A stretch of 64,000 bases of DNA from Zingiber officinale (taxonomy: Eukaryota > Streptophyta > Magnoliopsida > Zingiberales > Zingiberaceae): positions 29,411,891 to 29,475,890 of the forward strand of contig NC_055990.1 of NCBI RefSeq assembly GCF_018446385.1, written 5' to 3'. Of the stretch, positions 1 to 64,000 are shown piece after piece; position 1 is the first letter of the stretch, and each line of letters opens with the position of its first letter. Position numbers and translations under genes: made by a program. The notes beneath the pieces were generated by a model. The model did not search any database. It was given only the letters and a program-made list of their open reading frames with translations, and was not told the origin of the DNA.

Positions 1-549
1 CAAAATATCATCTACGTATATTACAAGAAATACCACCACGTTTCCATTACACTTCTTATATACACAGGACTCATCCAGATTTTGAATAAATCCATATGAC
101 TGGATTACTTCATTAAACCGGATGTTCCAAGATCTTGAAGCTTGCTTCAGTCCATAAATGGACCGATTGAGCTTACACACTAGATGCTCTTTGCCCTTTT
201 CAATGAACCCTTCTGGTTGCTTCATATGGATGTTCTCTTCAAGACTTCCATTAAGGAAAGCTGTCTTGACATTCATTTGTCAAATCTCATAATCCATATG
301 AGCAGCAATGGATAAGAGTATCCGGATGGACTTAAGCATGGCTACCGGTGAAAAGGTTTCCTCATAATCGATTCTCTCTTTCTGAGTGTACCCTTTCGCA
401 ACAAGCCTAGCTTTGAAGGTTTCTACCTTCCCGTCTGTCCCTCTTTTCCTTTTGTAGATCCACTTGCATCCAACGACTTTTACACCATCAGGTGGTTCTA
501 CAAGCTCCCAGACCTTATTAGAGTACATAGACTCTATTTCAGAATTCAT
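1..549 (-). pseudogene. Copia reverse transcriptase segment (element D), truncated by window edge
   Basis: The minus-strand frame 280-549 encodes the start of a copia RT domain, with GCKWIYKRKRGTDG and [23 protein letters not shown]-like residues (D has R for G in KERIDY). The frame breaks near 280, but the remaining bases down to 1 still match C's RT up to the YVDD region (tatcatctacgta near 5-20, read in reverse). No start codon is expected because RT is part of a polyprotein. The frameshift between fingers and palm makes this inactive. Confidence 0.85.
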
Positions 550-660
550 TGCCTTTTGCGCATGTATATCTTGGAGTGCTTCATCATATGTCCGGGATCG
601 GGTTCATGTTTACCCGGATCAAGTCCAAGACTCTCCCAAAACATGAATCTATCAGTCGCC

Positions 661-2066
661 TCACAACCCTCCCACTATGACGAGGCATCGTGGTTGTGTA
701 TCATGTGTGACACGTGTTGCAGTCTCTTGTGGTACTTCATCTTGTACTGTTGGTACTAAAGTAGACATGTCCTCTCTTAGTTCTTCTAAAACAACTTTAC
801 TACTGGGCTTGTGATCCATTATATAGTCTTCTTCTAAAAACTGGACATTGGTGCTAACAATGACCTTCTGGTCTTTAGGACTATAAAATAAACCACCTTT
901 CGTTCCTTTGGGATTTCCCACAAACACTCGAACTTCTGTACGAGATTCTAACTTATCAGCATCTGGTTTCAGCACATGTGCTGGACTACCCCAAATCCGA
1001 ATATGTCTTAGACTGGGTTTTCGCCCATTCCATAATTCTATAGGAGTAGAAGAAACTGATTTAGAAGGTACTAAGTTCAGAACATACACTGCTGTTTCCA
1101 GAGCATATCCCCAAAACGAATTTGGTAATTATGAATAACTCATCATCGATCTAACCATCTCCATAAGAGTCCTATTCCTTCGTTCTGCCACACCATTTTG
1201 TTGGGGTGTACCAGGTGCGGACAGTTGGGATTGAATCTCGGCCTCTGATAAGTAATTTCTAAACTCTCCTAAGAGGTATTCACCACCACGATCTGATTGT
1301 AGTGTCTTGATACTTTTACTAGTCGTTTCTCCACATCAGCCTTGTATTCTTTGAACTTATCAAAGCACTCGGACTTGCGGCGCATTAGGTAAATGTATCC
1401 ATATCTTGAATAATCGTCTATGAAAGAGACAAAATATTCAAAACCTCCTCTTGTCTGGACAGACATAGGACCACACAAATCAGAGTGAACCAACTGTAAC
1501 ACTTCTTTGGCTCTATACCCCTTGGCCTTGAACGACCTCTTGGTCATTTTACCTTCCAAGCAGGATTCACAAGTTGGAAAATTTTCCAACTCTAATGAAC
1601 CCAAAAATCCATCAGCTATAAGCCTCTGAATCCTACTTAAGTTAATATGACCAAGCCTTAGATGCCAAAGATATGCTTGGTTTATTTTCGAAGGTTCTTT
1701 TCTTTTATTTGAGTTAGAAGATGAGTTATAAATTTCCATGTTTTGCTTTGTGAAAGAAATTGGATTTAAAGTATACAAATTGCCAACTAATGTACCAGAA
1801 CAGATAATCACTTTATTTCTCTTAATAACTACATCGTTACTGAAAGAAACTGAATATCCATCTAAAAACAGTTTAGAAACTGAAATTAAATTCTTTCTAA
1901 AACTGGGTACATAAAGACAATTTCTTAAAACCAAATTTTTATTTCTTCTAAAAGATAAGTAGATGTCTCCCACTGTAACAGCTGCCACCTTAGTAGCATT
2001 GCCCATGTAGACGGTAATTTCTCCTTCAGATAGTCGTCGGGTTTCCTGGAACCACTGCAAGGACAT
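661..2066 (-). pseudogene. Copia GAG-pre-integrase and integrase (element D), frameshifted
   Basis: Two minus-strand segments. 1269-2066 holds the pre-integrase zinc-binding HHCC region (HLRLGHINLSRIQRL then CESCLEGK) and the first catalytic aspartate in HSDLCGPM, followed by FIDDYSRYGY. 661-1089 holds the integrase C-terminal part (IELWNGRKPSLRHIRIWGSP, FVGNPKGTKGG). Between them, around 1090-1310, the frame is lost near the second Asp and the E of the DDE core, although bases at 1140-1260 still match C. The homologous region in C is one unbroken frame (8024-9022), which locates the breaks in D. Confidence 0.9.
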
Positions 2067-2339
2067 GATCAGTGGCTTCCGTATCTACACACCGGTGCTG
2101 GTAGATAACATCGCTAAACATGTTTCAACAACTAGAGCATGAGATATACCTTTGTTTTGGTTCCTACGAGGATAGTCCACCTTCCATGCCTGCTTATAGA
2201 TGAAGCACTTGCCCTTCTGCTTCTTCACTCCAGCTTTCGTACTCTGAGACTTATTCACTTTCTTTGCTGAACCGACTTGTTTCTTCTCCTTCTTCCTCTC
2301 ACTAGAAGTAGAACCATTTTCGATAGTGAATTTGAGCAT
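2067..2339 (-). pseudogene. Copia zinc knuckle and protease start (element D), decayed
   Basis: The minus frame 2085-2339 is the basic linker and nucleocapsid knuckle of the copia gag. The CCHC knuckle is damaged: C reads CFICKQSRHWKANCP, whereas D reads CFIYKQAWKVDYP, so the second and fourth cysteines have become tyrosine and the histidine is lost. Just after it (2040-2084) the protease Asp site found in C as VDTGVTDHVC is out of frame. This copy could neither package RNA normally through its own knuckle nor process Gag. Confidence 0.8.
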
Positions 2340-2411
2340 TGTGAAATAATCCTTCTCATCAAGTTCATAGTAGTTCCGCCAATGAATATACCCTTTTATT
2401 CATATTGTAAT

Positions 2412-2927
2412 TCAAGCAAAATTGCTCAGTGTTTGGAGGATCATATCGATCTGGGTTTCCCCATCAATTTCTCCTCCAAGGATCTGTATCTCGTTCAGAT
2501 AAGCCATCATCTTTAGGATATGATCCCTCACAGGAGTACCCTCTTGCATGGTGGCTGTCATTATCTTTCTCATGGCTTCTTGTCTAGAAGCTCTATCCTG
2601 ATGACCAAAGAGTTCCTTGAGATTGTTCATAATATCATAGGCTGTTGGTAAATCTTGATGCTGATGTTGCAATACATTTGACATTGAAGCCAAAATGTAA
2701 CACCGCGTCATCTCATCTGCTTTTACCCATTTCCTATGATATTCAATCTCCTCTTGGGTAGATTCACCAGTAGGTGCTTCAGGACAAGGCTCAATCAGTA
2801 CAAATTTATGGCTTTCAGCAGTAAGAACAATGTCCAGGTTCCTTTTCCAATCTATGTAATTAGGTCCAGTAAATCTATTCTGTTGAATTATGATGGACAG
2901 TGGGTTGAAAGTCATCCTAAGAATCAC
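2412..2927 (-). pseudogene. Copia Gag N-terminal and capsid part (element D)
   Basis: The frame starts MILRMTFNPLSIIIQQNRF; the likely start is the internal MTFNPL, matching C. It contains the copia Gag (UBN2-type) pattern GPNYIDWKRNLDIVL, an AYDIMNNLKELFGHQ motif and a VRDHILKMMAYLNEIQILGG helix. The frame ends in LQTLSNFA before the expected C-terminal part, so Gag is truncated by a frameshift. It retains Trp codons that are stops in C (KWVKADEM here), so it serves as the less decayed reference copy. Confidence 0.88.
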
Positions 2928-4019
2928 AAATAACTTTTGGTCAGAACTCTAAATTTAGAATAATATTGATTTCTCAAACAATACTATTTTAAATTAACCA
3001 ACACCTCAAAACACCGTGAATTTTGTATGCCACGTTAGTGTGGACGTATACAAATTCATCATTTGTAAAAGAAGGATTTTAACCCATTAATTTTATTATC
3101 TTGTCAACCTAACTTTTTGACAAATAAAATTAATAGTTGGTGTCTTTTGGTCACACAAATAATAGCAGTGACTCCGATGGGGAGGATACTATTAGATGTG
3201 TCTAAGTGTATACCATTACTTGACACTAAGTCCATTAATAAGATTATGCCCCTTCCGTTGGGGAAGATCACACGCTCTTAATTAACTTCCTATAGTCATC
3301 CAAAAATGGAAGTCTGTTCTAGTGATCCACAAACAAGCTCATCTGTTATGGAGGAAGACACTCAGAGCCAACGCGCAAGCTTGTTTGCATCACTTACAAA
3401 CCAGTAATGGAGACCATGAGATTTACTTAAAAATCCCTCTCCCACTTAGTTATTTATAAATGAGGAATTTTAACTATGCTAGCCTACTAAACATGTAAAC
3501 TAACATACACACACAGCACAATATAAAAGCAATAAATAGAAAATTTAATTTTCAACTATTATGGCTTTTATCTATGGTTGTCCTCCGTGTGTTGTCATCC
3601 CAAGCTGCTGTCATATTTGGCCACCGCCACCGGGTCTAGCTGTCGCATCCATCTTGCTCCTTGTTCCACTGCGCCTCTGGTCCTCAGAAGGTTCCACGCT
3701 TTGCAAGATTCGATCCGCGACATAAATAGAATTTTACAATTTTGATCCTATATTCCATAAAAGGAATGTACATGTATCTATATCAAAAATAAAATCCTAA
3801 TAAAACTAAATACAGCTCCTGCTGTATTTTATAATACAATCATGCACACACATATAAATGCCCTTGACATGTCCAAGGGTCCAATCACACACATAAAACT
3901 ATAAGCCATAATAGTTGGATCCACGCAATCCATCAGTTAGCATCCTACTATTATCCAGCCTAAATTATGTAATGTAATAATGCTAAAAATACCAACTAAG
4001 ACCCTAGCTCTCGATACAT
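2928..4019 (-). other. Element D untranslated leader with decayed primer-binding site
   Basis: This is about 1.1 kb between gag and the 5' LTR with no coding potential. It contains one copy of the CACCGTGAATTTTG...GTGTGGACGTATAC motif (about 3012-3050) that is triplicated in element A. The block 3130-3480 is strongly conserved with element A at about 23700-24020 (GATGGGGAGGATACTATTAG and flanks). Next to the LTR, the reverse complement of 4005-4019 is a damaged TGGTATCAGAGC initiator-Met PBS (the plus strand reads gctctcgataca instead of gctctgatacca). Confidence 0.75.
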
Positions 4020-6429
4020 TGTTGGTTGCTACTCGGAAAACCTAGAGGTTCCACTGTACAAAAATTTTGTACAAAGGTCTGAACCTTTTCCTAGCTACCA
4101 TGTGTTCTTTTAAATTAAATTTTGGATCGCCTGCGGAACTTAACACGTTTGATCCAAAACTTAATCTATTTGTTCTTTTAGGTTTAGACTTGGATCTCCT
4201 GCGGAACTTAACACGTTCGATCCAAATCACCTTAAGTTATTAATTCCATTAAATATTAATTTCCATAATTGGTTCCCAGTACTGACGTGGCGAGGCACAT
4301 GGCCTTCTTGGATATGGGAGCAACCACCACCGACTAGACAAAACCTTTTATGGAAAGCTAATATTTAATTTCCTAAAATAACTTTAGGTTAACCGAAAGG
4401 AACAATCAAATCACAAGGAAAAAAAATAAAAGAACACAACATCGAAAAACATATTCGAAATACTAGAATCGTAAGCCTCTTGTATTTGGTATTATTTCCA
4501 AAAATAACTAGTATGATGCGGAAAGAAAAAGTACTAGTTATACCTTTTAGAAAGACCTCTTGATCTTCTACCGTATTCCTCTTCTAACCTCGGACGTTGT
4601 GTGGGCAACGATCTTCCAAGATGAGAAACCACCAAACACCTTCTTCTCCTCCTAGCTAGGTTCGGGCAAAACAAGAAAGCTTCACCAAGGAAGAAGAAAA
4701 AAAAACACCAACCAAGCTCCAAGGGATGCAAGCTTTCTCTCCTTCTTCTTCTTCTTCTCCAAGTAGTATCCGGCCACCACAAGAGCTCCAAGGGAGATGA
4801 AGAATTCGGCCACCACAAAGAGGAAGAAAGAAAGAGAGGATGGCCGGCCACAACACCAAGGAAAAGAGGGAGAGAACAATAGAATTTGTCACCCATGAAG
4901 GCACCCCTACCCCTTCTTTTATATTCCTTGGCTTTGGCAAATAAGGAAATTTATTTATAATAAAATTTCCTTAACTTTCTTTGACAACAATTAATTAAGA
5001 AAAATTTAATAAAATTTCTTAATCAATTAATCATGGTTGGCCACCTCAAATAGAAAAATTAGAAGAGTTTCAATCAACAATTAAAACTTTCTTATTTGTC
5101 TTTGGAAATTTTAAAAAATAAAATTTCCCTTTATAATCCCTTCATGGTTGATAAAAAGAAATTTCTATAATTTTAATTTTTCAACATGTGAATAATTTTC
5201 AAAGAGAAAAAATAAAATATCTTTCCAATCTACAAATAAGAAAGAGATCTAATCTCTTTCTTTAATCTTTTGTAGATCCTTTTAAGAGAGATATTTTAAT
5301 TTTAATTCTCTTTAATAAATTATATCTTCCACATAATAAAAATTAAAATTAAAATTCTTTTTAATTTTATTATGGCCGGCCCCCTCTAGCTTGGGTTCAA
5401 GCTAGGGCCGGCCACCCATAAACCAAGCTTAGGCCGACCCTAGCTTGATTCCCAAGCTAGCTTGGCCGGCCCCCTTTAGGTGGGTATAGAAGGTGGGTAT
5501 ATGTGGATATAGTACTTTATAAATAAGAGGCTACGATAGAGACCGAGAGGAGGAATTGGTTTTGGTCTCCCGATAAAATTAAGCATCCCGTGTTCGCCCC
5601 AAACACACAACTTAATTTTATCAATAATAATTCATTCCACTAGAGAACTATTATTGAACTGCCGCACCAATCCCAAATTACATTTTTGGGCTCCTTCTTA
5701 TTATGAGTGTGTTAGTCTCCCTGTGTTTAAGATATCGAATGTCCACTAATTAAGTGAGTTACTGATAACTCATTTAATTAATATCTTAGTCCAAGAGTAG
5801 TACCACTCAACCTTATCGTCATGTCGGACTAAGTCTACCTGCAGGGTTTAACATGACAATCCTTATGAGCTCCTCTTGGGGACATTATCAACCTAGTATC
5901 TCTAGGACACAGTTTCCTTCTATAATCAACAACACACACTATAAGTGATATCATTTCCCAACTTATCGGGCTTATTGATTCATCGAACTAAATCTCACCC
6001 ATTGATAAATTAAAGAAATAAATATCAAATATATGTGCTTGTTATTATATTAGGATTAAGAGCACACACTTCCATAATAACTGAGGTATTTGTTTCTTTA
6101 TAAAGTCAGTATAAGAGAAACAACCTCAAATGGTCCTACTCAATACACTCTAAGTGTACTAGTGTAATTATATAGTCAAGATAAACTAATTCCTAATTAC
6201 ACTACGACCTTCCAATGGTTTGTTTCTTTCCATTTTGATTGTGAGCTGCTGTTTATAATTTATAAGGTACTCATAACATCATCTTCTGTATGTGACACCA
6301 CATACTATGTTATCTACAACATAAATTAATTGAACAACTACAAGCAAATGTAGACAATTTGACCAAATGTGATTCTTTATTCAAAATAAATGTTTGCAAA
6401 AGCTTAGGCTTTCAGTATACATTCCAACA
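4020..6429 (-). repeat. 5' LTR of element D (2.41 kb)
   Basis: It starts TGTTGG and ends CCAACA, and is co-linear with both LTRs of element A (17600-20016 and 24673-27089) and, in reverse, with the LTR of C. The length of 2410 bp is long for a copia LTR. It includes a GAA/CTT-rich stretch (about 4680-4870) that produces spurious open frames, and a GGCCGGCC-rich segment (about 5370-5480). Confidence 0.92.
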
Positions 6430-6795
6430 AAAGTAGGCAGCAGCTAGGGTGGGAGCATACTGAAGACAGTGATGGGAAAGACCATAATAGTTGGAAAATT
6501 AATTTCCAAATTTATTGCTTTTATTTACTGTGATATTTATGTGCATGTGGTGTATGCTAGCATAGGTTAAAACCAACTATTAATTTTATTTGTCATAAAG
6601 TTAGGATGACAATATAATAAAATTAATGGGTTACACCCTCCTCTTACAAATGTTGAATTTGTATACGTCCACACTAATGTAACATGCAATATTCACGGTG
6701 TTTTGAGGTGTTGGTAAATTTAAATAGTATTGTTTGAGGAATCAATATTATTCTAAATTTAGAGTCTTGACCAAAATTTATTTTGTGATTCTTAG
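6430..6795 (+). other. Element C leader remnant
   Basis: Noncoding leader upstream of gag. GCAGCTAGGGTGGGAGCATAC and CCATAATAGTTGGAAAATTAA match the reverse complement of the D and A leaders near their PBS ends. This shows that D is inserted between C's PBS side and C's gag. It carries one copy of the GTATACGTCCACACTA...TTCACGG motif at about 6661-6700. Confidence 0.7.
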
Positions 6796-7507
6796 GATGA
6801 CTTTCAACCCACTGACCATTATTCTAAAAGAGAATAGACTTACTGGTCCCAACTATATAGATTGGAAAAGAAACCTGGATATTGTCTTAACTGCTGAAAG
6901 CTATAAGTTTGTACTGTCAGAGGTATGCCCAGATACACCTAATGGTGACTCTACCCTAGAGGAGATTGAGTATCATAAAAAATAGGTAAAAGCAGATGAG
7001 ATGGCGCGGTGTTATATTTTGGCTTCAATGTCAAATGTATTGCAACATCAGCATCAAGATTTACCAACTACTTATGATATAATGAACAATCTCAAAGAAC
7101 TCTTTGGGCACCAGAGTCGGACTGCTAGGCAAGAGGCAATGAGAAAGTTAATGACAGCCACCATGTCTGAGGGGACACCCGTAAAGGATCATATCCTCAA
7201 AATAATGGCTTATCTGAATGAAATACAAGTCCTTGGAGGAGAAATCGATGGGGAAACCCAGGTTGATATAATTCTCCAAACGCTACCCAGAAGTTTTGAG
7301 TAGTTCCGCCTGAACTATAATATGAACAAAAGAGAGTATACGTTGGCGGAACTTCTGACAGAACTACATGCAGCAGTAGGTATATTTCGTCACAGTTCTC
7401 ATATTCACTATGCTGAAAATGGTTCTTCTTCTAAGTCGAAAGGCAAGAAGAAGAAGAAACAGGTCTTTTCAGCAAAGAGAGTGAATAAAGCTCAGGGTAC
7501 AGGATAA
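6796..7507 (+). pseudogene. Copia Gag (element C) with premature stops
   Basis: The start is taken at 6796 (MTFNPL), the same point as in D. It contains GPNYIDWKRNLDIVL and the helical HILKIMAYLNEIQVLGG region. The frame is cut by TAG at 6983-6985 (Trp in D), TAG at 7301-7303, and TAA at 7505-7507 in a lysine-rich linker. No frameshift is needed to read through the first stops, so decay is mainly by point mutation. Confidence 0.88.
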
Positions 7508-7516
7508 AAAGCTGGA

Positions 7517-8020
7517 ATGAAGAAGCCGAAGGGCAAGTGCTTCATCTGCAAGCAGTCAAGACATTGGAAGGCGAACTGTCCTCGTAGGAATCAGAACAAT
7601 AAAGGTATATCTCATGCTCTAGTAGTTGAAACATATTTAGCGGTGTTATCTACCAGCACCTGGTGTGTAGATACGGGAGTCACTGATCATGTCTGCAATT
7701 CTTTACAGGGGTTCCAGGAAACTCGACGACTATTTGAAGGAGAGATAACCGTCTACATGGACAATGCTACTAAGGTGGCGGTTGTTGCAGTGGGAGACGT
7801 CTACTTATCTTTTAATAGGAATAGAAGTTTAATTTTAAGAAATTGTCTTTATGTACCCAGTTTTAGAAAGAATTTAATTTTAGTTTCTAAACTGTATTTG
7901 GATGGATATTATGTTTCCTTTAGTAACAATGTGGTTATAAAGAGAAATAAGGTGATTATCTGTTCTGGTGCATTGGTTGGTAATTTATATACTTTAAATC
8001 CAATTTCTCCCACAATGTAA
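7517..8020 (+). pseudogene. Copia zinc knuckle and aspartic protease (element C)
   Basis: The nucleocapsid knuckle CFICKQSRHWKANC has all four CCHC ligands. The protease active site follows as WCVDTGVTDHVC (DTG triad), with the downstream GDVYLSFNRNRSLILRNCLYV strand characteristic of copia PR and pre-integrase. The frame ends at TAA 8018-8020, where D reads glutamine (TKQNMEI). PR would cleave the Gag-Pol polyprotein. Confidence 0.88.
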
Positions 8021-8023
8021 AAT

Positions 8024-9022
8024 ATGGAAATTAATAACACATCTTCTAACTCTAATAAGAGAAAAGAACCTTCGGAAATGAACCAAACGTATCTTTGGCA
8101 TCTAAGGCTTGGTCATATTAACTTAAGTAGGATTCAAAGGCTCATAGCCGATGGACTCTTGGGTTCATTAGAGTTGGAAAACTTTCCAACATGTGAATCT
8201 TGCTTGGAAGGTAAAATGACCAAGAGACCTTTTAAGGCCAAGGGGTATAGAGCCAAAGATGCGTTAGAATTGGTTCATTCTGATTTGTGTGGTCCTATGT
8301 CTATCCAGGCAAGAGGTGGTTATGAATATTTCATCTCCTTTATAGACGATTATTCAAGATATGGATACATTTACTTAATGCGCCGCAAGTCTGAATGCTT
8401 TGATAAGTTCAAAGAATATAGGGCTGATGTGGAGAAACGTCTTGGTAAAAGTATCAAGACACTATGGTCTGACCGTGATGGCGAATACCTCTTTGGAGAG
8501 TTTAGGAATTACTTATCAGAAGTTGGGATTCAATCTCAATTGTCTGCACCTGGTACACCCCAACAGAATGGTGTGGCAGAACGAAGGAATAAGACTCTTA
8601 TGGAAATGGCTAGATCGATGATGAGTTATTCAGAATTACCAAATTTATTTTGGGGATATGCTCTGGAAACAGCAGTGTACATTTTGAATATGGTACCTTC
8701 TAAAATAGTTCCTTCTACTCCCATGAAATTATGGAATGAGCGTAAGCCTAGTCTGAATCATATCCGGATATGGGGTAGTCCAGCACATGTGCTGAAGGGA
8801 GATACTGACAAGTTGGAATCACGTACAGAAGTTTGTCTGTTTGTGGGATATCCTAAGGGAACGAAAGGTGGTTTGTTTTATAATCCTAAAAATCATAAGA
8901 TCATTGTTAGCACCAATGCTCGATTTTTAGAAGAAGATTATGTAATGAACCATAAGCCCATGAGTGAAATAGTTCTAGAAGAAATAAGAGAGGACATGTC
9001 TACTTTAGTCCCAACAGTATAA
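8024..9022 (+). pseudogene. Copia integrase (element C)
   Basis: An unbroken 332-codon segment. It has the N-terminal HHCC finger (LWHLRLGH, CESCLEGK), then the DDE core: HSDLCGPM with the first Asp, LWSDRDGEYL with the second Asp, and NGVAERRNKTL with the catalytic Glu. The copia-type C-terminal region includes LWNERKPSLNHIRIWGSPAH and FVGYPKGTKGGL. It ends at TAA 9020-9022, a glutamine codon in D (TVQDEVPQE). The integrase domain itself looks intact; the defect is the stop separating it from RT. Confidence 0.9.
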
Positions 9023-9079
9023 GATGAAGTACCACAAGAAACTGTAACACGTGTCACACATGATACACAACCAGAGACA

Positions 9080-10756
9080 GTGCCTCGTCGTAATGAGAGG
9101 GTTGTAAGGCAACCTAAGAGATTTATGTTTTTAGGAGAGTCTTCGGACTTGATCCCGGGTAAACATGAACCTGATCCCCGTATATATGACGAAGCACTCC
9201 AAGATATAGATGCAGTATCTTGGCAAAAGGCAATGAATTATGAAATAGAGTCTATGTATTCTAATAAGGTCTAGGAGCTTGTAGAACCACCAGATGGTGT
9301 AAAAGTCGTTGGATGCAAATGGATCTATAAAATGAAAAGAGGGACAGATGGGAAGGTAAAAACCTTTAAAGTAAGGCTTGTTGCGAAAGGGTATACTCAG
9401 AAAGAGGGAATCGATTATGAGGAGACTTTTTCGCCAGTAGATATGCTAAAGTCTATCCGGATACTCTTATCTATTGCTGCTCATATGGATTATGAGATTT
9501 GGCAAATGGATGTCAAGACAGCATTCCTTAACGGAAGTCTTGAAGAAAACATCCATATGAAGCAACCAGAAGGGTTCATTGAAAAAGGCAAAGAGCATCT
9601 AGTGTGCAAATTCAATCGGTTAATTTATGGACTAAAGCAAGCTTCAAGATCTTGGAACATCCGGTTTAATGAAGTAATCCAGTCATATGGATTTATTCAG
9701 TGTTCGGATGAGTCTTGTGTATACAAGAAGTGTAACGGAAACGTGGTGGTATTTCTTGTACTATACGTAGATGATATTTTGTTAATTGACAACAATGTTA
9801 AAGTATTATCGGACGTAAGGGTATGGTTGTCCAAACAACTTGATATGAAGGACTTAGGAGAATATGCACACATTCTTGGGATCAAAGTTATAAGGGATCG
9901 CAAGAAAAGAATGTTGTGTCTATCTCAAGCTTCATATATAGATACAATCCTTGCTCGTTTTAGCATGCAGAACTCCAAGAAAGGTTTCTTACCTTTTAGG
10001 CATGGAGTAGCCTTATCTAAAGAGATGTCTCCGAAAACATCAAAGGAGATAGAGGACATGAAGGCAGTTCCTTATGCTTTGGCTGTGGGAAGCCTAATGA
10101 ATGCAATGTTGTGTACAAGATCTGATATCTGTTTTACCGTGGGCATGGTTAGCAGATATCAGAGTAACCCTGGACAAGGACATTGGACTACTGTAAAGCA
10201 TATATTGAAGTACCTGAGAAGGACTAGAGATTATATGCTAGTTTACCAAGCAGACGATTTGCTCCCTGTGGGTTACACGGATTTGGATTTTCAATCAGAT
10301 AAGGACAACAGTAAGTCTACATCAGGCTATGTGTTTACTTTAGGAGATGGAGTCATTGCATGGAGGAGTATTAAACAGAAATGCGTTTCAGACTCAACCA
10401 TGGAAGCTGAGTATGTGGCAGCCTCTGAGGCAGCCAAAGAAGCAGTATGGCTAAGGAATTTCCTAATGGACTTAGATGTGATTCTTAGTTTGCCCAAAAT
10501 CATCATAATTTATTGTGATAATAGCGGTGCAGTTGCAAACTCGAAGGAACCACGAGCCCATAAGGCAAGTAAACATATAGAGCGCAAGTACCACCTGATA
10601 CGAGACATCGTCAAGCGAGGAGAAGTTGTCGTCGTCAAGATTGCATTAACAGATAACCTGGCAGATCCTTTCACTAAGGCCCTTCCGGCGAAAGCTTTTG
10701 ATCGACATGTGGGAGGGATGAGAATCAGATGTATGGCAACAGATATGATAGCTTAG
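9080..10756 (+). pseudogene. Copia reverse transcriptase and RNase H (element C)
   Basis: 9080-9274 is the linker into RT, ending at TAG 9272-9274 (Trp in D: KVWELVEPP). The same frame resumes and runs 474 codons from 9332. The RT palm has the catalytic YVDD box at 9764-9775. RNase H follows with [18 protein letters not shown], the [19 protein letters not shown] helix and [10 protein letters not shown]. The polyprotein ends at 10756, just before the PPT. Most of RT/RH is well preserved despite the stop. Confidence 0.92.
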
Positions 10757-10768
10757 TCTTTTAGTATA

Positions 10769-10777
10769 AGTGGGAGA
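10769..10777 (+). promoter_or_regulatory. Polypurine tract of element C
   Basis: AGTGGGAGA immediately precedes the 3' LTR start TGTTGGAGTG at 10779. The same tract occurs in reverse next to element A's 3' LTR (20017-20030). It would prime plus-strand DNA synthesis. Confidence 0.85.
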
Positions 10778-11067
10778 TTGTTGGAGTGTATACTAAAAGC
10801 CTAGCTTTTGTAAACATTTATTTTTGAAATAAAAGAATCACATTGGTCAAATATCTATATTTATTTGTTGAATATAGTTGTTCAATTAATTTATAAAGTA
10901 GATAACATGGTGTGTGGTGTCACACACAGAAGATCATGTGATCAACTCTTTATAAATTATAAACAGTTGCTCACAACTAAGATGGAAATGAACAAACCAT
11001 TGGTATAATCGTAGTGTAATTAGGTATTAGTTTATTTTGACTAATAAATTACACTAGTACACTCTAA

Positions 11068-12557
11068 GGGCATGTTTGGTTCGGGTTATCGCTGATAACC
11101 TTAGTTGGTTATCAACGATAATCTTGTTTGGTTTAAGTAATTCGTGATTCCGGGTAATGCAACATTCCCGCCACATCAGCAATTAGGGAATAGAACCAGG
11201 AATCAAAAAACCTTGGAAACCTTAGGTTTTCTACGATTTCGGGGTTATCAATATTTTTTTCCAAAATTACCCGAAGAGGAAAGCTTTGTTTCCACGCACT
11301 GACGGAGAGCTTGTCATCGACTCCTCCTCCTCCTCTTCCCCTGTTTCTATTATGCTATAAATCCATAACAAGGTCATCTCGTCGGCAACCAGATCGTTAT
11401 CTTCGACCATTTTATCCCGAGGTTGCAGTTTTGGATCAATTGGTAGCTTCCTGTGCTCATGCCTGGGTTTAGAAGAAGTCGGTTGGCATGGCGAGCTACG
11501 TCGAGGATACCGAGCTACGCCTTGGTTTGTCGGGATCCGATGAGCTGGCTACAAGGGGTAGCAAAAGGTCGCTGCCGGAGGATAACGCTGCGGGCGACGA
11601 CTCCAGCTGCGGGCGACGGGTAGGTGTTTGGTGAAATTCTAGGGCTCAAGTGGTTGGTTGGTCGCCGATCCGAACGTACAGGAAGAACAGCTTCCAGGCG
11701 ATGAAGGTGGAGTCAGAGGCTTCTGGGTTGTTCGTGAAGGTTAGCATGGATGGACCTCCTTACTTGAGGAAGATTGATCTCAAGGTTTACAAAGGGTACA
11801 AGGAACTCAGGGAGGGCTTAGACGGCATGTTCAACTGCTTCTCTCAAGGTGAAGAAGCATGATCTAACAGCTATTTCCATAAAAATATGTTCTTTTTTAT
11901 GTTTTGCCACAAATTAGTAATGAAAATTTCTGTTCTTCTATTATTCAGGAGAATTGTCAAGAAAAGAAGGGTGTAATGGATCTGAATTCGCCATAACCGT
12001 CGAAGAGGAGATGAGCAGGGATGTCGATCGCGACATCACTATGCCTTCTCTTCCCTCTAAGCTCTGTACCTGTTCGTTCTTCATGGAGATGGCGCACCAG
12101 CGGCTTGCGGAGGAGGCGACACCGGTGCCGGTTGCTTGCGGAGGAGGCAGCGCTGGTTGCTTGCGGAGGGACCATGCGAGCTTCAGTCCCCGCTCCGCAG
12201 CGAGATCGTGGCCGCTTGCAACGCCTGTGGAGAACGTAGGTGCGGCGTCGGCGGTGGTCGCGGTTGGGCCGATGGATGCGCGTGTGAATGAGGAAGAGAC
12301 TCGTTATTGGAGTTCGGAAACAATGGCAGGGAAGAAGAGAAGTCACGGGAGAGAAGAGATAAAAAAGGTTTTCATTCAATTAACTTAATTCAAAAAGTTA
12401 AAGGGTAAATTAGTAAATGTAAAACTAAGTAATTGCATAATCTTAGTTGAACCAAACACCTAATAAGTTATGTTGTATTCCCCATAACTTTTGTTATGTG
12501 ATTACCTGGTAATCACATAACCAAGGTTATAGATGATGACTTGAACCAAACACACCC
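11068..12557. mobile_element. PIF/Harbinger-type nonautonomous DNA transposon with captured host gene fragment
   Basis: The terminal inverted repeats are GGGCATGTTTGGTTC (11068-11082) and, at the other end, GAACCAAACACACCC (12543-12557); 13 of 15 positions match when one is reversed. They are flanked by TAA at 11065-11067 and 12558-12560. This end sequence and a TAA/TTA target are the hallmark of the PIF/Harbinger (Tourist) superfamily. The flanking DNA is continuous LTR sequence when the element is removed. The 1.49-kb interior encodes no transposase but holds a large Aux/IAA gene segment (see next entry), so it is a Pack-type element mobilised in trans. Confidence 0.9.
11488..12013 (+). pseudogene. 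Captured Aux/IAA auxin-repressor gene fragment
   Basis: Aux/IAA proteins are nuclear auxin co-receptors and repressors. From the ATG at 11488 the frame reads MASYVEDTELRLGLSG, domain I (EAR motif LRLGL). The same frame continues through a TGA (11632-11634) into [17 protein letters not shown], domain II, the degron, with S where GWPPI/V has P. It then reaches [15 protein letters not shown] and [13 protein letters not shown], domain III. A GT..AG intron (11849-11948) is retained and splices in phase to GELSRKEGCNGSEFAITVEEE, the start of domain IV. The rest of domain IV (GDWMLVGDVPW in the family) is absent. The retained intron indicates capture of genomic DNA. The in-frame stop, degron change and missing end argue against a working repressor, though antisense or small-RNA effects are possible. 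Confidence 0.88.
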
Positions 12558-14201
12558 TAAGTGTATTGAGTAGGACCATTTTAGGTAAGTTTTTTTTATA
12601 CTGACTTTATAAAAGAACTAGACCTTAGTTATTATGAAAGTGTGTACTCTTAATCCTAATATAATAACAAGCATATATATTTAGTATCTATTTATTTAAC
12701 TTATCAAATGGTGAGATTTAGTTTGATAAATCAATAGGTTCGATAAGTTGGGAAATGATATTACTTATAGTGTGTGTTGTTAATTATAGAAGGAAACTGT
12801 ATCCTAGTTATCTCGGTTGAGAATGTCCCCAAGAGGAGCTCATAATGATTGTCATGTTAAACCATGCAGGTGGACTTAGTCCGACATGACAATAAAGTTG
12901 AGTGGTACTACTCTTGGAGTTAGATATTAATTAAGTGAGTTGTCAGTAACTTACTTAATTAGTGGGCATTCATTATCTTAAACACAGGGAAACTAACACA
13001 CTCATGATAAGAAGGAGCCCATAAATATAATTTGGGATTGGTGCGGTAGTGTAACAATAACTCTCTAGTGGAATGAGTTATTGTTGATAAACTTGAGTTG
13101 TGTGTTCGGGGCGAACACGGGATACTCAAGCTCATCGAAAGGCTAAAATCAATTTCTCCTCTAGGTCCCTGTCGTAGCCTCATTAAAGTCTCAAGTCCAT
13201 CCAAATAAAATCCCTTCTTGGTGTCCAAGAAAGGAGGTCGGCCCATTGCTTGGTGACCAAGCAATGGCCGACCAGCATCTCCTTAAGAGGGTCGGCCCTC
13301 TTGCTTGGTGACCAAGCAAGTAGGGGTAGGCCATAATAAATTCAAATAGGAGGGGTGTTTTGAATTTTTAAAATCTTCTCTTTGTAGAAAACTATAAGTT
13401 TTAAAAGAAAGATTTTAATTTTTAAAAAAACTTTCCTTATTTGAATTAGGTCACATGATTTAATAGAGAGTTTTAAAAGTTTTAAAACTTTCCTTTTTTA
13501 ACCATCCTCATGGTTTTAGAAAAAAAAAAGGAAGAGAAGTTTTAAAAATTAAAATTTTCTATTTATGTTAAAAAAAGGAAATTTTTGAAGAGAAATTTTA
13601 AATTTTAAAACATGGCTTTAATTTTTAAAACTTCTCTTCCTTTTTAACATCCACTTTAGGAAAGAGAGCTTGTAAGATTTTATAAGAGGATTTCTTCTTG
13701 TAAAATTTTATTAAAAAAAAAATTATTATTCCTTCCTATAAGTGGCCGACCACCCTTGCTTGGTGCCCAAGCAAGGGGTCGGCCAAGATTAAATCAAGAC
13801 AATCATTGATTTGGTAATTGATTCAATCAAGAAGAAAGAAAAAGAAAAATAAAAAGGGAAAAGGAAAAACTAGAGGAAGATTTTAATTTTTGTAAAAATT
13901 CTTTCCTTATTTGCCTTGGACGAGTAATATAAAATAAGGGGTGAGGAGGCCTCACAAGATACAATTCTTATTCTCTTGTTGGTGATCTTTTTGGTGGTCG
14001 GCCCTCTCTCCTTCTCTTCTCCCTTTGCTCTATTTTGCTCCTTGGTGGTGGTGGTCGAATACTAGAAGGAGGAGAAGCACTTTTGAGTGGTGTTCATCTT
14101 GGAGGATCGTCGCCCACACGACGTCCAAGGCGAGGCGAGGAATACGACAGAAGATCTTGAGGTCATTAGCTTACAAAGAAAAGGTATAACTAGTAATTTT
14201 C

Positions 14202-15260
14202 TGTTGGGACCTTGACGTCCGCTAGAGGGGAGGTGAATAGCGTCTCACCCAAATCGTCGCTTCCTACAATGGTTAGTGTGCACAGCGGAAATACAAGATA
14301 AACACTAACAATAGAAAGCAAATCTAACACGTTGATTTAACGTGGTTCGGAGATAAAGCTCCTACTCCACGGTTGTCCGTAAGGTGGACGATCTCGATCC
14401 GTCGGTGTATGATTCCCCGGAGAACTTCCAGCTAGCTCGCGTAGCTCCTTGTGGGTGGAGAAATCTCGTCATAACCTCGTACAAGCACGCTAGATCACTT
14501 GGGCACTTGGAGACTCTAATTAGGGTTAACCACCACTAATTTCGTCAACTTCAACCAAGCTTCCAATGCTTGGTTATATAGGCCACGGGTTAGAAAACCC
14601 CGCCTACCAGTCGACTGCCAAAACATGCAGTCGACTGCCCTTCGTGGAAATTCGACCGTTGCAGTCCAACGGCTCAATACCAACCCTCTGTTCGCTACCA
14701 GTCGACTGCACCAGTCGACTGATGAAACCACCAGTCGACTGCTATAGTAACACTACAGTACTGCTACAGTAAACCCTAATTTTGGAATTTTACCCCGAGT
14801 ACATTCACTCAGCACTCGTTTTCGCCCGACCAACCTAGACCTAGCCTTCTAGCCTCCTCCATCAGCCTTGCGTCCCTCGGATGCCTCCCCATCCTTCACG
14901 TCTTGCCTTCTGGAGCTTCCATCGGCCTTGTCATTGTTGTCGGGTCTTCCTTTGTCAAGAGGTCGCGTCTCTGGGACTTCATCCATTGCCAAGTCACACT
15001 TGGACTTATGTTGCCAAGACTACATGCTTGGACTTACACCGCCAAGACTCATCCTTGGACTTTCCTCCTTTGCCAAGATCACACTTGGACTTACGTTGCC
15101 AAGACTACATGCTTGGACTTACTCCGCCAAGACTCACCCTTGGACTTTCCTTGTTGTACCTGTATCCTGCACACTCACAATGCATATCAAATACAATAAT
15201 AAATCTAACTTAAACCTTTGCCCAAACATCAAAACCTAGGGTACCCAGATTGCTCCAACA
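14202..15260 (-). repeat. 3' LTR of element B (1059 bp)
   Basis: It matches the LTR at 27553-28550 but is 61 bp longer. The main cause is a tandem duplication near 14993-15150 (two rounds of ACTTGGACTTACGTTGCC...CCGCCAAGACTCA, versus one in the right LTR). It contains five copies of the palindrome CAGTCGACTG between about 14605 and 14745. Confidence 0.92.
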
Positions 15261-15277
15261 ATCTCCCCCTTTTTGAT
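15261..15277 (-). promoter_or_regulatory. Polypurine tract of element B
   Basis: The plus strand reads ATCTCCCCCTTTTTGAT directly after the left LTR. Its reverse complement is a purine tract ending GGGGGAGAT next to the LTR, as required for a minus-strand element. Confidence 0.8.
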
Positions 15278-16336
15278 GTTTGGCAACCCGTTTAAGTTAG
15301 GGAAACAATATAGCAATACATATGCAAATAAATATATGTAATCTACACATGCATAAATCATGGAACCTAATCCTAGGCTCCCCCTTCACCTAAGCTCCCC
15401 CTTGAGCTAGGATTTCTTGCAAAGGTAAACTTCTCACCTTTTGCTAATAAATGAGCAATCGCTCCCCCTTCACCTAAGCTCCCCCTTGAGCTAGGATTTC
15501 TTGCAAAGGTATGTAAGTTTCCCACTTAAACCTAAACTTCTCCCCCTTTGCCATACATCAAAAAGAGCTCCAACAATATCCCAATTATTGGACTCTTTGA
15601 CCTCTAATGACCATAAACATTATGTATCAATCCCCCATAAGATTACATACATGTTCACCACTCTTTTGGTCATTTTCTAATGCTTAAAAAAATATTTTCA
15701 GACCGTATCAGTCGACTGCTATAAGTATCAGTCGACTGCCATCGTCAAAATGAGCTTACAGAGACATTATGTGCTCATGAACAGTGTTACCAGTCGACTA
15801 GTAAAACCAGCAGTCGACTGGCCTCGTCAAAATGAGCTTACAGAGGTCCTCTGTGATGAAAATTACTGTTACCAGTCGACTGGTAACTGTACCAGTCGAC
15901 TGGTACTCTTTTTTTGGCAAAAATCAACCTTTTTTACCCACTTTTAGAAATACGTCAAAAATTCCACAGACCTCCAAAAAATCTCAAATTTTGTGGAGAG
16001 ATCTATTTTTATCCATGTCTACTTGGGAAAAATATATATAAAAATATATTTATCACAGATCCCAAGATTAACACAAAATTCAAAACTAGCTAAATGGTTC
16101 AATTGAACCTTGACCTAAAGTCCTAGTTTTGGCTTCCTCTTGATGTATTTGCCCATACTAAACCATAATGCATCCCTAGCATTAGTTTATATGACATATA
16201 TACATCAAAAACTAATTTTCATGCAATATGAACCCAATTCATATTTCCATGCATGAAACATATCCCAATTGTGCCAACCCACTAGGTTAGAGGCTTAAGT
16301 CTGTCTCCTAACCACTTGGCACATTTGATAACCCAT
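15278..16336 (-). other. Element B 3' noncoding region with palindrome cluster
   Basis: There is no coding potential that I can support. It has a near-duplicate block (CTCCCCCTTCACCTAAGCTC, seen twice at about 15385 and 15462) and a second cluster of CAGTCGACTG palindromes at about 15705-15905, one of them mutated (AGTCGACTAG near 15792). It lies between the gag stop and the PPT. Confidence 0.65.
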
Positions 16337-17599
16337 CTACCATGGGTCCCAAAAGCTCTTCCTAACCTTAGGAATCTTAACCTTAGTCACCTCCCTTGGT
16401 GACTCATCCACTATGGCTAGGCCACTTCGGTGCACCTCGGGTGACACTTGGCCTACAAAACTCACCTTCTTAACGTTAGACACATTGTCTTTGGTTAATT
16501 TCTTCTTGTCCTTAACCTTGGACATCCCATCCTTGCCATAATTATATGCCACCCTAGCATATTCCTTCTTATTGGCCTTAGATGACTCTCCCTTATCCTT
16601 GGTCACACCTCCCTTACCAATGTCATGTGCTACCTTAGCACTTGACCTCCTTTTGGTCTTGGAGGGACCTAATTTGACATTTTTGGGTCTTTGACCACCC
16701 AAATATATGTTAAGTCCTTTAGATCCAATAATGAACCTCTCTAGGATTTTCTCCATTTCCTCAAGCTTTGTCTTCAAGGCTTGATTTTCCAATTCTAGGG
16801 TTCTAACCCTAAAGTCAACATGTCCACCTTGGGCATCCCTAAACCTACCCACCTTCCTAGACATATGTCTCTCTTTCTTGGGATTAATGCCTAGGTTTTC
16901 AACCACCTTCTTCTCCTTAGGCAAGATAGGTTGTTTCCTTTTAGCTCTATCATTTGAAAATGATTTCCTAGGGTTATCACCTACATTAATCCTATTCCTA
17001 TCATTATATCTAAAACCATAAATATGCATGGGAAAATAATTCATATTATTTTTAACATGCATGGAGGAATTTGAATTTGAACTTAAATTCAAATTAGGGT
17101 TTACCTTACCCTTTACCTTTGGAGCTCCCCCTTGACATAAGCCTCCATTCTTCCTCCACTTCTTCAAGTGCGCCAATTTCTTGAGCTCTCCTCTCCTTGG
17201 GCACTTTGTGTGGTAGTGTCCCCACTCACCACACGTGAAACGCCTAATGTGCTTCTTCTCCTTCTTCTTCTTCTTACAACTCACATTAGTTTCTAAATTA
17301 ACTTTAGTGAGTTTAGGGTTTACCTCCTTTACCTTCTTGAGCGAAGGACACCTACTCTTGTAGTGCCCCATCTTACCACACTCAAAACATTTGATGTGGT
17401 CCTTTGTGCTCTTATTGGTAGTTGAAGTGGAGGGTTGAGCTTTCAAGATCTCCTCTTCCTTGGATTGCTCTTCTTCCTCTTCACTTGAAGATGTGGACGA
17501 CTCCACTTCTTCCTCCCTTGAAGATGTGGATGATACCTCCTCATCTTCCTTCTCCTCCTCGGATGTTGAACACGTATCAACATCCGATTGGTCCTTCTC
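16337..17599 (-). pseudogene. Element B Gag, C-terminal two thirds with two zinc knuckles
   Basis: The frame runs from the element A junction (17599) to the stop at 16337. In order it has an acidic Ser/Glu-rich stretch (SSTSSSEEEEEQSKEEE), knuckle 1 CFECGKMGHYKSRC, a lysine-rich linker, knuckle 2 FTCGEWGHYHTKC, a basic Asn-rich region, a short coiled coil (TLELENQALKTKLEEMEKIL) and a Lys-rich tail ending KSFWDPW. Both knuckles have full CCHC ligands. The first third of this gag lies on the other side of element A (27095-27487), where the frame joins after removing A and one TTCTC. Gag would bind and package element RNA. No pol follows the stop. Confidence 0.85.
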
Positions 17600-20016
17600 T
17601 GTTGGTTGCTACTCGGAAAACCTAGAGGTTCCACTGTACAAAAATTTTGTACAAAGGTCTGAACCTTTTCCTAGCTACCATGTGTTTTTTAAAATTAAAT
17701 TTTGGATCGCCTGCGGAACTTAACACGTTTGATCCAAAACTTAATCTATTCGTTCTTTTAGGTTTTGACTTGGATCTCCTGCGGAACTTAACACGTTCGA
17801 CCCAAATCACCTTAAGTTATTAATTCCATTAAATATTAATTTCCATAATTGGTTCCTAGTACTGACGTGGCGAGGCACACAGCCTTCTTGGATATGGGAG
17901 CAACCACCACCGACTAGACAAAACCTTTTATGGAAAGCTAATATTTAATTTCCTAAAATAACTTTAGGTTAACCGAAAAGAACAATCAAATCATAAGGAT
18001 AAATAAAACAAAAGAACACAACATCGAAAAACATATTCGAAATACTAGAATCGTAAGCCTCTTGTATTTGGTATTATTTCCATAAATAACTAGTATGATG
18101 CGGAAAGGAAAAATTACTAGTTATACCTTCTAGAAAGACCTCTTGATCTTCTACCGTATTCCTCTTTTAACCTCGGACGTTGTGTGGGCAACGATCTTCC
18201 GAGATGAGAAAACACCAACCACCTTCTTCTCCTCCTAGCTAGGTTCGGCCACAATGAGGAAGCTTTACCAAGGATGAAGAACAAAACATCAACCAAGCTC
18301 TAAGAGATGCAAGCTTTCTCTCTTTCTTCTTCTTCTTCTCCAAGTAGTATCCGGCCACCACAAGAGCTCCAAGGGAGATGAAGGATTCGACCACCACAAG
18401 AGGAAGAGAGGGAGAGGATGATGGCCGGCCACAACACCAAGGAAAAGAGGGAGAGAAATAATAGAGGTTGTATCTCATGAAGGCACCCCCACCCCTTCTT
18501 TTATATTCCTTAGCCTTGGTAAATTAGGAAATTTAATTACAATAAAATTTCCTTAATTTCCTTGACATGATTTAATTGAGAAAAATAAAATAAAATTTCC
18601 CAATTAAACTATAATGGCCAACCACATCATGGAGAAATAAATTAGACAAGTTTTAATCAACAAATTAAAACTTCCTAATTTGTCTTTGGAAATTTTAAAA
18701 AATAAAATTTCCCTTTATAATCCCTTCATGGTTGATTAAAAGAAATTTCTATAATTTTAATTTTTCAATATGTGAATAATTTTTAAAGAGAAAATAAAAT
18801 ATTTCTCCGATCTACAAATAAGGAAAGAGATTTAATCTTTTTCTTTAATCTTTTGTAGATCCTTTTCAAGAGAGATATTTTAATTTTAATTCTCTTTAAT
18901 AAATTATATCTTCCACATAATAAAAATTAAAATTAAAATTCTTTTTAATTTAATTATGGCCGACCCCTCTAGCTTGGGTTCAAGCTAGGGCAGGCCACCC
19001 TAAACCATGCTTAGGCCGGCCCTAGCTTGATTCCCAAGCTAGCTTGGCCGGCCCCCTTTAGGTGGGTATAGAAGGTGGGTATAAGTGGGTATAGTACTCT
19101 ATAAATAAGATGCTACGATAGGGACCGAGAGGAGGAATTGGTTTTGGTCTCCCGATAAAATTAAGCATCTCATGTTCGCCCCGAACACACAACTTAATTT
19201 TATCAATAATAATTCATTCCACTAGAGAACTATTATTGAACTACCGCACCAATCCCAAATTACATTTTTGGGCTCCTTCTTATTATGAGTGTATTAGTCT
19301 CCCTGTGTTTAAGATATCGAATGTCCACTAATTAAGTGAGTTACTGACAACTCATTTAATTAATGTCTTAGTCCAAGAGTAGTACCACTCAACCTTATCA
19401 TCATGTCGGACTAAGTCCACCTGCAGGGTTTAACATGACAATCCTTATGAGCTCCTCTTGGGGACATTATCAACCTAGTATCTCTAGGACACAGCTTCCT
19501 TCTATGATCAACAACACACACTATAAGTGATATCATTTCCCAACTTATCGGGCTTATTGATTCATCGAACTAAATCTCACCCTTTGATAAATTATAGAAA
19601 TAAATATCAAATACATGTACTTGTTATTATATTAGGATTAAGAGCACACACTTCTATAATAACTGAGGTCTTTGTTTCTTTATAAAGTCAGTATAAAAGA
19701 AACTACCTCTAATGGTCCTACTCAATACACTCTAAGTGTACTAGTGTAATTATATAGTTAAGATAAACTAATTCCTAATTACACTACGACCTTCCAATGG
19801 TTTGTTCCTTTCCATTTTGGTCGTGAGCTACTGTTTATAATTTATAAGGTACTGATAACATGATCTTCTGTGTGTGTCACCACACACCATGTTATCTACA
19901 ATATAAATTAATTGAGCAACTACATTTATCGTAAATGTAGACATTTGATCAATGTGATTCTTATTTCTAGATAAATGTTTATACCAAAAGCTAGGCTTTT
20001 AGTATACATCCTAACA
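17600..20016 (-). repeat. 3' LTR of element A (2417 bp)
   Basis: It starts TGTTGGTTGC and ends ATCCTAACA. It has the same length as the right LTR, with scattered substitutions (for example, near 17687, 17776 and 17880). The terminal inverted repeat is imperfect (TGTTGG/CTAACA), with one change from the CCAACA of D. Confidence 0.93.
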
Positions 20017-23000
20017 ATCTCCCACTTATACTAAAAGACTAAGCTGCTGTATCTGCTGTCATTCATCTGATTCCCAATCCTTCAACATGTCCATCAAAAG
20101 CTCTTGCCTTAAGGACCTTAGTGAAAGGATCTATAGGTCATCACCTGATGCAATCTAGGCGGCAACAACTTCTCCTCGTTTATACGATTTCTCATATTGG
20201 GTGGTACTTGCGCTCTATTGTGTTTACTTGCCTTATAGACTTTATAGTTTCTTCGAGTTTGCTACTGCACCAATATTATTACAATAAATTGTAATAATCT
20301 TTGGACAAACCAGAAATCATATCTAAGTCTATCTTGAGGTTATTGAGTCATTCAACTTTTATGGCTACCTCAGAGGTTTGCCATATACTCAGCTTCTATG
20401 GTGGAGTCCAGAAAAGCACCTATGCTTATCACTCTTTCATAGTTATGACTTTACCTCCTAAAGTAAACACAAAAACCCTAAGGTTGACTTACTATTGTCC
20501 CTATCCGACTGGAAGTCAAAATCCGTGCAACCCACAGGGACTAAATTAACTGCCTTGTAAGCTAGCATATAATCTCTAGTGCCTCTAAGGTACTTCAATA
20601 TATGCTTTACTGCAGTCCAATGTCCTTGTCCAGGGTTACTTTGATATCTGCTAATTATGCCCTTGGCAAAACAGATTTCTAATCTCGTGCATAGCATACA
20701 TTAGGCTTCCAACAGCCGAAGCATAAAGAACTGTCTTCATTTCCTCTATCTCCTTTGATGTCTACGGAGACATTTCTTTAGATAAAGTTACTCCATGCTA
20801 AAAAGGTAAGAAACCTTTCTTGGAGTGTTGCATGCTTAAAACGAGAAAGGATTTTTTCCGATATATGAAGCTTGAGATAAGTAAAATATTCTTTTCTTGC
20901 GATCCCTTATTACTTTGATCCCAAGAATATATTTATTCTCCCAAGTCCTTCATATCGAATTATTTGGACGACCATACCCTTACTTCTGACAACATTTTGA
21001 TATTGTTTCCGACTACCAAAAATGTTATCTACGTATAGTACAAGAAATACCACCACGTTTCCATCACACCTTTTGTATACACAAGACTTATCCGGTTATT
21101 AAATAAATCCATAGGTCTGGATTACTTTGATAAACCGGATGTTCCAAGACCTTGAAGCTTTGCCTCAATCCATAGACTGATTGAGCTTGCACACAAGATG
21201 CTCTTAGCCTTTTGCAATGAACCCTTCTGGTTGCTTTATATGGATGCTTTCTTCAAGACTTCCATTAAGGAATGTTGTCTTGACATCCACTTGCCAAATA
21301 GATAAAAGAATCCGGATAGACTTTAAGCATGGCTAGCAGTGAAAAAGTTTCCTTTTTCATCTAGCCTTGCTTTTGAAAGTTTCTACCTTCCTATCTATCC
21401 CTCTTTTCCTATTATAGACCTTTTTACACCCAAAGGCTTTTACACCATTTGGTGTTTCTACAAGCTTCCAGATTTTATTAGAATACATATATTCTATTAT
21501 TCATTACTCTTTGCCAAGATGTTGCATCTTTATCTTGGAGTGCTTCGTCATATGTCCGGAGATTAGGTTCATGTCCTCCAGAGATCGAGTCTAAAAAACT
21601 CTCCCAAAACATGAATCCTTTTAGGTTGCCTAACAACCCTCCCACTACGACAAGACACTTTCTGCAATTGTGTATCATTTGTGATACGTGTTGCAGTTTC
21701 CTTGTGGTATCTCATCTTGTACAGTTGGTACTAGATTAGACATGTCTTTTATTATTTCCTTAAGAACAAATTTTCTTATGGGCACAAGGTTTATTACATA
21801 GTCCTTTTCTAAAAATCGGTCATTGATGCTAACAATGACCTTCTGATTTTTAAGACTATAAACCTACTTTCATTTCTCTAGGATAACCCACAAACAAGTG
21901 AATTCCTGTCCAACTTATCATTGTCTCTCTTCTGCATATGTGCTGGACTACCCGAATCCGAATACGCTTCGAAATAGGCTTACGCCTATTCAGCAATTCT
22001 ATATGAGTAGAGAGTTCTGTCTTTGGAAGGTACTATATTCATTTCCGTTTCCAGAGTATATCCTTAAAATAATTTTGGTAATATTCTAAATAACTCATCA
22101 ATCTACTTATTTCCATAAGAGTCCTATACCTTCCTTTTTCTACACCATTCTGTAGGGGTGTACCAGGTGTAGTTAGTTGGGATTGAATCCCTACTTTTGA
22201 TAAGTGACTCCTAAATTCTCCCAAGAGGTACTTGCCACTACCATCTCACCGTAGTGTCTTGATACTTTTACTTTGATGTTTCTCCGCATCAGCCTAGTAC
22301 TCTTTGAACTAATCAAAGCACTTAGTCTTGCGACACATTAAGTAAATGTATTTGTATCTTGAATAATTGTCTATAAAATAGATGAAATATTCAATACTAC
22401 CTCTTGTCTGGATAGTCATAGGATCACACAAATCAGAATTCCAACATATCTTTGGCTCCATACCCCTTAGACTTAAAAGCTTCTTGATTATTTTTCCTTC
22501 CAAGTAAGACTAGCAGGTTAGAAAGATTTCCACTACCAATGAACCCAAAAGTTCATCAGCTACCAATGAATCCTACTCAAGTTAATATAACCTAGCCTTA
22601 GATGTCAAAGATATAATTGGTTCATCTCCGAAGGTTGCTTTCTCTTAAAATTAGAAGATGTGTTACTAATTTCCATTTGTTGCATCGTGGGAGTTATTGG
22701 ATTATAAATTGTCAACCATCATACCAGAATAAATAACTTCCCTATTTTTCTTGATAACAACTTTGTTATCAAAATAGACACAATATCTATTCTATAATAG
22801 TTTAGAAACTGAAATCAGGTTCTTTCTAAACTTAGTATGTAAAGACAATTTCTAATAATCCAAATTTTATTCCTATTAGAGAATAAACCTCTCCCACTGC
22901 AACAGCTGCTACTTTTACAGTAGTGCCCATGTGGACGGTGTTTTTTATTTTCATATAGTTGTCGGGTTTCCTGGAACCCTGCAATGAATTGCAGAATGAT

Positions 23001-23200
23001 TAATGGTATCTGTATCTACACTCCAGGTTCTGCTAGATAACACCACTAGACATGTTTCAACTAATGAATTAAATACACCTTAATTGTTCTTAGTTCTAAG
23101 AAGACAGTCTACCTTAATGTCCAAGTCCTATTTCCAATCATTACAATTAAGACTACTAAGTCTTTTCTATAGTATAACAACTAGGAAATTGACAAATATT
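20017..23200 (-). pseudogene. Fragmented copia pol of element A
   Basis: From left to right on the plus strand the minus-strand remnants run RNase H/RT C-terminus (20458-20697, [30 protein letters not shown]), RT fingers and linker (about 20870-21680), integrase C-terminal part (about 21720-22224, QSQLTTPGTPLQNGV), integrase N-terminal part (22309-22650), and protease/knuckle region (about 22680-23160). Every segment has frameshifts, and some blocks are shortened relative to C (for example, the region around 21290-21350). The PPT ATCTCCCACTTATA (reverse) sits at 20017-20030. No gag of useful length can be recognised upstream. Confidence 0.85.
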
Positions 23201-24672
23201 TTAAATCCTAAAAATCACAAAAATATTTGGTCAAGATCAATTCCTTAAAATCCCCATGAATTTTGTATGCCACGATAGTGTGGACGTATACAAAATCAAA
23301 GAGGTGATTTTATCCATTAATTTTATTATCTCGTCAACTTTACTTTATGATGAATAAAATTAATAATTGATCTGTCTTTGATCAAATATTTGATCAAAAA
23401 CTTTTAATTTAAAATAACATTGATTCCTCAAAACAATATTATTTAAATTCACCAACACCTCAAACACCGTGAATTTTGCATGCTACAATAGTGTGGACGT
23501 ATACAAAACTTAAACATTTGTAAGAGGAGGGTTTTACCCATTAATTATCTTGTCAATAAATCTTTATTACAAATAAAATTACCTCAAACACCGTGAATTT
23601 TGTATACCACGATAGTGTGGATGTATACAAAATCAAACATTTGTAAGAAGAGTTTTTAATTTTATTATCTTGTCAACCTATTTATTTGACAAATTAATAG
23701 TTGGTTTTCTTCAGTCACACAAATAATAGCAGTGACTCCGATGGGGAGGATACTATTAGACGTGCCTAAGTGTATACCATTACTTGACACTAAGTCCATT
23801 AATAAGATTATGCCCCTTCCGATGGGGAAGATCACACGCTCTTAATTAACTTCCTATAGTCATCCAAAATGGAAGTTTAATCTAGTGATCCGCAAACAAG
23901 CTCATCCGATATGGAGGAAGACACTCAGAGCCAACGCGCAAGTTTGTTGCATCACTTATAAACCAGTAATGGAGACCGTGGAATTTATTTAAAATAAATC
24001 CCTCTCCCACTTAGTTATTTAAAGTGAGGAATTTTGACTATGCTAGCCTACTTAGCATGCATACTAACAAGCACACACAACACAGCATAAAAAGTAATAA
24101 ATAGAAAAACTAATTTTCAACTATTATGGCTTTTATCTATTGTTGTCCTCCGTGTGTCGCCAACCCTAGCTGCTGCCATCTTTGGCCACCGCCACTGGGT
24201 CTAGTTGTCGCATCCATCTTGCTCCTTGTTCCGCTGCGCCTCTGATCCTCAAAAGGTTCCACGCCTTGCAAGATTCGATCCGCGACATAAATAGAATTTT
24301 ACATTTTTTGATCCTATATTCCTCGAAGGAATGTACATGTAAACTAGATCGAACATAAAATAAAATTTACATCCATCGATCCTATATTCCATAAAAGGAA
24401 TGTACATGTAACTAGATCAAAAAATAAAATCCTAATAAAACTAAATACAGCTCCTGCTGTATTTTATAATACAATCATGCACACACAATAAAATGCCCTT
24501 GACATGTCCAAGGGTCCAATCACACACATAATAACTATAAGCCATAATAGTTGGATCCTGCATTCACAAAGTTAGCACATCCTACTATTAACCTGCCTAA
24601 ATTATGTATGACATGTGCAAAATTAAACTAATACCAAATACACAGAGGCAAAACCCTAGCTCTGATACCAAT
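23201..24672 (-). other. Element A leader with triplicated motif and intact primer-binding site
   Basis: Noncoding. Three copies of a roughly 40-bp motif (CCGTGAATTTTGTATGCCAC ... GTGTGGACGTATACAAAA) occur at about 23252, 23467 and 23590; C and D have one each. The block 23700-24300 is nearly the same as D 3130-3730. The reverse complement of 24655-24670 reads TGGTATCAGAGCTAGG, an intact PBS for initiator Met tRNA, two to three bases from the LTR. Confidence 0.85.
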
Positions 24673-27089
24673 TGTTGGTTGCTACTCGGAAAACCTAGAG
24701 GTTCCACTGTACAAAAATTTTGTACAAAGGTCTGAACCTTTTCCTAGCTACTATGTGTTCTTTTAAATTAAATTTTGGATCGCCTGCGGAACTTAACACG
24801 TTTGATCCAAAACTTAATCTATTCGTTCTTTTAGGTTTTGACTTGGGTCTCCTGCGGAACTTAACACGTTCAACCCAAATCACCTTAAGTTATTAATTCC
24901 ATTAAATATTAATTTTCATAATTGGTTCCCAGTACTGACGTGGCGAGGCACACGACCTTCTTGGATATGGGAACAACCACCACCGACTAGACAAAACCTT
25001 TTATGGAAAGCTAATATTTAATTTCCTAAAATAACTTTAGGTTAACAGAAAAAAACAATCAAATCACAAGGATAAATAAAACAAAAGAACATAACATCGA
25101 AAAACATATTCAAAATACTAGAATCGTAAGCCTCTTGTATTTGGTATTATTTCCATAAATAACTAGTATGATACGGAAAGGAAAAATTACTAGTTATACC
25201 TTCTAGAAAGACCTCTTGATCTTCTACCGTATTCCTCTTCTAACCTCGGACGTTGTGTGGGCAACGATCTTCCGAGATGAAAAAACACCAACCACCTTCT
25301 TCTCCTCCTAGCTAGGTTCGGCCACAATAAGGAAGCTTTACCAAGGATGAAGAACAAAACATCAACCAAGCTCCAAGAGATGCAAGCTTTCTCTCCTTCT
25401 TCTTCTTCTTCTCCAAGTAGTATCCGGCCACCACAAGAGCTCTAAGGGAGATGAAGGATTCGGCCACCACAAGAGGAAGAGAGGGAGAGGATGATGGCCG
25501 GCCACAACACCAAGGAAAAGAGGGAGAGAAATAATAGAGGTTGTATCTCATGAAGGCACCCCCACCCCTTCTTTTATATTCCTTAGCCTTGGTAAATTAG
25601 AAAATTTAATTACAATAAAATTTCCTTAATTTCCTTGACATGATTTAATTGAGAAAAGTAAAATAAAATTTCCCAATTAAACTATAATGGTCGGTCACAT
25701 CATGGAGAAATAAATTAGACAAGTTTTAATCAACAAATTAAAACTTCCTAATTTGTCTTTGGAAATTTTAAAAAATAAAATTTCTCTTTATAATCCCTTC
25801 ATGGTTGATAAAAAGAAATTTCTATAATTTTAATTTTTTAACATGTGAATAATTTTTAAAGAGAAAATAAAATATTTCTCCAATCTACAAATAAGGAAAG
25901 AGATTTAATCTTTTTCTTTAATCTTTTGTAGATCCTTTTCAAGAGAGATATTTTAATTTTAATTCTCTTTAATAAATTATATCTTCCACATAATAAAAAT
26001 TAAAATTAAAATTCTTTTTAATTTAATTATGGCCGGCCCCTCTAGCTTGGGTTCAAGCTAGGGCCGGCCACCCTAAACCATGCTTAGGCCGACCCTAGCT
26101 TGATTCCCAAGCTAGCTTGGCCGGCCCCCTTTAGATGGGTATAGAAGGTGGGTATAGGTGGGTATAGTACTCTATAAATAAGAGGCTACGATAGGGACCG
26201 AGAGGAGGAATTGATTTTGGTCTCCCGATAAAATTAAGTATCCCATGTTCGCCCCGAACACACAACTTAATTTTATCAATAATAATTCATTCCACTAGAG
26301 AACTATTATTGAACTACCGCACCAATCCCAAATTATATTTTTGGGCTCCTTCTTATTATGAGTGTATTAGTCTCCCTGTGTTTAAGATATCGAATGTCCA
26401 CTAATTAAGTGAGTTACTGACAACTCATTTAATTAATGTCTTAGTCCAAGAGTAGTACCACTCAACCTTATCATCATGTCGGACTAAGTCCACCTGCAGG
26501 GTTTAACATGACAATCCTTATGAGCTCCTCTTGGGGACATTATCAACCTAGTATCTCTAGGACACAGCTTCCTTCTATAATCAACAACACACACTATAAG
26601 TGATATCATTTCCCAACTTATCGGGCTTATTGATTCATCGAACTAAATCTCACCCTTTGATAAATTAAAGAAATAAATATCAAATACATGTGCTTGTTAT
26701 TATATTAGGATTAAGAGCATACACTTCCATAATAACTGAGGTCTTTGTTTCTTTATAAAGTCGGTATAAAAGAAACTACCTCTAATGGTCCTACTCAATA
26801 CACTCTAAGTGTACTAGTGTAATTATATAGTTAAGATAAACTAATTCCTAATTACACTACGACCTTCCAATGGTCTGTTCCTTTCCATTTTGCTCGTGAG
26901 CTACTGTTTATAATTTATAAGGTACTGATAACATGATCTTCTGTGTGTGTCACCACACATCATGTTATCTACAATATAAATTAATTGAGCAACTACATTT
27001 ATCGTAAATATAGACATTTGACCAATGTGATTCTTATTTCTAGATAAATGTTTATACCAAAAGCTAGGCTTTTAGTATACATCCTAACA
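24673..27089 (-). repeat. 5' LTR of element A (2417 bp)
   Basis: Same ends and same length as 17600-20016. The right edge is followed by the second copy of the target duplication TTCTC (27090-27094), after which element B gag resumes. Confidence 0.93.
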
Positions 27090-27094
27090 TTCTC

Positions 27095-27487
27095 CTCTTG
27101 GACGAATGAGTCATTCTCCTTGGGCTCCTCCTCTCCTTGGATTGGTGTAAGACTCTCATGAAGCGCAATTACCTTTTTCCAAAGGTCACTTGCGTTATCG
27201 TATTCACCTACATTCAATATCGCATTAAGAGGTAATAAATTAATTAAAATTTTAGTTACCTCCTTGTCCGTCTCTGATTGCTACCTTTGCTCCTTGGTCC
27301 AATATCGACGTCGGAGACGTTTTCCCTTCTTGTCCGTTGGAGTTTTAAACGGTTCCTTCAATTCAATCCATTGGTCCCAATTCATTTGGAACCACATCTC
27401 CATGCGCTTCCTCCAATAGTCGAAGTCCTCGCGCTCGTATGGAGGTGGGATTCGGATGTCCCATCCGAGAGGTCCCTCCGACTCCAT
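27095..27487 (-). pseudogene. Element B Gag, N-terminal third
   Basis: The start is taken at 27487 (MESEGPLGWDIRIPPP). The copia-type Gag opening YEREDFDYWRKRMEMWFQMN (the "FDYW...RM" pattern of plant Gag) is followed by WTKEQR, an in-frame TAG, then EVTKILINLLPLNAIL and ASDLWKKVIALHESL (the DLWxKL motif). It runs into the element A junction with an acidic stretch (GEEEPKENDSFVQEE). The frame continues at 17599 after removal of A. The defects are the single TAG and the insertion. Confidence 0.82.
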
Positions 27488-27534
27488 CTTCTTCCTCTAG
27501 TCGCTCTCTTGGCGATTAGTCCAACAAGAGCTCA

Positions 27535-27550
27535 CCTTGCTCTGATACCA
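27535..27550 (-). promoter_or_regulatory. Primer-binding site of element B
   Basis: The reverse complement of this stretch is TGGTATCAGAGCAAGG, complementary to the 3' end of plant initiator methionine tRNA. It starts two bases from the end of the right LTR. Confidence 0.9.
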
Positions 27551-27552
27551 CT

Positions 27553-28550
27553 TGTTGGGACCTTGACGTCCGCTAGAGGGGGGGTGAATAACGTCTCACC
27601 CAAATCGTCGCTTCCTACAATGGTTAGTGTGCACAGCGGAAATACAAGATAAACACTAACAATAGAAAGCAAACCTAACACGTTGATTTAACGTGGTTCG
27701 GAGATAGAGCTCCTATTCCACAGCTGTCTATAAGGTGGACGAGCCCGATCCGTCGGTGGATGATTCCCCGGAGAACTTCCAGCTAGCTCGCGTAGCACCT
27801 TGTGGGTGGAGAAACCTCGCCACAACCTCGTACAAGCACGCTAGATCACTTGGGCACTTGGAGACTCTAATTAGGGTTAACCACCACTAATTTTGTTAAC
27901 TTCAACCAAGCTTCCAATGCTTGGTTATATAGGTCACGGGTTAGAAAACCCCGCCTACCAGTCGACTGCCAAAACATGCAGTCGACTACCCTTCGTGGAA
28001 ATTCGACCGTTGCAGCCCAAAGGCTCGATAGCAACCCTCTGTTCGCTACCAGTCGACTGCCCCAGTCGACTGCACCAGTCGACTGATGAAACCACCAGTC
28101 GACTGCTACAGTAACGCTACCGTAACGCTACAATACTGCTACAGTAAACCCTAATTTTGGGATTTTACCCCGAGTACATTCACTCAGCACTCGTTCTCGC
28201 CCGACCAACCTAGACCTAGCCTTCTAGCCTCCTCCATCAGCCTTGCGTCCCTCGGATGCCTCCCCATCCTTCACGTCTTGCCTTCTGGAGCTTCCATCGG
28301 CCTTGTCATTGTTGTCGGATCTTCCTTTGCCAAGAGGTCGCACCTCCGGGACTTCATCCATTGCCAAGTCACACTTGGAGTTACGTTGCCAAGACTACAT
28401 GCTTGGACTTACACCGCCAAGACTCACCCTTGGACTTTCCTTGTTGTACCTGTATCCTGCACACTCACAATGCATATCAAATACAACAATAAACCTAACT
28501 TAAACCTTTTCCCAAACATCAAAACCTAGGGTACCCAGATTGCTCCAACA
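27553..28550 (-). repeat. 5' LTR of element B (998 bp)
   Basis: It begins TGTTGGGACC and ends GCTCCAACA, followed by TTTTC and then the last piece of the C LTR. It carries a single copy of the roughly 80-bp unit that is doubled in the left LTR, and six CAGTCGACTG-type palindromes (one mutated to AGTCGACTAC) at about 27957-28110. Confidence 0.92.
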
Positions 28551-29068
28551 TTTTCTTCTGCATCATGCTAGTTATTTTTCTTTGTTAGAATTCCAAATAC
28601 AAGAGGCATTAGATCTAGTTTTTCGAATTAGTAATTCGTGCTTGTGTTTTTCTTTTTTTTTTCGAATTTGTGATTCGATTGTTCTTTTTGGTTAAACCTA
28701 GAGTTATATAAGGAAATTAAATATTAACTTTCCTTAAAATGCTTTGTCTATGAAGTGGTGGTTGCTCCCATATCCAAGAAGGTCTTGTGCCTCGTCATGT
28801 TTAACCTAGAAGCTAATTTTAGAAATTAATATTTAATGAAATTTATAATGTAGATGGATTTGAATCAATAGTATTAAGTTCCGCTTGCGATTCAAATCTA
28901 AACCATTAAGAATAGATAAGTTAAATTTGGAATCAATGATGTTAAGTTCCGTCTGCGATTCCTAATTTAACTTCTAAAGAACACAATAGGTTATTTAGGA
29001 AAGGTTCGACACTTGTACAGAATTTTTGTACAGTGGAACCGGTACGATCTTCTTAGGATTAACCAACA

Positions 29069-31018
29069 GTATTATCCCGCTCGATACTATTTGATTGCCG
29101 AGTAAGCATTTTACGGTCACCCGATCGACATTTTCAGGTCGCTCGGTCCCATTTTACGGCCATCCGATCGACATTTTTCCGTGATTCGGTTGACATTCTC
29201 CCGATGCCTCGGTGGGCATCTTCGTAGTCACGCGCTCGACACCGCTCGCCCAATGTCTCCACCTGATCGCCATCCTGTTGATTGCCATGTCAGCACTTTC
29301 TCGGTTGCCCGCTAGGCATCGCTCGCTCAGCTCGACATCCCACGTTTCACTCGGTCGATTATCATTTTACTCGTCGCTCGCTTGACGTTTTTATCGCCTG
29401 CTGGGCGTCTGTCCGGTTATTGACTTGCTATTATTTTTTGTAGTCCGCTCGGCATTGCTACCATCTCTCATGCGACACAATTACTATAGTGATCGCTTGT
29501 GTGGCATTGTTAAGTGGGTTTCAGCGATTTGACTCTGTTATCGAGAGTGATTCAGCCTTTGCGATAGACTGTCCAGTCAGTCAGACTTGCAGTCTCCTTT
29601 GACTAGACTTGAGAGGGAGACTTGTGATACAGATATGTCTGAAGGACCCTTGAGGAATTAGGAGAAAAGAGAGGGACATTTTGGTCATTTCATATTTTGA
29701 GGGTTTTGGTATTAGAAAAGGCACTTTTCATCACAGAAAGGAAGGGGGTTTTTTTTGCTTCGGTCGCCACGAGGAAAGGGGGGTACGAGCTTTTCTTCCG
29801 CCGCCATCCGCTGGGCATTCACGTCGCTGCCTCTGCCTGAGCTCATCGGCACATCGATGAGACATATCCCTCTAGGTCGTTCCAGGTCGACGCCACCGCA
29901 CCGCCTTTGCCTCACGCACGTCAGGCGACCCTGGCGTTAACGCCGCCAACTTCTCCCTCTCGGACTCACGTCGTCGCGAGGTTGGCTCGCGCCGCCAGCA
30001 GCTGCTGCCCTCTGGGCCCTGGAAACCCACACATCGCCACCGGTGCCGCCTCCCCTTCCCCCCTGTACACTGGCAACATTGTCGCCTTCGGCGACCATTG
30101 CTCTCTAGGACATCGCTTCCAACGGCCGCCACCTCCAGCGGTCGTCGGCAGCCAAGCGCCGCCTCCAACTCATCTTTTCCGACGCCCACAGCCGCTTACT
30201 AGTCATCACTTCCTCGTCTACTTCCACCGCTTCCTTCTGGCTTCAGACGCCGCACTGCCTCCTAGACTCCGATTAGCGTTGGACAGATCTCCGATCTACC
30301 CCTCTTCCTCACAGCCCTTGTGGTCAGGCGACGCCGCCCTCCCAGTCGTCCTCACTATAGTTGGCTTTCGACGTAGATATGACATCTGATCCACCGTTGT
30401 GTTTCCGGCCGTCTGTTGTGTTTCCGGCCATCGAATTGCTGTGTTTTGCGCTTCGTACCACTATTATGATTGTGAGCCATTGTTATTAGCCGACCTATGA
30501 GCCGTTATTGTGTGTTGTATTCCGGCCTGCGCATCATTCTCATATTCCGGCCTACGTGCCGATGTTATATCTTGGTTTGCATGCCGTCTTCCAGGTCCAT
30601 ACCTTGTCCGACTCGGCGCAGTCAGATCCAACGCCATGATCAGCTCATCGTCTACCAGAGGGCGCCCCCAGAGGTCAGGATACGTTCTCCATTCTTATTC
30701 TATACGCATTTCACTATTCTACTATGCATTCGGCCCCTTATATATTCGCTGGATCTGCCTCGAGCATCGGGATAGGGGGACCGGGACAACCCGATCACTG
30801 CTGCAGGTGACATTGACCAAAGAACTTTTGACGACTTGATCAACATAGAAGATAGATCACCACCCCTCTTCACTTTGGGTCATAGAGATACAGTCAGTAT
30901 TCCAACCACACCACTAATAATTCCATTTTTACATATTTCTGACAGGATCAGTGGGTATACATCTCCATTAGTTGAGGACACCCAAATCAATTTCACAAGG
31001 AATCGACAGATCAGTTAG
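29069..31018. repeat. GC-rich repeat-like region of unknown origin
   Basis: The first 600 bp is built from loose repeats of CGCTCGACAT/ATCCGATCGACATT-like units; 29640-30400 is GC-rich with chance open frames; 30400-30620 repeats GTTTCCGGCC / TTCCGGCCTGCG / GTGAGCCATTG / ATGAGCCGTTATTG units. I recognise no protein family in any frame. The composition resembles the LTR or untranslated parts of plant Ty3/gypsy elements, but I found no matching second copy, PBS or PPT, so this is only a suggestion. Confidence 0.35.
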
Positions 31019-31825
31019 CACGAAAGTCAAATAATTATCTATAATAGTAAACTCGATTCTCTATGTTCAGTTAATTCAGTAAGAAAGTTAAATAGTTAGG
31101 ACAGTCATTATGTTCAGTTAATTCACAAATTAATTAATTTTATATCAATTAATTCGATAATAGATCAAATTAATCAATTTGATTGGTGATAAAATTGGAA
31201 TTGGATTTGTCCGGAAAAAAAATCTATTTAATCGATTTTAATTTATTCAATTCAATCATTTCACACCCTATTTATTTTTTTTCCTCTCTTCCTTAAACAT
31301 AGATGGAAATACGACTTAATATGTTTAAATCATGCTCAAATTGATATAATATAAAGCAGTTTGACTATAATAGTTTCGATCAAAATTATAATAATAATAT
31401 TTGAATAAAAGTATTTAAAATAAAATACAACGGAGTAGTGTTTTAATAATTTATTAACTTGAACATCTTCTAGTTCTAGGAGCGCCTTGAGATTTTCTGA
31501 TAAAACAAGTTATCCATGCGCTTGTTGTGCTTGTCGAGGTTCGCAATACCATTGTTTCTGTCCTATCCATCGTCCGCTGCTGTGCAGTTTCCACTTAACA
31601 ACGACACAAGTCGAGTCCATCTTCCTCCTCTCTCTCTCTTTCTCTTTCTGTGTGGAGCACTAATAGCCCCCAACCTACCTATTTTGTCTTAAGGGAAAGA
31701 GTTAGGCATGAGTAGTTGACTAGTTGTGAATTGCTAGTTTTCAATTAAGTGAGACAGATAAATGATCATTTGGAATAACATATTACCAGACTGTTTAGCT
31801 TTAAAGCTTGTTAATGGCCTTCAGA
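31019..31825. other. AT-rich spacer downstream of the PPR gene
   Basis: I see no gene or structured RNA. It contains a short CT-rich run (about 31624-31650) and probably the 3' untranslated end of the PPR gene next to 31826. Confidence 0.5.
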
Positions 31826-34177
31826 TTATGAGATTTTCCTCGAGTTTGAAGAAAAACCACCTGTTGCCAATTGAGAATATTTATGAACATGTCTTGGACT
31901 CTTGGCCTTAGAAAATATATGTATCACATTACCTCGCTGAAGGCATATGAGCGAGGCATCATGCAACATCTCCCTCGCTTTTCTATCAGGAGTGCAACCA
32001 GCCCTTTCCATCTCACGATAGATAATTGGAACCTGAAGGCATTCCAAGAAGATCAAAGGAACTCAATCAGTAGGTTCATATCTCCTTCCGAACTGTCACA
32101 CAGGAAAATTTCTGGATGAAATCTGAAGTCAAGCAAGAGAAAATTAAAGTTCAAGCAAATTATATGTACTTACCGAAGCGAAAAAAGAGTCAAATTAATG
32201 CATAGTAAAATACTTGGCAAAATCAATGAGACTAAATTTTACTTCCATAATCATTTATTCTACTATGCTCGACTGGATATAATCATAAGAACAAACAGAA
32301 AAGGGGAAAAGAAGCTGACCTCGTCATATTTTCGAGCCCTCATAAATGCTTTCATTAAAGTACAATAAGTAATCACGTCTGGACTAATCCCCTACAGAGA
32401 CAACAATAAGTTTTCCTGTTAATTGTAATGTAATACAAATGGAAAAATAACTAAAAAGAGGGAGTACTAGAAGATCACATAAGTAATTTGATATGGTTCG
32501 GCAAAGTACTTACACTCTCCTTGATGTGTTCAAAAACCGTTGTTGCTTCCAAATGCTTTCCAGCAATACTAAATGCATTCATCAACAGATTCAACATTAT
32601 AAGGTTTGGTTCAGTTCCATCATCTTCCATTAGCTGAAGAACTTTCAAAGTTTGTTCACAAAGCCCCTAATCAACAATGTAAGAATACAAATAATCAATT
32701 AGTTGAAGAATCTTGACAGTTATTTCTTAAAAGAGAATGATCCTAAACTCAAAATAATAGAAGCCATCTCAATTAATACAAGCAAGCACATGAATGACCA
32801 AAATAATCAATTCCTATGAAATAAAAGTGTACAAAGACAAATGTAGGAATGTATGTATGCATATAACCAAGCATAGTAAAGGTTCAAAAGATCATACAGA
32901 TGAAAGAAAGATCAAGTATTAACCACACGGATAGACTAACAATTTTTTTTCATGCAAACTGACAATTTTAAACAAAGGATAGACGGTCCTTGTACCTGCT
33001 GCGCATATGCATTTGCTAATACACAAAAAAGGCTAGCAGACATTTGTATGCCTTTAACTTTAAGTGCAGCGACACACTCCTCAGCATTTTGAAACATACC
33101 ATACTGGCCATATATATCGACCAAAACTGAATATATTATGCCACTTTCTGTCATTCCTCTATATTTCATACCCTTGAACAAGTTTTTTATGTCATCCCAT
33201 CTTCCCTGTTCTCCTAAACGACTAATGATAGTGAGAAATATCTTAGGATCAGGGTATAAACCTTGCTCTTGCATTTCAGTAAAGAATCCAAGGGCACGTT
33301 CCAAGTCACCAGCCCTGCAATGCCACCTAATCAGCATGTTCCAAGTTGTGATGTCTGGCTTTAGTCCTTCACTGCGCATTTTGTCAAACACCTTGACTGC
33401 TTCATCCAATTGATCATACTTTCCGAAGGTATCGATCATATCATTGTACATTCTCACGTCAGGCACAATGCCAAGCTCACGCATCTCCATTACCAGCTCC
33501 ATAGCTTTCTTCCACATGCCATTGTCCCGATAAAGCTTAATGATTTTGCTATACACAAAGGAATCCAGTCGAATTCGCTTTGCCTTCATCTCTCCGAGAA
33601 CCCACCAGGTGTCCTCCAGACGACCAGAATTGACATAGGAATCCAAGAGGATGAAGTAGGTCTGTCGATTCCACTCCACGCCCTCCTTGCTCATCTCAAC
33701 AAGCACGCGATCGGCCATCAAAAGCTGACCTTTCCGCAAAAATCCGCCGAGGAGCGCGTTGTAGTCCCTCGAAGTGGGCCGGATGCCCGACCACTTCATC
33801 TCCCGGAAGACCGAGTCCGCCTCGAGTGTCCTCCCGGTGCGGCCCAGCGCGAAGACGAGCCGGCCGTAGGACGCGGCGCTCGGGCGCATCCCTGCCGCCT
33901 CCATCCGGCTCAGAAGGTGCAAGGACCGGTCAAGGCGGCCCTTTGAGCAGTGGGAATGGATCAGACCGTCGTAGTCTTCGCGAGAAAGCTCTCTTTTCTC
34001 GCGTTCTCGAGCGGCTTCATCGTCCAGTAGGACTTTTGAGGCCAAAGTCCAGTTTTTGGGTGGGATCTCCGTAAGTCTGAGGTGGTTGCGGAATTCCTTC
34101 GAGGAGGAGACAAAGCTGCGAGGGGAGGGCTTAGGAGGCGAAGGCTTGAGGGAAAATTCGACGAGCGCCGCGGTCAT
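31826..34177 (-). CDS. P-class pentatricopeptide repeat protein, CRP1-like (four coding exons)
   Basis: PPR proteins bind organelle RNA one nucleotide per repeat and control its processing or translation. Coding exons on the minus strand are 34177-32996, 32666-32514, 32391-32320 and 32032-31826, all with GT..AG introns in phase 0, giving 537 residues. The first roughly 60 residues are Ser/Pro/Lys-rich without repeats (an organelle-targeting type of N-terminus), followed by about 11-12 tandem 35-residue repeats (for example, MYNDMIDTFGKYDQLDEAVK and TWNMLIRWHCRAGDLERAL). The C-terminus has the CTPDRKAREML motif. The order DTFGKY, HCRAGD, RLGEQGRW, LVDIYGQYG and CTPDRKAR resembles chloroplast CRP1 and its relatives, but it is shorter than CRP1 and the match is from memory. 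The last exon may be cut earlier: CAGCGAG|GTAATG (about 31925) looks like a further donor. GC content falls from the first to the last exon. Confidence 0.88.
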
Positions 34178-34516
34178 TCCTCTCCTGGATTCAATTTCTA
34201 CAGATTGGAAAGGCGGAGAAAGGAATCTGCAACTAAGAACAGAGAATGAGGTGAGGAAGAAGGGGTAAAAGGGGTATTTTTAGAAAGCAAATAAATTACG
34301 GGAGGCAAAGTCAAATATTAGCAATTTGGATCGGATTTGATATCATCCTCCCGATAACCCGATCTATTATCCGCTTTCCAGTTTCTACCCGCTAACCCGC
34401 CCAATGTCGGCGTCGGCGCGGCTAAAGCGCGAGAAGACCACATCCACCGTGGCCTTCGCTTCTTATCCCTTTCCTCAGCCTTCGGCTTTCCCACTCCGCT
34501 CGATCGCTTTCTCGCA
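34178..34516. promoter_or_regulatory. Divergent promoter region between PPR gene and SIG2-like gene
   Basis: The two ATGs, both for probably organelle-targeted gene-expression proteins, are only 339 bp apart and face away from each other. A short upstream open frame (ATG at 34398) precedes the SIG2-side start. No clear TATA box is seen, consistent with a TATA-less housekeeping bidirectional promoter (inference). Confidence 0.5.
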
Positions 34517-35770
34517 ATGACGGCGACGAAGAAGAAGGATAGCGATCGCTCTACGAGCGGCCGGCAGACTCCTCTCCATGGCGTGCTTGGCGCCGCCGCT
34601 GTTCAAGCGGTCTTCTTCTCTCCATTCGCTTCGCCGTGAGTCCATTCACCCTTCTATATTATGTTCTTTCACACCGTACGTGATTTGATCCCTTATATGT
34701 ATGTATACAAATCCCCTCCTTTGACATTTTGTTGCTTTTCGCGTGTTGGTAATCTGGAACTGCTTTAGGCGGGCTGTGATTTGGGTGCTTGTTGATATGC
34801 CTGAACGACATGAAGTATCGACGTGATGGTTGTTGTTGATTCAACAATTTTTTTTCCCATTCGTTATTTGATCTCTTGGTTTTCCCGTGCAATATGGAGT
34901 CAGGGAGTTGGTATTTCGGTTATTTAAAGATTAATGAATCAGAATTTGCATTAAGTTCTCCATGGAGCTTGTTTGGACTACGAGAATATAATTGGGTCGT
35001 ATCTGTACGAAGAATCAGAGTGCTCAGCTCTGTGTGTGTGTGTGTGTTTCCAGCTTTGATAATAATCTTTCTAGCTAGTCAGGGAGTATTTGCCATTGTC
35101 ATTTTTGGTGAACCTTTGTGAGTTTGTAACCAACTACAAAAGCACATCCTGGATCTGAGATCATTTGGATGTGTGCCTCATAAGATTTAGCCAGTCATCT
35201 TGGAGATTCTAAGCTTTGCAAAATTTTGCAAGAGTGGAGTATATTTGTAATTTTTTTTTTGTCAAGAAATAATCTGATAATTATGCTCTTCTTTGCAAGG
35301 TTGGACATCTTACTATGAGTTTTAACTAAGGAAATTGCCACTTCATTTTCTTGAATTTATTTGACATGCATGAATATTCCTTCTATAACTCTTGTTTGGT
35401 TTATGAATTGTACTCTCATTTGCTATCAAAATTTAACACGCCTACAAATTGTTTGACTCTTGTCTTTTTTCTTCAAAAGAAAAAGAAAGGAAACATGCTT
35501 TTGAAACATTGAAATTAATATATAACATTCCATGAACCCTTGGGCATTGGTGTCTTAATGTTTTCTTGTATTTTCACATGTTAATGTTAAGTACAATTTT
35601 CATTATTCGTTTTTGCATTTTCTGGGAACAGCAAACAGTAGAGATTCTATTAGCAGCAGAATTCAGTGTGTTTTGTCTGCTCCATCAGTGATTGAAATTG
35701 AGCACATACCTACTTTGTAGGAGACCCCGAAAATATGCTGTAGCTGTTGGTCCTCCTGTGAAGGTTAGAT

Positions 35771-36638
35771 TGATCCTGTCTGAGTGCTGAGTCGATGGAC
35801 ACTGGGGACGTGGTGCTCTCCGCTGTCTTCGACTGGTGATGTAGATCTCCGACGAACCTGCAAAGAAGCCGAGCCGGGAGGGGTTTCCCGGCGACGACCC
35901 TCCGACGCTCAAGTCAGGCAGCGAAGAAGAAGAAGAACAAGGCTACGCTACTGTGGCTACAGTGATCAAGATTACATACCTCCGTCGAAGTCTGGGGGTC
36001 CTTATATAGGACTCCGGGGAGGTGCGGGCACGCTTCTCGATGCGTGCACGCTTCTCGATGCATGCACGCTTCCCCAAACATACCTCGGTAGGGTTGTGTC
36101 AGAAAAACATGTCTGATGTCATTCCGCAATCGTCCGAGCATATCTCGGATGTGACGGTGGAAACTTCCGCCGTACGATATTCTGTCCGCTCCGGCCGCCG
36201 ACCGTGCTGTTTGTCAGCGGCAGGTGTCTCGAGGATGAAGCTACCAGCTGTCCTTTTTGTCTCCTAGCGCTTTCACCTGCTCCCGGGCCGAGCGGACCAG
36301 CCGCTCGGCACTCATGGTCTCCGAGAATGCGCTTTCCTTGGCCCGGGCGGTGAAGCCCTGCTCATGTGCTGGAATGGAATTGCGCCTTATTGTCATGCGG
36401 CTCGGCCGAGCGGAACACTCGGCCCATAGACTCTACTTGAGCATCGGAAACCCAACCCCTGGTCGGGTTGTCTTTCGTCCGGTCCGGGAGACCCCTGGCC
36501 GGCTGACCGGTCGGCTGGATGCTCAGTCGGTCTGCTACTCCGCTCGGCACGACCTTGGGCTTGACCTTCTTGACCATTGACCTCCACGCGTCGTGGACCT
36601 CCCGTCAATGAGGGTCTCCCGTCCTTACCACCGGATCA
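35771..36638 (-). repeat. 3' LTR of the Tat element (868 bp)
   Basis: It begins TGATCCTGTCTGAG and ends ACCACCGGATCA. It is co-linear with 49506-50354. Differences include one extra CTTCTCGATGCGTGCACG-type unit near 36036-36068 (two copies here, one in the right LTR). Confidence 0.93.
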
Positions 36639-36655
36639 CATGCCTCCCCCTCAAG
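36639..36655 (-). promoter_or_regulatory. Polypurine tract of the Tat element
   Basis: The plus strand reads CATGCCTCCCCCTCAAG directly after the left LTR, which is TTGAGGGGGAGG on the element's own strand, adjacent to its 3' LTR. Confidence 0.8.
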
Positions 36656-38521
36656 TCTAGTCGAAGGAGTCGCTAAGTCCGACTGACTGGACTGCGTCTG
36701 GGTGGTGTGTCTGCCACTCATCCACCGAGATTAGTGTTCGGCCGTCCGGGGACTATGCAAGTAGGTAAGGCCGCTCGGCATGTCCCCGGTTGGTACTTGG
36801 ATAGTTTCGTTTGTCTGTCGTTGTCCCGCCGTTCCGGCATCGGTCACGCTGATTATCCCTAGAAAACTCCTCGGCATTTGTGTAAATCACCGTCATTAAT
36901 GCTGAGCACGCGGCCATGCTCGCATGATGGTGCTCATTAAATGCGACCCGTGAGTGAGCGCCACGTGGTCGCGCATTCGTCATCATTCACTCGAGCCGTC
37001 AGGTCTGATGTGACCTTTGGCTTTTTCGAATTTGACGGTCAGATCCCCTCCTTGGATCCCCTAACCTGGATCGGACGGCGCCGGTTGATCGAGCCCAATG
37101 TTTATAAGCATCTTTCCTCTTCGGCCGCTTCACGACATCGCGTGCGCATCCGAAAGCTTCTGCTTCTTCTCGTCCAACGCTCCGGCGAGCTTGCTGCTTT
37201 GCTTTCTGGTGATCCACCACCGCCTCCTTCGGTCCTATCCTTTGTAAGGCCCTTTCGTCCTTTTCCTTTCAATTCCTTTGTGCTTTTCTTCGCACTTCTC
37301 GCTGTTTTCGTGCTCGTTTAGATACTGTTCCGACCATCCTGTTTGCCAAACTTTGACTTCCTCTGTGTCGTTCCTTGTCTTTGATAATGGCCAGTTCTTC
37401 TCACCCATCCGACCATGCCCCCGGCCTCTGGTATACCACCACCGAGAGCCGATTAGATGAGAGGGATGCGCTGAGCCTGACCCGAACTTTTGAACTTCCC
37501 TCTGACCACGAACTGATATTAGCCACACCTTCCGATCGGCCATACGACCCTCCGACCGGCACTGTTTGTTTTTTCCGAGACCCGTTCGTGGTCGGTCTGC
37601 ACTTCCCTATTCATCCGTTCATCCTTGAGGTATGTAATTATTTCCGCCTTCCGCTCGGCCAACTTGTCCCCAACTCCTTTAGGTTGTTGTGCTGGGTAGT
37701 TGTCCTTTTTAGGCTGCATGGCATCCCCTTAGTCTCTAAGACTTTTCACTACTTTTACTACCCCAAACAGTCCGAGTGGGGAACCTTTCTTTTCCAATCT
37801 CGGATCGGTTTAGTCTTCTTCGACAAGATGCCGACCTCGAACAAGCATTGGAAAGAAAACTATTTTTATCTTCGTTTTCCCGAGCGGATGTCCTTTCGCA
37901 CTAAATGACAAACCACTGTGCCGAGCCCGCCGGATCTTGGTAAATATAAGAGCCAGCCAGACTACCTTCACGCAGCCAATTTGCTAGCTGGGCAGAGATT
38001 CAACATCAACAAGCTGCTCCACGAAGGGGTACTATATATATTCGGACTGAGCCCGATCAGAACGAAGCTCCCGAGCAGCATGGGTAAGCATTTTCCTTAT
38101 CCCCCTTCCTTTTGGTCTAACTGATTTATTCTTCTTTTATGCAACTGACATCATGTGGCGCGCCAAGGTTGCCGATCGGCTAAAGTTGAAAGCTGCCGAG
38201 GTGGAGGCGGCAGCCGCGAAGGAGATGGTCGATCTGGGTATTGAACCGATCGGCTCAAACGAAGGGGAAAGTGCGGAAGCTTCACCTTCGGTTGGAGAGT
38301 CGGCCGCTTGGACTTCTACTACTGCACGGGTCGGTGATGCTATCTCGTCCGCCAGACAACCGGCCTCAGACAAAGCGGGGCACTCGACCGAGGACTCCCT
38401 ACTGATAATACGCAAACGGCGCCGGACGGATCTCCACACCTAGTTAGCCACATCTGTGGAGCCAGTGACTGAGCGGACCGATGCCCCTGCTGTAGCAATT
38501 GCCCCGGCCTCCGCTCCAGTC

Positions 38522-39337
38522 TATGTAGCACGGACACCCCTCAAAAAAAAATTTTGGGTGTGTCGGACACGGACACGACACGCAAATACGTGTGTCGGAC
38601 ACGGCAAAAACCGTGTCGTTGACTTTTTCCAAGTTTGACCAGCCAGACACGGCTAGGACACGGACGAGACACGTTTTCGGACACGTTTGGGCACAATTGT
38701 AACAAAATTAAAAATTTCGAGGGTAAAAATGAAAAATAATAAAATTATGAGGACTACTTATTAAAATGACAAAAAAACCCTAAACTACTCTCCCCACTCC
38801 CGATTCCTTTTCTCCATCGCGACAAATTGTTTCACGTCGCGAGACGCGACCATCTCCCCTGCGCTTTCGTCGCGTCGCCTGTTGCTGCTCGAAGAAGTCC
38901 GCCACAGCTCCACTGCTCGCAGAACCCAGCAGCAGTTCGCCGCTGCTCGCAGAAGCCCAGCAGCCAGCGTCGCCTCTCTGCTCAACAGAAGCCAGCGTCG
39001 CCGCCGCTGCTCACCGTCTCCCGCCGCTGCTCGCAACAGCTCTCCCGTCGCTGCCCTCTTTCTGCCCAGTGCCCTCTTTCTGGTAAAGTGGTAAGTTTAG
39101 TTTTTTGTTTTTTCTTTTGAGATCACAAATTTGTTTTTTCCTTTGGTACGATTTCTGGTAAGTTTAACAATAGGCTCCCCAGTCCCCTACGTTGCTTCTT
39201 ATTTCTTAGTTCAGTTAGTTGTTATTTTCAGTTTACTTGCCATGGAAAGTTTTCAAAATGAGAGTGGCAGTGCACATGAGGATGTTGATGATTATTCTCC
39301 TTTGTGGAAATTTGTAACCAAGGTGGGAAAGGCAGTT
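38522..39337 (+). repeat. hAT 5' end, outer copy (inverted repeat arm 1)
   Basis: About 816 bp matching the reverse of 41437-42261 nearly throughout. It includes the terminal TGTGTCGGACACGGACACG-type subrepeats, the GC-rich CAGCAG-type leader, an intron donor region and the start of exon 1 (MESFQNESGSAHEDVDDYSP, at 39241). It stops at GCAGTT, where the coding homology switches strand. D/N and G/E differences from arm 2 show some divergence. Confidence 0.9.
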
Positions 39338-41532
39338 CAGGTTCATCAAGAGACAAATTGGCAATTTCAAGGATAGCAGCACCCTCCATGTCCATGGAAT
39401 CAAACTCATCTGCTCCAACATCCCACATCTTACTTTCTCCTTCATTATAATGTGGACTCCTAGATAAAAGACGAAGGTTATAGTGAACATATACCAAATC
39501 TTCCGCTCTTTGTGGTGTTATCTTGTTCCTCTTCAATGAGTGTATGAAATTGTAGGTGCTCCAATTTCTCTCACAACAACAAGAAGAAGATGGGTGCCCA
39601 AGTAGCTTTAAAGCTAAACTTTGAAGAGTTGGTGTAGAAGCACCATGGATAACCCACCACTTAGTTGGAGACATCAAACCTCGATCACGCATTGAATCAT
39701 TATCAGAAAAATCATCAATGGCAGCTGAAAAAGAGGCAAACTCCTCATTAACACTTCTTCGTTCGGATGAATTGGAGTAGTATCTTTCAATGCACTTTTT
39801 CCTTTCCCTTGAAACTTCAATGTCCCTATGAGGAGGAAGACGATTGGGAGATTCTTGGAGCCACTCATGGCTATAATACCTACATAAAAAGATTGATAGT
39901 TTAACATCATTCATAAACTAATATTTCTAATTTGCTAAAACTTAGAAAGTTAAAATTTTTTAGAGATTTACCTTGGATTCAAAGAATGTGCCAAACAATG
40001 AAGAGGTGTATTGCTTTTATTTCATCGCTCCACTAGAATATTATGAACAACATCATAAAACTTTGAATCTCCACTATGAGGCCCCTTTGAGATAGCAACT
40101 CTCATTTTTTCTATCATTTCATCCCACCACTCATAAACTAAATGAAGACAAGGCTGATCAGTGTCTGCTTTCCTTAGCATCTCATAAATTGGACTTGTGA
40201 AAGCAAGTATATAATCAATTTGTTCCCAAAATTGATCATCCGATATCTTGTACTTCACTACTCTGGCCTTCACTACATCATCCTCCTTGTACAAATCCCA
40301 TCTTTCACTAATCACCATGTTTTCAAGACATTTCTTGATTTGTCTGAACCTTTTAAGCATAATGATCGTAGAAGCAAATCGAGTATCCGCAAGTGATAGC
40401 ATCTTCAAGTTTGAGTTATCGTTGAACATGGATATCTCATATTGTGATTCATGATAAAATTCTTGATCATTGAAGCATCATTTGCTACTTCTGCTATCCA
40501 CTTGCATTCATCAAAGGCTTCTTTGTTTTGTAGAGAGTCAGTCGGTGCACAAATATTCTTCAAAGCAAGATTCAATGTGTGCACAACGCAAGGAGTCCAA
40601 AATATGTGTGGGTACTTTGCCTCAACGAGTAGCCCAACAGCTTTGCAAACAGGAGCATTATCGGTGACCACTTGGACAACATTCTGATGTCCCACTTCAT
40701 TTATGGTATTAATGAGCAACTTAGAGATGAAAGCTTTATCCTTGTACTCACCTTCACAATTTATCGCCTTCAAAAACATAGGACCACTTTCGCAGACAGC
40801 CATGATATTAATTAGCGGTCTTCTTTGCACATCCGACCACCCATCACTACAAATACTAACTCCCTTTTGTTTCCAAGCAGCTTTTGTTGGCTCTAAAAGC
40901 TTTCCAATATGAGCTTTTTCTTTTTGAAGAAGTGAAGTTCTCAATAAATTGTATCCAGGTGGAAGATAACCTGGAATTGTTCGTTGAGTAGCCAAACTGA
41001 AAGCACGAACATAATGAGGATTCCTAGCAATATTGAAAGATAATCCCCCAGTGTAAAACAACTTTGCAATTTCAGAGTGGAGCTCATCTATGACATTCAA
41101 GTTAAAAGATTTTTCAAGCGGGCCAAGTGGTCCTTTCCTCTTCTTTGTTGGATCATCATTTTGCAAAATACCACTAGTACAAAATGAGGATTTTAAAGCC
41201 ATATTTGATGATGCAGATGACGAAGGCAGCGGAACTTCTTTTTGTTTAGAATTCTTCTTTCTCAATTCTGCATCATCAATAAGTTGTTGCATACGCTTCA
41301 TTTGATCCATTGTAACAGCTGTACAACCTGCAATTCCAGCACCTTTTTGTTTTAACAGGTGTGCTTTCACCCTTGAATATGATCCTTTGCACACTTTATT
41401 ACATATATTGCATGACCAAGTAACATTTCCTCCTCCAACTGCCTTTTCCACCTTGGTTACAAATTTCCACAAAGGAGAATAATCATCAACATTCTCATGT
41501 GCACTGCCACTCTCATTTTGAAAACTTTCCAT
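39338..41532 (-). pseudogene. hAT transposase (BED finger, DUF659, C-terminal dimerisation domain), frameshifted
   Basis: The start is at 41532 (MESFQNESGS). A BED-type finger follows (WSCNICNKVCKGSYSRVKAHLL), then a DUF659 core (GVSICSDGWSDVQRRPLIN, first catalytic Asp region; VVTDNAPVCKAVG; FWTPCVVHTLNLALKNIC). The frame shifts by one near 40430 into FNDNSNLKMLSLADTRFAS, has TGA at about 40019-40021 (probably an original Trp), then an intron. The last exon (about 39893 down) has WWVIHGASTPTLQSLALKLL and CERNWSTYNFIHSLKRNK, the hAT dimerisation domain. The C-terminus is cut after LSLDEPEL by the inversion junction. Its original last residues lie at 42262 on the other strand. It would cut and paste the element; this copy cannot. 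Confidence 0.88.
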
Positions 41533-42261
41533 GGCAAGTAAACTGAAAATAACAACTAACTGAACTAAGAAATAAGAAGCAACGCAGGGGACTGGGGAGC
41601 CTATTGTTAAACTTACCAGAAATCGTACCAAAGGAAAAAACAAATTTGTGATCTCAAAAGAAAAAACAAAAAACTAAACTTACCACTTTACCAGAAAGAG
41701 GGCACTGGGCAGAAAGAGGGGAGCGACGGGAGAGCTGTTGCGAGCAGCGGCGGGAGACGGTGAGCAGCGCCGGGCTGCTGCTGGCTTCTGTGAGCAGAGA
41801 GGCGACGCTGGCCGCTGGGCTTCTGCGAGCAGCGACGAACTGCTGCTGGGTTCTGCGAGCAGTGGAGCTATGGCGGACTTCTTCGAGCAGCAACAGGCGA
41901 CGCGGCGAAAGCGCAGGGGAGATGGTCGGCTGGTCGCGTCTCGCGGCGTGAAACAATTTGTCGCGATGGAGAAAAGGAATCGGGAGTGGGGAGAGTAGTT
42001 TAGGGTTTTTTTGTCATTTTAATAAGTAGTCCTCATAATTTTATTATTTTTCATTTTTACCCTCGAAATTTTTAATTTTGTTACAATTGTGCCCAAACGT
42101 GTCCGAAAACGTGTCTCATCCGTGTCCTAGCCGTGTCTGGCTGGTCAAACTTGGAAAAAGTCAACGACACGATTTTTGCCGTGTCCGACACACGTATTTG
42201 CGTGTCGTGTCCGTGTCCGACACACCCAAAATTTTTTTTGGAGGGGTGTCCGTGCTACATA
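41437..42261 (-). repeat. hAT 5' end, inner inverted copy (inverted repeat arm 2)
   Basis: The reverse complement of 38522-39337, and the 5' end linked to the transposase body. It ends exactly at the terminal TATGTAGCAC sequence (42250-42261), with no target duplication of its own there. This shows that it is not an independent insertion. Confidence 0.9.
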
Positions 42262-42610
42262 GCTGAATTGGAGTCGGTCTTATTTACTGACGAAGGCAGT
42301 GTTGGCGATGAGACCGATATGGATGTTTGATTTTTTTTACAGTTTTACTTGTTTATTTAAGATGTATTTGGCGTGTTGCATTTTGTTATGTTTACTTTTT
42401 GTTTGTAATGGATATTATGGTTGATCTAATATGAACATGGTTTTCTATTATAGGATTTTTAATTTTTAATACGATATATATATATATAATATTTTTTATT
42501 TTTTAATAATCGTCGTATCCTAGCCGTATCGTGTCCTATATTTTTAAAATTTTTCGTATCCCCGTATCCGTGTCGTATCCAATACGATACCCGTATTCGT
42601 GCAACACTGG
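42262..42610 (+). pseudogene. hAT 3' end: transposase C-terminus and terminal region on the plus strand
   Basis: The first 70 bp read ELESVLFTDEGSVGDETDMDV then a stop, which is the natural continuation of the transposase ending ...SLDEPEL on the other strand. AT-rich 3' sequence and subterminal CGTATCC/ATACGATAC repeats follow, up to the right terminus GTGCAACACTGG. Confidence 0.8.
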
Positions 42611-43940
42611 CTCCAGTCGAGGCCCTTTCTTCGGACCGAACTCCTTCCCAGCTTGATTTGCCGATGGCTTCCCTTGGAGCGCCGCCTGTAAGTTCCCAGC
42701 CACAAGCTTCCGTTCGGCTCAAGCGGTCTGGCACAGTATCTGCCCCGCTCGGCGAGTCATCCGGGCGCGCAACCTCGGCTCAATCTGATCCGAGCTGCCG
42801 TCGAGTGGTTATGGCCATCCTCCACCTCCCAACGGAAGAATTTCTTCTGGCGGTTGATCGGCCAGTCGCCCCTGAGCATCAGATTACTATCCGCGGACCG
42901 TTTGCCAGGATATGGGAGGACGCGAGAGCCCGCGTCGCCTTGATGACTCCCGGTCAGCTCGGCGACATCCATTTGCAGCAAGCTACCGGGGTATGTTTCT
43001 CAACACCATACGTCCTTATTTGACTTGGTCCATGATATTGTTTCCTTTGTGCGCAGACTTGGGTAGAGAACATCGCGGTTAGCCACCGCCTGGCTGCACT
43101 GGAGGAAGAATTAAAAATGCTTCAAATTCCCGGAGGAGCACCAGCTCAGGGGCCCTCCTATGCCACACTCCGAGCCGAGCTCAGCAAATCGGAGAAGTTA
43201 CTGGTGGTCGAACGACACAAGTCCTCTGGCCTGGAGACCAAGGTAGCGGGCCTTGAAGCCCAGGTCAAGTCTCACGACCGGGAGATGAAGCTGGCGACCA
43301 ACAGAAAAAACATAGCCATCTCCGATTTAGAGGCCAAGAATGTGCAGGCTCGAGCGCTGGAGCAGCGTGTCAAGGAGTTAGCCGATCTGCTTTCTGCTGA
43401 GCAGGCGGGCCGATCGGCCTCCGAAGCTAAACTGTAACTAGACAAAAAAGATCTCCAAGACGCTCTTGACGCTTCCCGAGCCGCGCTAAAAGAATATCAA
43501 GATGGTGAATCAAGCCGCTTCGAGGCGATGAAGAAAAACTATCTCCACTCGGACGAATTCGGCGAGAAGTTTAGCGATCGGCTAGTTATATCCTTCGAAG
43601 AAGCCATTCAGGCGACAACGACTTATCTGAAAGCTAAGGGCCACCTCCAGGAGACAACCTTTATACCTCCCAAAGATATGGCCGACCTTTTAGAGACCAT
43701 TCCCGAGCCCATCTTTGATCCGCTGGAGTGAGGAGCGTCTTTTACTTGTCTCTGTCTATGTATTGAAGTTTTGTCTGTATGCTCGCCGTTCGACTAGTTA
43801 TCATTATCGTCTTTCAATTTGACTTTCAACTTACTTATCTGCGCATTTCTTGACGATGGGTCAATGAGACTTCGCTTCTGTTGACGTTACTTCTTTGACC
43901 GTATTCTTTCCAAGCGGCCTTCGGTATTCTTCAGACCGGC

Positions 43941-44251
43941 GCGTTTATAGTCGTCGGTTTTAACTCAGGGATTTAACGTCGCCGCTCGACGGTATTCGAG
44001 CAGGGGGGTTTATAGTCGCCGATTTGACTCTAGAGTTTAACGTCGCCGCTTGACGGTCTTCAAGCCGGGGGTTTATAGTCGCTGGTTCGACTCTAGAGTT
44101 TAACGTCGCCGCTCGACGGTCTTCAGGCCGGGGGATTTATAGTCGCCGGTTCGACTCTAGAGTTTAACGTCGCCGCTCGATGGTCTTCCTGCCGGGGGGT
44201 TTATAGTCGCCGGTTCGACTCTAGAGTTTAACGTCGCCGCTCGACAGTCTT
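43941..44251. repeat. Five-unit tandem array (unit about 64 bp) inside the Tat element
   Basis: TTTATAGTCG recurs at 44-, 10-, 72-, 36- and 00-ending positions (43944, 44009, 44072, 44136, 44200), a spacing of 63-65 bp. The shared unit contains CGACTCTAGAGTTTAACGTC and GCCGCTCGACGGTCTTC. The units differ by a few substitutions. The array lies between the convergent 3' ends of the antisense ORF (43731) and pol (44385). Confidence 0.93.
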
Positions 44252-44384
44252 CATGTAGTTTGCCGTTCGGTGAATAACGTTCAAACTCCGCAATTTTTCT
44301 TATCTTCAATCCTGCAGTCAAAGGATACAGACGAACGGAACATACATGAAATGAATTACACTGGTGCACCTTTTATCCAGCACG

Positions 44385-45530
44385 TTACGGCTGGAGGTGG
44401 TTTGCGCTCCATGGTCGATCTAGTCGTCGTCCGTCTTCATCTTCCAGGTAGTATGCACCCGATCGGAGCTTCTCGACGACTCTGAAGGGCCCCGCCAAGG
44501 GAGCTGTCATTTTGCTCACATCGCCGACCGGCTTCACCTTCTTCCATACAAGATCATCGACTTGGAATGCTTTGGGAATTACACGCCTGTTGTAATTCTG
44601 CTTCATTCTCTGCCTGTACGCCATCAACCGGACGGCTACTTTAGCTCTTGCTTCATCCACCAGGTCCAACTCCAGCTGCCTTCGCTCGGCATTATCCCCA
44701 TTGTAGCTTTGGATCCAATCGGACTCCACTCCGACCTCAACTGGGACGACCGCCTCGCCTCCGTACACCAAGTGGAACGGTGTTACCCCCATTCCCTCCT
44801 TTGGGGTTGTGCGAATGACCCATAGTATGCCCGGCAGCTCGTCCACCCAGCTTCCTCCCATGTGATCGAGCCGAACCCGAAGTATTCGCAGGATCTCCCG
44901 ATTGGCTACTTCGGCTTGACCGTTGCTCTGAGGATACGCCACAGAAGTGAAGTGTTGTTCGATGTCGTATCCTTTGCACCATTCTCCGAGCTCCTGACCA
45001 ACAAATTGCCGACCGTTATCCGAGATGAGCCGACGAGGGATGCCGAACCGACAGATTATATGCTGCCAGATGAACTTTTTGACCATCTCCTCGGTTATTT
45101 TGGCAAGTGGTTCAATTTCTACCCACTTGGAGAAATAGTCGACTGCCACCAATAAAAACTTCCGTTGCCCGGTTGTCATAGGGAAGGGTCCCACTATATC
45201 CATACCCCACTGGTCGAACGGGCAGGATACTGTGGACGCCTTCATTTCCTTCATAGGCTTATGGGAGAAGTTGTGGTACTTCTGACAAGAAAGGCAGGTA
45301 GCGACGGTCCGAGCGGCGTCTTTATGTAGAGTTGGCCAGAAGTATCCGGCTAGCAGAATCTTCCTAGCCAAAGACCGGCCGCTCGGATGACCTCCGCAAG
45401 ATCCTTGGTGTACCTCTTGGAGAATGTACTCTGCATCCTCCGAGCTGACGCACTGTAGCAGCGGCCGGGAGAACGCTTTCTTGTAAAGTTGATCCCCGAT
45501 GAGCGTGAACCGGCCGGCTCTCCTCCTCAA
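44385..45530 (-). CDS. Tat element integrase
   Basis: Retroviral-type integrase, 381 codons. The zinc HHCC is in VHQGSCGGHPSGRSL...CLSCQKYH. The DDE core has WGMDIVGPFP (first Asp), LISDNGRQFVG (second Asp) and YPQSNGQAEVANREIL (Glu). The C-terminal part has LVYGGEAVVPVEVG, the KVKPVGDVSKMTAPLAGPFRV-type strands and YYLEDEDGRRLDRPWSANHL, typical of Ty3/gypsy GPY/F-like ends. The frame is open throughout and ends at the edge of the tandem array. It would insert element cDNA into the genome. It is separated by a stop from the upstream RNase H segment. Confidence 0.9.
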   Translation of the reverse strand: MRRRAGRFTLIGDQLYKKAFSRPLLQCVSSEDAEYILQEVHQGSCGGHPSGRSLARKILLAGYFWPTLHKDAARTVATCLSCQKYHNFSHKPMKEMKASTVSCPFDQWGMDIVGPFPMTTGQRKFLLVAVDYFSKWVEIEPLAKITEEMVKKFIWQHIICRFGIPRRLISDNGRQFVGQELGEWCKGYDIEQHFTSVAYPQSNGQAEVANREILRILRVRLDHMGGSWVDELPGILWVIRTTPKEGMGVTPFHLVYGGEAVVPVEVGVESDWIQSYNGDNAERRQLELDLVDEARAKVAVRLMAYRQRMKQNYNRRVIPKAFQVDDLVWKKVKPVGDVSKMTAPLAGPFRVVEKLRSGAYYLEDEDGRRLDRPWSANHLQP

Positions 45531-45533
45531 TAG

Positions 45534-46085
45534 TTACGGCATGGCCTCTGATCGCAAAAATTCTATTATGGATGTCCTCCAATCGCTCAGGAATGTGAGG
45601 CCTTCCATCCAGTCAACGTGCGCCACCAGGGGCACTTGCTCGATTGGTTCCTGGAGGGCGATCGGCGAAATTGAACTGGCGAGTTTGGCTAGCTCGTCCG
45701 CAGACTGGTTCTCGGCTCGGGGGATCTTCTGTATGACAACCTCGACGAAGTTGGTCTTGAGCTTTTCAAAGGCCAACGCGTAAAGCCTGAGCCTCGCGTT
45801 GTTTATCTCGAAGGATCCTGAGAGTTGCTGAGCAGCCAACTGGGAGTGTGAGAATAACGTCACTCGGCTGGCTCCCACGTGTCGCGCGGCCTGCAGACCG
45901 GCTATGAGGGTCTCATACTCCGCTTCATTATTGGTTGCTCGGTAGTCCAGCCGGACGGACAGATGCATCCGCTCTTCTTGAGGGGAAAGTAACAAGATAC
46001 CAATTCCGCTTCCGAGCCGAGTGGACGATCCGTCCACAAATATTTTCCACATAGCTTTGGGCTCGGGATTCTGCACCTCGGTCAC
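45534..46085 (-). CDS. Tat element second, archaeal-type RNase H
   Basis: FVDGSSTRLGSGIGILLLSP carries the first catalytic Asp; NNEAEYETLIAGLQAA carries the Glu; SRVTLFSHSQLAAQQL aligns where a DSQL Asp is expected but has SHSQL, so a catalytic Asp appears changed; NQSADELAKLASS gives the last Asp. This extra RNase H between the normal RT/RNase H and integrase defines the Tat lineage. The D-to-H change would reduce or abolish activity. Confidence 0.85.
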   Translation of the reverse strand: MTEVQNPEPKAMWKIFVDGSSTRLGSGIGILLLSPQEERMHLSVRLDYRATNNEAEYETLIAGLQAARHVGASRVTLFSHSQLAAQQLSGSFEINNARLRLYALAFEKLKTNFVEVVIQKIPRAENQSADELAKLASSISPIALQEPIEQVPLVAHVDWMEGLTFLSDWRTSIIEFLRSEAMP

Positions 46086-46094
46086 AAAATCTAC

Positions 46095-47381
46095 CTAGGA
46101 CTGCGCCTTAATCGTCGAGCGGGGTTGATACTGAATGTCGAATTCACTCAGCTCTGTTGTCCACTTGATGAGCCGCCCGGACGCTTCTGGATTCAGGAGC
46201 ACCCTTCCCAGCGGGCTGTTCGTCATCACGATGATTGTATGCGCTAAAAAATAAGGGCGCAATCTCCGCGTGGCGAGGATCAAGGCAAAAGCCAGTTTCT
46301 CGAGACCAGTGTAGCGAGATTCAGCATCCTTTAGAATGTGGCTTAAGAAGTACACGGGCTGCTTTTCGCTGTTCGGCCGCAGTAATGTCGAGCCTACAGC
46401 ATGCTCGGTCGAAGACAAGTAAATACGGAGCGGCTCTCCTACAACCGGTTTGGCCAGCACGGGTAAAGAATTGAGATAAGTCTTCAACTCCTCGAACGCC
46501 CGATCGCATTCCTCGTCCCATTGAAACTTGGTAGCTTTGCGTAGAATCTTGAAAAAAGGGAGGCTTCGGTCAGCCGTTCGGGAGATGAATCGTGATAACG
46601 TCGTTATCCGACCGGTGAGGCGCTGTACTTTGCGAAGATTTCTGGGAGGAGGCATATCTTGCAATGCTTTCACCTTGCTGGGGTTCGCCTCTATGCCCCT
46701 CTCGGTCACAATGTAGCCCAAGAAACGCCCGCCTTTTGCTCCGAACAAGCACTTCTGGGGGTTCAGGTTGACCCCATATCTTCTCAGTGTTTGGAAAGTT
46801 TCTTCCAAATCCGCATAAAGGTCTACCGCTCGGAAAGATTTAATAGGTATATCATCTACGTATACTTCCAAGTTGCGCTCGATCTGCTCCCGGAATACTT
46901 TGTTCATCAGTCGTTGGTAGGTAGCCCCAGCGTTTTTGAGTCCGAACGGCATTACGTTGTAACAGTAAGTGCCGTTTGCAGTGACGAAACTGACCTTCTC
47001 TTGGTCTCCTCGGGCGAACGACACTTGATGGTAGCCCTGATAAGCGTCCAACATGCATATTAGCTCGCACCCAGCTGTGGAGTCGACTAGTTGATCGATC
47101 CGGGGCAGAGGGTAGAAATCCTTCGGGCAGGCCTTGTTCAGATCCCGGAAGTCGATGCAGAGTCTCCATTTGTTTCCTGGTTTGGAGACCAGCACCACGT
47201 TTGCGAGCCAGCTCGGAAACTGCACCTCCCTTATGTGGCCGGCCTCTAAGAGCTTCTCCACCTCTGCTCGGATGATGATATTCTGTTCAGCACTGAAGTC
47301 CCTCTTCCTTTGCTTTACCGGCCGAGCATCCGGTCGGACGTGAAGCTCGTGTCGCGCTATGCTCGGCGAGACTCCTGGCAA
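46095..47381 (-). CDS. Tat element reverse transcriptase and RNase H
   Basis: RT motifs in order are WRLCIDFRDLNKACPKDFYPLP, DAYQGYHQV, FVTANGTYCYNVMPFGLKNAGATYQ, the catalytic YVDD (46851-46862) and NPQKCLFGAKGGRFLGYIV. RNase H of the gypsy type follows (LRIYLSSTEHAVGSTLLR, PVYFLSHILKDAESRYTGLEKLAFAL). The frame ends in a TAG just after IKAQS, where the family reads on (KAQALADF) into the second RNase H. Copies DNA from element RNA. Otherwise well preserved. Confidence 0.92.
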   Translation of the reverse strand: MPGVSPSIARHELHVRPDARPVKQRKRDFSAEQNIIIRAEVEKLLEAGHIREVQFPSWLANVVLVSKPGNKWRLCIDFRDLNKACPKDFYPLPRIDQLVDSTAGCELICMLDAYQGYHQVSFARGDQEKVSFVTANGTYCYNVMPFGLKNAGATYQRLMNKVFREQIERNLEVYVDDIPIKSFRAVDLYADLEETFQTLRRYGVNLNPQKCLFGAKGGRFLGYIVTERGIEANPSKVKALQDMPPPRNLRKVQRLTGRITTLSRFISRTADRSLPFFKILRKATKFQWDEECDRAFEELKTYLNSLPVLAKPVVGEPLRIYLSSTEHAVGSTLLRPNSEKQPVYFLSHILKDAESRYTGLEKLAFALILATRRLRPYFLAHTIIVMTNSPLGRVLLNPEASGRLIKWTTELSEFDIQYQPRSTIKAQS

Positions 47382-47431
47382 CTCGTGGGTCGACCAAGCG
47401 AAAACGTCGTAATTTTTCTGGAGGCATTTGA

Positions 47432-48030
47432 TCAGCTTCTCTTTCTGGCTTGCTTCCAGGTCGGATGTATGAAAGTCGTGGCCTCCGGTCGGGCAGGATG
47501 GATCTGTACCTCCTCTTTTTCTTCATAAACTAAAGAAGGTGGCTTTTCGATTATAGCGTTTAACTCGACTCGTGGCACTTTCCGAGCGGATTTAGCCTCG
47601 ACTCGGACCATCTCTACATAGCATCGCCGAGCGGCAAGCTGATCCCCTCGGACCTCCCCAACTTGGTCTTCCACCGGGAACTTGATCTTCTGGCAGAAGG
47701 TGTAGACGACCGCTCGGAACTCGTTGAGAGCCGATCGTCCTAGGATAACATTGTACGCGGAGGGAGCGTCGACCACGATGAAGTTGGCGGTCCGCGTTCT
47801 TCTGAGCGACTCCTCCCCCAACGAGATAGCTAGTCGGACCTGTCTGACTGGCAAAACTTCGTTACCGATGAACCCGTAGAGGGGGGTTGTCATCGGCAGT
47901 AACTCGGCTCGATCGATTTGTAATTGGTCGAAGGCCTTCCGGAAGATTATATTGACCGAGCTGCCTGTATCAATAAAGATGTGGTGAATAGTGTAGTTAG
48001 CTATTACCGCTCGTCGGATAAGAGCGTCAT
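47432..48030 (-). pseudogene. Tat element aspartic protease
   Basis: The active-site motif FIDTGSSVNIIF is encoded around 47957-47971, followed by FRKAFDQLQ, the flap-like LYGFIGNEVLPVRQVRLAISLG, and NVILGRSALNEFRAVV (the ILGR strand typical of gypsy protease). Open frame 47432-47893 with the DTGSS part directly upstream in the same frame. The join to gag and to RT is broken by stops. Confidence 0.85.
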
Positions 48031-48091
48031 CATGCGGGACCTCAACTCCTTCGAGGTCCCTAGGCCCAAAGCTGATCTCGGGCCCGTTCGC

Positions 48092-49460
48092 CTACTCCTG
48101 ACTGCAGCCAACCGCATGGATCGTCAGCTGCTTGGCGTGCGCCTTCCTTGCCCTGTTGGAGTCGCCTCCGGTCGGCCCTCCGACGATGATGTTGATTTCA
48201 CCCCTCGATGCATTGCCTCTGTTCTCCTCCTCCCGAGCGGATGGTCGGGGTCGTTCATGCGATGCCCGAGGAATGACCCTGTGCTGCTGGTTATGTTGCC
48301 GCTCGGGAGATCTCCTTTCTGTACGCCGAGCGGGACTTTGGTGTTGACGTCGTCGATTTGGCGAAGGTGATTGACGGCGATAGCTCCTCGGTGTAGGATG
48401 AGTGATTGGGGGGAGGCTCCGACAGTCGCGGGTGTTGTGAGTAGTTGATTGATGGAGCGAACAAAACATGGGAGTCCATACCTTCCCTTTCGGTTTAGGC
48501 CGATCGGCCGCTACCTGTTGAACGGCGTGCGGCTTTGTTTGCTGATGAGGCCTGGCGACTTCTGCGCGGGGTCCTCTCGGTGGTTGATAATTGGAAGGCG
48601 GCTTCCGTTCGGCTTGAGCTAGTGGCTCAGCTGGTGCTTCCTTTTTCCTCGCCATCTGTGCTTCCTCCACGTTGATGTACTTGTTGGCCTTGTTCAACAT
48701 GTGGTCGTAGCTGCGAGGTGGCTTTCTGATGAGCGAACGGAAGAACTCACCGTCCACAAGCCCCTGTGTGAACGCGTTCATCATAGTTTCCAAGGTGACC
48801 GTCGGGATATCCATGGGCACCTGGTTGAAGCGTTGGATGTAAGCTCGGAGCGACTCCCTCGATCCTTGCTTGATGGCGAATAAACTGACGCTGGTTTTTT
48901 GATAGCTTCTGCTGCTCGCGAAGTGGTGGAGAAATGCCGTGCGGAACTCTTTGAAGCTTGTTATTGATCCGTCCGGCAGTCTCCGGAACCACCGTTGTGC
49001 CGACCCCGAAAGGGTGATGAGGAACGCTTGGCACTTCACCCCATCTATATATTGATGTAAAGTGGCGATGTTGTCGAACTTACCCAGATGGTCGTCCGGG
49101 TCAGTAGTACCATTGTATTCCCCGATCGCCGGATGCCTTGGTAGTGGGTCGCGCAGGATGGCTTCGGAGAACTGTCTATTGATCTGCTCGGGGGACGAGT
49201 CTGTCCGTGGCGCCTTGCCTTTTCTATTGTCCCGCGCGGGGGCTTCGTCTGACGAAGATCCTCGGTCGAGGTTGGCCTGAGCGACCTCTGACGGCGTCTG
49301 GTGCCGCCCGACCGCCTGATGCCGACGTTGCCTGTTGCGCTAACCGATCGGCTTGAGCCTTTTGCTGCTGCTCGACTATCTTGGCCGCCCGCGCTTGGAT
49401 GAGCGCGTCTAATTCTTCGGGGGAGAGCGTCACCATGAGTTGGCGTCCAGCTTCTTCCAT
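48092..49460 (-). pseudogene. Tat element Gag, frameshifted near the N-terminus
   Basis: The start at 49460 gives MEEAGRQLMVTLSPEELDAL and a Gln/Ala-rich coil. The frame then shifts near 49290 into the main Gag body: YIDGVKCQAFLITLSGSAQRWF, LPDGSITSFKEFRTAFLHHF, QGSRESLRAYIQRFNQV and AFTQGLVDGEFFRSL, the Retrotrans_gag pattern. A proline/arginine-rich end contains FCSLHQSTTHNTRDC, the atypical knuckle of Tat elements, and many SPRR-like repeats. It would form the particle and bind RNA. Confidence 0.88.
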
Positions 49461-49488
49461 CGTATCTGCTCGGATTCAAGTGCGTTTC

Positions 49489-49504
49489 CACAGACGGCGC
49501 CAAT
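49489..49504 (-). promoter_or_regulatory. Primer-binding site of the Tat element
   Basis: The reverse complement reads TTGGCGCCGTCTGTGG, a sequence widely found as the PBS of plant Tat/Retand elements. It lies directly inside the right (5') LTR. Confidence 0.85.
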
Positions 49505-49505
49505 T

Positions 49506-50354
49506 TGATCATGTCTGAGCACTGAGTCGATGGATACTGGGGACGTGGTGCTCTCCGCTGTCTTCAACTGGTGATGTAGATCTCCGGCGAACCTGCAAAG
49601 AAGCCGATCCGGGAGGGGTTTCCCGGCGACGACTCTCCGATGCTCAAGTCAGGCAGCGAAGAAGAAGAAGAACAAGGCTACGCTACTGTGGCTACAGTGA
49701 TCAAGATTGCATACCTCCGTCGAAGTCTGGGGGTCCTTATATAGGACCCCGGGGAGGCGCGGGTACGCTTCTCAATGCGTGCACGCTTCCCCAAACATAT
49801 CTCGGTAGGGTTGTGTCAGAAAAACATGTATGATGTCATTCCGCAATCGTCCGAGCATATCTCGGATGTGACGGTGGAAACTTCCGCCGTACGATATTCT
49901 GTCCGCTTCGGCCGCCGACCGTGCTATTTGTCGGCGGCAGGTGTCTCGAGGATGAAGCTACTAGCTGTCCTTTTTGTCTCCTAGCGCTTTCACCTGCTCC
50001 CGGGCCGAGCGGACCAGCCGCTCGGCGCTCATGGTCTCCGGGAATGCGCCTACCTTGGCCCGGGCGGTGAAGCCCTGCTCATGTGCTCGGATGGAATTGC
50101 GCTTGATTGTCATGCGGCTCGGCCAAGCGTTCCGCTCGGCCCATAGACTCTACTTGAGCATCGGAAACCCAACCCCTAGTCGGACTGTCTTTCGTCCGGT
50201 CCGTGAGACCCCTGGCCGACTGACCGGTCGGCTGGATGCTCAGTCGGTCTGCTACTCCGTTCGGAACGACCTTGGGGTTGACCTTCCTGACCATTGACCT
50301 CCACGCGTCGTGGACCTCCCGTCAATGAGGGTCCCCGTCTTTACCACCGGATCA
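49506..50354 (-). repeat. 5' LTR of the Tat element (849 bp)
   Basis: It begins TGATCATGTCTGAG and ends ACCACCGGATCA, and is followed by the second TAGAT (50355-50359). After it, SIG2-like intron sequence resumes. Confidence 0.93.
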
Positions 50355-51343
50355 TAGATATTACAAACTGAAAAGGAAGATTGATTTCACATGATTAGTT
50401 CATAGTTACCTGATAATTGGTTACTAAATGGGTCTTTGCTAAAAAGCTCTATTGAATGGAATTCAAAATTGTGCTTATGAAAAACAAGGTATAGTTATTA
50501 TCCATCAAACTAATTTTAAAATTTTTTAGAGAAAAATTCCTTAGGCATATCAAATTTATTGGAATTAATTCGCTGATAAAAAAAATATACTCTTCTTCTT
50601 TGCAGTCCTGTATTTCTACTAACAAATCATAATAAGAAGACTGTACCAAAAATAATTTATTACAGACAACTGACAGCTTAGTAATACAATAAGTTAACTG
50701 CATAGTTTTTCTTGGTTGTTTTTTCTAGCAGTTCAACAACTGTATTATGTTGCACACTCTCTCTTAAGACTCATTTAACATACTGAATTGGGTTCATTTA
50801 AGCACAATCAGCCATTCCGTGTGTATCTTTTGCCCTATCTTCTGTAGGCAATTATTGCTGCAACATTGTCTTCTGAAACTCTCCTAACATGTGAGGTAGT
50901 GTTAGCAGCAACAGCTTCTGAAGCAGTTGCTCTTGCTAGAGCAGTTTTGGAAGTTGCCAAAGTGGCTGCTTTGAAGATTGGAATGTCAGATCCTCCCCCA
51001 ACAAGCACTTTATGAAGTTATTGTTGATCTTGTAATTTATTTCACTCAGTGATCTTATTTTGCTTTGTCTATAGGAAGTTATTGTTCATCCTGAGGCTGA
51101 GACATCGGAAAACATTCTCATCAAGCACTTCATGAAGGAGGATCTGAATAATACTTGACATTTTGAATCCTAGAGACAAGCAGGTTATGCTACTGAGGTT
51201 TGGACTGGAAAATGGGACGATGAAGGCACTACAAGAGATAGGAAAGTCAATGGGTGTGAGTCAAGAGAGAGTTCGACAAATTAAGCCTTGAGCTTAAAAG
51301 CAAGAGGAGAATGAGGAATCTGCAGCAGTATCTGATATTGTAA

Positions 51344-51811
51344 GTCCTGATTCCTATTTCCAAGTGCTTCATGTGCATTCTTTCTAGTCTTTTTTTTTAA
51401 AAAAAATGGAATTTTATAAGTTCCATTTACACTTATGTTTAAGTTCAGTACATTACAGTGCTCAAATTTATTCTACAAATTGCTTTAGTTATGGAAAATG
51501 CTTATTTGAATATATCTGGCAATTAGAGAATTTTAAGTCCTTGCCTTTTGGTTGGAATGTTATCCTGCACATCTTATTTTAGTAACATTTTGCCCATTGT
51601 TTACAGACTATACTCTCAAAACTTGATCAGTAGTTCTTTGCACATTTTCCTACAGTACAACGTAGAAACTTCAGTAGTAGTCAATTCTCAAAAAATTGAG
51701 AATGCTTGTTGCAGTAATCCCTTATTTTGAATCAATGGTTATTCAACACTCACCATGGAATCTTCTTCTCGAGTGCAATCAATTGCAGGTTATTCAACAC
51801 TGAACATGGTA
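51344..51811. other. Spacer between convergent SIG2 remnant and ABCG14 gene
   Basis: About 470 bp of AT-rich DNA, which should contain both 3' untranslated regions. TTATTCAACACTSAMCATGG is nearly repeated at about 51737 and 51791. No other feature seen. Confidence 0.5.
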
Positions 51812-53277
51812 TTACCGGCATTGCAGATGATGTAGTGCAAGATATGCGGCCAGCCGATAGCCAATGAGCATCAACCCCATGATGCACACATCAATCCACA
51901 TATGACTTAGCCCCACTGATTTGATGGCCGGATATTCTATCACTGGACACATCATTCCTTTGGAGCACTCATAGGCATCATGGTCAGTGAACTGAACCCC
52001 CAATAGGAGCTTGTAGCAGTAGAAACTATAGCTCAAGTACTTCAGCCAGACAATGAAAGTTGGTATATGTTGGACATAGTAGCCACCAGCCATTAGGAAG
52101 ACCAAGGTGGTGACCGAAGCAAGGGTGGTTGCCTGCTTGACATCCATTAGTATTGCTCCTACTGCAAGGCCTAGGCTCTGTGCCACCAGGACGCTGAACA
52201 GGACTATGAGGAGTGAGAGCAGAAAGGTGACTGGGTCTGGCTTGAGGCCACCCATCCAGTATATGATGAACGTGAAGGCGGTTGGAAGGGCAAGCTCCAT
52301 AGGCAGGTCCCCCACGGTGCGTGACATGAAGTAGGATGAGAGTCGATACATGCCTGAGGCCTGTTCTTTCTGCAACATCGGTTGCTCTTGAGGGAATGTA
52401 AATACAGCATTGTAGAGTGGAAAGAAGCCCCAAAAGACTGAGAAGAAGAAAATCAATGCTGTCTGCAACAGGATTATATGAATAAAGTAATCAGATAGAT
52501 ATTGTCAGAAAATATAAACCGTGTGCTCCAACGTTTTCAATTCTAAAAATTTTACCCTGTCTTGGATATGAGAAGATGGGGTGTGCCACCATAGGAGGCC
52601 TCCAAGAGTGGCAACACTGAGGACTTGGAAAATCCTCAGCTTGTTGAAAGCCTCATACCTCCTCTCCTTCAGCCCCCTGCTGAGTAAAACTCTGAACTGC
52701 TCCCACCAACTTGTGCACCACTGCTCTCTTTTCACTGCATCGACCAAGCAGATAGCAATTCAAATTAATGACTCCTGAAGTGTTCTTGCAAATTGGTGTT
52801 CTTCCAGGTTGTTCAGAGTGGCTTACTGGCACTAGCCATCTCTTGAGTGTATCCATAATTGTTCAGGTCTATTGTGCAGAGTTCTGCCTTCAATCGTGTG
52901 GCGATATTACAATTGTACGCCCTGATCAGTGCCTCCTTGACAGCCTTCTGCTCCTGCTGCAAGCCACAGCCACCTTTGACAAAGTCACTGCTCTCGGTTG
53001 CGTACTTGGAGTTTGGTGCAATTCCTGTTCCATAGAAGAATTCATTAGCATAAATTCAAACCTCCAAAGTAGCCTACATTTGGTTAAAGTTCAGACTTCT
53101 GCAATATGAGAGAATGATCTGGTGAGGTAGATCCAGCTTCCATTCTTGCTTAGATAGCCCAAGAATTCATTATGTTCAGCGCAAGACTAAATTTCTCAAC
53201 AGTGCAGTGTGTTTTAAATTTAGAAGACGTCGTGAAGAGTGTTTAGAGATTATTTGATATTTGTCAGTTTAGAGAGC

Positions 53278-53310
<33 letters not shown>

Positions 53311-55404
53311 ATTTGTTTAATGTTCTTATACTTTTGTGCAAATTTGAATCACGGTAAACTGCTCTTATGTGTCGTTGTTCCATAAAGGGAACTGAAGATT
53401 TTATCACATGTTGTAGAAGCTATCGATCTGAAAGATTTTTTATCTCATATGGTAGAAGCTATTTCTTATTTTAGAGATACCAGATTTAGATCTATAACTG
53501 CTTGATTTGTGATAATCTGATCTACAGATTTGATTTGGCTTGGGTTGTTATAACAGGTTTCAATCTCATTCAACCATTCCAAAGGCATTCAGCATCCTAA
53601 CGGCATCAACGATCTATCATTTCTATCCAACAAGGTGTTGATTGCCAAGCTGCTAAAGATCATGAAAGTGCAAGTGCAAGTCTACGTCCGCAACTCATCC
53701 CCTCCACAGTCACTCCCCATGTAGGCAAGTAGATGATGGAAAGAGAGGCGCATGATGCAGAGAGGACAGGCACGGGACTGCCAAAATTTTCAAACAAATA
53801 CGTGTCAAGCTCAGCTCAACTCATCCGCCATTATTGAGGCGTTGTGTTTCTGTGGGGACTGAGAACAGTTACAAGGAGGGGGATGCATGAGCAAGTGACA
53901 GGGTCCTTCGACGCTGACTTAAAGTATCAGTGCCATCAATCTCATCGACACTTGTCTTCATCGCAGCTTCGATCTTCCCACACGCATTCCTACATCAGTT
54001 GGAAAGGTACCTATTTAAGGATGCATTAGCATTTCGGATCTTGCACAGTGGTTTTCCATTTTGCATGTGCAACTATTGTCTTTTATCATCTCTGGTTTTA
54101 TTAGAATTATTATACTGTTTATGATAAATTTGATTGTGACCCGACAGTAAAAGAAGGTGCCTACTAAAATTTCTCTGTAGGAAGGGAATATGCTTGGATA
54201 TGTTAGTGTTCTAGACAAATATTGAATGTTCTTCGCGATGGTGATCTTTGTCTTTGGATTTATCGTGCTGAGTTTTGCGATTAATGATTGCCTTGTCTTC
54301 TTCCCATAGTTGATCCTAATGGAATGGTTGAAAATTTCTAATACCAATTTTGAAGGGCGTATATGTAAATATGGAATTTCCAGGTCATATTTGAGAGATG
54401 CATGGGAAGGGGACTCACCGTTGGCAAGGTCCAGCAAGAGGTCGGCCGGGTTGACGCCGTCGGTCGGCGAGGCGAACCCGACGGAGGTGAAGTAGTCGAG
54501 GGCGGCGGCTGCGCGGCCGTAGTAGATGGCGGAGCCGTCGGAGGAGAGGAGCACCAGCTTGTCGAACATGCGGTAGAGACGGCTGGATGGCTGGTGGATG
54601 GTGGTGACGACGGTGCGGCCCTTGTGGGCGGCGAGTCGCCGGAGCGTGGCGACGATGCGCGCGGCAGCGGTGGAGTCGAGCCCCGACGTGGGCTCGTCCA
54701 GGAGCAAGAGGCTGGGGTCCACCAGCATCTCCAGCCCGATGCTGACGCGCTTCCGCTCGCCGCCGGAGACGCCGCGCACGCCGCGCGCGCCGCCCACCAT
54801 GGAGTGCGCCACCCGGCCCAGGCCCAGCTCCGCCACCACCTCCTCGGCATGCCGGGCCTTCTCCGCCCGCGACAGAGACGCCGGGAGCCGCAGCAGCGCC
54901 GTGAAAGTCAGCGTCTCCGCCACCGTCAGGTGCGGGTACAGCACGTCGTCCTGGGCCACGAAACCCATGCGCCGCTTCACGCCGCCGGAGAACGGGCTGC
55001 CATTGTAGGTGATCTTACCTGAGAGCTTCCCGCGGAGGCGCCCGCCGAGCGCCGTCAGAAGAGTCGTCTTCCCGCTGCCCGAGGGGCCGAGCATGGCCAG
55101 CAGCTCCCCCGGGCACACCACTCCAGTGATACCATTCAGAATCGTCTTCTCCAGCACTGGCGCCGCCCCGCTCTTTCCCCGCCACCACTGCCGCCCACCC
55201 CCTCCGATCTTCACCTTGTACACCACCTCCTCAAACTGCTCAAAAATCTCACCTTTTATTCACATAAAACAAACAGAGCACTAAAACAGAGCATCAAAAC
55301 AGAGCTACCTTGAGGGTGATTGGAAAGACAGATGCTGCATCAGCTGGGTAAGCGTCAGCTTCTCGGCCGCCGGCGAAGACCGTCTCAGGCTCAGGCGTGG
55401 TCAT
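51812..55404 (-). CDS. ABCG14: ABCG14-type half-size ABC transporter (five exons)
   Basis: Plasma-membrane half transporter; Arabidopsis ABCG14 exports cytokinin into the xylem for root-to-shoot transport. The exons are 55404-55309, 55235-54419, 53024-52827, 52734-52556 and 52460/2-51812, with GT..AG borders and matching phases, giving 646 residues against 648 in Arabidopsis. The nucleotide-binding domain comes first: Walker [10 protein letters not shown] (residues 82-90), [14 protein letters not shown], signature VSGGERKR (188-195), Walker [13 protein letters not shown] and the switch TTIHQPS. Then a linker with [23 protein letters not shown], and six membrane segments including [33 protein letters not shown] and [11 protein letters not shown]. 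The C-terminus is [15 protein letters not shown]. Exon 2 is extremely GC-rich and later exons AT-rich. The second intron is long (1394 bp). No defect seen. Assignment to the ABCG14 subgroup rests on remembered similarity across the whole length. Confidence 0.92.
53279..53309. repeat. (AT)n microsatellite in the second ABCG14 intron
   Basis: About 15 uninterrupted AT units within the intron 53025-54418. Confidence 0.9.
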
Positions 55405-55465
55405 TGTGGATCAGTGAAGGTGGAACTGGGTGGTGGTTTGATGATGGTTAAGGAGAAAGCACGCA

Positions 55466-55475
55466 TACTTATAAG
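55466..55475 (-). promoter_or_regulatory. Putative TATA box of the ABCG14-type gene
   Basis: On the minus strand the sequence reads CTTATAAGTATG, with TATAAG at 55473-55468, about 65 bp upstream of the ATG at 55404. Spacing allows a short 5' untranslated region. Only the motif and position support it. Confidence 0.4.
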
Positions 55476-55542
55476 AGAGAGCGGCCCACCAATATGCTTT
55501 GTTGCACTCACTCACTTTTAACGCTCAAAGAGCCCAAAAATG

Positions 55543-55573
<31 letters not shown>

Positions 55574-55582
55574 TTCTTTCTC
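55543..55582. repeat. (CTTT)n microsatellite upstream of the ABCG14-type gene
   Basis: Roughly nine CTTT units about 140-180 bp upstream of the start codon and upstream of the putative TATA box; pyrimidine-rich on the plus strand, so GAAA on the coding strand. Confidence 0.9.
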
Positions 55583-57652
55583 TTTGTTAACACTTGTGAA
55601 TGGAGATGGTGGTGGAGAGGAGTGAGTTGTGAGGCTTTTTCTACTCTAAAAGTCTAATCTAACGGAAGAATGGAATTTGAGGGATTTGATTAAGTAGATA
55701 AGAGGATTGATTAGTATTATAATGGGGAAAAGGTGTGGAACATGGAATGGTTTACCAAACCAGAGTAGAAAGGCTAAAGGAAAGGTCAATTTCCTAAAGC
55801 CTAATGCAATTGTTTTGTATCAGGATTTCTTTTAACATTAGCCACAATGAAAGTTTTCCTATCGGTGCAATATGTGGTCATTTGGGGGGAGATGACTTCA
55901 GCTCGTTGTTTAGTAGAAGTATTGTTAGTCCTCCCTTTCTTCATCCTCTAACCTTGTTGTTGATTGCGAACCATTGTCTTCGTATAATTGTTATTGATCT
56001 CTAATTCTCCTCTTGAAAGAAAGGTTACCTTAAATGAAGATGTCAAGATACTTCACTAGTGTTTGTTATTTTTCTATGGCTAAGGGTGAAATCGTCAGCT
56101 CGACAGCCCTTCTAGCATAGCCCCACACTTACTTTTGTGCATTGTCATGGTGGAGGAAGTGCTCGAGTGACTCATGTTCGAAATATTTTACTAGAGATGT
56201 TTTCTTTAATTGGCTATTGCAATCTAACATTTTAAAGGGGGGATATGCATCAATTTGCCCAATCATCGTCGTCATCTCAATTGTTCTTTCATAGTTCACA
56301 TGAGATCTTAATTATATGTTTAAGTATATTTGAAACACTGAGACCTCGATGGATTAGAAAAAGTCATAATTTTACTAATCTAACCAAACAGTGTGACATC
56401 TTAGAGTCGCGAAGAAGGAACAAAATTCTTATGTAGATGAACTCCACAGGATTTTCTACCAAGGACCTCTTTCAACCACCGAATCCGATCCGTCTCTTTA
56501 TTAAGCGATCATCAACGATAGAGATCAAATTCTCGACCAAATCTTACATCTAAGGAACAGTCACGATGAACTCCTTTAGAAAATTTGTGTTCATTAGTTG
56601 CTTTCGAAAGCTTTATGCAATAAAAAGCACATGTTCCCCACAATGTGCTATTGTTTCTTGGGGAAAATCGAGTTGAAAGAAAGAAAAGGTGGAAGATCCA
56701 TAAATGAGATTGATCAAGCATTAAAAAGAAACCGCAACAAGTCAAATGATTCTAAAGTAAGCATGTTTATACAAGAATTGAATTATTTGAGTATCTTGCT
56801 TGAGCTTTGGGGTTTGATATGGTGTTTATCGAATATTAGAACTAATAATTAAAACCGTTCTCATATTCGTTCTTTGGTTTCAAGTTCGGTAGTTCCACTT
56901 TTGCAAAAGGTTCTCTTTCTTTTCTACTTGCATTATCAATTGATTTTCAAGTGTAGAACATTTGAATAAAGAGTGACGGTGACATATATGAGTCGTGGAA
57001 TAATAGATCTTTGATCATGAGACTTTGAAGTATATCGATGATTTGGAGAGAAAGAACAAGCTAGGGTTATGACCCGTGAGCACTAGGGATTGATTTGCTT
57101 TAGTATTATAAAATTAGGGGGGCCTTTACATGCATAGGGCCAAGATGTAATTGTCAAGAATAAATATCAAATGCCCTAAACCTCTAGAATCTAGGTTCGA
57201 ATTCTATCCTCCATAAACTTTTTTTTTCCAATCTCGAATACTAAAATATTCTATCAATGAATAAGTATTCGGGAATCAATCATAATTATATAATTTAGCC
57301 TTATTTTATTAGTTCAACGACAAACTTGTGAACATCAAAGGCTTGCTTAGTTTAGTTTATTTTGCGGCTTAGAAGAGTGGTTAATTAACTAATGCACCAT
57401 GTGATAGATAATCTTCATTCCACAATTGATGGATCTCGATCAACTTGCTTAGGGTTTTAATTAGTATTTTATTCTTAATTTCAAGGCAATTATATAGTAA
57501 ATAGATAAAATTATAAAACCCTAAAACCCTTAAAGTTTTGAATCGATTCTTGTAAAAAAAATATTAGACATGTCGCAATGCTTGAAGTTGGTAGCCTTTT
57601 CAGCTTTAAGTAAAGCTAAAGTGAAGCATTGCACTCTAAAGTTCTCTTAATT
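55583..57652. other. AT-rich intergenic DNA
   Basis: I see no exon with recognisable homology, no tRNA and no terminal repeats. The open frames present are short and of AT-rich random composition. Confidence 0.55.
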
Positions 57653-57653
57653 G

Positions 57654-57700
<47 letters not shown>
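57653..57700. repeat. (AT)n microsatellite, about 24 units
   Basis: Uninterrupted alternating AT in the intergenic region. Confidence 0.92.
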
Positions 57701-57703
<3 letters not shown>

Positions 57704-58384
57704 ATCAAAGATTTCTAATTAGCTATATGTAATGGTTCAAAATCCAATTAATTTAACTGATAATTAATAATAAATCTGATCTGAATTATCTTTCAATAAA
57801 ACCATATGATAAACAAATTTTATCTATTAGGAGATTGCTTGAGGCACACTACAAACATAAGTACTTAGCGATATTATTGCATTAATTGTGGTGAGTTCCA
57901 AATAAAGAAAATGGCCACTTGCATTAGTTTGAGGCCTAAGGTATCTTTTGAAAAGTGAAAAAAAAAAGTTAATGCAAATCCACTTTAATGATATGATGCT
58001 AAATGATAGTGATGATGATGATGATACTCAAATTCTATTAATTAGTTAATTAACTTACAATGTAATTAGGAAAAGTTTAATTTTGTTTATTATAGGGAAG
58101 AATGTTTTTTTATTTCCTTCTTTAAATTGAAATGCACTTTCTAAACATAAATATTATTGAATGATGTTTTGCTCAAATATATAACTTCTAGGGTTTTTTG
58201 TTTCATGAGTGAACAAGTTGAGTGATCATTAATTTCAAAGAGTTATGTTGCTAATATAAAAATGATAGGTAAGTATTAGGCTTCGTGTTGAACCATGTAA
58301 CACTCAATCTTGGGATTAAACTGCAGGTGTCTAGATGATAACTTGACTTTTTCCATTGCACCATAGCTTCGGGGGCAAGTATTA

Positions 58385-58610
58385 AGTTTTCATGTGGCAA
58401 AAAGATGATTCGCTCATCCCAGCGCCCCTGTCAACTCATCCCTAGACCAACACAGAGGAGGTAAATCACGGGTGGATACTAGCCATTAGTGCAGGTAGCC
58501 AAGGCATAAGGGAAGGGATGTTTGGACGTACCGAGTTTCGACTTCAAGACCTCATATGGTAACACCCCATGTTGTAACGATCATATCATCCCGGGAGAAC
58601 AAGTATTAAG
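58385..58610. repeat. Dispersed repeat, copy 1 (SINE-like size)
   Basis: The core ACACAGAGGAGGTAAATCACGG is followed by TACTAGCC, CATAAGGGAAGGGATGTTTG, and a TATGGTAACACCCCATG box. It is related to 60478-60630, and more weakly to the GTGATTTATCCCTTCACATAA region near 61980. The RNA polymerase III boxes cannot be assigned with confidence. Confidence 0.4.
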
Positions 58611-60477
58611 TTTCCATGAGTTGTATCTAGTTAGTCATTGATCGAGTTTCAATAATGTATACTATAGAAGATTCATGATGAATATATATTAAGCTCTAGA
58701 TTCCGACCTTTGATGTAGATGCTAAGAAAATAATTAAATTGGGAGGGCAAATAGATTAGGAGGAATCTAAGTTAATCAACATCAACTCGATATTAATTCC
58801 TCCACTAGTGCCTAAATATAGGTTATCTATCAAAGTTATCTTATAAGCAAGCTTAATCTCTTTTAGATTCCTATTGATGATAATTTTTACAACTAAAGGT
58901 TCTCAAATACTTGAAGGAATAAAGAAGAAAGCAAAGAGTATATGTACTAAAGGTGTTTGCCAACTCTCAATGCATGCACTTTGTTGCTTTGCATGCACCT
59001 AATTTTTCTAAACTTATTCCTCTTTTTTTCCTTCTTCTAGTACTAAAAGATCAATTTAAAAGATATTAATTTAATTTTTTATTGATATACAAAAATGCTA
59101 CAATAATGATCCTCCATGTGAAGAGGAGGAATAGAGCATATATGGTGAAGTAGTGGTAGCTAAATGAGTTCAAAATTATTAATTGTTTCATGATAATTTT
59201 CATTTTTTATATTTATATTTTATAATCATGTCTTATAATTTTAAAGTACCAACAGTGAATTGGATCATTATATTCATCTGTGTCATGAAAAATCTCAATT
59301 GTCATTCACACACTAGGAAAAAGGTTAGCAATGTTTTAACCTTTTTTTTTTTCGATATGTGAAAATGTGATAGATAAGGATCTTAGAATTTATTGTCAAA
59401 ATTTGACCTTCAAACTTTACTTTCATTGAAGATATGATGATCTTGTGTTTACCTTTCACTTGGTACACTATCTAAAAGACACTCTTTTCTCGAGATAAAG
59501 ACAAACAAATTCGAAGATAAATCAATCTGGAAGTAATTACACCATGTGTTGAACACTCATTGATCTCTAAGATTCATGCTTATCTTAATTAAACCGTCTA
59601 CTCTTAAAGTTGGATTACTTTGATATGAACCACAACAATAATGGTAGCTTGTGCTGTAACAAAGGCGACATGGCTAAATTCATGACACGATATTCCTCAT
59701 TTGATTTGATTGGCACAAGTTACACAATGTCGATCGAGATGGCAACTCGATCATTTGAATCCAAAAGTAATAAAGACATCCATTTCATTAGTGCTTTCGA
59801 AAGCCATCACAAAGTTTTCCCCATGGCATGCTTCCTTTCAATTTTGCATTAAAATCATGTTGGCTGATAAATGTACAATTTATGCCTTTATTTCCATAAA
59901 AGTTTTTGTTTTAGATGCAAAAGACAAAACAACATTATAATTAAAGAGAGGGATAGCTTGAGTGGAAGGCATCAAAGGCCAATGCGACTATGGTACAATG
60001 TCATTGAAGTCTAGATGTCCGAATGGAGGCACAAGAGAGGTCGATGAGGGGGTTGTCTAGCCTCGCATAAAGTGAGTGTCTTTGAAAGTGAACAAGAAAG
60101 CGTGATTGAAAAATCCATAAAGCTCGTACTATCAATCGAGTTTGTCAGACCCTAATTGGATGCTCAACCATTGACGTCCAAGTCCAACCGAGATGGCCTA
60201 ATGCGCAACATGATTAGTCCCCGATTCGTAGCAACGAAATCAATGAGTCAATCTAAGAATGATTGCCAAGATCCATCCACAATCATGAGCAAATGATTTT
60301 AACCTGCAAAGCTTCCCATCCACAATCACTTCCAAAGTCGATCGACTCAACCGTCTTCATTGCAATCATAGTCAGCAAGCACCACATCGTTCGACTTCGA
60401 CCCACACAGAACATATGCTCTGATGATAGATCAACCTTGGTACATCAATGATGATAAAAAATGAATACACTCGTCTT

Positions 60478-60630
60478 TAACGTCCCGATGAATCCGTCCC
60501 AGGATCAACACGGAGGAGGTAAATCACGGACGGTTATTAACTTTTGGAATAATGACTAGCACATAAGGAAGATATTTACCTCATAATGATAACACATCAT
60601 GCGTTAATCACTAAATCGTATGAGGAGACA
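60478..60630. repeat. Dispersed repeat, copy 2
   Basis: It shares with copy 1, in the same order, the segments AACACGGAGGAGGTAAATCACGG, ACTAGCACATAAGGAAG, and a diverged TGATAACACATCATG box. The parallel order argues that both derive from one element family. Confidence 0.4.
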
Positions 60631-61326
60631 ACCTTGGTACATCAATGGTTTTGTGGAAGTGCGTTCTTCTCAGTATTTTCAGTGTGTAATACTGAACTTA
60701 TATCCATGTTTTTAATGGGTTCTTTTGACAGTTAAAAGGCTGTTAGTGTTTTTGTTTTAGCATAGAGATAGATGAATTCCTTTAAGATTTATTCTTTGGA
60801 GAGATTTGTTTTGGTTTGTCTTTATTACTGGCTGCTGTGTGCAAATATTCGCCATCTTTTTAAATGACATTTATTCTTTTTTTCTTCATAAAAGGGAGAA
60901 AATTAAAGAAATAGAAACAAAAAGTGGATTCTCTTACGATGGCTGCAGTCTCGAACCATAAGTATCGACTTAAATGAATAATAAATAAATTGAATTAGTT
61001 GTATTATTTTTAAAGTTCATAAACGAGTGATTGGAATCTGGGAGAAAATAAAAATACTCATTTTTCAATCAGTTATTGCCAGCAAATTTGATTCTGTTTT
61101 ATATACTATTGTTCGATATTTCACGGTAGTACGAGTCTCAAATATCAAGGAAAACATCTCTTATAACAAGCCATTTTACTCATAACTAGGCGAGATTGTC
61201 AATGCAAAACCCAGGCAGTTCTTGTTCTTCTCCTTGTTGACCTGTAGATGACCATATCTTGTCTATGTGACCGGAATATACAGCGCAGCCAAATACGAAT
61301 AAGTGATGATGTACATTTGTGTTGTT

Positions 61327-63196
61327 TCATCGCTCCAAGAACCGGTTGAGGACAGTCTTCCTGGAAGGGACTTCGGAACCGTCTTCTTTCTCTTGTTTCG
61401 TAACTGTATTCAGCGCATGTCTGATCACAGTGTTTACCTGTTTCCTTAATTTCAGATTGTCTATGAACACATCGGTAAGAGTTTTCCGTATCTCATCGTC
61501 ATCTGCAGTCATGGAAGTATCACCGTTTGGTATAATTGGAGACTCAGAAACTTCTGTAGATTGAACATCATCATTTATATATGCCATTTCATCATTTCTT
61601 GCAAGGAGTTGAGCCTGAACAATAATTGTTGGTTGTTAGTATCTGATTGAGAAGATGAGGAAACAGATAATGTCTTGCAATCTTTATCAAAACACCAGTA
61701 TCACGCTTATTCGCTATAAAAGAAAGTCTTAACAAAGAAGTTTTAAGTTGATAGTTTTGAGAAATCCAGCAGGTTCTCCTAAAATAATGATTTTAGTGTA
61801 AAGGAAATTGCAATCTATTTCAGAATGGATACACAAACTTTAACATTATCTTGAATGACATTAATATAAACATCAAGGATGCAAATATTGAGGGGCAGGG
61901 ATCAATTTCCGGCGAACACATGCTCTCGGGGAAAAACTAATCTCACCCCCTAGCCACTTAGCGGTTATAAGCTGACCTTGTGATTTATCCCTTCACATAA
62001 CCTGGGTATGGGCTATAAGGGGCACCTAGGATGGGTGTAATCACCTTTTGCTACAAAAGGATGCAAATATCGAATGCTTTAAGATCTCCCTACCATTCCA
62101 AAGTATTACAAAGGTAAACAACACAGCAAAGAGAACTTAAAAGACTGTACGGTACTGTCAACTGTTCAACATAGACTATAGTTATGCATGTCAGGTCTTT
62201 TTCACCTTTTTTTCTTTTTTATCTCAGTTGAGAGTAAATTACTTGTCACATCTCATGATCACGTTATCAATTAATAAATAACTACGAAGCTTGTGGCTGT
62301 TTTGGTATCCCAGTAACGAATCTTGTTCCTTGTTTAGTTCTTTCTCCAATATCACCTCCGGTTTGATTGCCATCACCATTTTTATCTATTGGGTTAGAGA
62401 AAGATTTTGGTCGGTTTGCATGTTTTGTTATCAGTTAAAATTTAACAGTTGTTATAGTTAAACAACCAAACCAAATTAAATGTAGATAACAAAACTGATC
62501 ATAAACAATCTTGTTATACACCTATAGTTGTCATGAGACACAGGGATCCTCAAAAGGAGAGCAGATGCCTTGCAATATCATTTTGCAACCCACCCCTGGT
62601 ACATTAGGGATGGAAATTTCAACCCACCCCTGATAGGCATGCTGCTGACCTGCCCAGCCATTGTGTTCCATATTTGCCCCTCTTATTTTGTGTAAAATGA
62701 AGAAAAATAATAATATTTTTAAAGATCTGTCTTGTGTGGGACTGGACGGTAGTGAGGAAGAAGATTTATCTTGAAAAGTTTTCTGCCCGACTCTTTTGTC
62801 ATCCCGATGAATATCTATTCTATCTATGAAAAAAAATACACATAATACTCCTACCAAAGAATTGTAAGCAAAACGAGCTAGTCAATTGAAATGTAACTAA
62901 AACTTTAAGCTAATGTTAGTCTTCTAATGTATGGGAAAATTGGTGAACAAAAAAGTAACATGACATTGAAAAGCTACCTCTGCAAGAAGGAGACCTATCC
63001 GATTATCTGATGTTGCCAGAAGATCCACTGCATCAGAGAGTGATGAGTCATCAATAGTGAACTTATCTTCCTCATCAGTGAGAAAATTAACACTGCATTC
63101 TTGAAGCCGATCACGTAGAACTCTGCATTCATGAAGAAAAGTTTTGTTCGCTGACTTTGCATGTGACCATCTCTGCATTTCCTTCCGTAGAACTCC
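61327..63196 (-). CDS. C-terminal exons of a probable PX-domain EREX/EREL-like protein (5' part outside the window)
   Basis: Two exons on the minus strand: 63196-62978 (73 codons) and 61614-61327 (96 codons with stop), joined in phase 0 across a GT..AG intron of 1363 bp. The protein is helical and charged: VLRKEMQRWSHAKSANKTFL, RDRLQECSVNFLTDEED, AVDLLATSDNRIGLLLAE, then QLLARNDE, and EIRKTLTDVFIDNLKLRKQV ending NRFLER. This coiled-coil end with a SDxRIGLLLAE motif and a "DNxxLRKQVNxVIR" helix resembles the C-terminus of plant PX-domain proteins EREX/EREL, which bind phosphoinositides and RAB5 in endosomal traffic to the vacuole. The PX domain itself would lie further right, so the assignment is tentative. 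I could not place another exon between 63197 and 64000. Confidence 0.55.
61880..62070. repeat. Possible third, diverged dispersed-repeat copy in an intron
   Basis: AACCTGGGTATGGGCTATAAGGGGCACC and GTGATTTATCCCTTC lie in the PX-type gene's intron. The GTGATTTA-CC core is the reverse of the GGTAAATCAC core of the intergenic copies. Weak evidence. Confidence 0.25.
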
Positions 63197-64000
63197 CTGG
63201 TTTGAAAGAAAGTAAATAAATAAATAAACAGAGAAGATCAAAAACTAAGCACACAAGAACACACACATCTAATCAGAAACTAAAGCAAATTGTTTCATCA
63301 ATATTAAATAAAAATGACCATGATGTATGCCATATTTCTTTAACAAGAGTTAAACAACGATAGAAGACATGTTTGTCTACTGTTAACATCATAATCAAGC
63401 TATTTCTGATTATAATATTTGAGATTGGCTACACAAATCTCATCCTACCAGCATAGTTTTCAACTGACTGGGGAATATAGGGATCCAAACAATCAAGTTT
63501 TGAGTTTACAATTTGTTTTGAATAAAATCAATTAATAATGGATTAAAGTGAATGGTGAAATGCCAGTAGGTTTCAGAAGTGGTAAACTAAGACTAATGAG
63601 ACAGAAAACGTTGAAACAGAATAAGAAACATATGAATAGAACCAAGACAATGATAAAACAGAGTGAAGCATGGAATTGCACGTCTCACTGTCATTCATTA
63701 AGTTAATCAACTACAGTATCATCTAATATTTGCAAAAGAAAACGGAAGAATTCTAAGGAACTATTGGTCAGACATTTCAGGACATGGAGACTGCAACAAT
63801 TTAAAGTGTTTATCACATTAGGGGAAAAATAAGTATAATATAATTGACTGCAACAAGTTTGATGCACTGAGTTGGCAAAAGGCAAAATTTTGGAGACAAT
63901 ATACTTCTTTCCATCTGCTGCATCCAAGATCGTCAAAACTGAGACCTTATCTTAAAATGGAGAGAGATTCATAAATTAGGATTGTGGGATAGGAGTGTAA

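What the first reader, a model, noticed from the sequence alone, without database searches (positions are those of the whole stretch)
11068..12557. A Pack-type PIF/Harbinger element carrying three domains of an Aux/IAA auxin repressor
Seen: matched 15-bp ends with TAA duplications, and inside them an in-frame run of Aux/IAA domain I (TELRLGL), the domain II degron (GWSPIR in place of GWPPIR), domain III ([15 protein letters not shown]), plus a retained, phase-correct intron leading into domain IV. Known: Pack-MULEs and some CACTA/Helitron elements capture genes; PIF/Harbinger captures of this extent are less commonly described. Inference: genomic capture, then C-to-T style decay (both Pro-to-Ser changes are CCN to TCN). 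A transcript could give small RNAs against Aux/IAA genes or a degron-altered peptide.
Basis: partly seen in the sequence, partly recalled or inferred. Interest (0 to 1): 0.78.

Follow-up and report, generated by a model that had tools for sequence, protein, structure and literature searches.

The report
Jumping gene carrying auxin-repressor piece
In ginger, a small cut-and-paste jumping gene copied part of an auxin-response repressor gene and spread it to at least four places, where the copies are decaying although databases list some of them as real genes.

Summary
In detail: 11068-12557 is a non-autonomous PIF/Harbinger (Tourist-like) element with 15-bp terminal repeats (13/15) and TAA duplications, inside a retrotransposon LTR whose three relatives in the window lack it. 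It carries part of an Aux/IAA gene (Pfam 2.6e-25). The genome is the haplotype-resolved ginger assembly. Donor homology (alleles on C10 and C9) covers only 11290 to about 12006. Four copies share these junctions, indicating one capture followed by transposition; the C14 copy has an allelic empty site. Correction: in the window copy a deletion removed the intron-1 splice donor, TGA 11632-11634 separates domains I and II, and domain IV is cut before its acidic motif. Decay is methylation-like: 52 of 67 C-to-T/G-to-A changes lie at CG/CHG sites, P=5e-9; purifying selection was not detected. The first degron proline is altered in 3 of 4 copies. Members with similar ends carry PPR, protease-like and LRR fragments. 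Pack-PIF elements are already described (PMC8903248): a well-documented new member of a known kind.

The parts
11065..11067 (.). target-site duplication TAA, left copy
   Evidence: empty sites in three related LTRs
12558..12560 (.). target-site duplication TAA, right copy
11068..11082 (+). 5' terminal inverted repeat, 15 bp
   Evidence: 13 of 15 with the 3' end
12543..12557 (-). 3' terminal inverted repeat, 15 bp
11068..11296 (+). transposon backbone, 5' part; shared with LRR-carrying members L027 and L028 up to element base 229 and 227, and with other members up to about base 205
11290..12006 (+). segment captured from an Aux/IAA gene (donor alleles L012 and L013); overlap with backbone 5 to 7 bp (TTCCACG) at the 5' junction, about 3 bp at the 3' junction
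11290..11487 (+). captured leader of the gene with a TATA-like CTATAAAT at 11355-11362
11488..11610 (+). exon 1 remnant: ATG and domain I TELRLGL; P15S at 11530-11532
11611..11642 (+). deletion scar and residual 3' part of intron 1; splice donor GTAAGT lost; in-frame TGA at 11632-11634
11643..11848 (+). exon 2: degron GWSPIR at 11656-11673 (donor GWPPIR; C-to-T at 11662) and domain III
11849..11948 (+). retained intron 2, GT...AG, 100 bp
11949..12006 (+). first part of exon 3 / domain IV, cut before the acidic motif
12004..12557 (+). 3' module of the transposon; shared throughout with PPR-carrying members L014 and L015, in two pieces (12004-12087 and 12292-12557) with L022-L025, and from 12166 with protease-carrying members
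12484..12530 (.). subterminal palindrome, arms 91 percent complementary
10779..13181 (+). LTR that holds the insertion (limits approximate), downstream of frames with integrase and RVT_2 domains; copia-type by RVT_2 and domain order (classification recalled)

Best explanation
A non-autonomous PIF/Harbinger element (a Pack-PIF) acquired a 0.8-kb genomic stretch of one ginger Aux/IAA gene: about 195 bp of leader, the ATG, exon 1, intron 1, exon 2, intron 2 and the start of exon 3. The chimera was then copied to at least four sites, of which the window is one. Shown: ends, duplications, empty sites, donor alleles, shared junctions, four copies, members with other cargo. Inferred: the piece replaced the middle of an element whose 3' part was already in the family; acquisition by template switching during repair synthesis, guided by short microhomologies; mobilisation by a PIF transposase encoded elsewhere; silencing by methylation. 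The cargo decays: the C4 and C14 copies have stops, the window copy lost a splice donor, and mutations are concentrated at CG/CHG sites. The most likely present role of the window copy is none beyond being a silenced element annotated as a gene.
For: TSD and empty sites; Aux/IAA identity; donor pair with homology confined to element bases 223-939; same junctions in 4 of 4 copies, each with its own matching TTA or TAA duplication; members with similar ends but PPR, protease-like and LRR cargo; 52 of 67 C-to-T/G-to-A changes at CG/CHG against 168 of 396 sites, P=4.8e-9; 30 nonsynonymous of 52 coding changes against 34.4 plus or minus 3.3 expected without selection, P=0.12; stops in the C4 and C14 copies; P0072 and P0052 equal frames of the window and C12 copies letter for letter.
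Against: No autonomous partner with these ends was recognised among the 30 transposase loci held, of 156 matches reported, with about 1.5 kb of flank. No methylation, transcript or small-RNA data. The selection test is weak (52 changes, 4 copies) and leans, not significantly, towards fewer nonsynonymous changes than expected. The C12 copy keeps a full open frame. The window insertion has no allelic empty site read.
Confidence: 0.88

Rival explanations
1. The capture happened by fusion of two neighbouring insertions: two elements flanked the Aux/IAA segment and the outer ends were used as one transposon (the model preferred in PMC8903248), rather than by template switching.
For: Gisby and Catoni describe this for Pack-PIF and other superfamilies (PMC8903248, section 9 read). 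The 5' part of the element is closest in extent to LRR carriers and the 3' part to PPR carriers, as expected if two different members flanked the gene. Degenerate end-like repeats lie inside the element at 11125-11148 (71 percent to 11073-11096) and 12447-12468 (82 percent to 12541-12562).
Against: Those inner repeats lie in the backbone shared with members that carry other cargo (element 1-205 and 1233-1490), not at the cargo junctions. The 5' junction overlaps by 5 to 7 bp and the 3' by about 3 bp, which fits template switching. BLAST with the element found only the captured segment in the 8 kb held around each donor allele.
Confidence: 0.35
2. The family makes small RNAs or antisense transcripts that regulate the donor Aux/IAA gene.
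For: The captured segments are 95.4 to 97.0 percent identical to donor allele C10. The mutation pattern suggests methylation, which in plants is often RNA-directed (recalled).
Against: No small-RNA data here. The donor frames are open through the part of domain IV tested. Apart from the terminal repeats (46-nt arms, 74 percent complementary) one search found no long inverted repeat around the cargo.
Confidence: 0.12
3. The C12 sister copy is a working gene: a spliced protein with the domain I motif, an auxin-insensitive degron (GWSPIR, the kind of change in axr2-1 P87S) and a transposon-encoded tail, acting as a stable repressor.
For: P0052, a named database protein, equals the spliced C12 frame exactly. 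Mimicking P87S abolishes IAA7 binding to TIR1 (PMC7210949, passages). Pro58 is invariant in 26 of 26 proteins aligned (chosen by me from the 120 listed).
Against: The PB1 region is cut before YEDKDGD, so ARF binding is doubtful (inference). Purifying selection was not detected over the four copies. C12 also has E6K, P15S, Q69H, L80M, S85G, M86I, G112D and E132K. Structure prediction was uninformative because its control failed.
Confidence: 0.05
4. An ordinary Aux/IAA pseudogene beside which MITE ends happen to lie.
For: The window copy alone could look like this; matches to the terminal repeat alone are only modestly above chance.
Against: Four copies with the same junctions and matching duplications, three LTR empty sites, one allelic empty site.
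Confidence: 0.01

Closest known systems
Pack-PIF elements of maize and rice (Gisby and Catoni 2022, PMC8903248; passages and sections 9 and 10 read)
   Same: PIF ends (15 nt in the worked example), TTA/TAA duplications in most, gene fragment inside, several copies, members with different or nested captures
   Different: The worked maize example (cluster 18) carries 163 bp and in some members a further 58 bp of genes; here about 0.7-0.8 kb with leader, start codon, three exons (the third cut) and two introns, donor alleles identified, and an empty site on the other haplotype for one copy
Pack-MULEs of rice and Pack-CACTA of Arabidopsis (as cited in PMC8903248; details recalled)
   Same: Capture of genic DNA inside cut-and-paste ends, later amplification
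   Different: Other superfamilies with other ends and duplications
Pack-TIRs of animals, gap filling and FoSTeST models (PMC8277862, passages read)
   Same: Microhomology at breakpoints; multicopy elements amplified by transposition
   Different: Animals; mechanism there inferred from population and outgroup data not available here
Aux/IAA degron alleles axr2-1 (P87S) and bdl (P74S) (PMC7210949, passages)
   Same: Pro-to-Ser in the degron core
   Different: Here in a truncated, mobile, decaying copy, not in an intact gene

Membership tests
Pack-PIF (non-autonomous PIF/Harbinger with captured gene) | Terminal inverted repeats of about 15 bp of PIF/Tourist type | tested here: met
   13 of 15; similar ends on family members. 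That the sequence is PIF/Tourist-like is recalled; no repeat library was searched
Pack-PIF (non-autonomous PIF/Harbinger with captured gene) | 3-bp TTA/TAA target duplication | tested here: met
   TAA in the window; TTA or TAA matching on both sides in 15 of 19 members listed, 4 of 4 Aux/IAA copies; in the other 4 (L018, L021, L023, L027) one end was missing or not clean
Pack-PIF (non-autonomous PIF/Harbinger with captured gene) | Fragment of a host gene with a separate donor locus | tested here: met
   Donor alleles L012 (C10) and L013 (C9)
Pack-PIF (non-autonomous PIF/Harbinger with captured gene) | No transposase inside | tested here: met
   Four frames of the element scanned with Pfam: AUX_IAA in one, nothing in two, a sub-threshold Pro_racemase match (0.21) in the fourth; these include its two frames of 120 residues or more
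Pack-PIF (non-autonomous PIF/Harbinger with captured gene) | An autonomous PIF element with the same ends exists in the genome | tested here: inconclusive
Functional Aux/IAA gene | Domains I to IV in one open spliced frame | tested here: not met
   Stop TGA 11632-11634, lost splice donor, domain IV truncated
Functional Aux/IAA gene | Degron GWPP core | tested here: not met
   GWSPIR in the window; donor GWPPIR
Functional Aux/IAA gene | Transcribed and spliced | not testable with these tools
   no RNA data

The most novel reading that the evidence does not exclude
Methylation-driven C-to-T decay of a mobile Aux/IAA copy turns the CCG CCG degron codons into auxin-insensitive forms (GWS in two copies, GWL in a third). 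At least one such copy (C12) keeps an open spliced frame and acts in clonal, heterozygous ginger as a dominant or partly dominant brake on auxin response.
Probability: 0.04. Interest if true: 0.8.

Novelty: new member of a known kind. Interest (0 to 1): 0.42.

Why it matters
It gives an unusually full case history of gene capture by a PIF/Harbinger transposon: donor alleles, capture junctions, four insertions, empty sites, decay pattern, and related elements with at least three other cargoes. It also shows that ginger protein entries named as auxin-responsive or auxin-induced (P0052, P0072; P0074 in part) are transposon copies, which matters for gene-family counts.

Tried and rejected
Looked for Aux/IAA relatives in prokaryote genome contigs: none confirmed. 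Rfam: no match in the window. Allele of the window insertion: C6 carries the neighbouring PPR gene at 98 percent, but with the 40 kb of C6 held the only match over 300 bp above 94 percent starts at window base 30364, so no empty site could be read. Left flank of the C12 copy: its bases 1-753 are repetitive and no allele was recognised. Right flank of C12, left flank of the C4 copy, the PPR cargo and the segment 12004-12292 as queries did not complete, so donors of the other cargoes and further empty sites are open. Autonomous partner: L064 has a family-like end beside it, but that end faces away from the transposase and seems to belong to a neighbouring element. Structure prediction of the C12 chimera (mean pLDDT 54.6) and of the donor as control (45.2) were both poor; because the control failed nothing is concluded. 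No auxin-response motif (TGTCTC, TGTCGG) lies in the captured leader, nor in the donor upstream stretches counted. Dropped: enrichment of mutations in the degron. From the mean CG/CHG transition rate is 52 in 168 x 4 site-copies, about 7.7 percent; the six bases of CCGCCG in four copies would be hit about 1.9 times and 3 were seen, so no enrichment is claimed. The P15S and P58S changes shared by the window and C12 copies may be one event: these two copies also share G-to-T and A-to-G changes elsewhere, but the tree signal is weak (6 sites against 4 and 2).

Full report
Identity of the source. The window lies in a 3.09-Gb assembly at C5:29411891-29475890. The best matches to the cargo protein are ginger (Zingiber officinale) proteins. 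Contig lengths listed for eight ginger hits (P0052, P0054, P0056, P0057, P0060, P0074, P0084, P0112) equal those of C12, C9, C3, C15, C1, C14, C16 and C6 exactly; those for P0053 and P0072 differ slightly from C10 and C5. The chromosome range of 88.69 to 194.39 Mb and total of 3.1 Gb given in PMC8342452 (passages read) match C22, C2 and the total. That assembly holds both haplotypes as 11 chromosome pairs.

The element. 11068-12557 has ends that agree at 13 of 15 bases, flanked by TAA on both sides. It interrupts an LTR that follows frames with integrase and RVT_2 domains, so a copia-type element (classification recalled). Three related LTRs in the window (6430-5527, 20034-19109, 27095-26182, minus strand) pass through the site without it: they read ACACTTAGAGTG where the filled site reads ACACTCTAA-element-TAAGTG. 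The naming as PIF/Harbinger or Tourist-like rests on the ends, the TTA/TAA duplications and memory; no repeat library was searched.

The cargo. The frame 11635-11859 matches Pfam AUX_IAA at 2.6e-25 and three solved Aux/IAA chains at 1.4e-12 to 2.5e-12. A genome search with the element (40 of 3154 candidates scored, so counts are lower bounds) found the same cargo in four elements (window; C4:104497045-104498826; C14:38980571-38982209; C12:17889275-17890885) and in two loci where only element bases 223-939 match, C10:5952199-5952999 and C9:6304507-6305307. These two are the donor alleles. The spliced C10 frame equals P0053 over the 153 residues tested, and the C9 frame equals residues 51-202 of P0054; both run on into YEDKDGD.

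Junctions. On the 5' side the captured sequence starts at TTCCACG (11290-11296); the LRR-carrying members share the backbone up to that word, 7 bp of it in L027 and 5 in L028. On the 3' side the donor matches contiguously to 11997 and, after three mismatches, again over CGAAGA to 12006; PPR carriers match from 12004. All four copies have the same junctions, so one capture is the simplest reading. Each has its own matching duplication: TAA, TTA, TAA, TTA. For C14 the other haplotype (C13) has the intact empty site, CCTCTAATAGTC, against CCTCTAA-element-TAATAGTC. In one search the cargo was found on one number of each presumed chromosome pair for the four insertions, which suggests that all are hemizygous; only C14 was shown directly. 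Pairing by number was checked for C5/C6, C9/C10 and C13/C14 only.

State of the four frames. C12: full open spliced frame, equal to P0052 letter for letter. C14: stop at codon 69. C4: a deletion in exon 1 that shifts the spliced frame (it reads 70 residues), a stop at codon 103, and a nested second MITE. Window: deletion of the end of exon 1 and most of intron 1 with its GTAAGT; from the ATG it reads 48 residues and stops. The gene model P0072 (ZIOFF_017703) starts at an internal ATG at 11701, uses intron 2 and runs into the transposon tail; it equals that window frame exactly. P0074 is a model of a copy on a contig with the length of C14; it agrees with the C14 copy except at its end.

Decay. 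Counting sites where both donor alleles agree and no gap is present, and leaving out the last columns at the 3' junction, the four copies differ from the donor at 91 site-copies; 67 are C-to-T or G-to-A. Of these 52 fall at CG or CHG sites, which make up 168 of 396 C/G sites (P=4.8e-9); counting each distinct change once, 44 of 56 (P=3.8e-8). This is the mark expected of methylated, silenced DNA (inference; no methylation data). Coding changes: 30 nonsynonymous of 52; a simulation with the same spectrum gives 34.4 plus or minus 3.3, P(30 or fewer)=0.12, so purifying selection was not detected but a weak effect is not excluded. Two of the window's seven listed changes (R42G, Y137D) lie at rearranged junctions and are probably not point mutations. 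Donor Pro58, invariant in the 26 proteins, is Ser in the window and C12 copies, Leu in C4 and unchanged in C14. Mimicking the Pro-to-Ser mutant of IAA7 (axr2-1, P87S) abolishes TIR1 binding (PMC7210949, passages). That P87 is the first Pro of GWPP is recalled.

The family. Of 20 stretches fetched, 3 are Aux/IAA copies and 2 are donors. The other 15 share ends or modules with the element. Six (L014, L015, L022-L025) share one cargo by DNA; it is a PPR piece by Pfam in the one frame of it that matched, L015, E=9.9e-54, while a different frame of L022 gave no family. Four (L016, L017, L019, L020) share an antisense piece with a TAXi_N match in L016 (5.5e-08; aspartic-protease-like, recalled). Two (L027, L028) carry an antisense LRR N-terminal piece (1.4e-10, 2.9e-10). 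L026 has unidentified cargo (the one frame tested gave no family), and in L018 and L021 the 5' end was not found. Donors of these other cargoes were not located. The 3' module 12004-12557 is shared with L014 and L015 throughout, in two pieces with L022-L025, and from 12166 with protease carriers, so the Aux/IAA piece seems to have replaced an earlier middle (inference).

Comparison with what is known. Pack-TYPE elements, including Pack-PIF with mostly TTA/TAA duplications, were described for maize and rice in PMC8903248 (passages; sections 9 and 10). A library search for Pack-PIF found that paper only. A search joining Aux/IAA, Harbinger and gene capture found none, and one for an Aux/IAA family study in ginger found none. 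Other papers on transduplication appeared in listings only and were not read, save PMC8277862 in passages; most subscription journals are not covered. The element is therefore a new member of a known kind, with a longer captured piece than the worked example there (163 bp plus 58 bp).

Mechanism. Shown: capture of genomic DNA, shared junctions, spread, haplotype polymorphism of one copy, decay. Inferred: template switching at microhomologies during repair (as in PMC8277862, passages), or fusion of two neighbouring insertions (PMC8903248); degenerate end-like repeats inside the backbone keep the second open. The evidence leans to the first without deciding. PIF-type transposases are common in the genome, but the partner element was not found.

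Noticed in passing
L009:1704-1920 (C4:104497203-104497419): A second, shorter Tourist-like MITE with its own GGGGGCGTTTGGT/ACCAAACGCACCC ends and TTA on both sides is nested in the C4 copy.
   Followed up: partly
11125-11148 and 12447-12468: Degenerate copies of the element's own ends lie about 50 bp and 95 bp inside it, in the backbone; possibly traces of older nested insertions.
   Followed up: no
L014, L015, L022-L025: Six members with similar ends share a captured PPR gene fragment; L014 and L015 reach 1.8-1.9 kb.
   Followed up: partly
L016, L017, L019, L020 and L027, L028: Other members carry antisense fragments of an aspartic-protease-like gene and of an LRR protein gene.
   Followed up: partly
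window 1-30364 against C6:21370000-21409999: The two haplotypes match around the PPR gene (32936-34174), but to its left no match over 300 bp above 94 percent was found in the stretch of C6 held.
   Followed up: partly
window 5527-6430, 19109-20034, 26182-27095: Three more minus-strand copies of the LTR that holds the element.
   Followed up: no
P0052, P0072, P0074: Database protein models of ginger that are copies of this transposon (P0074 in part); P0052 is named auxin-induced protein 22D-like.
   Followed up: yes
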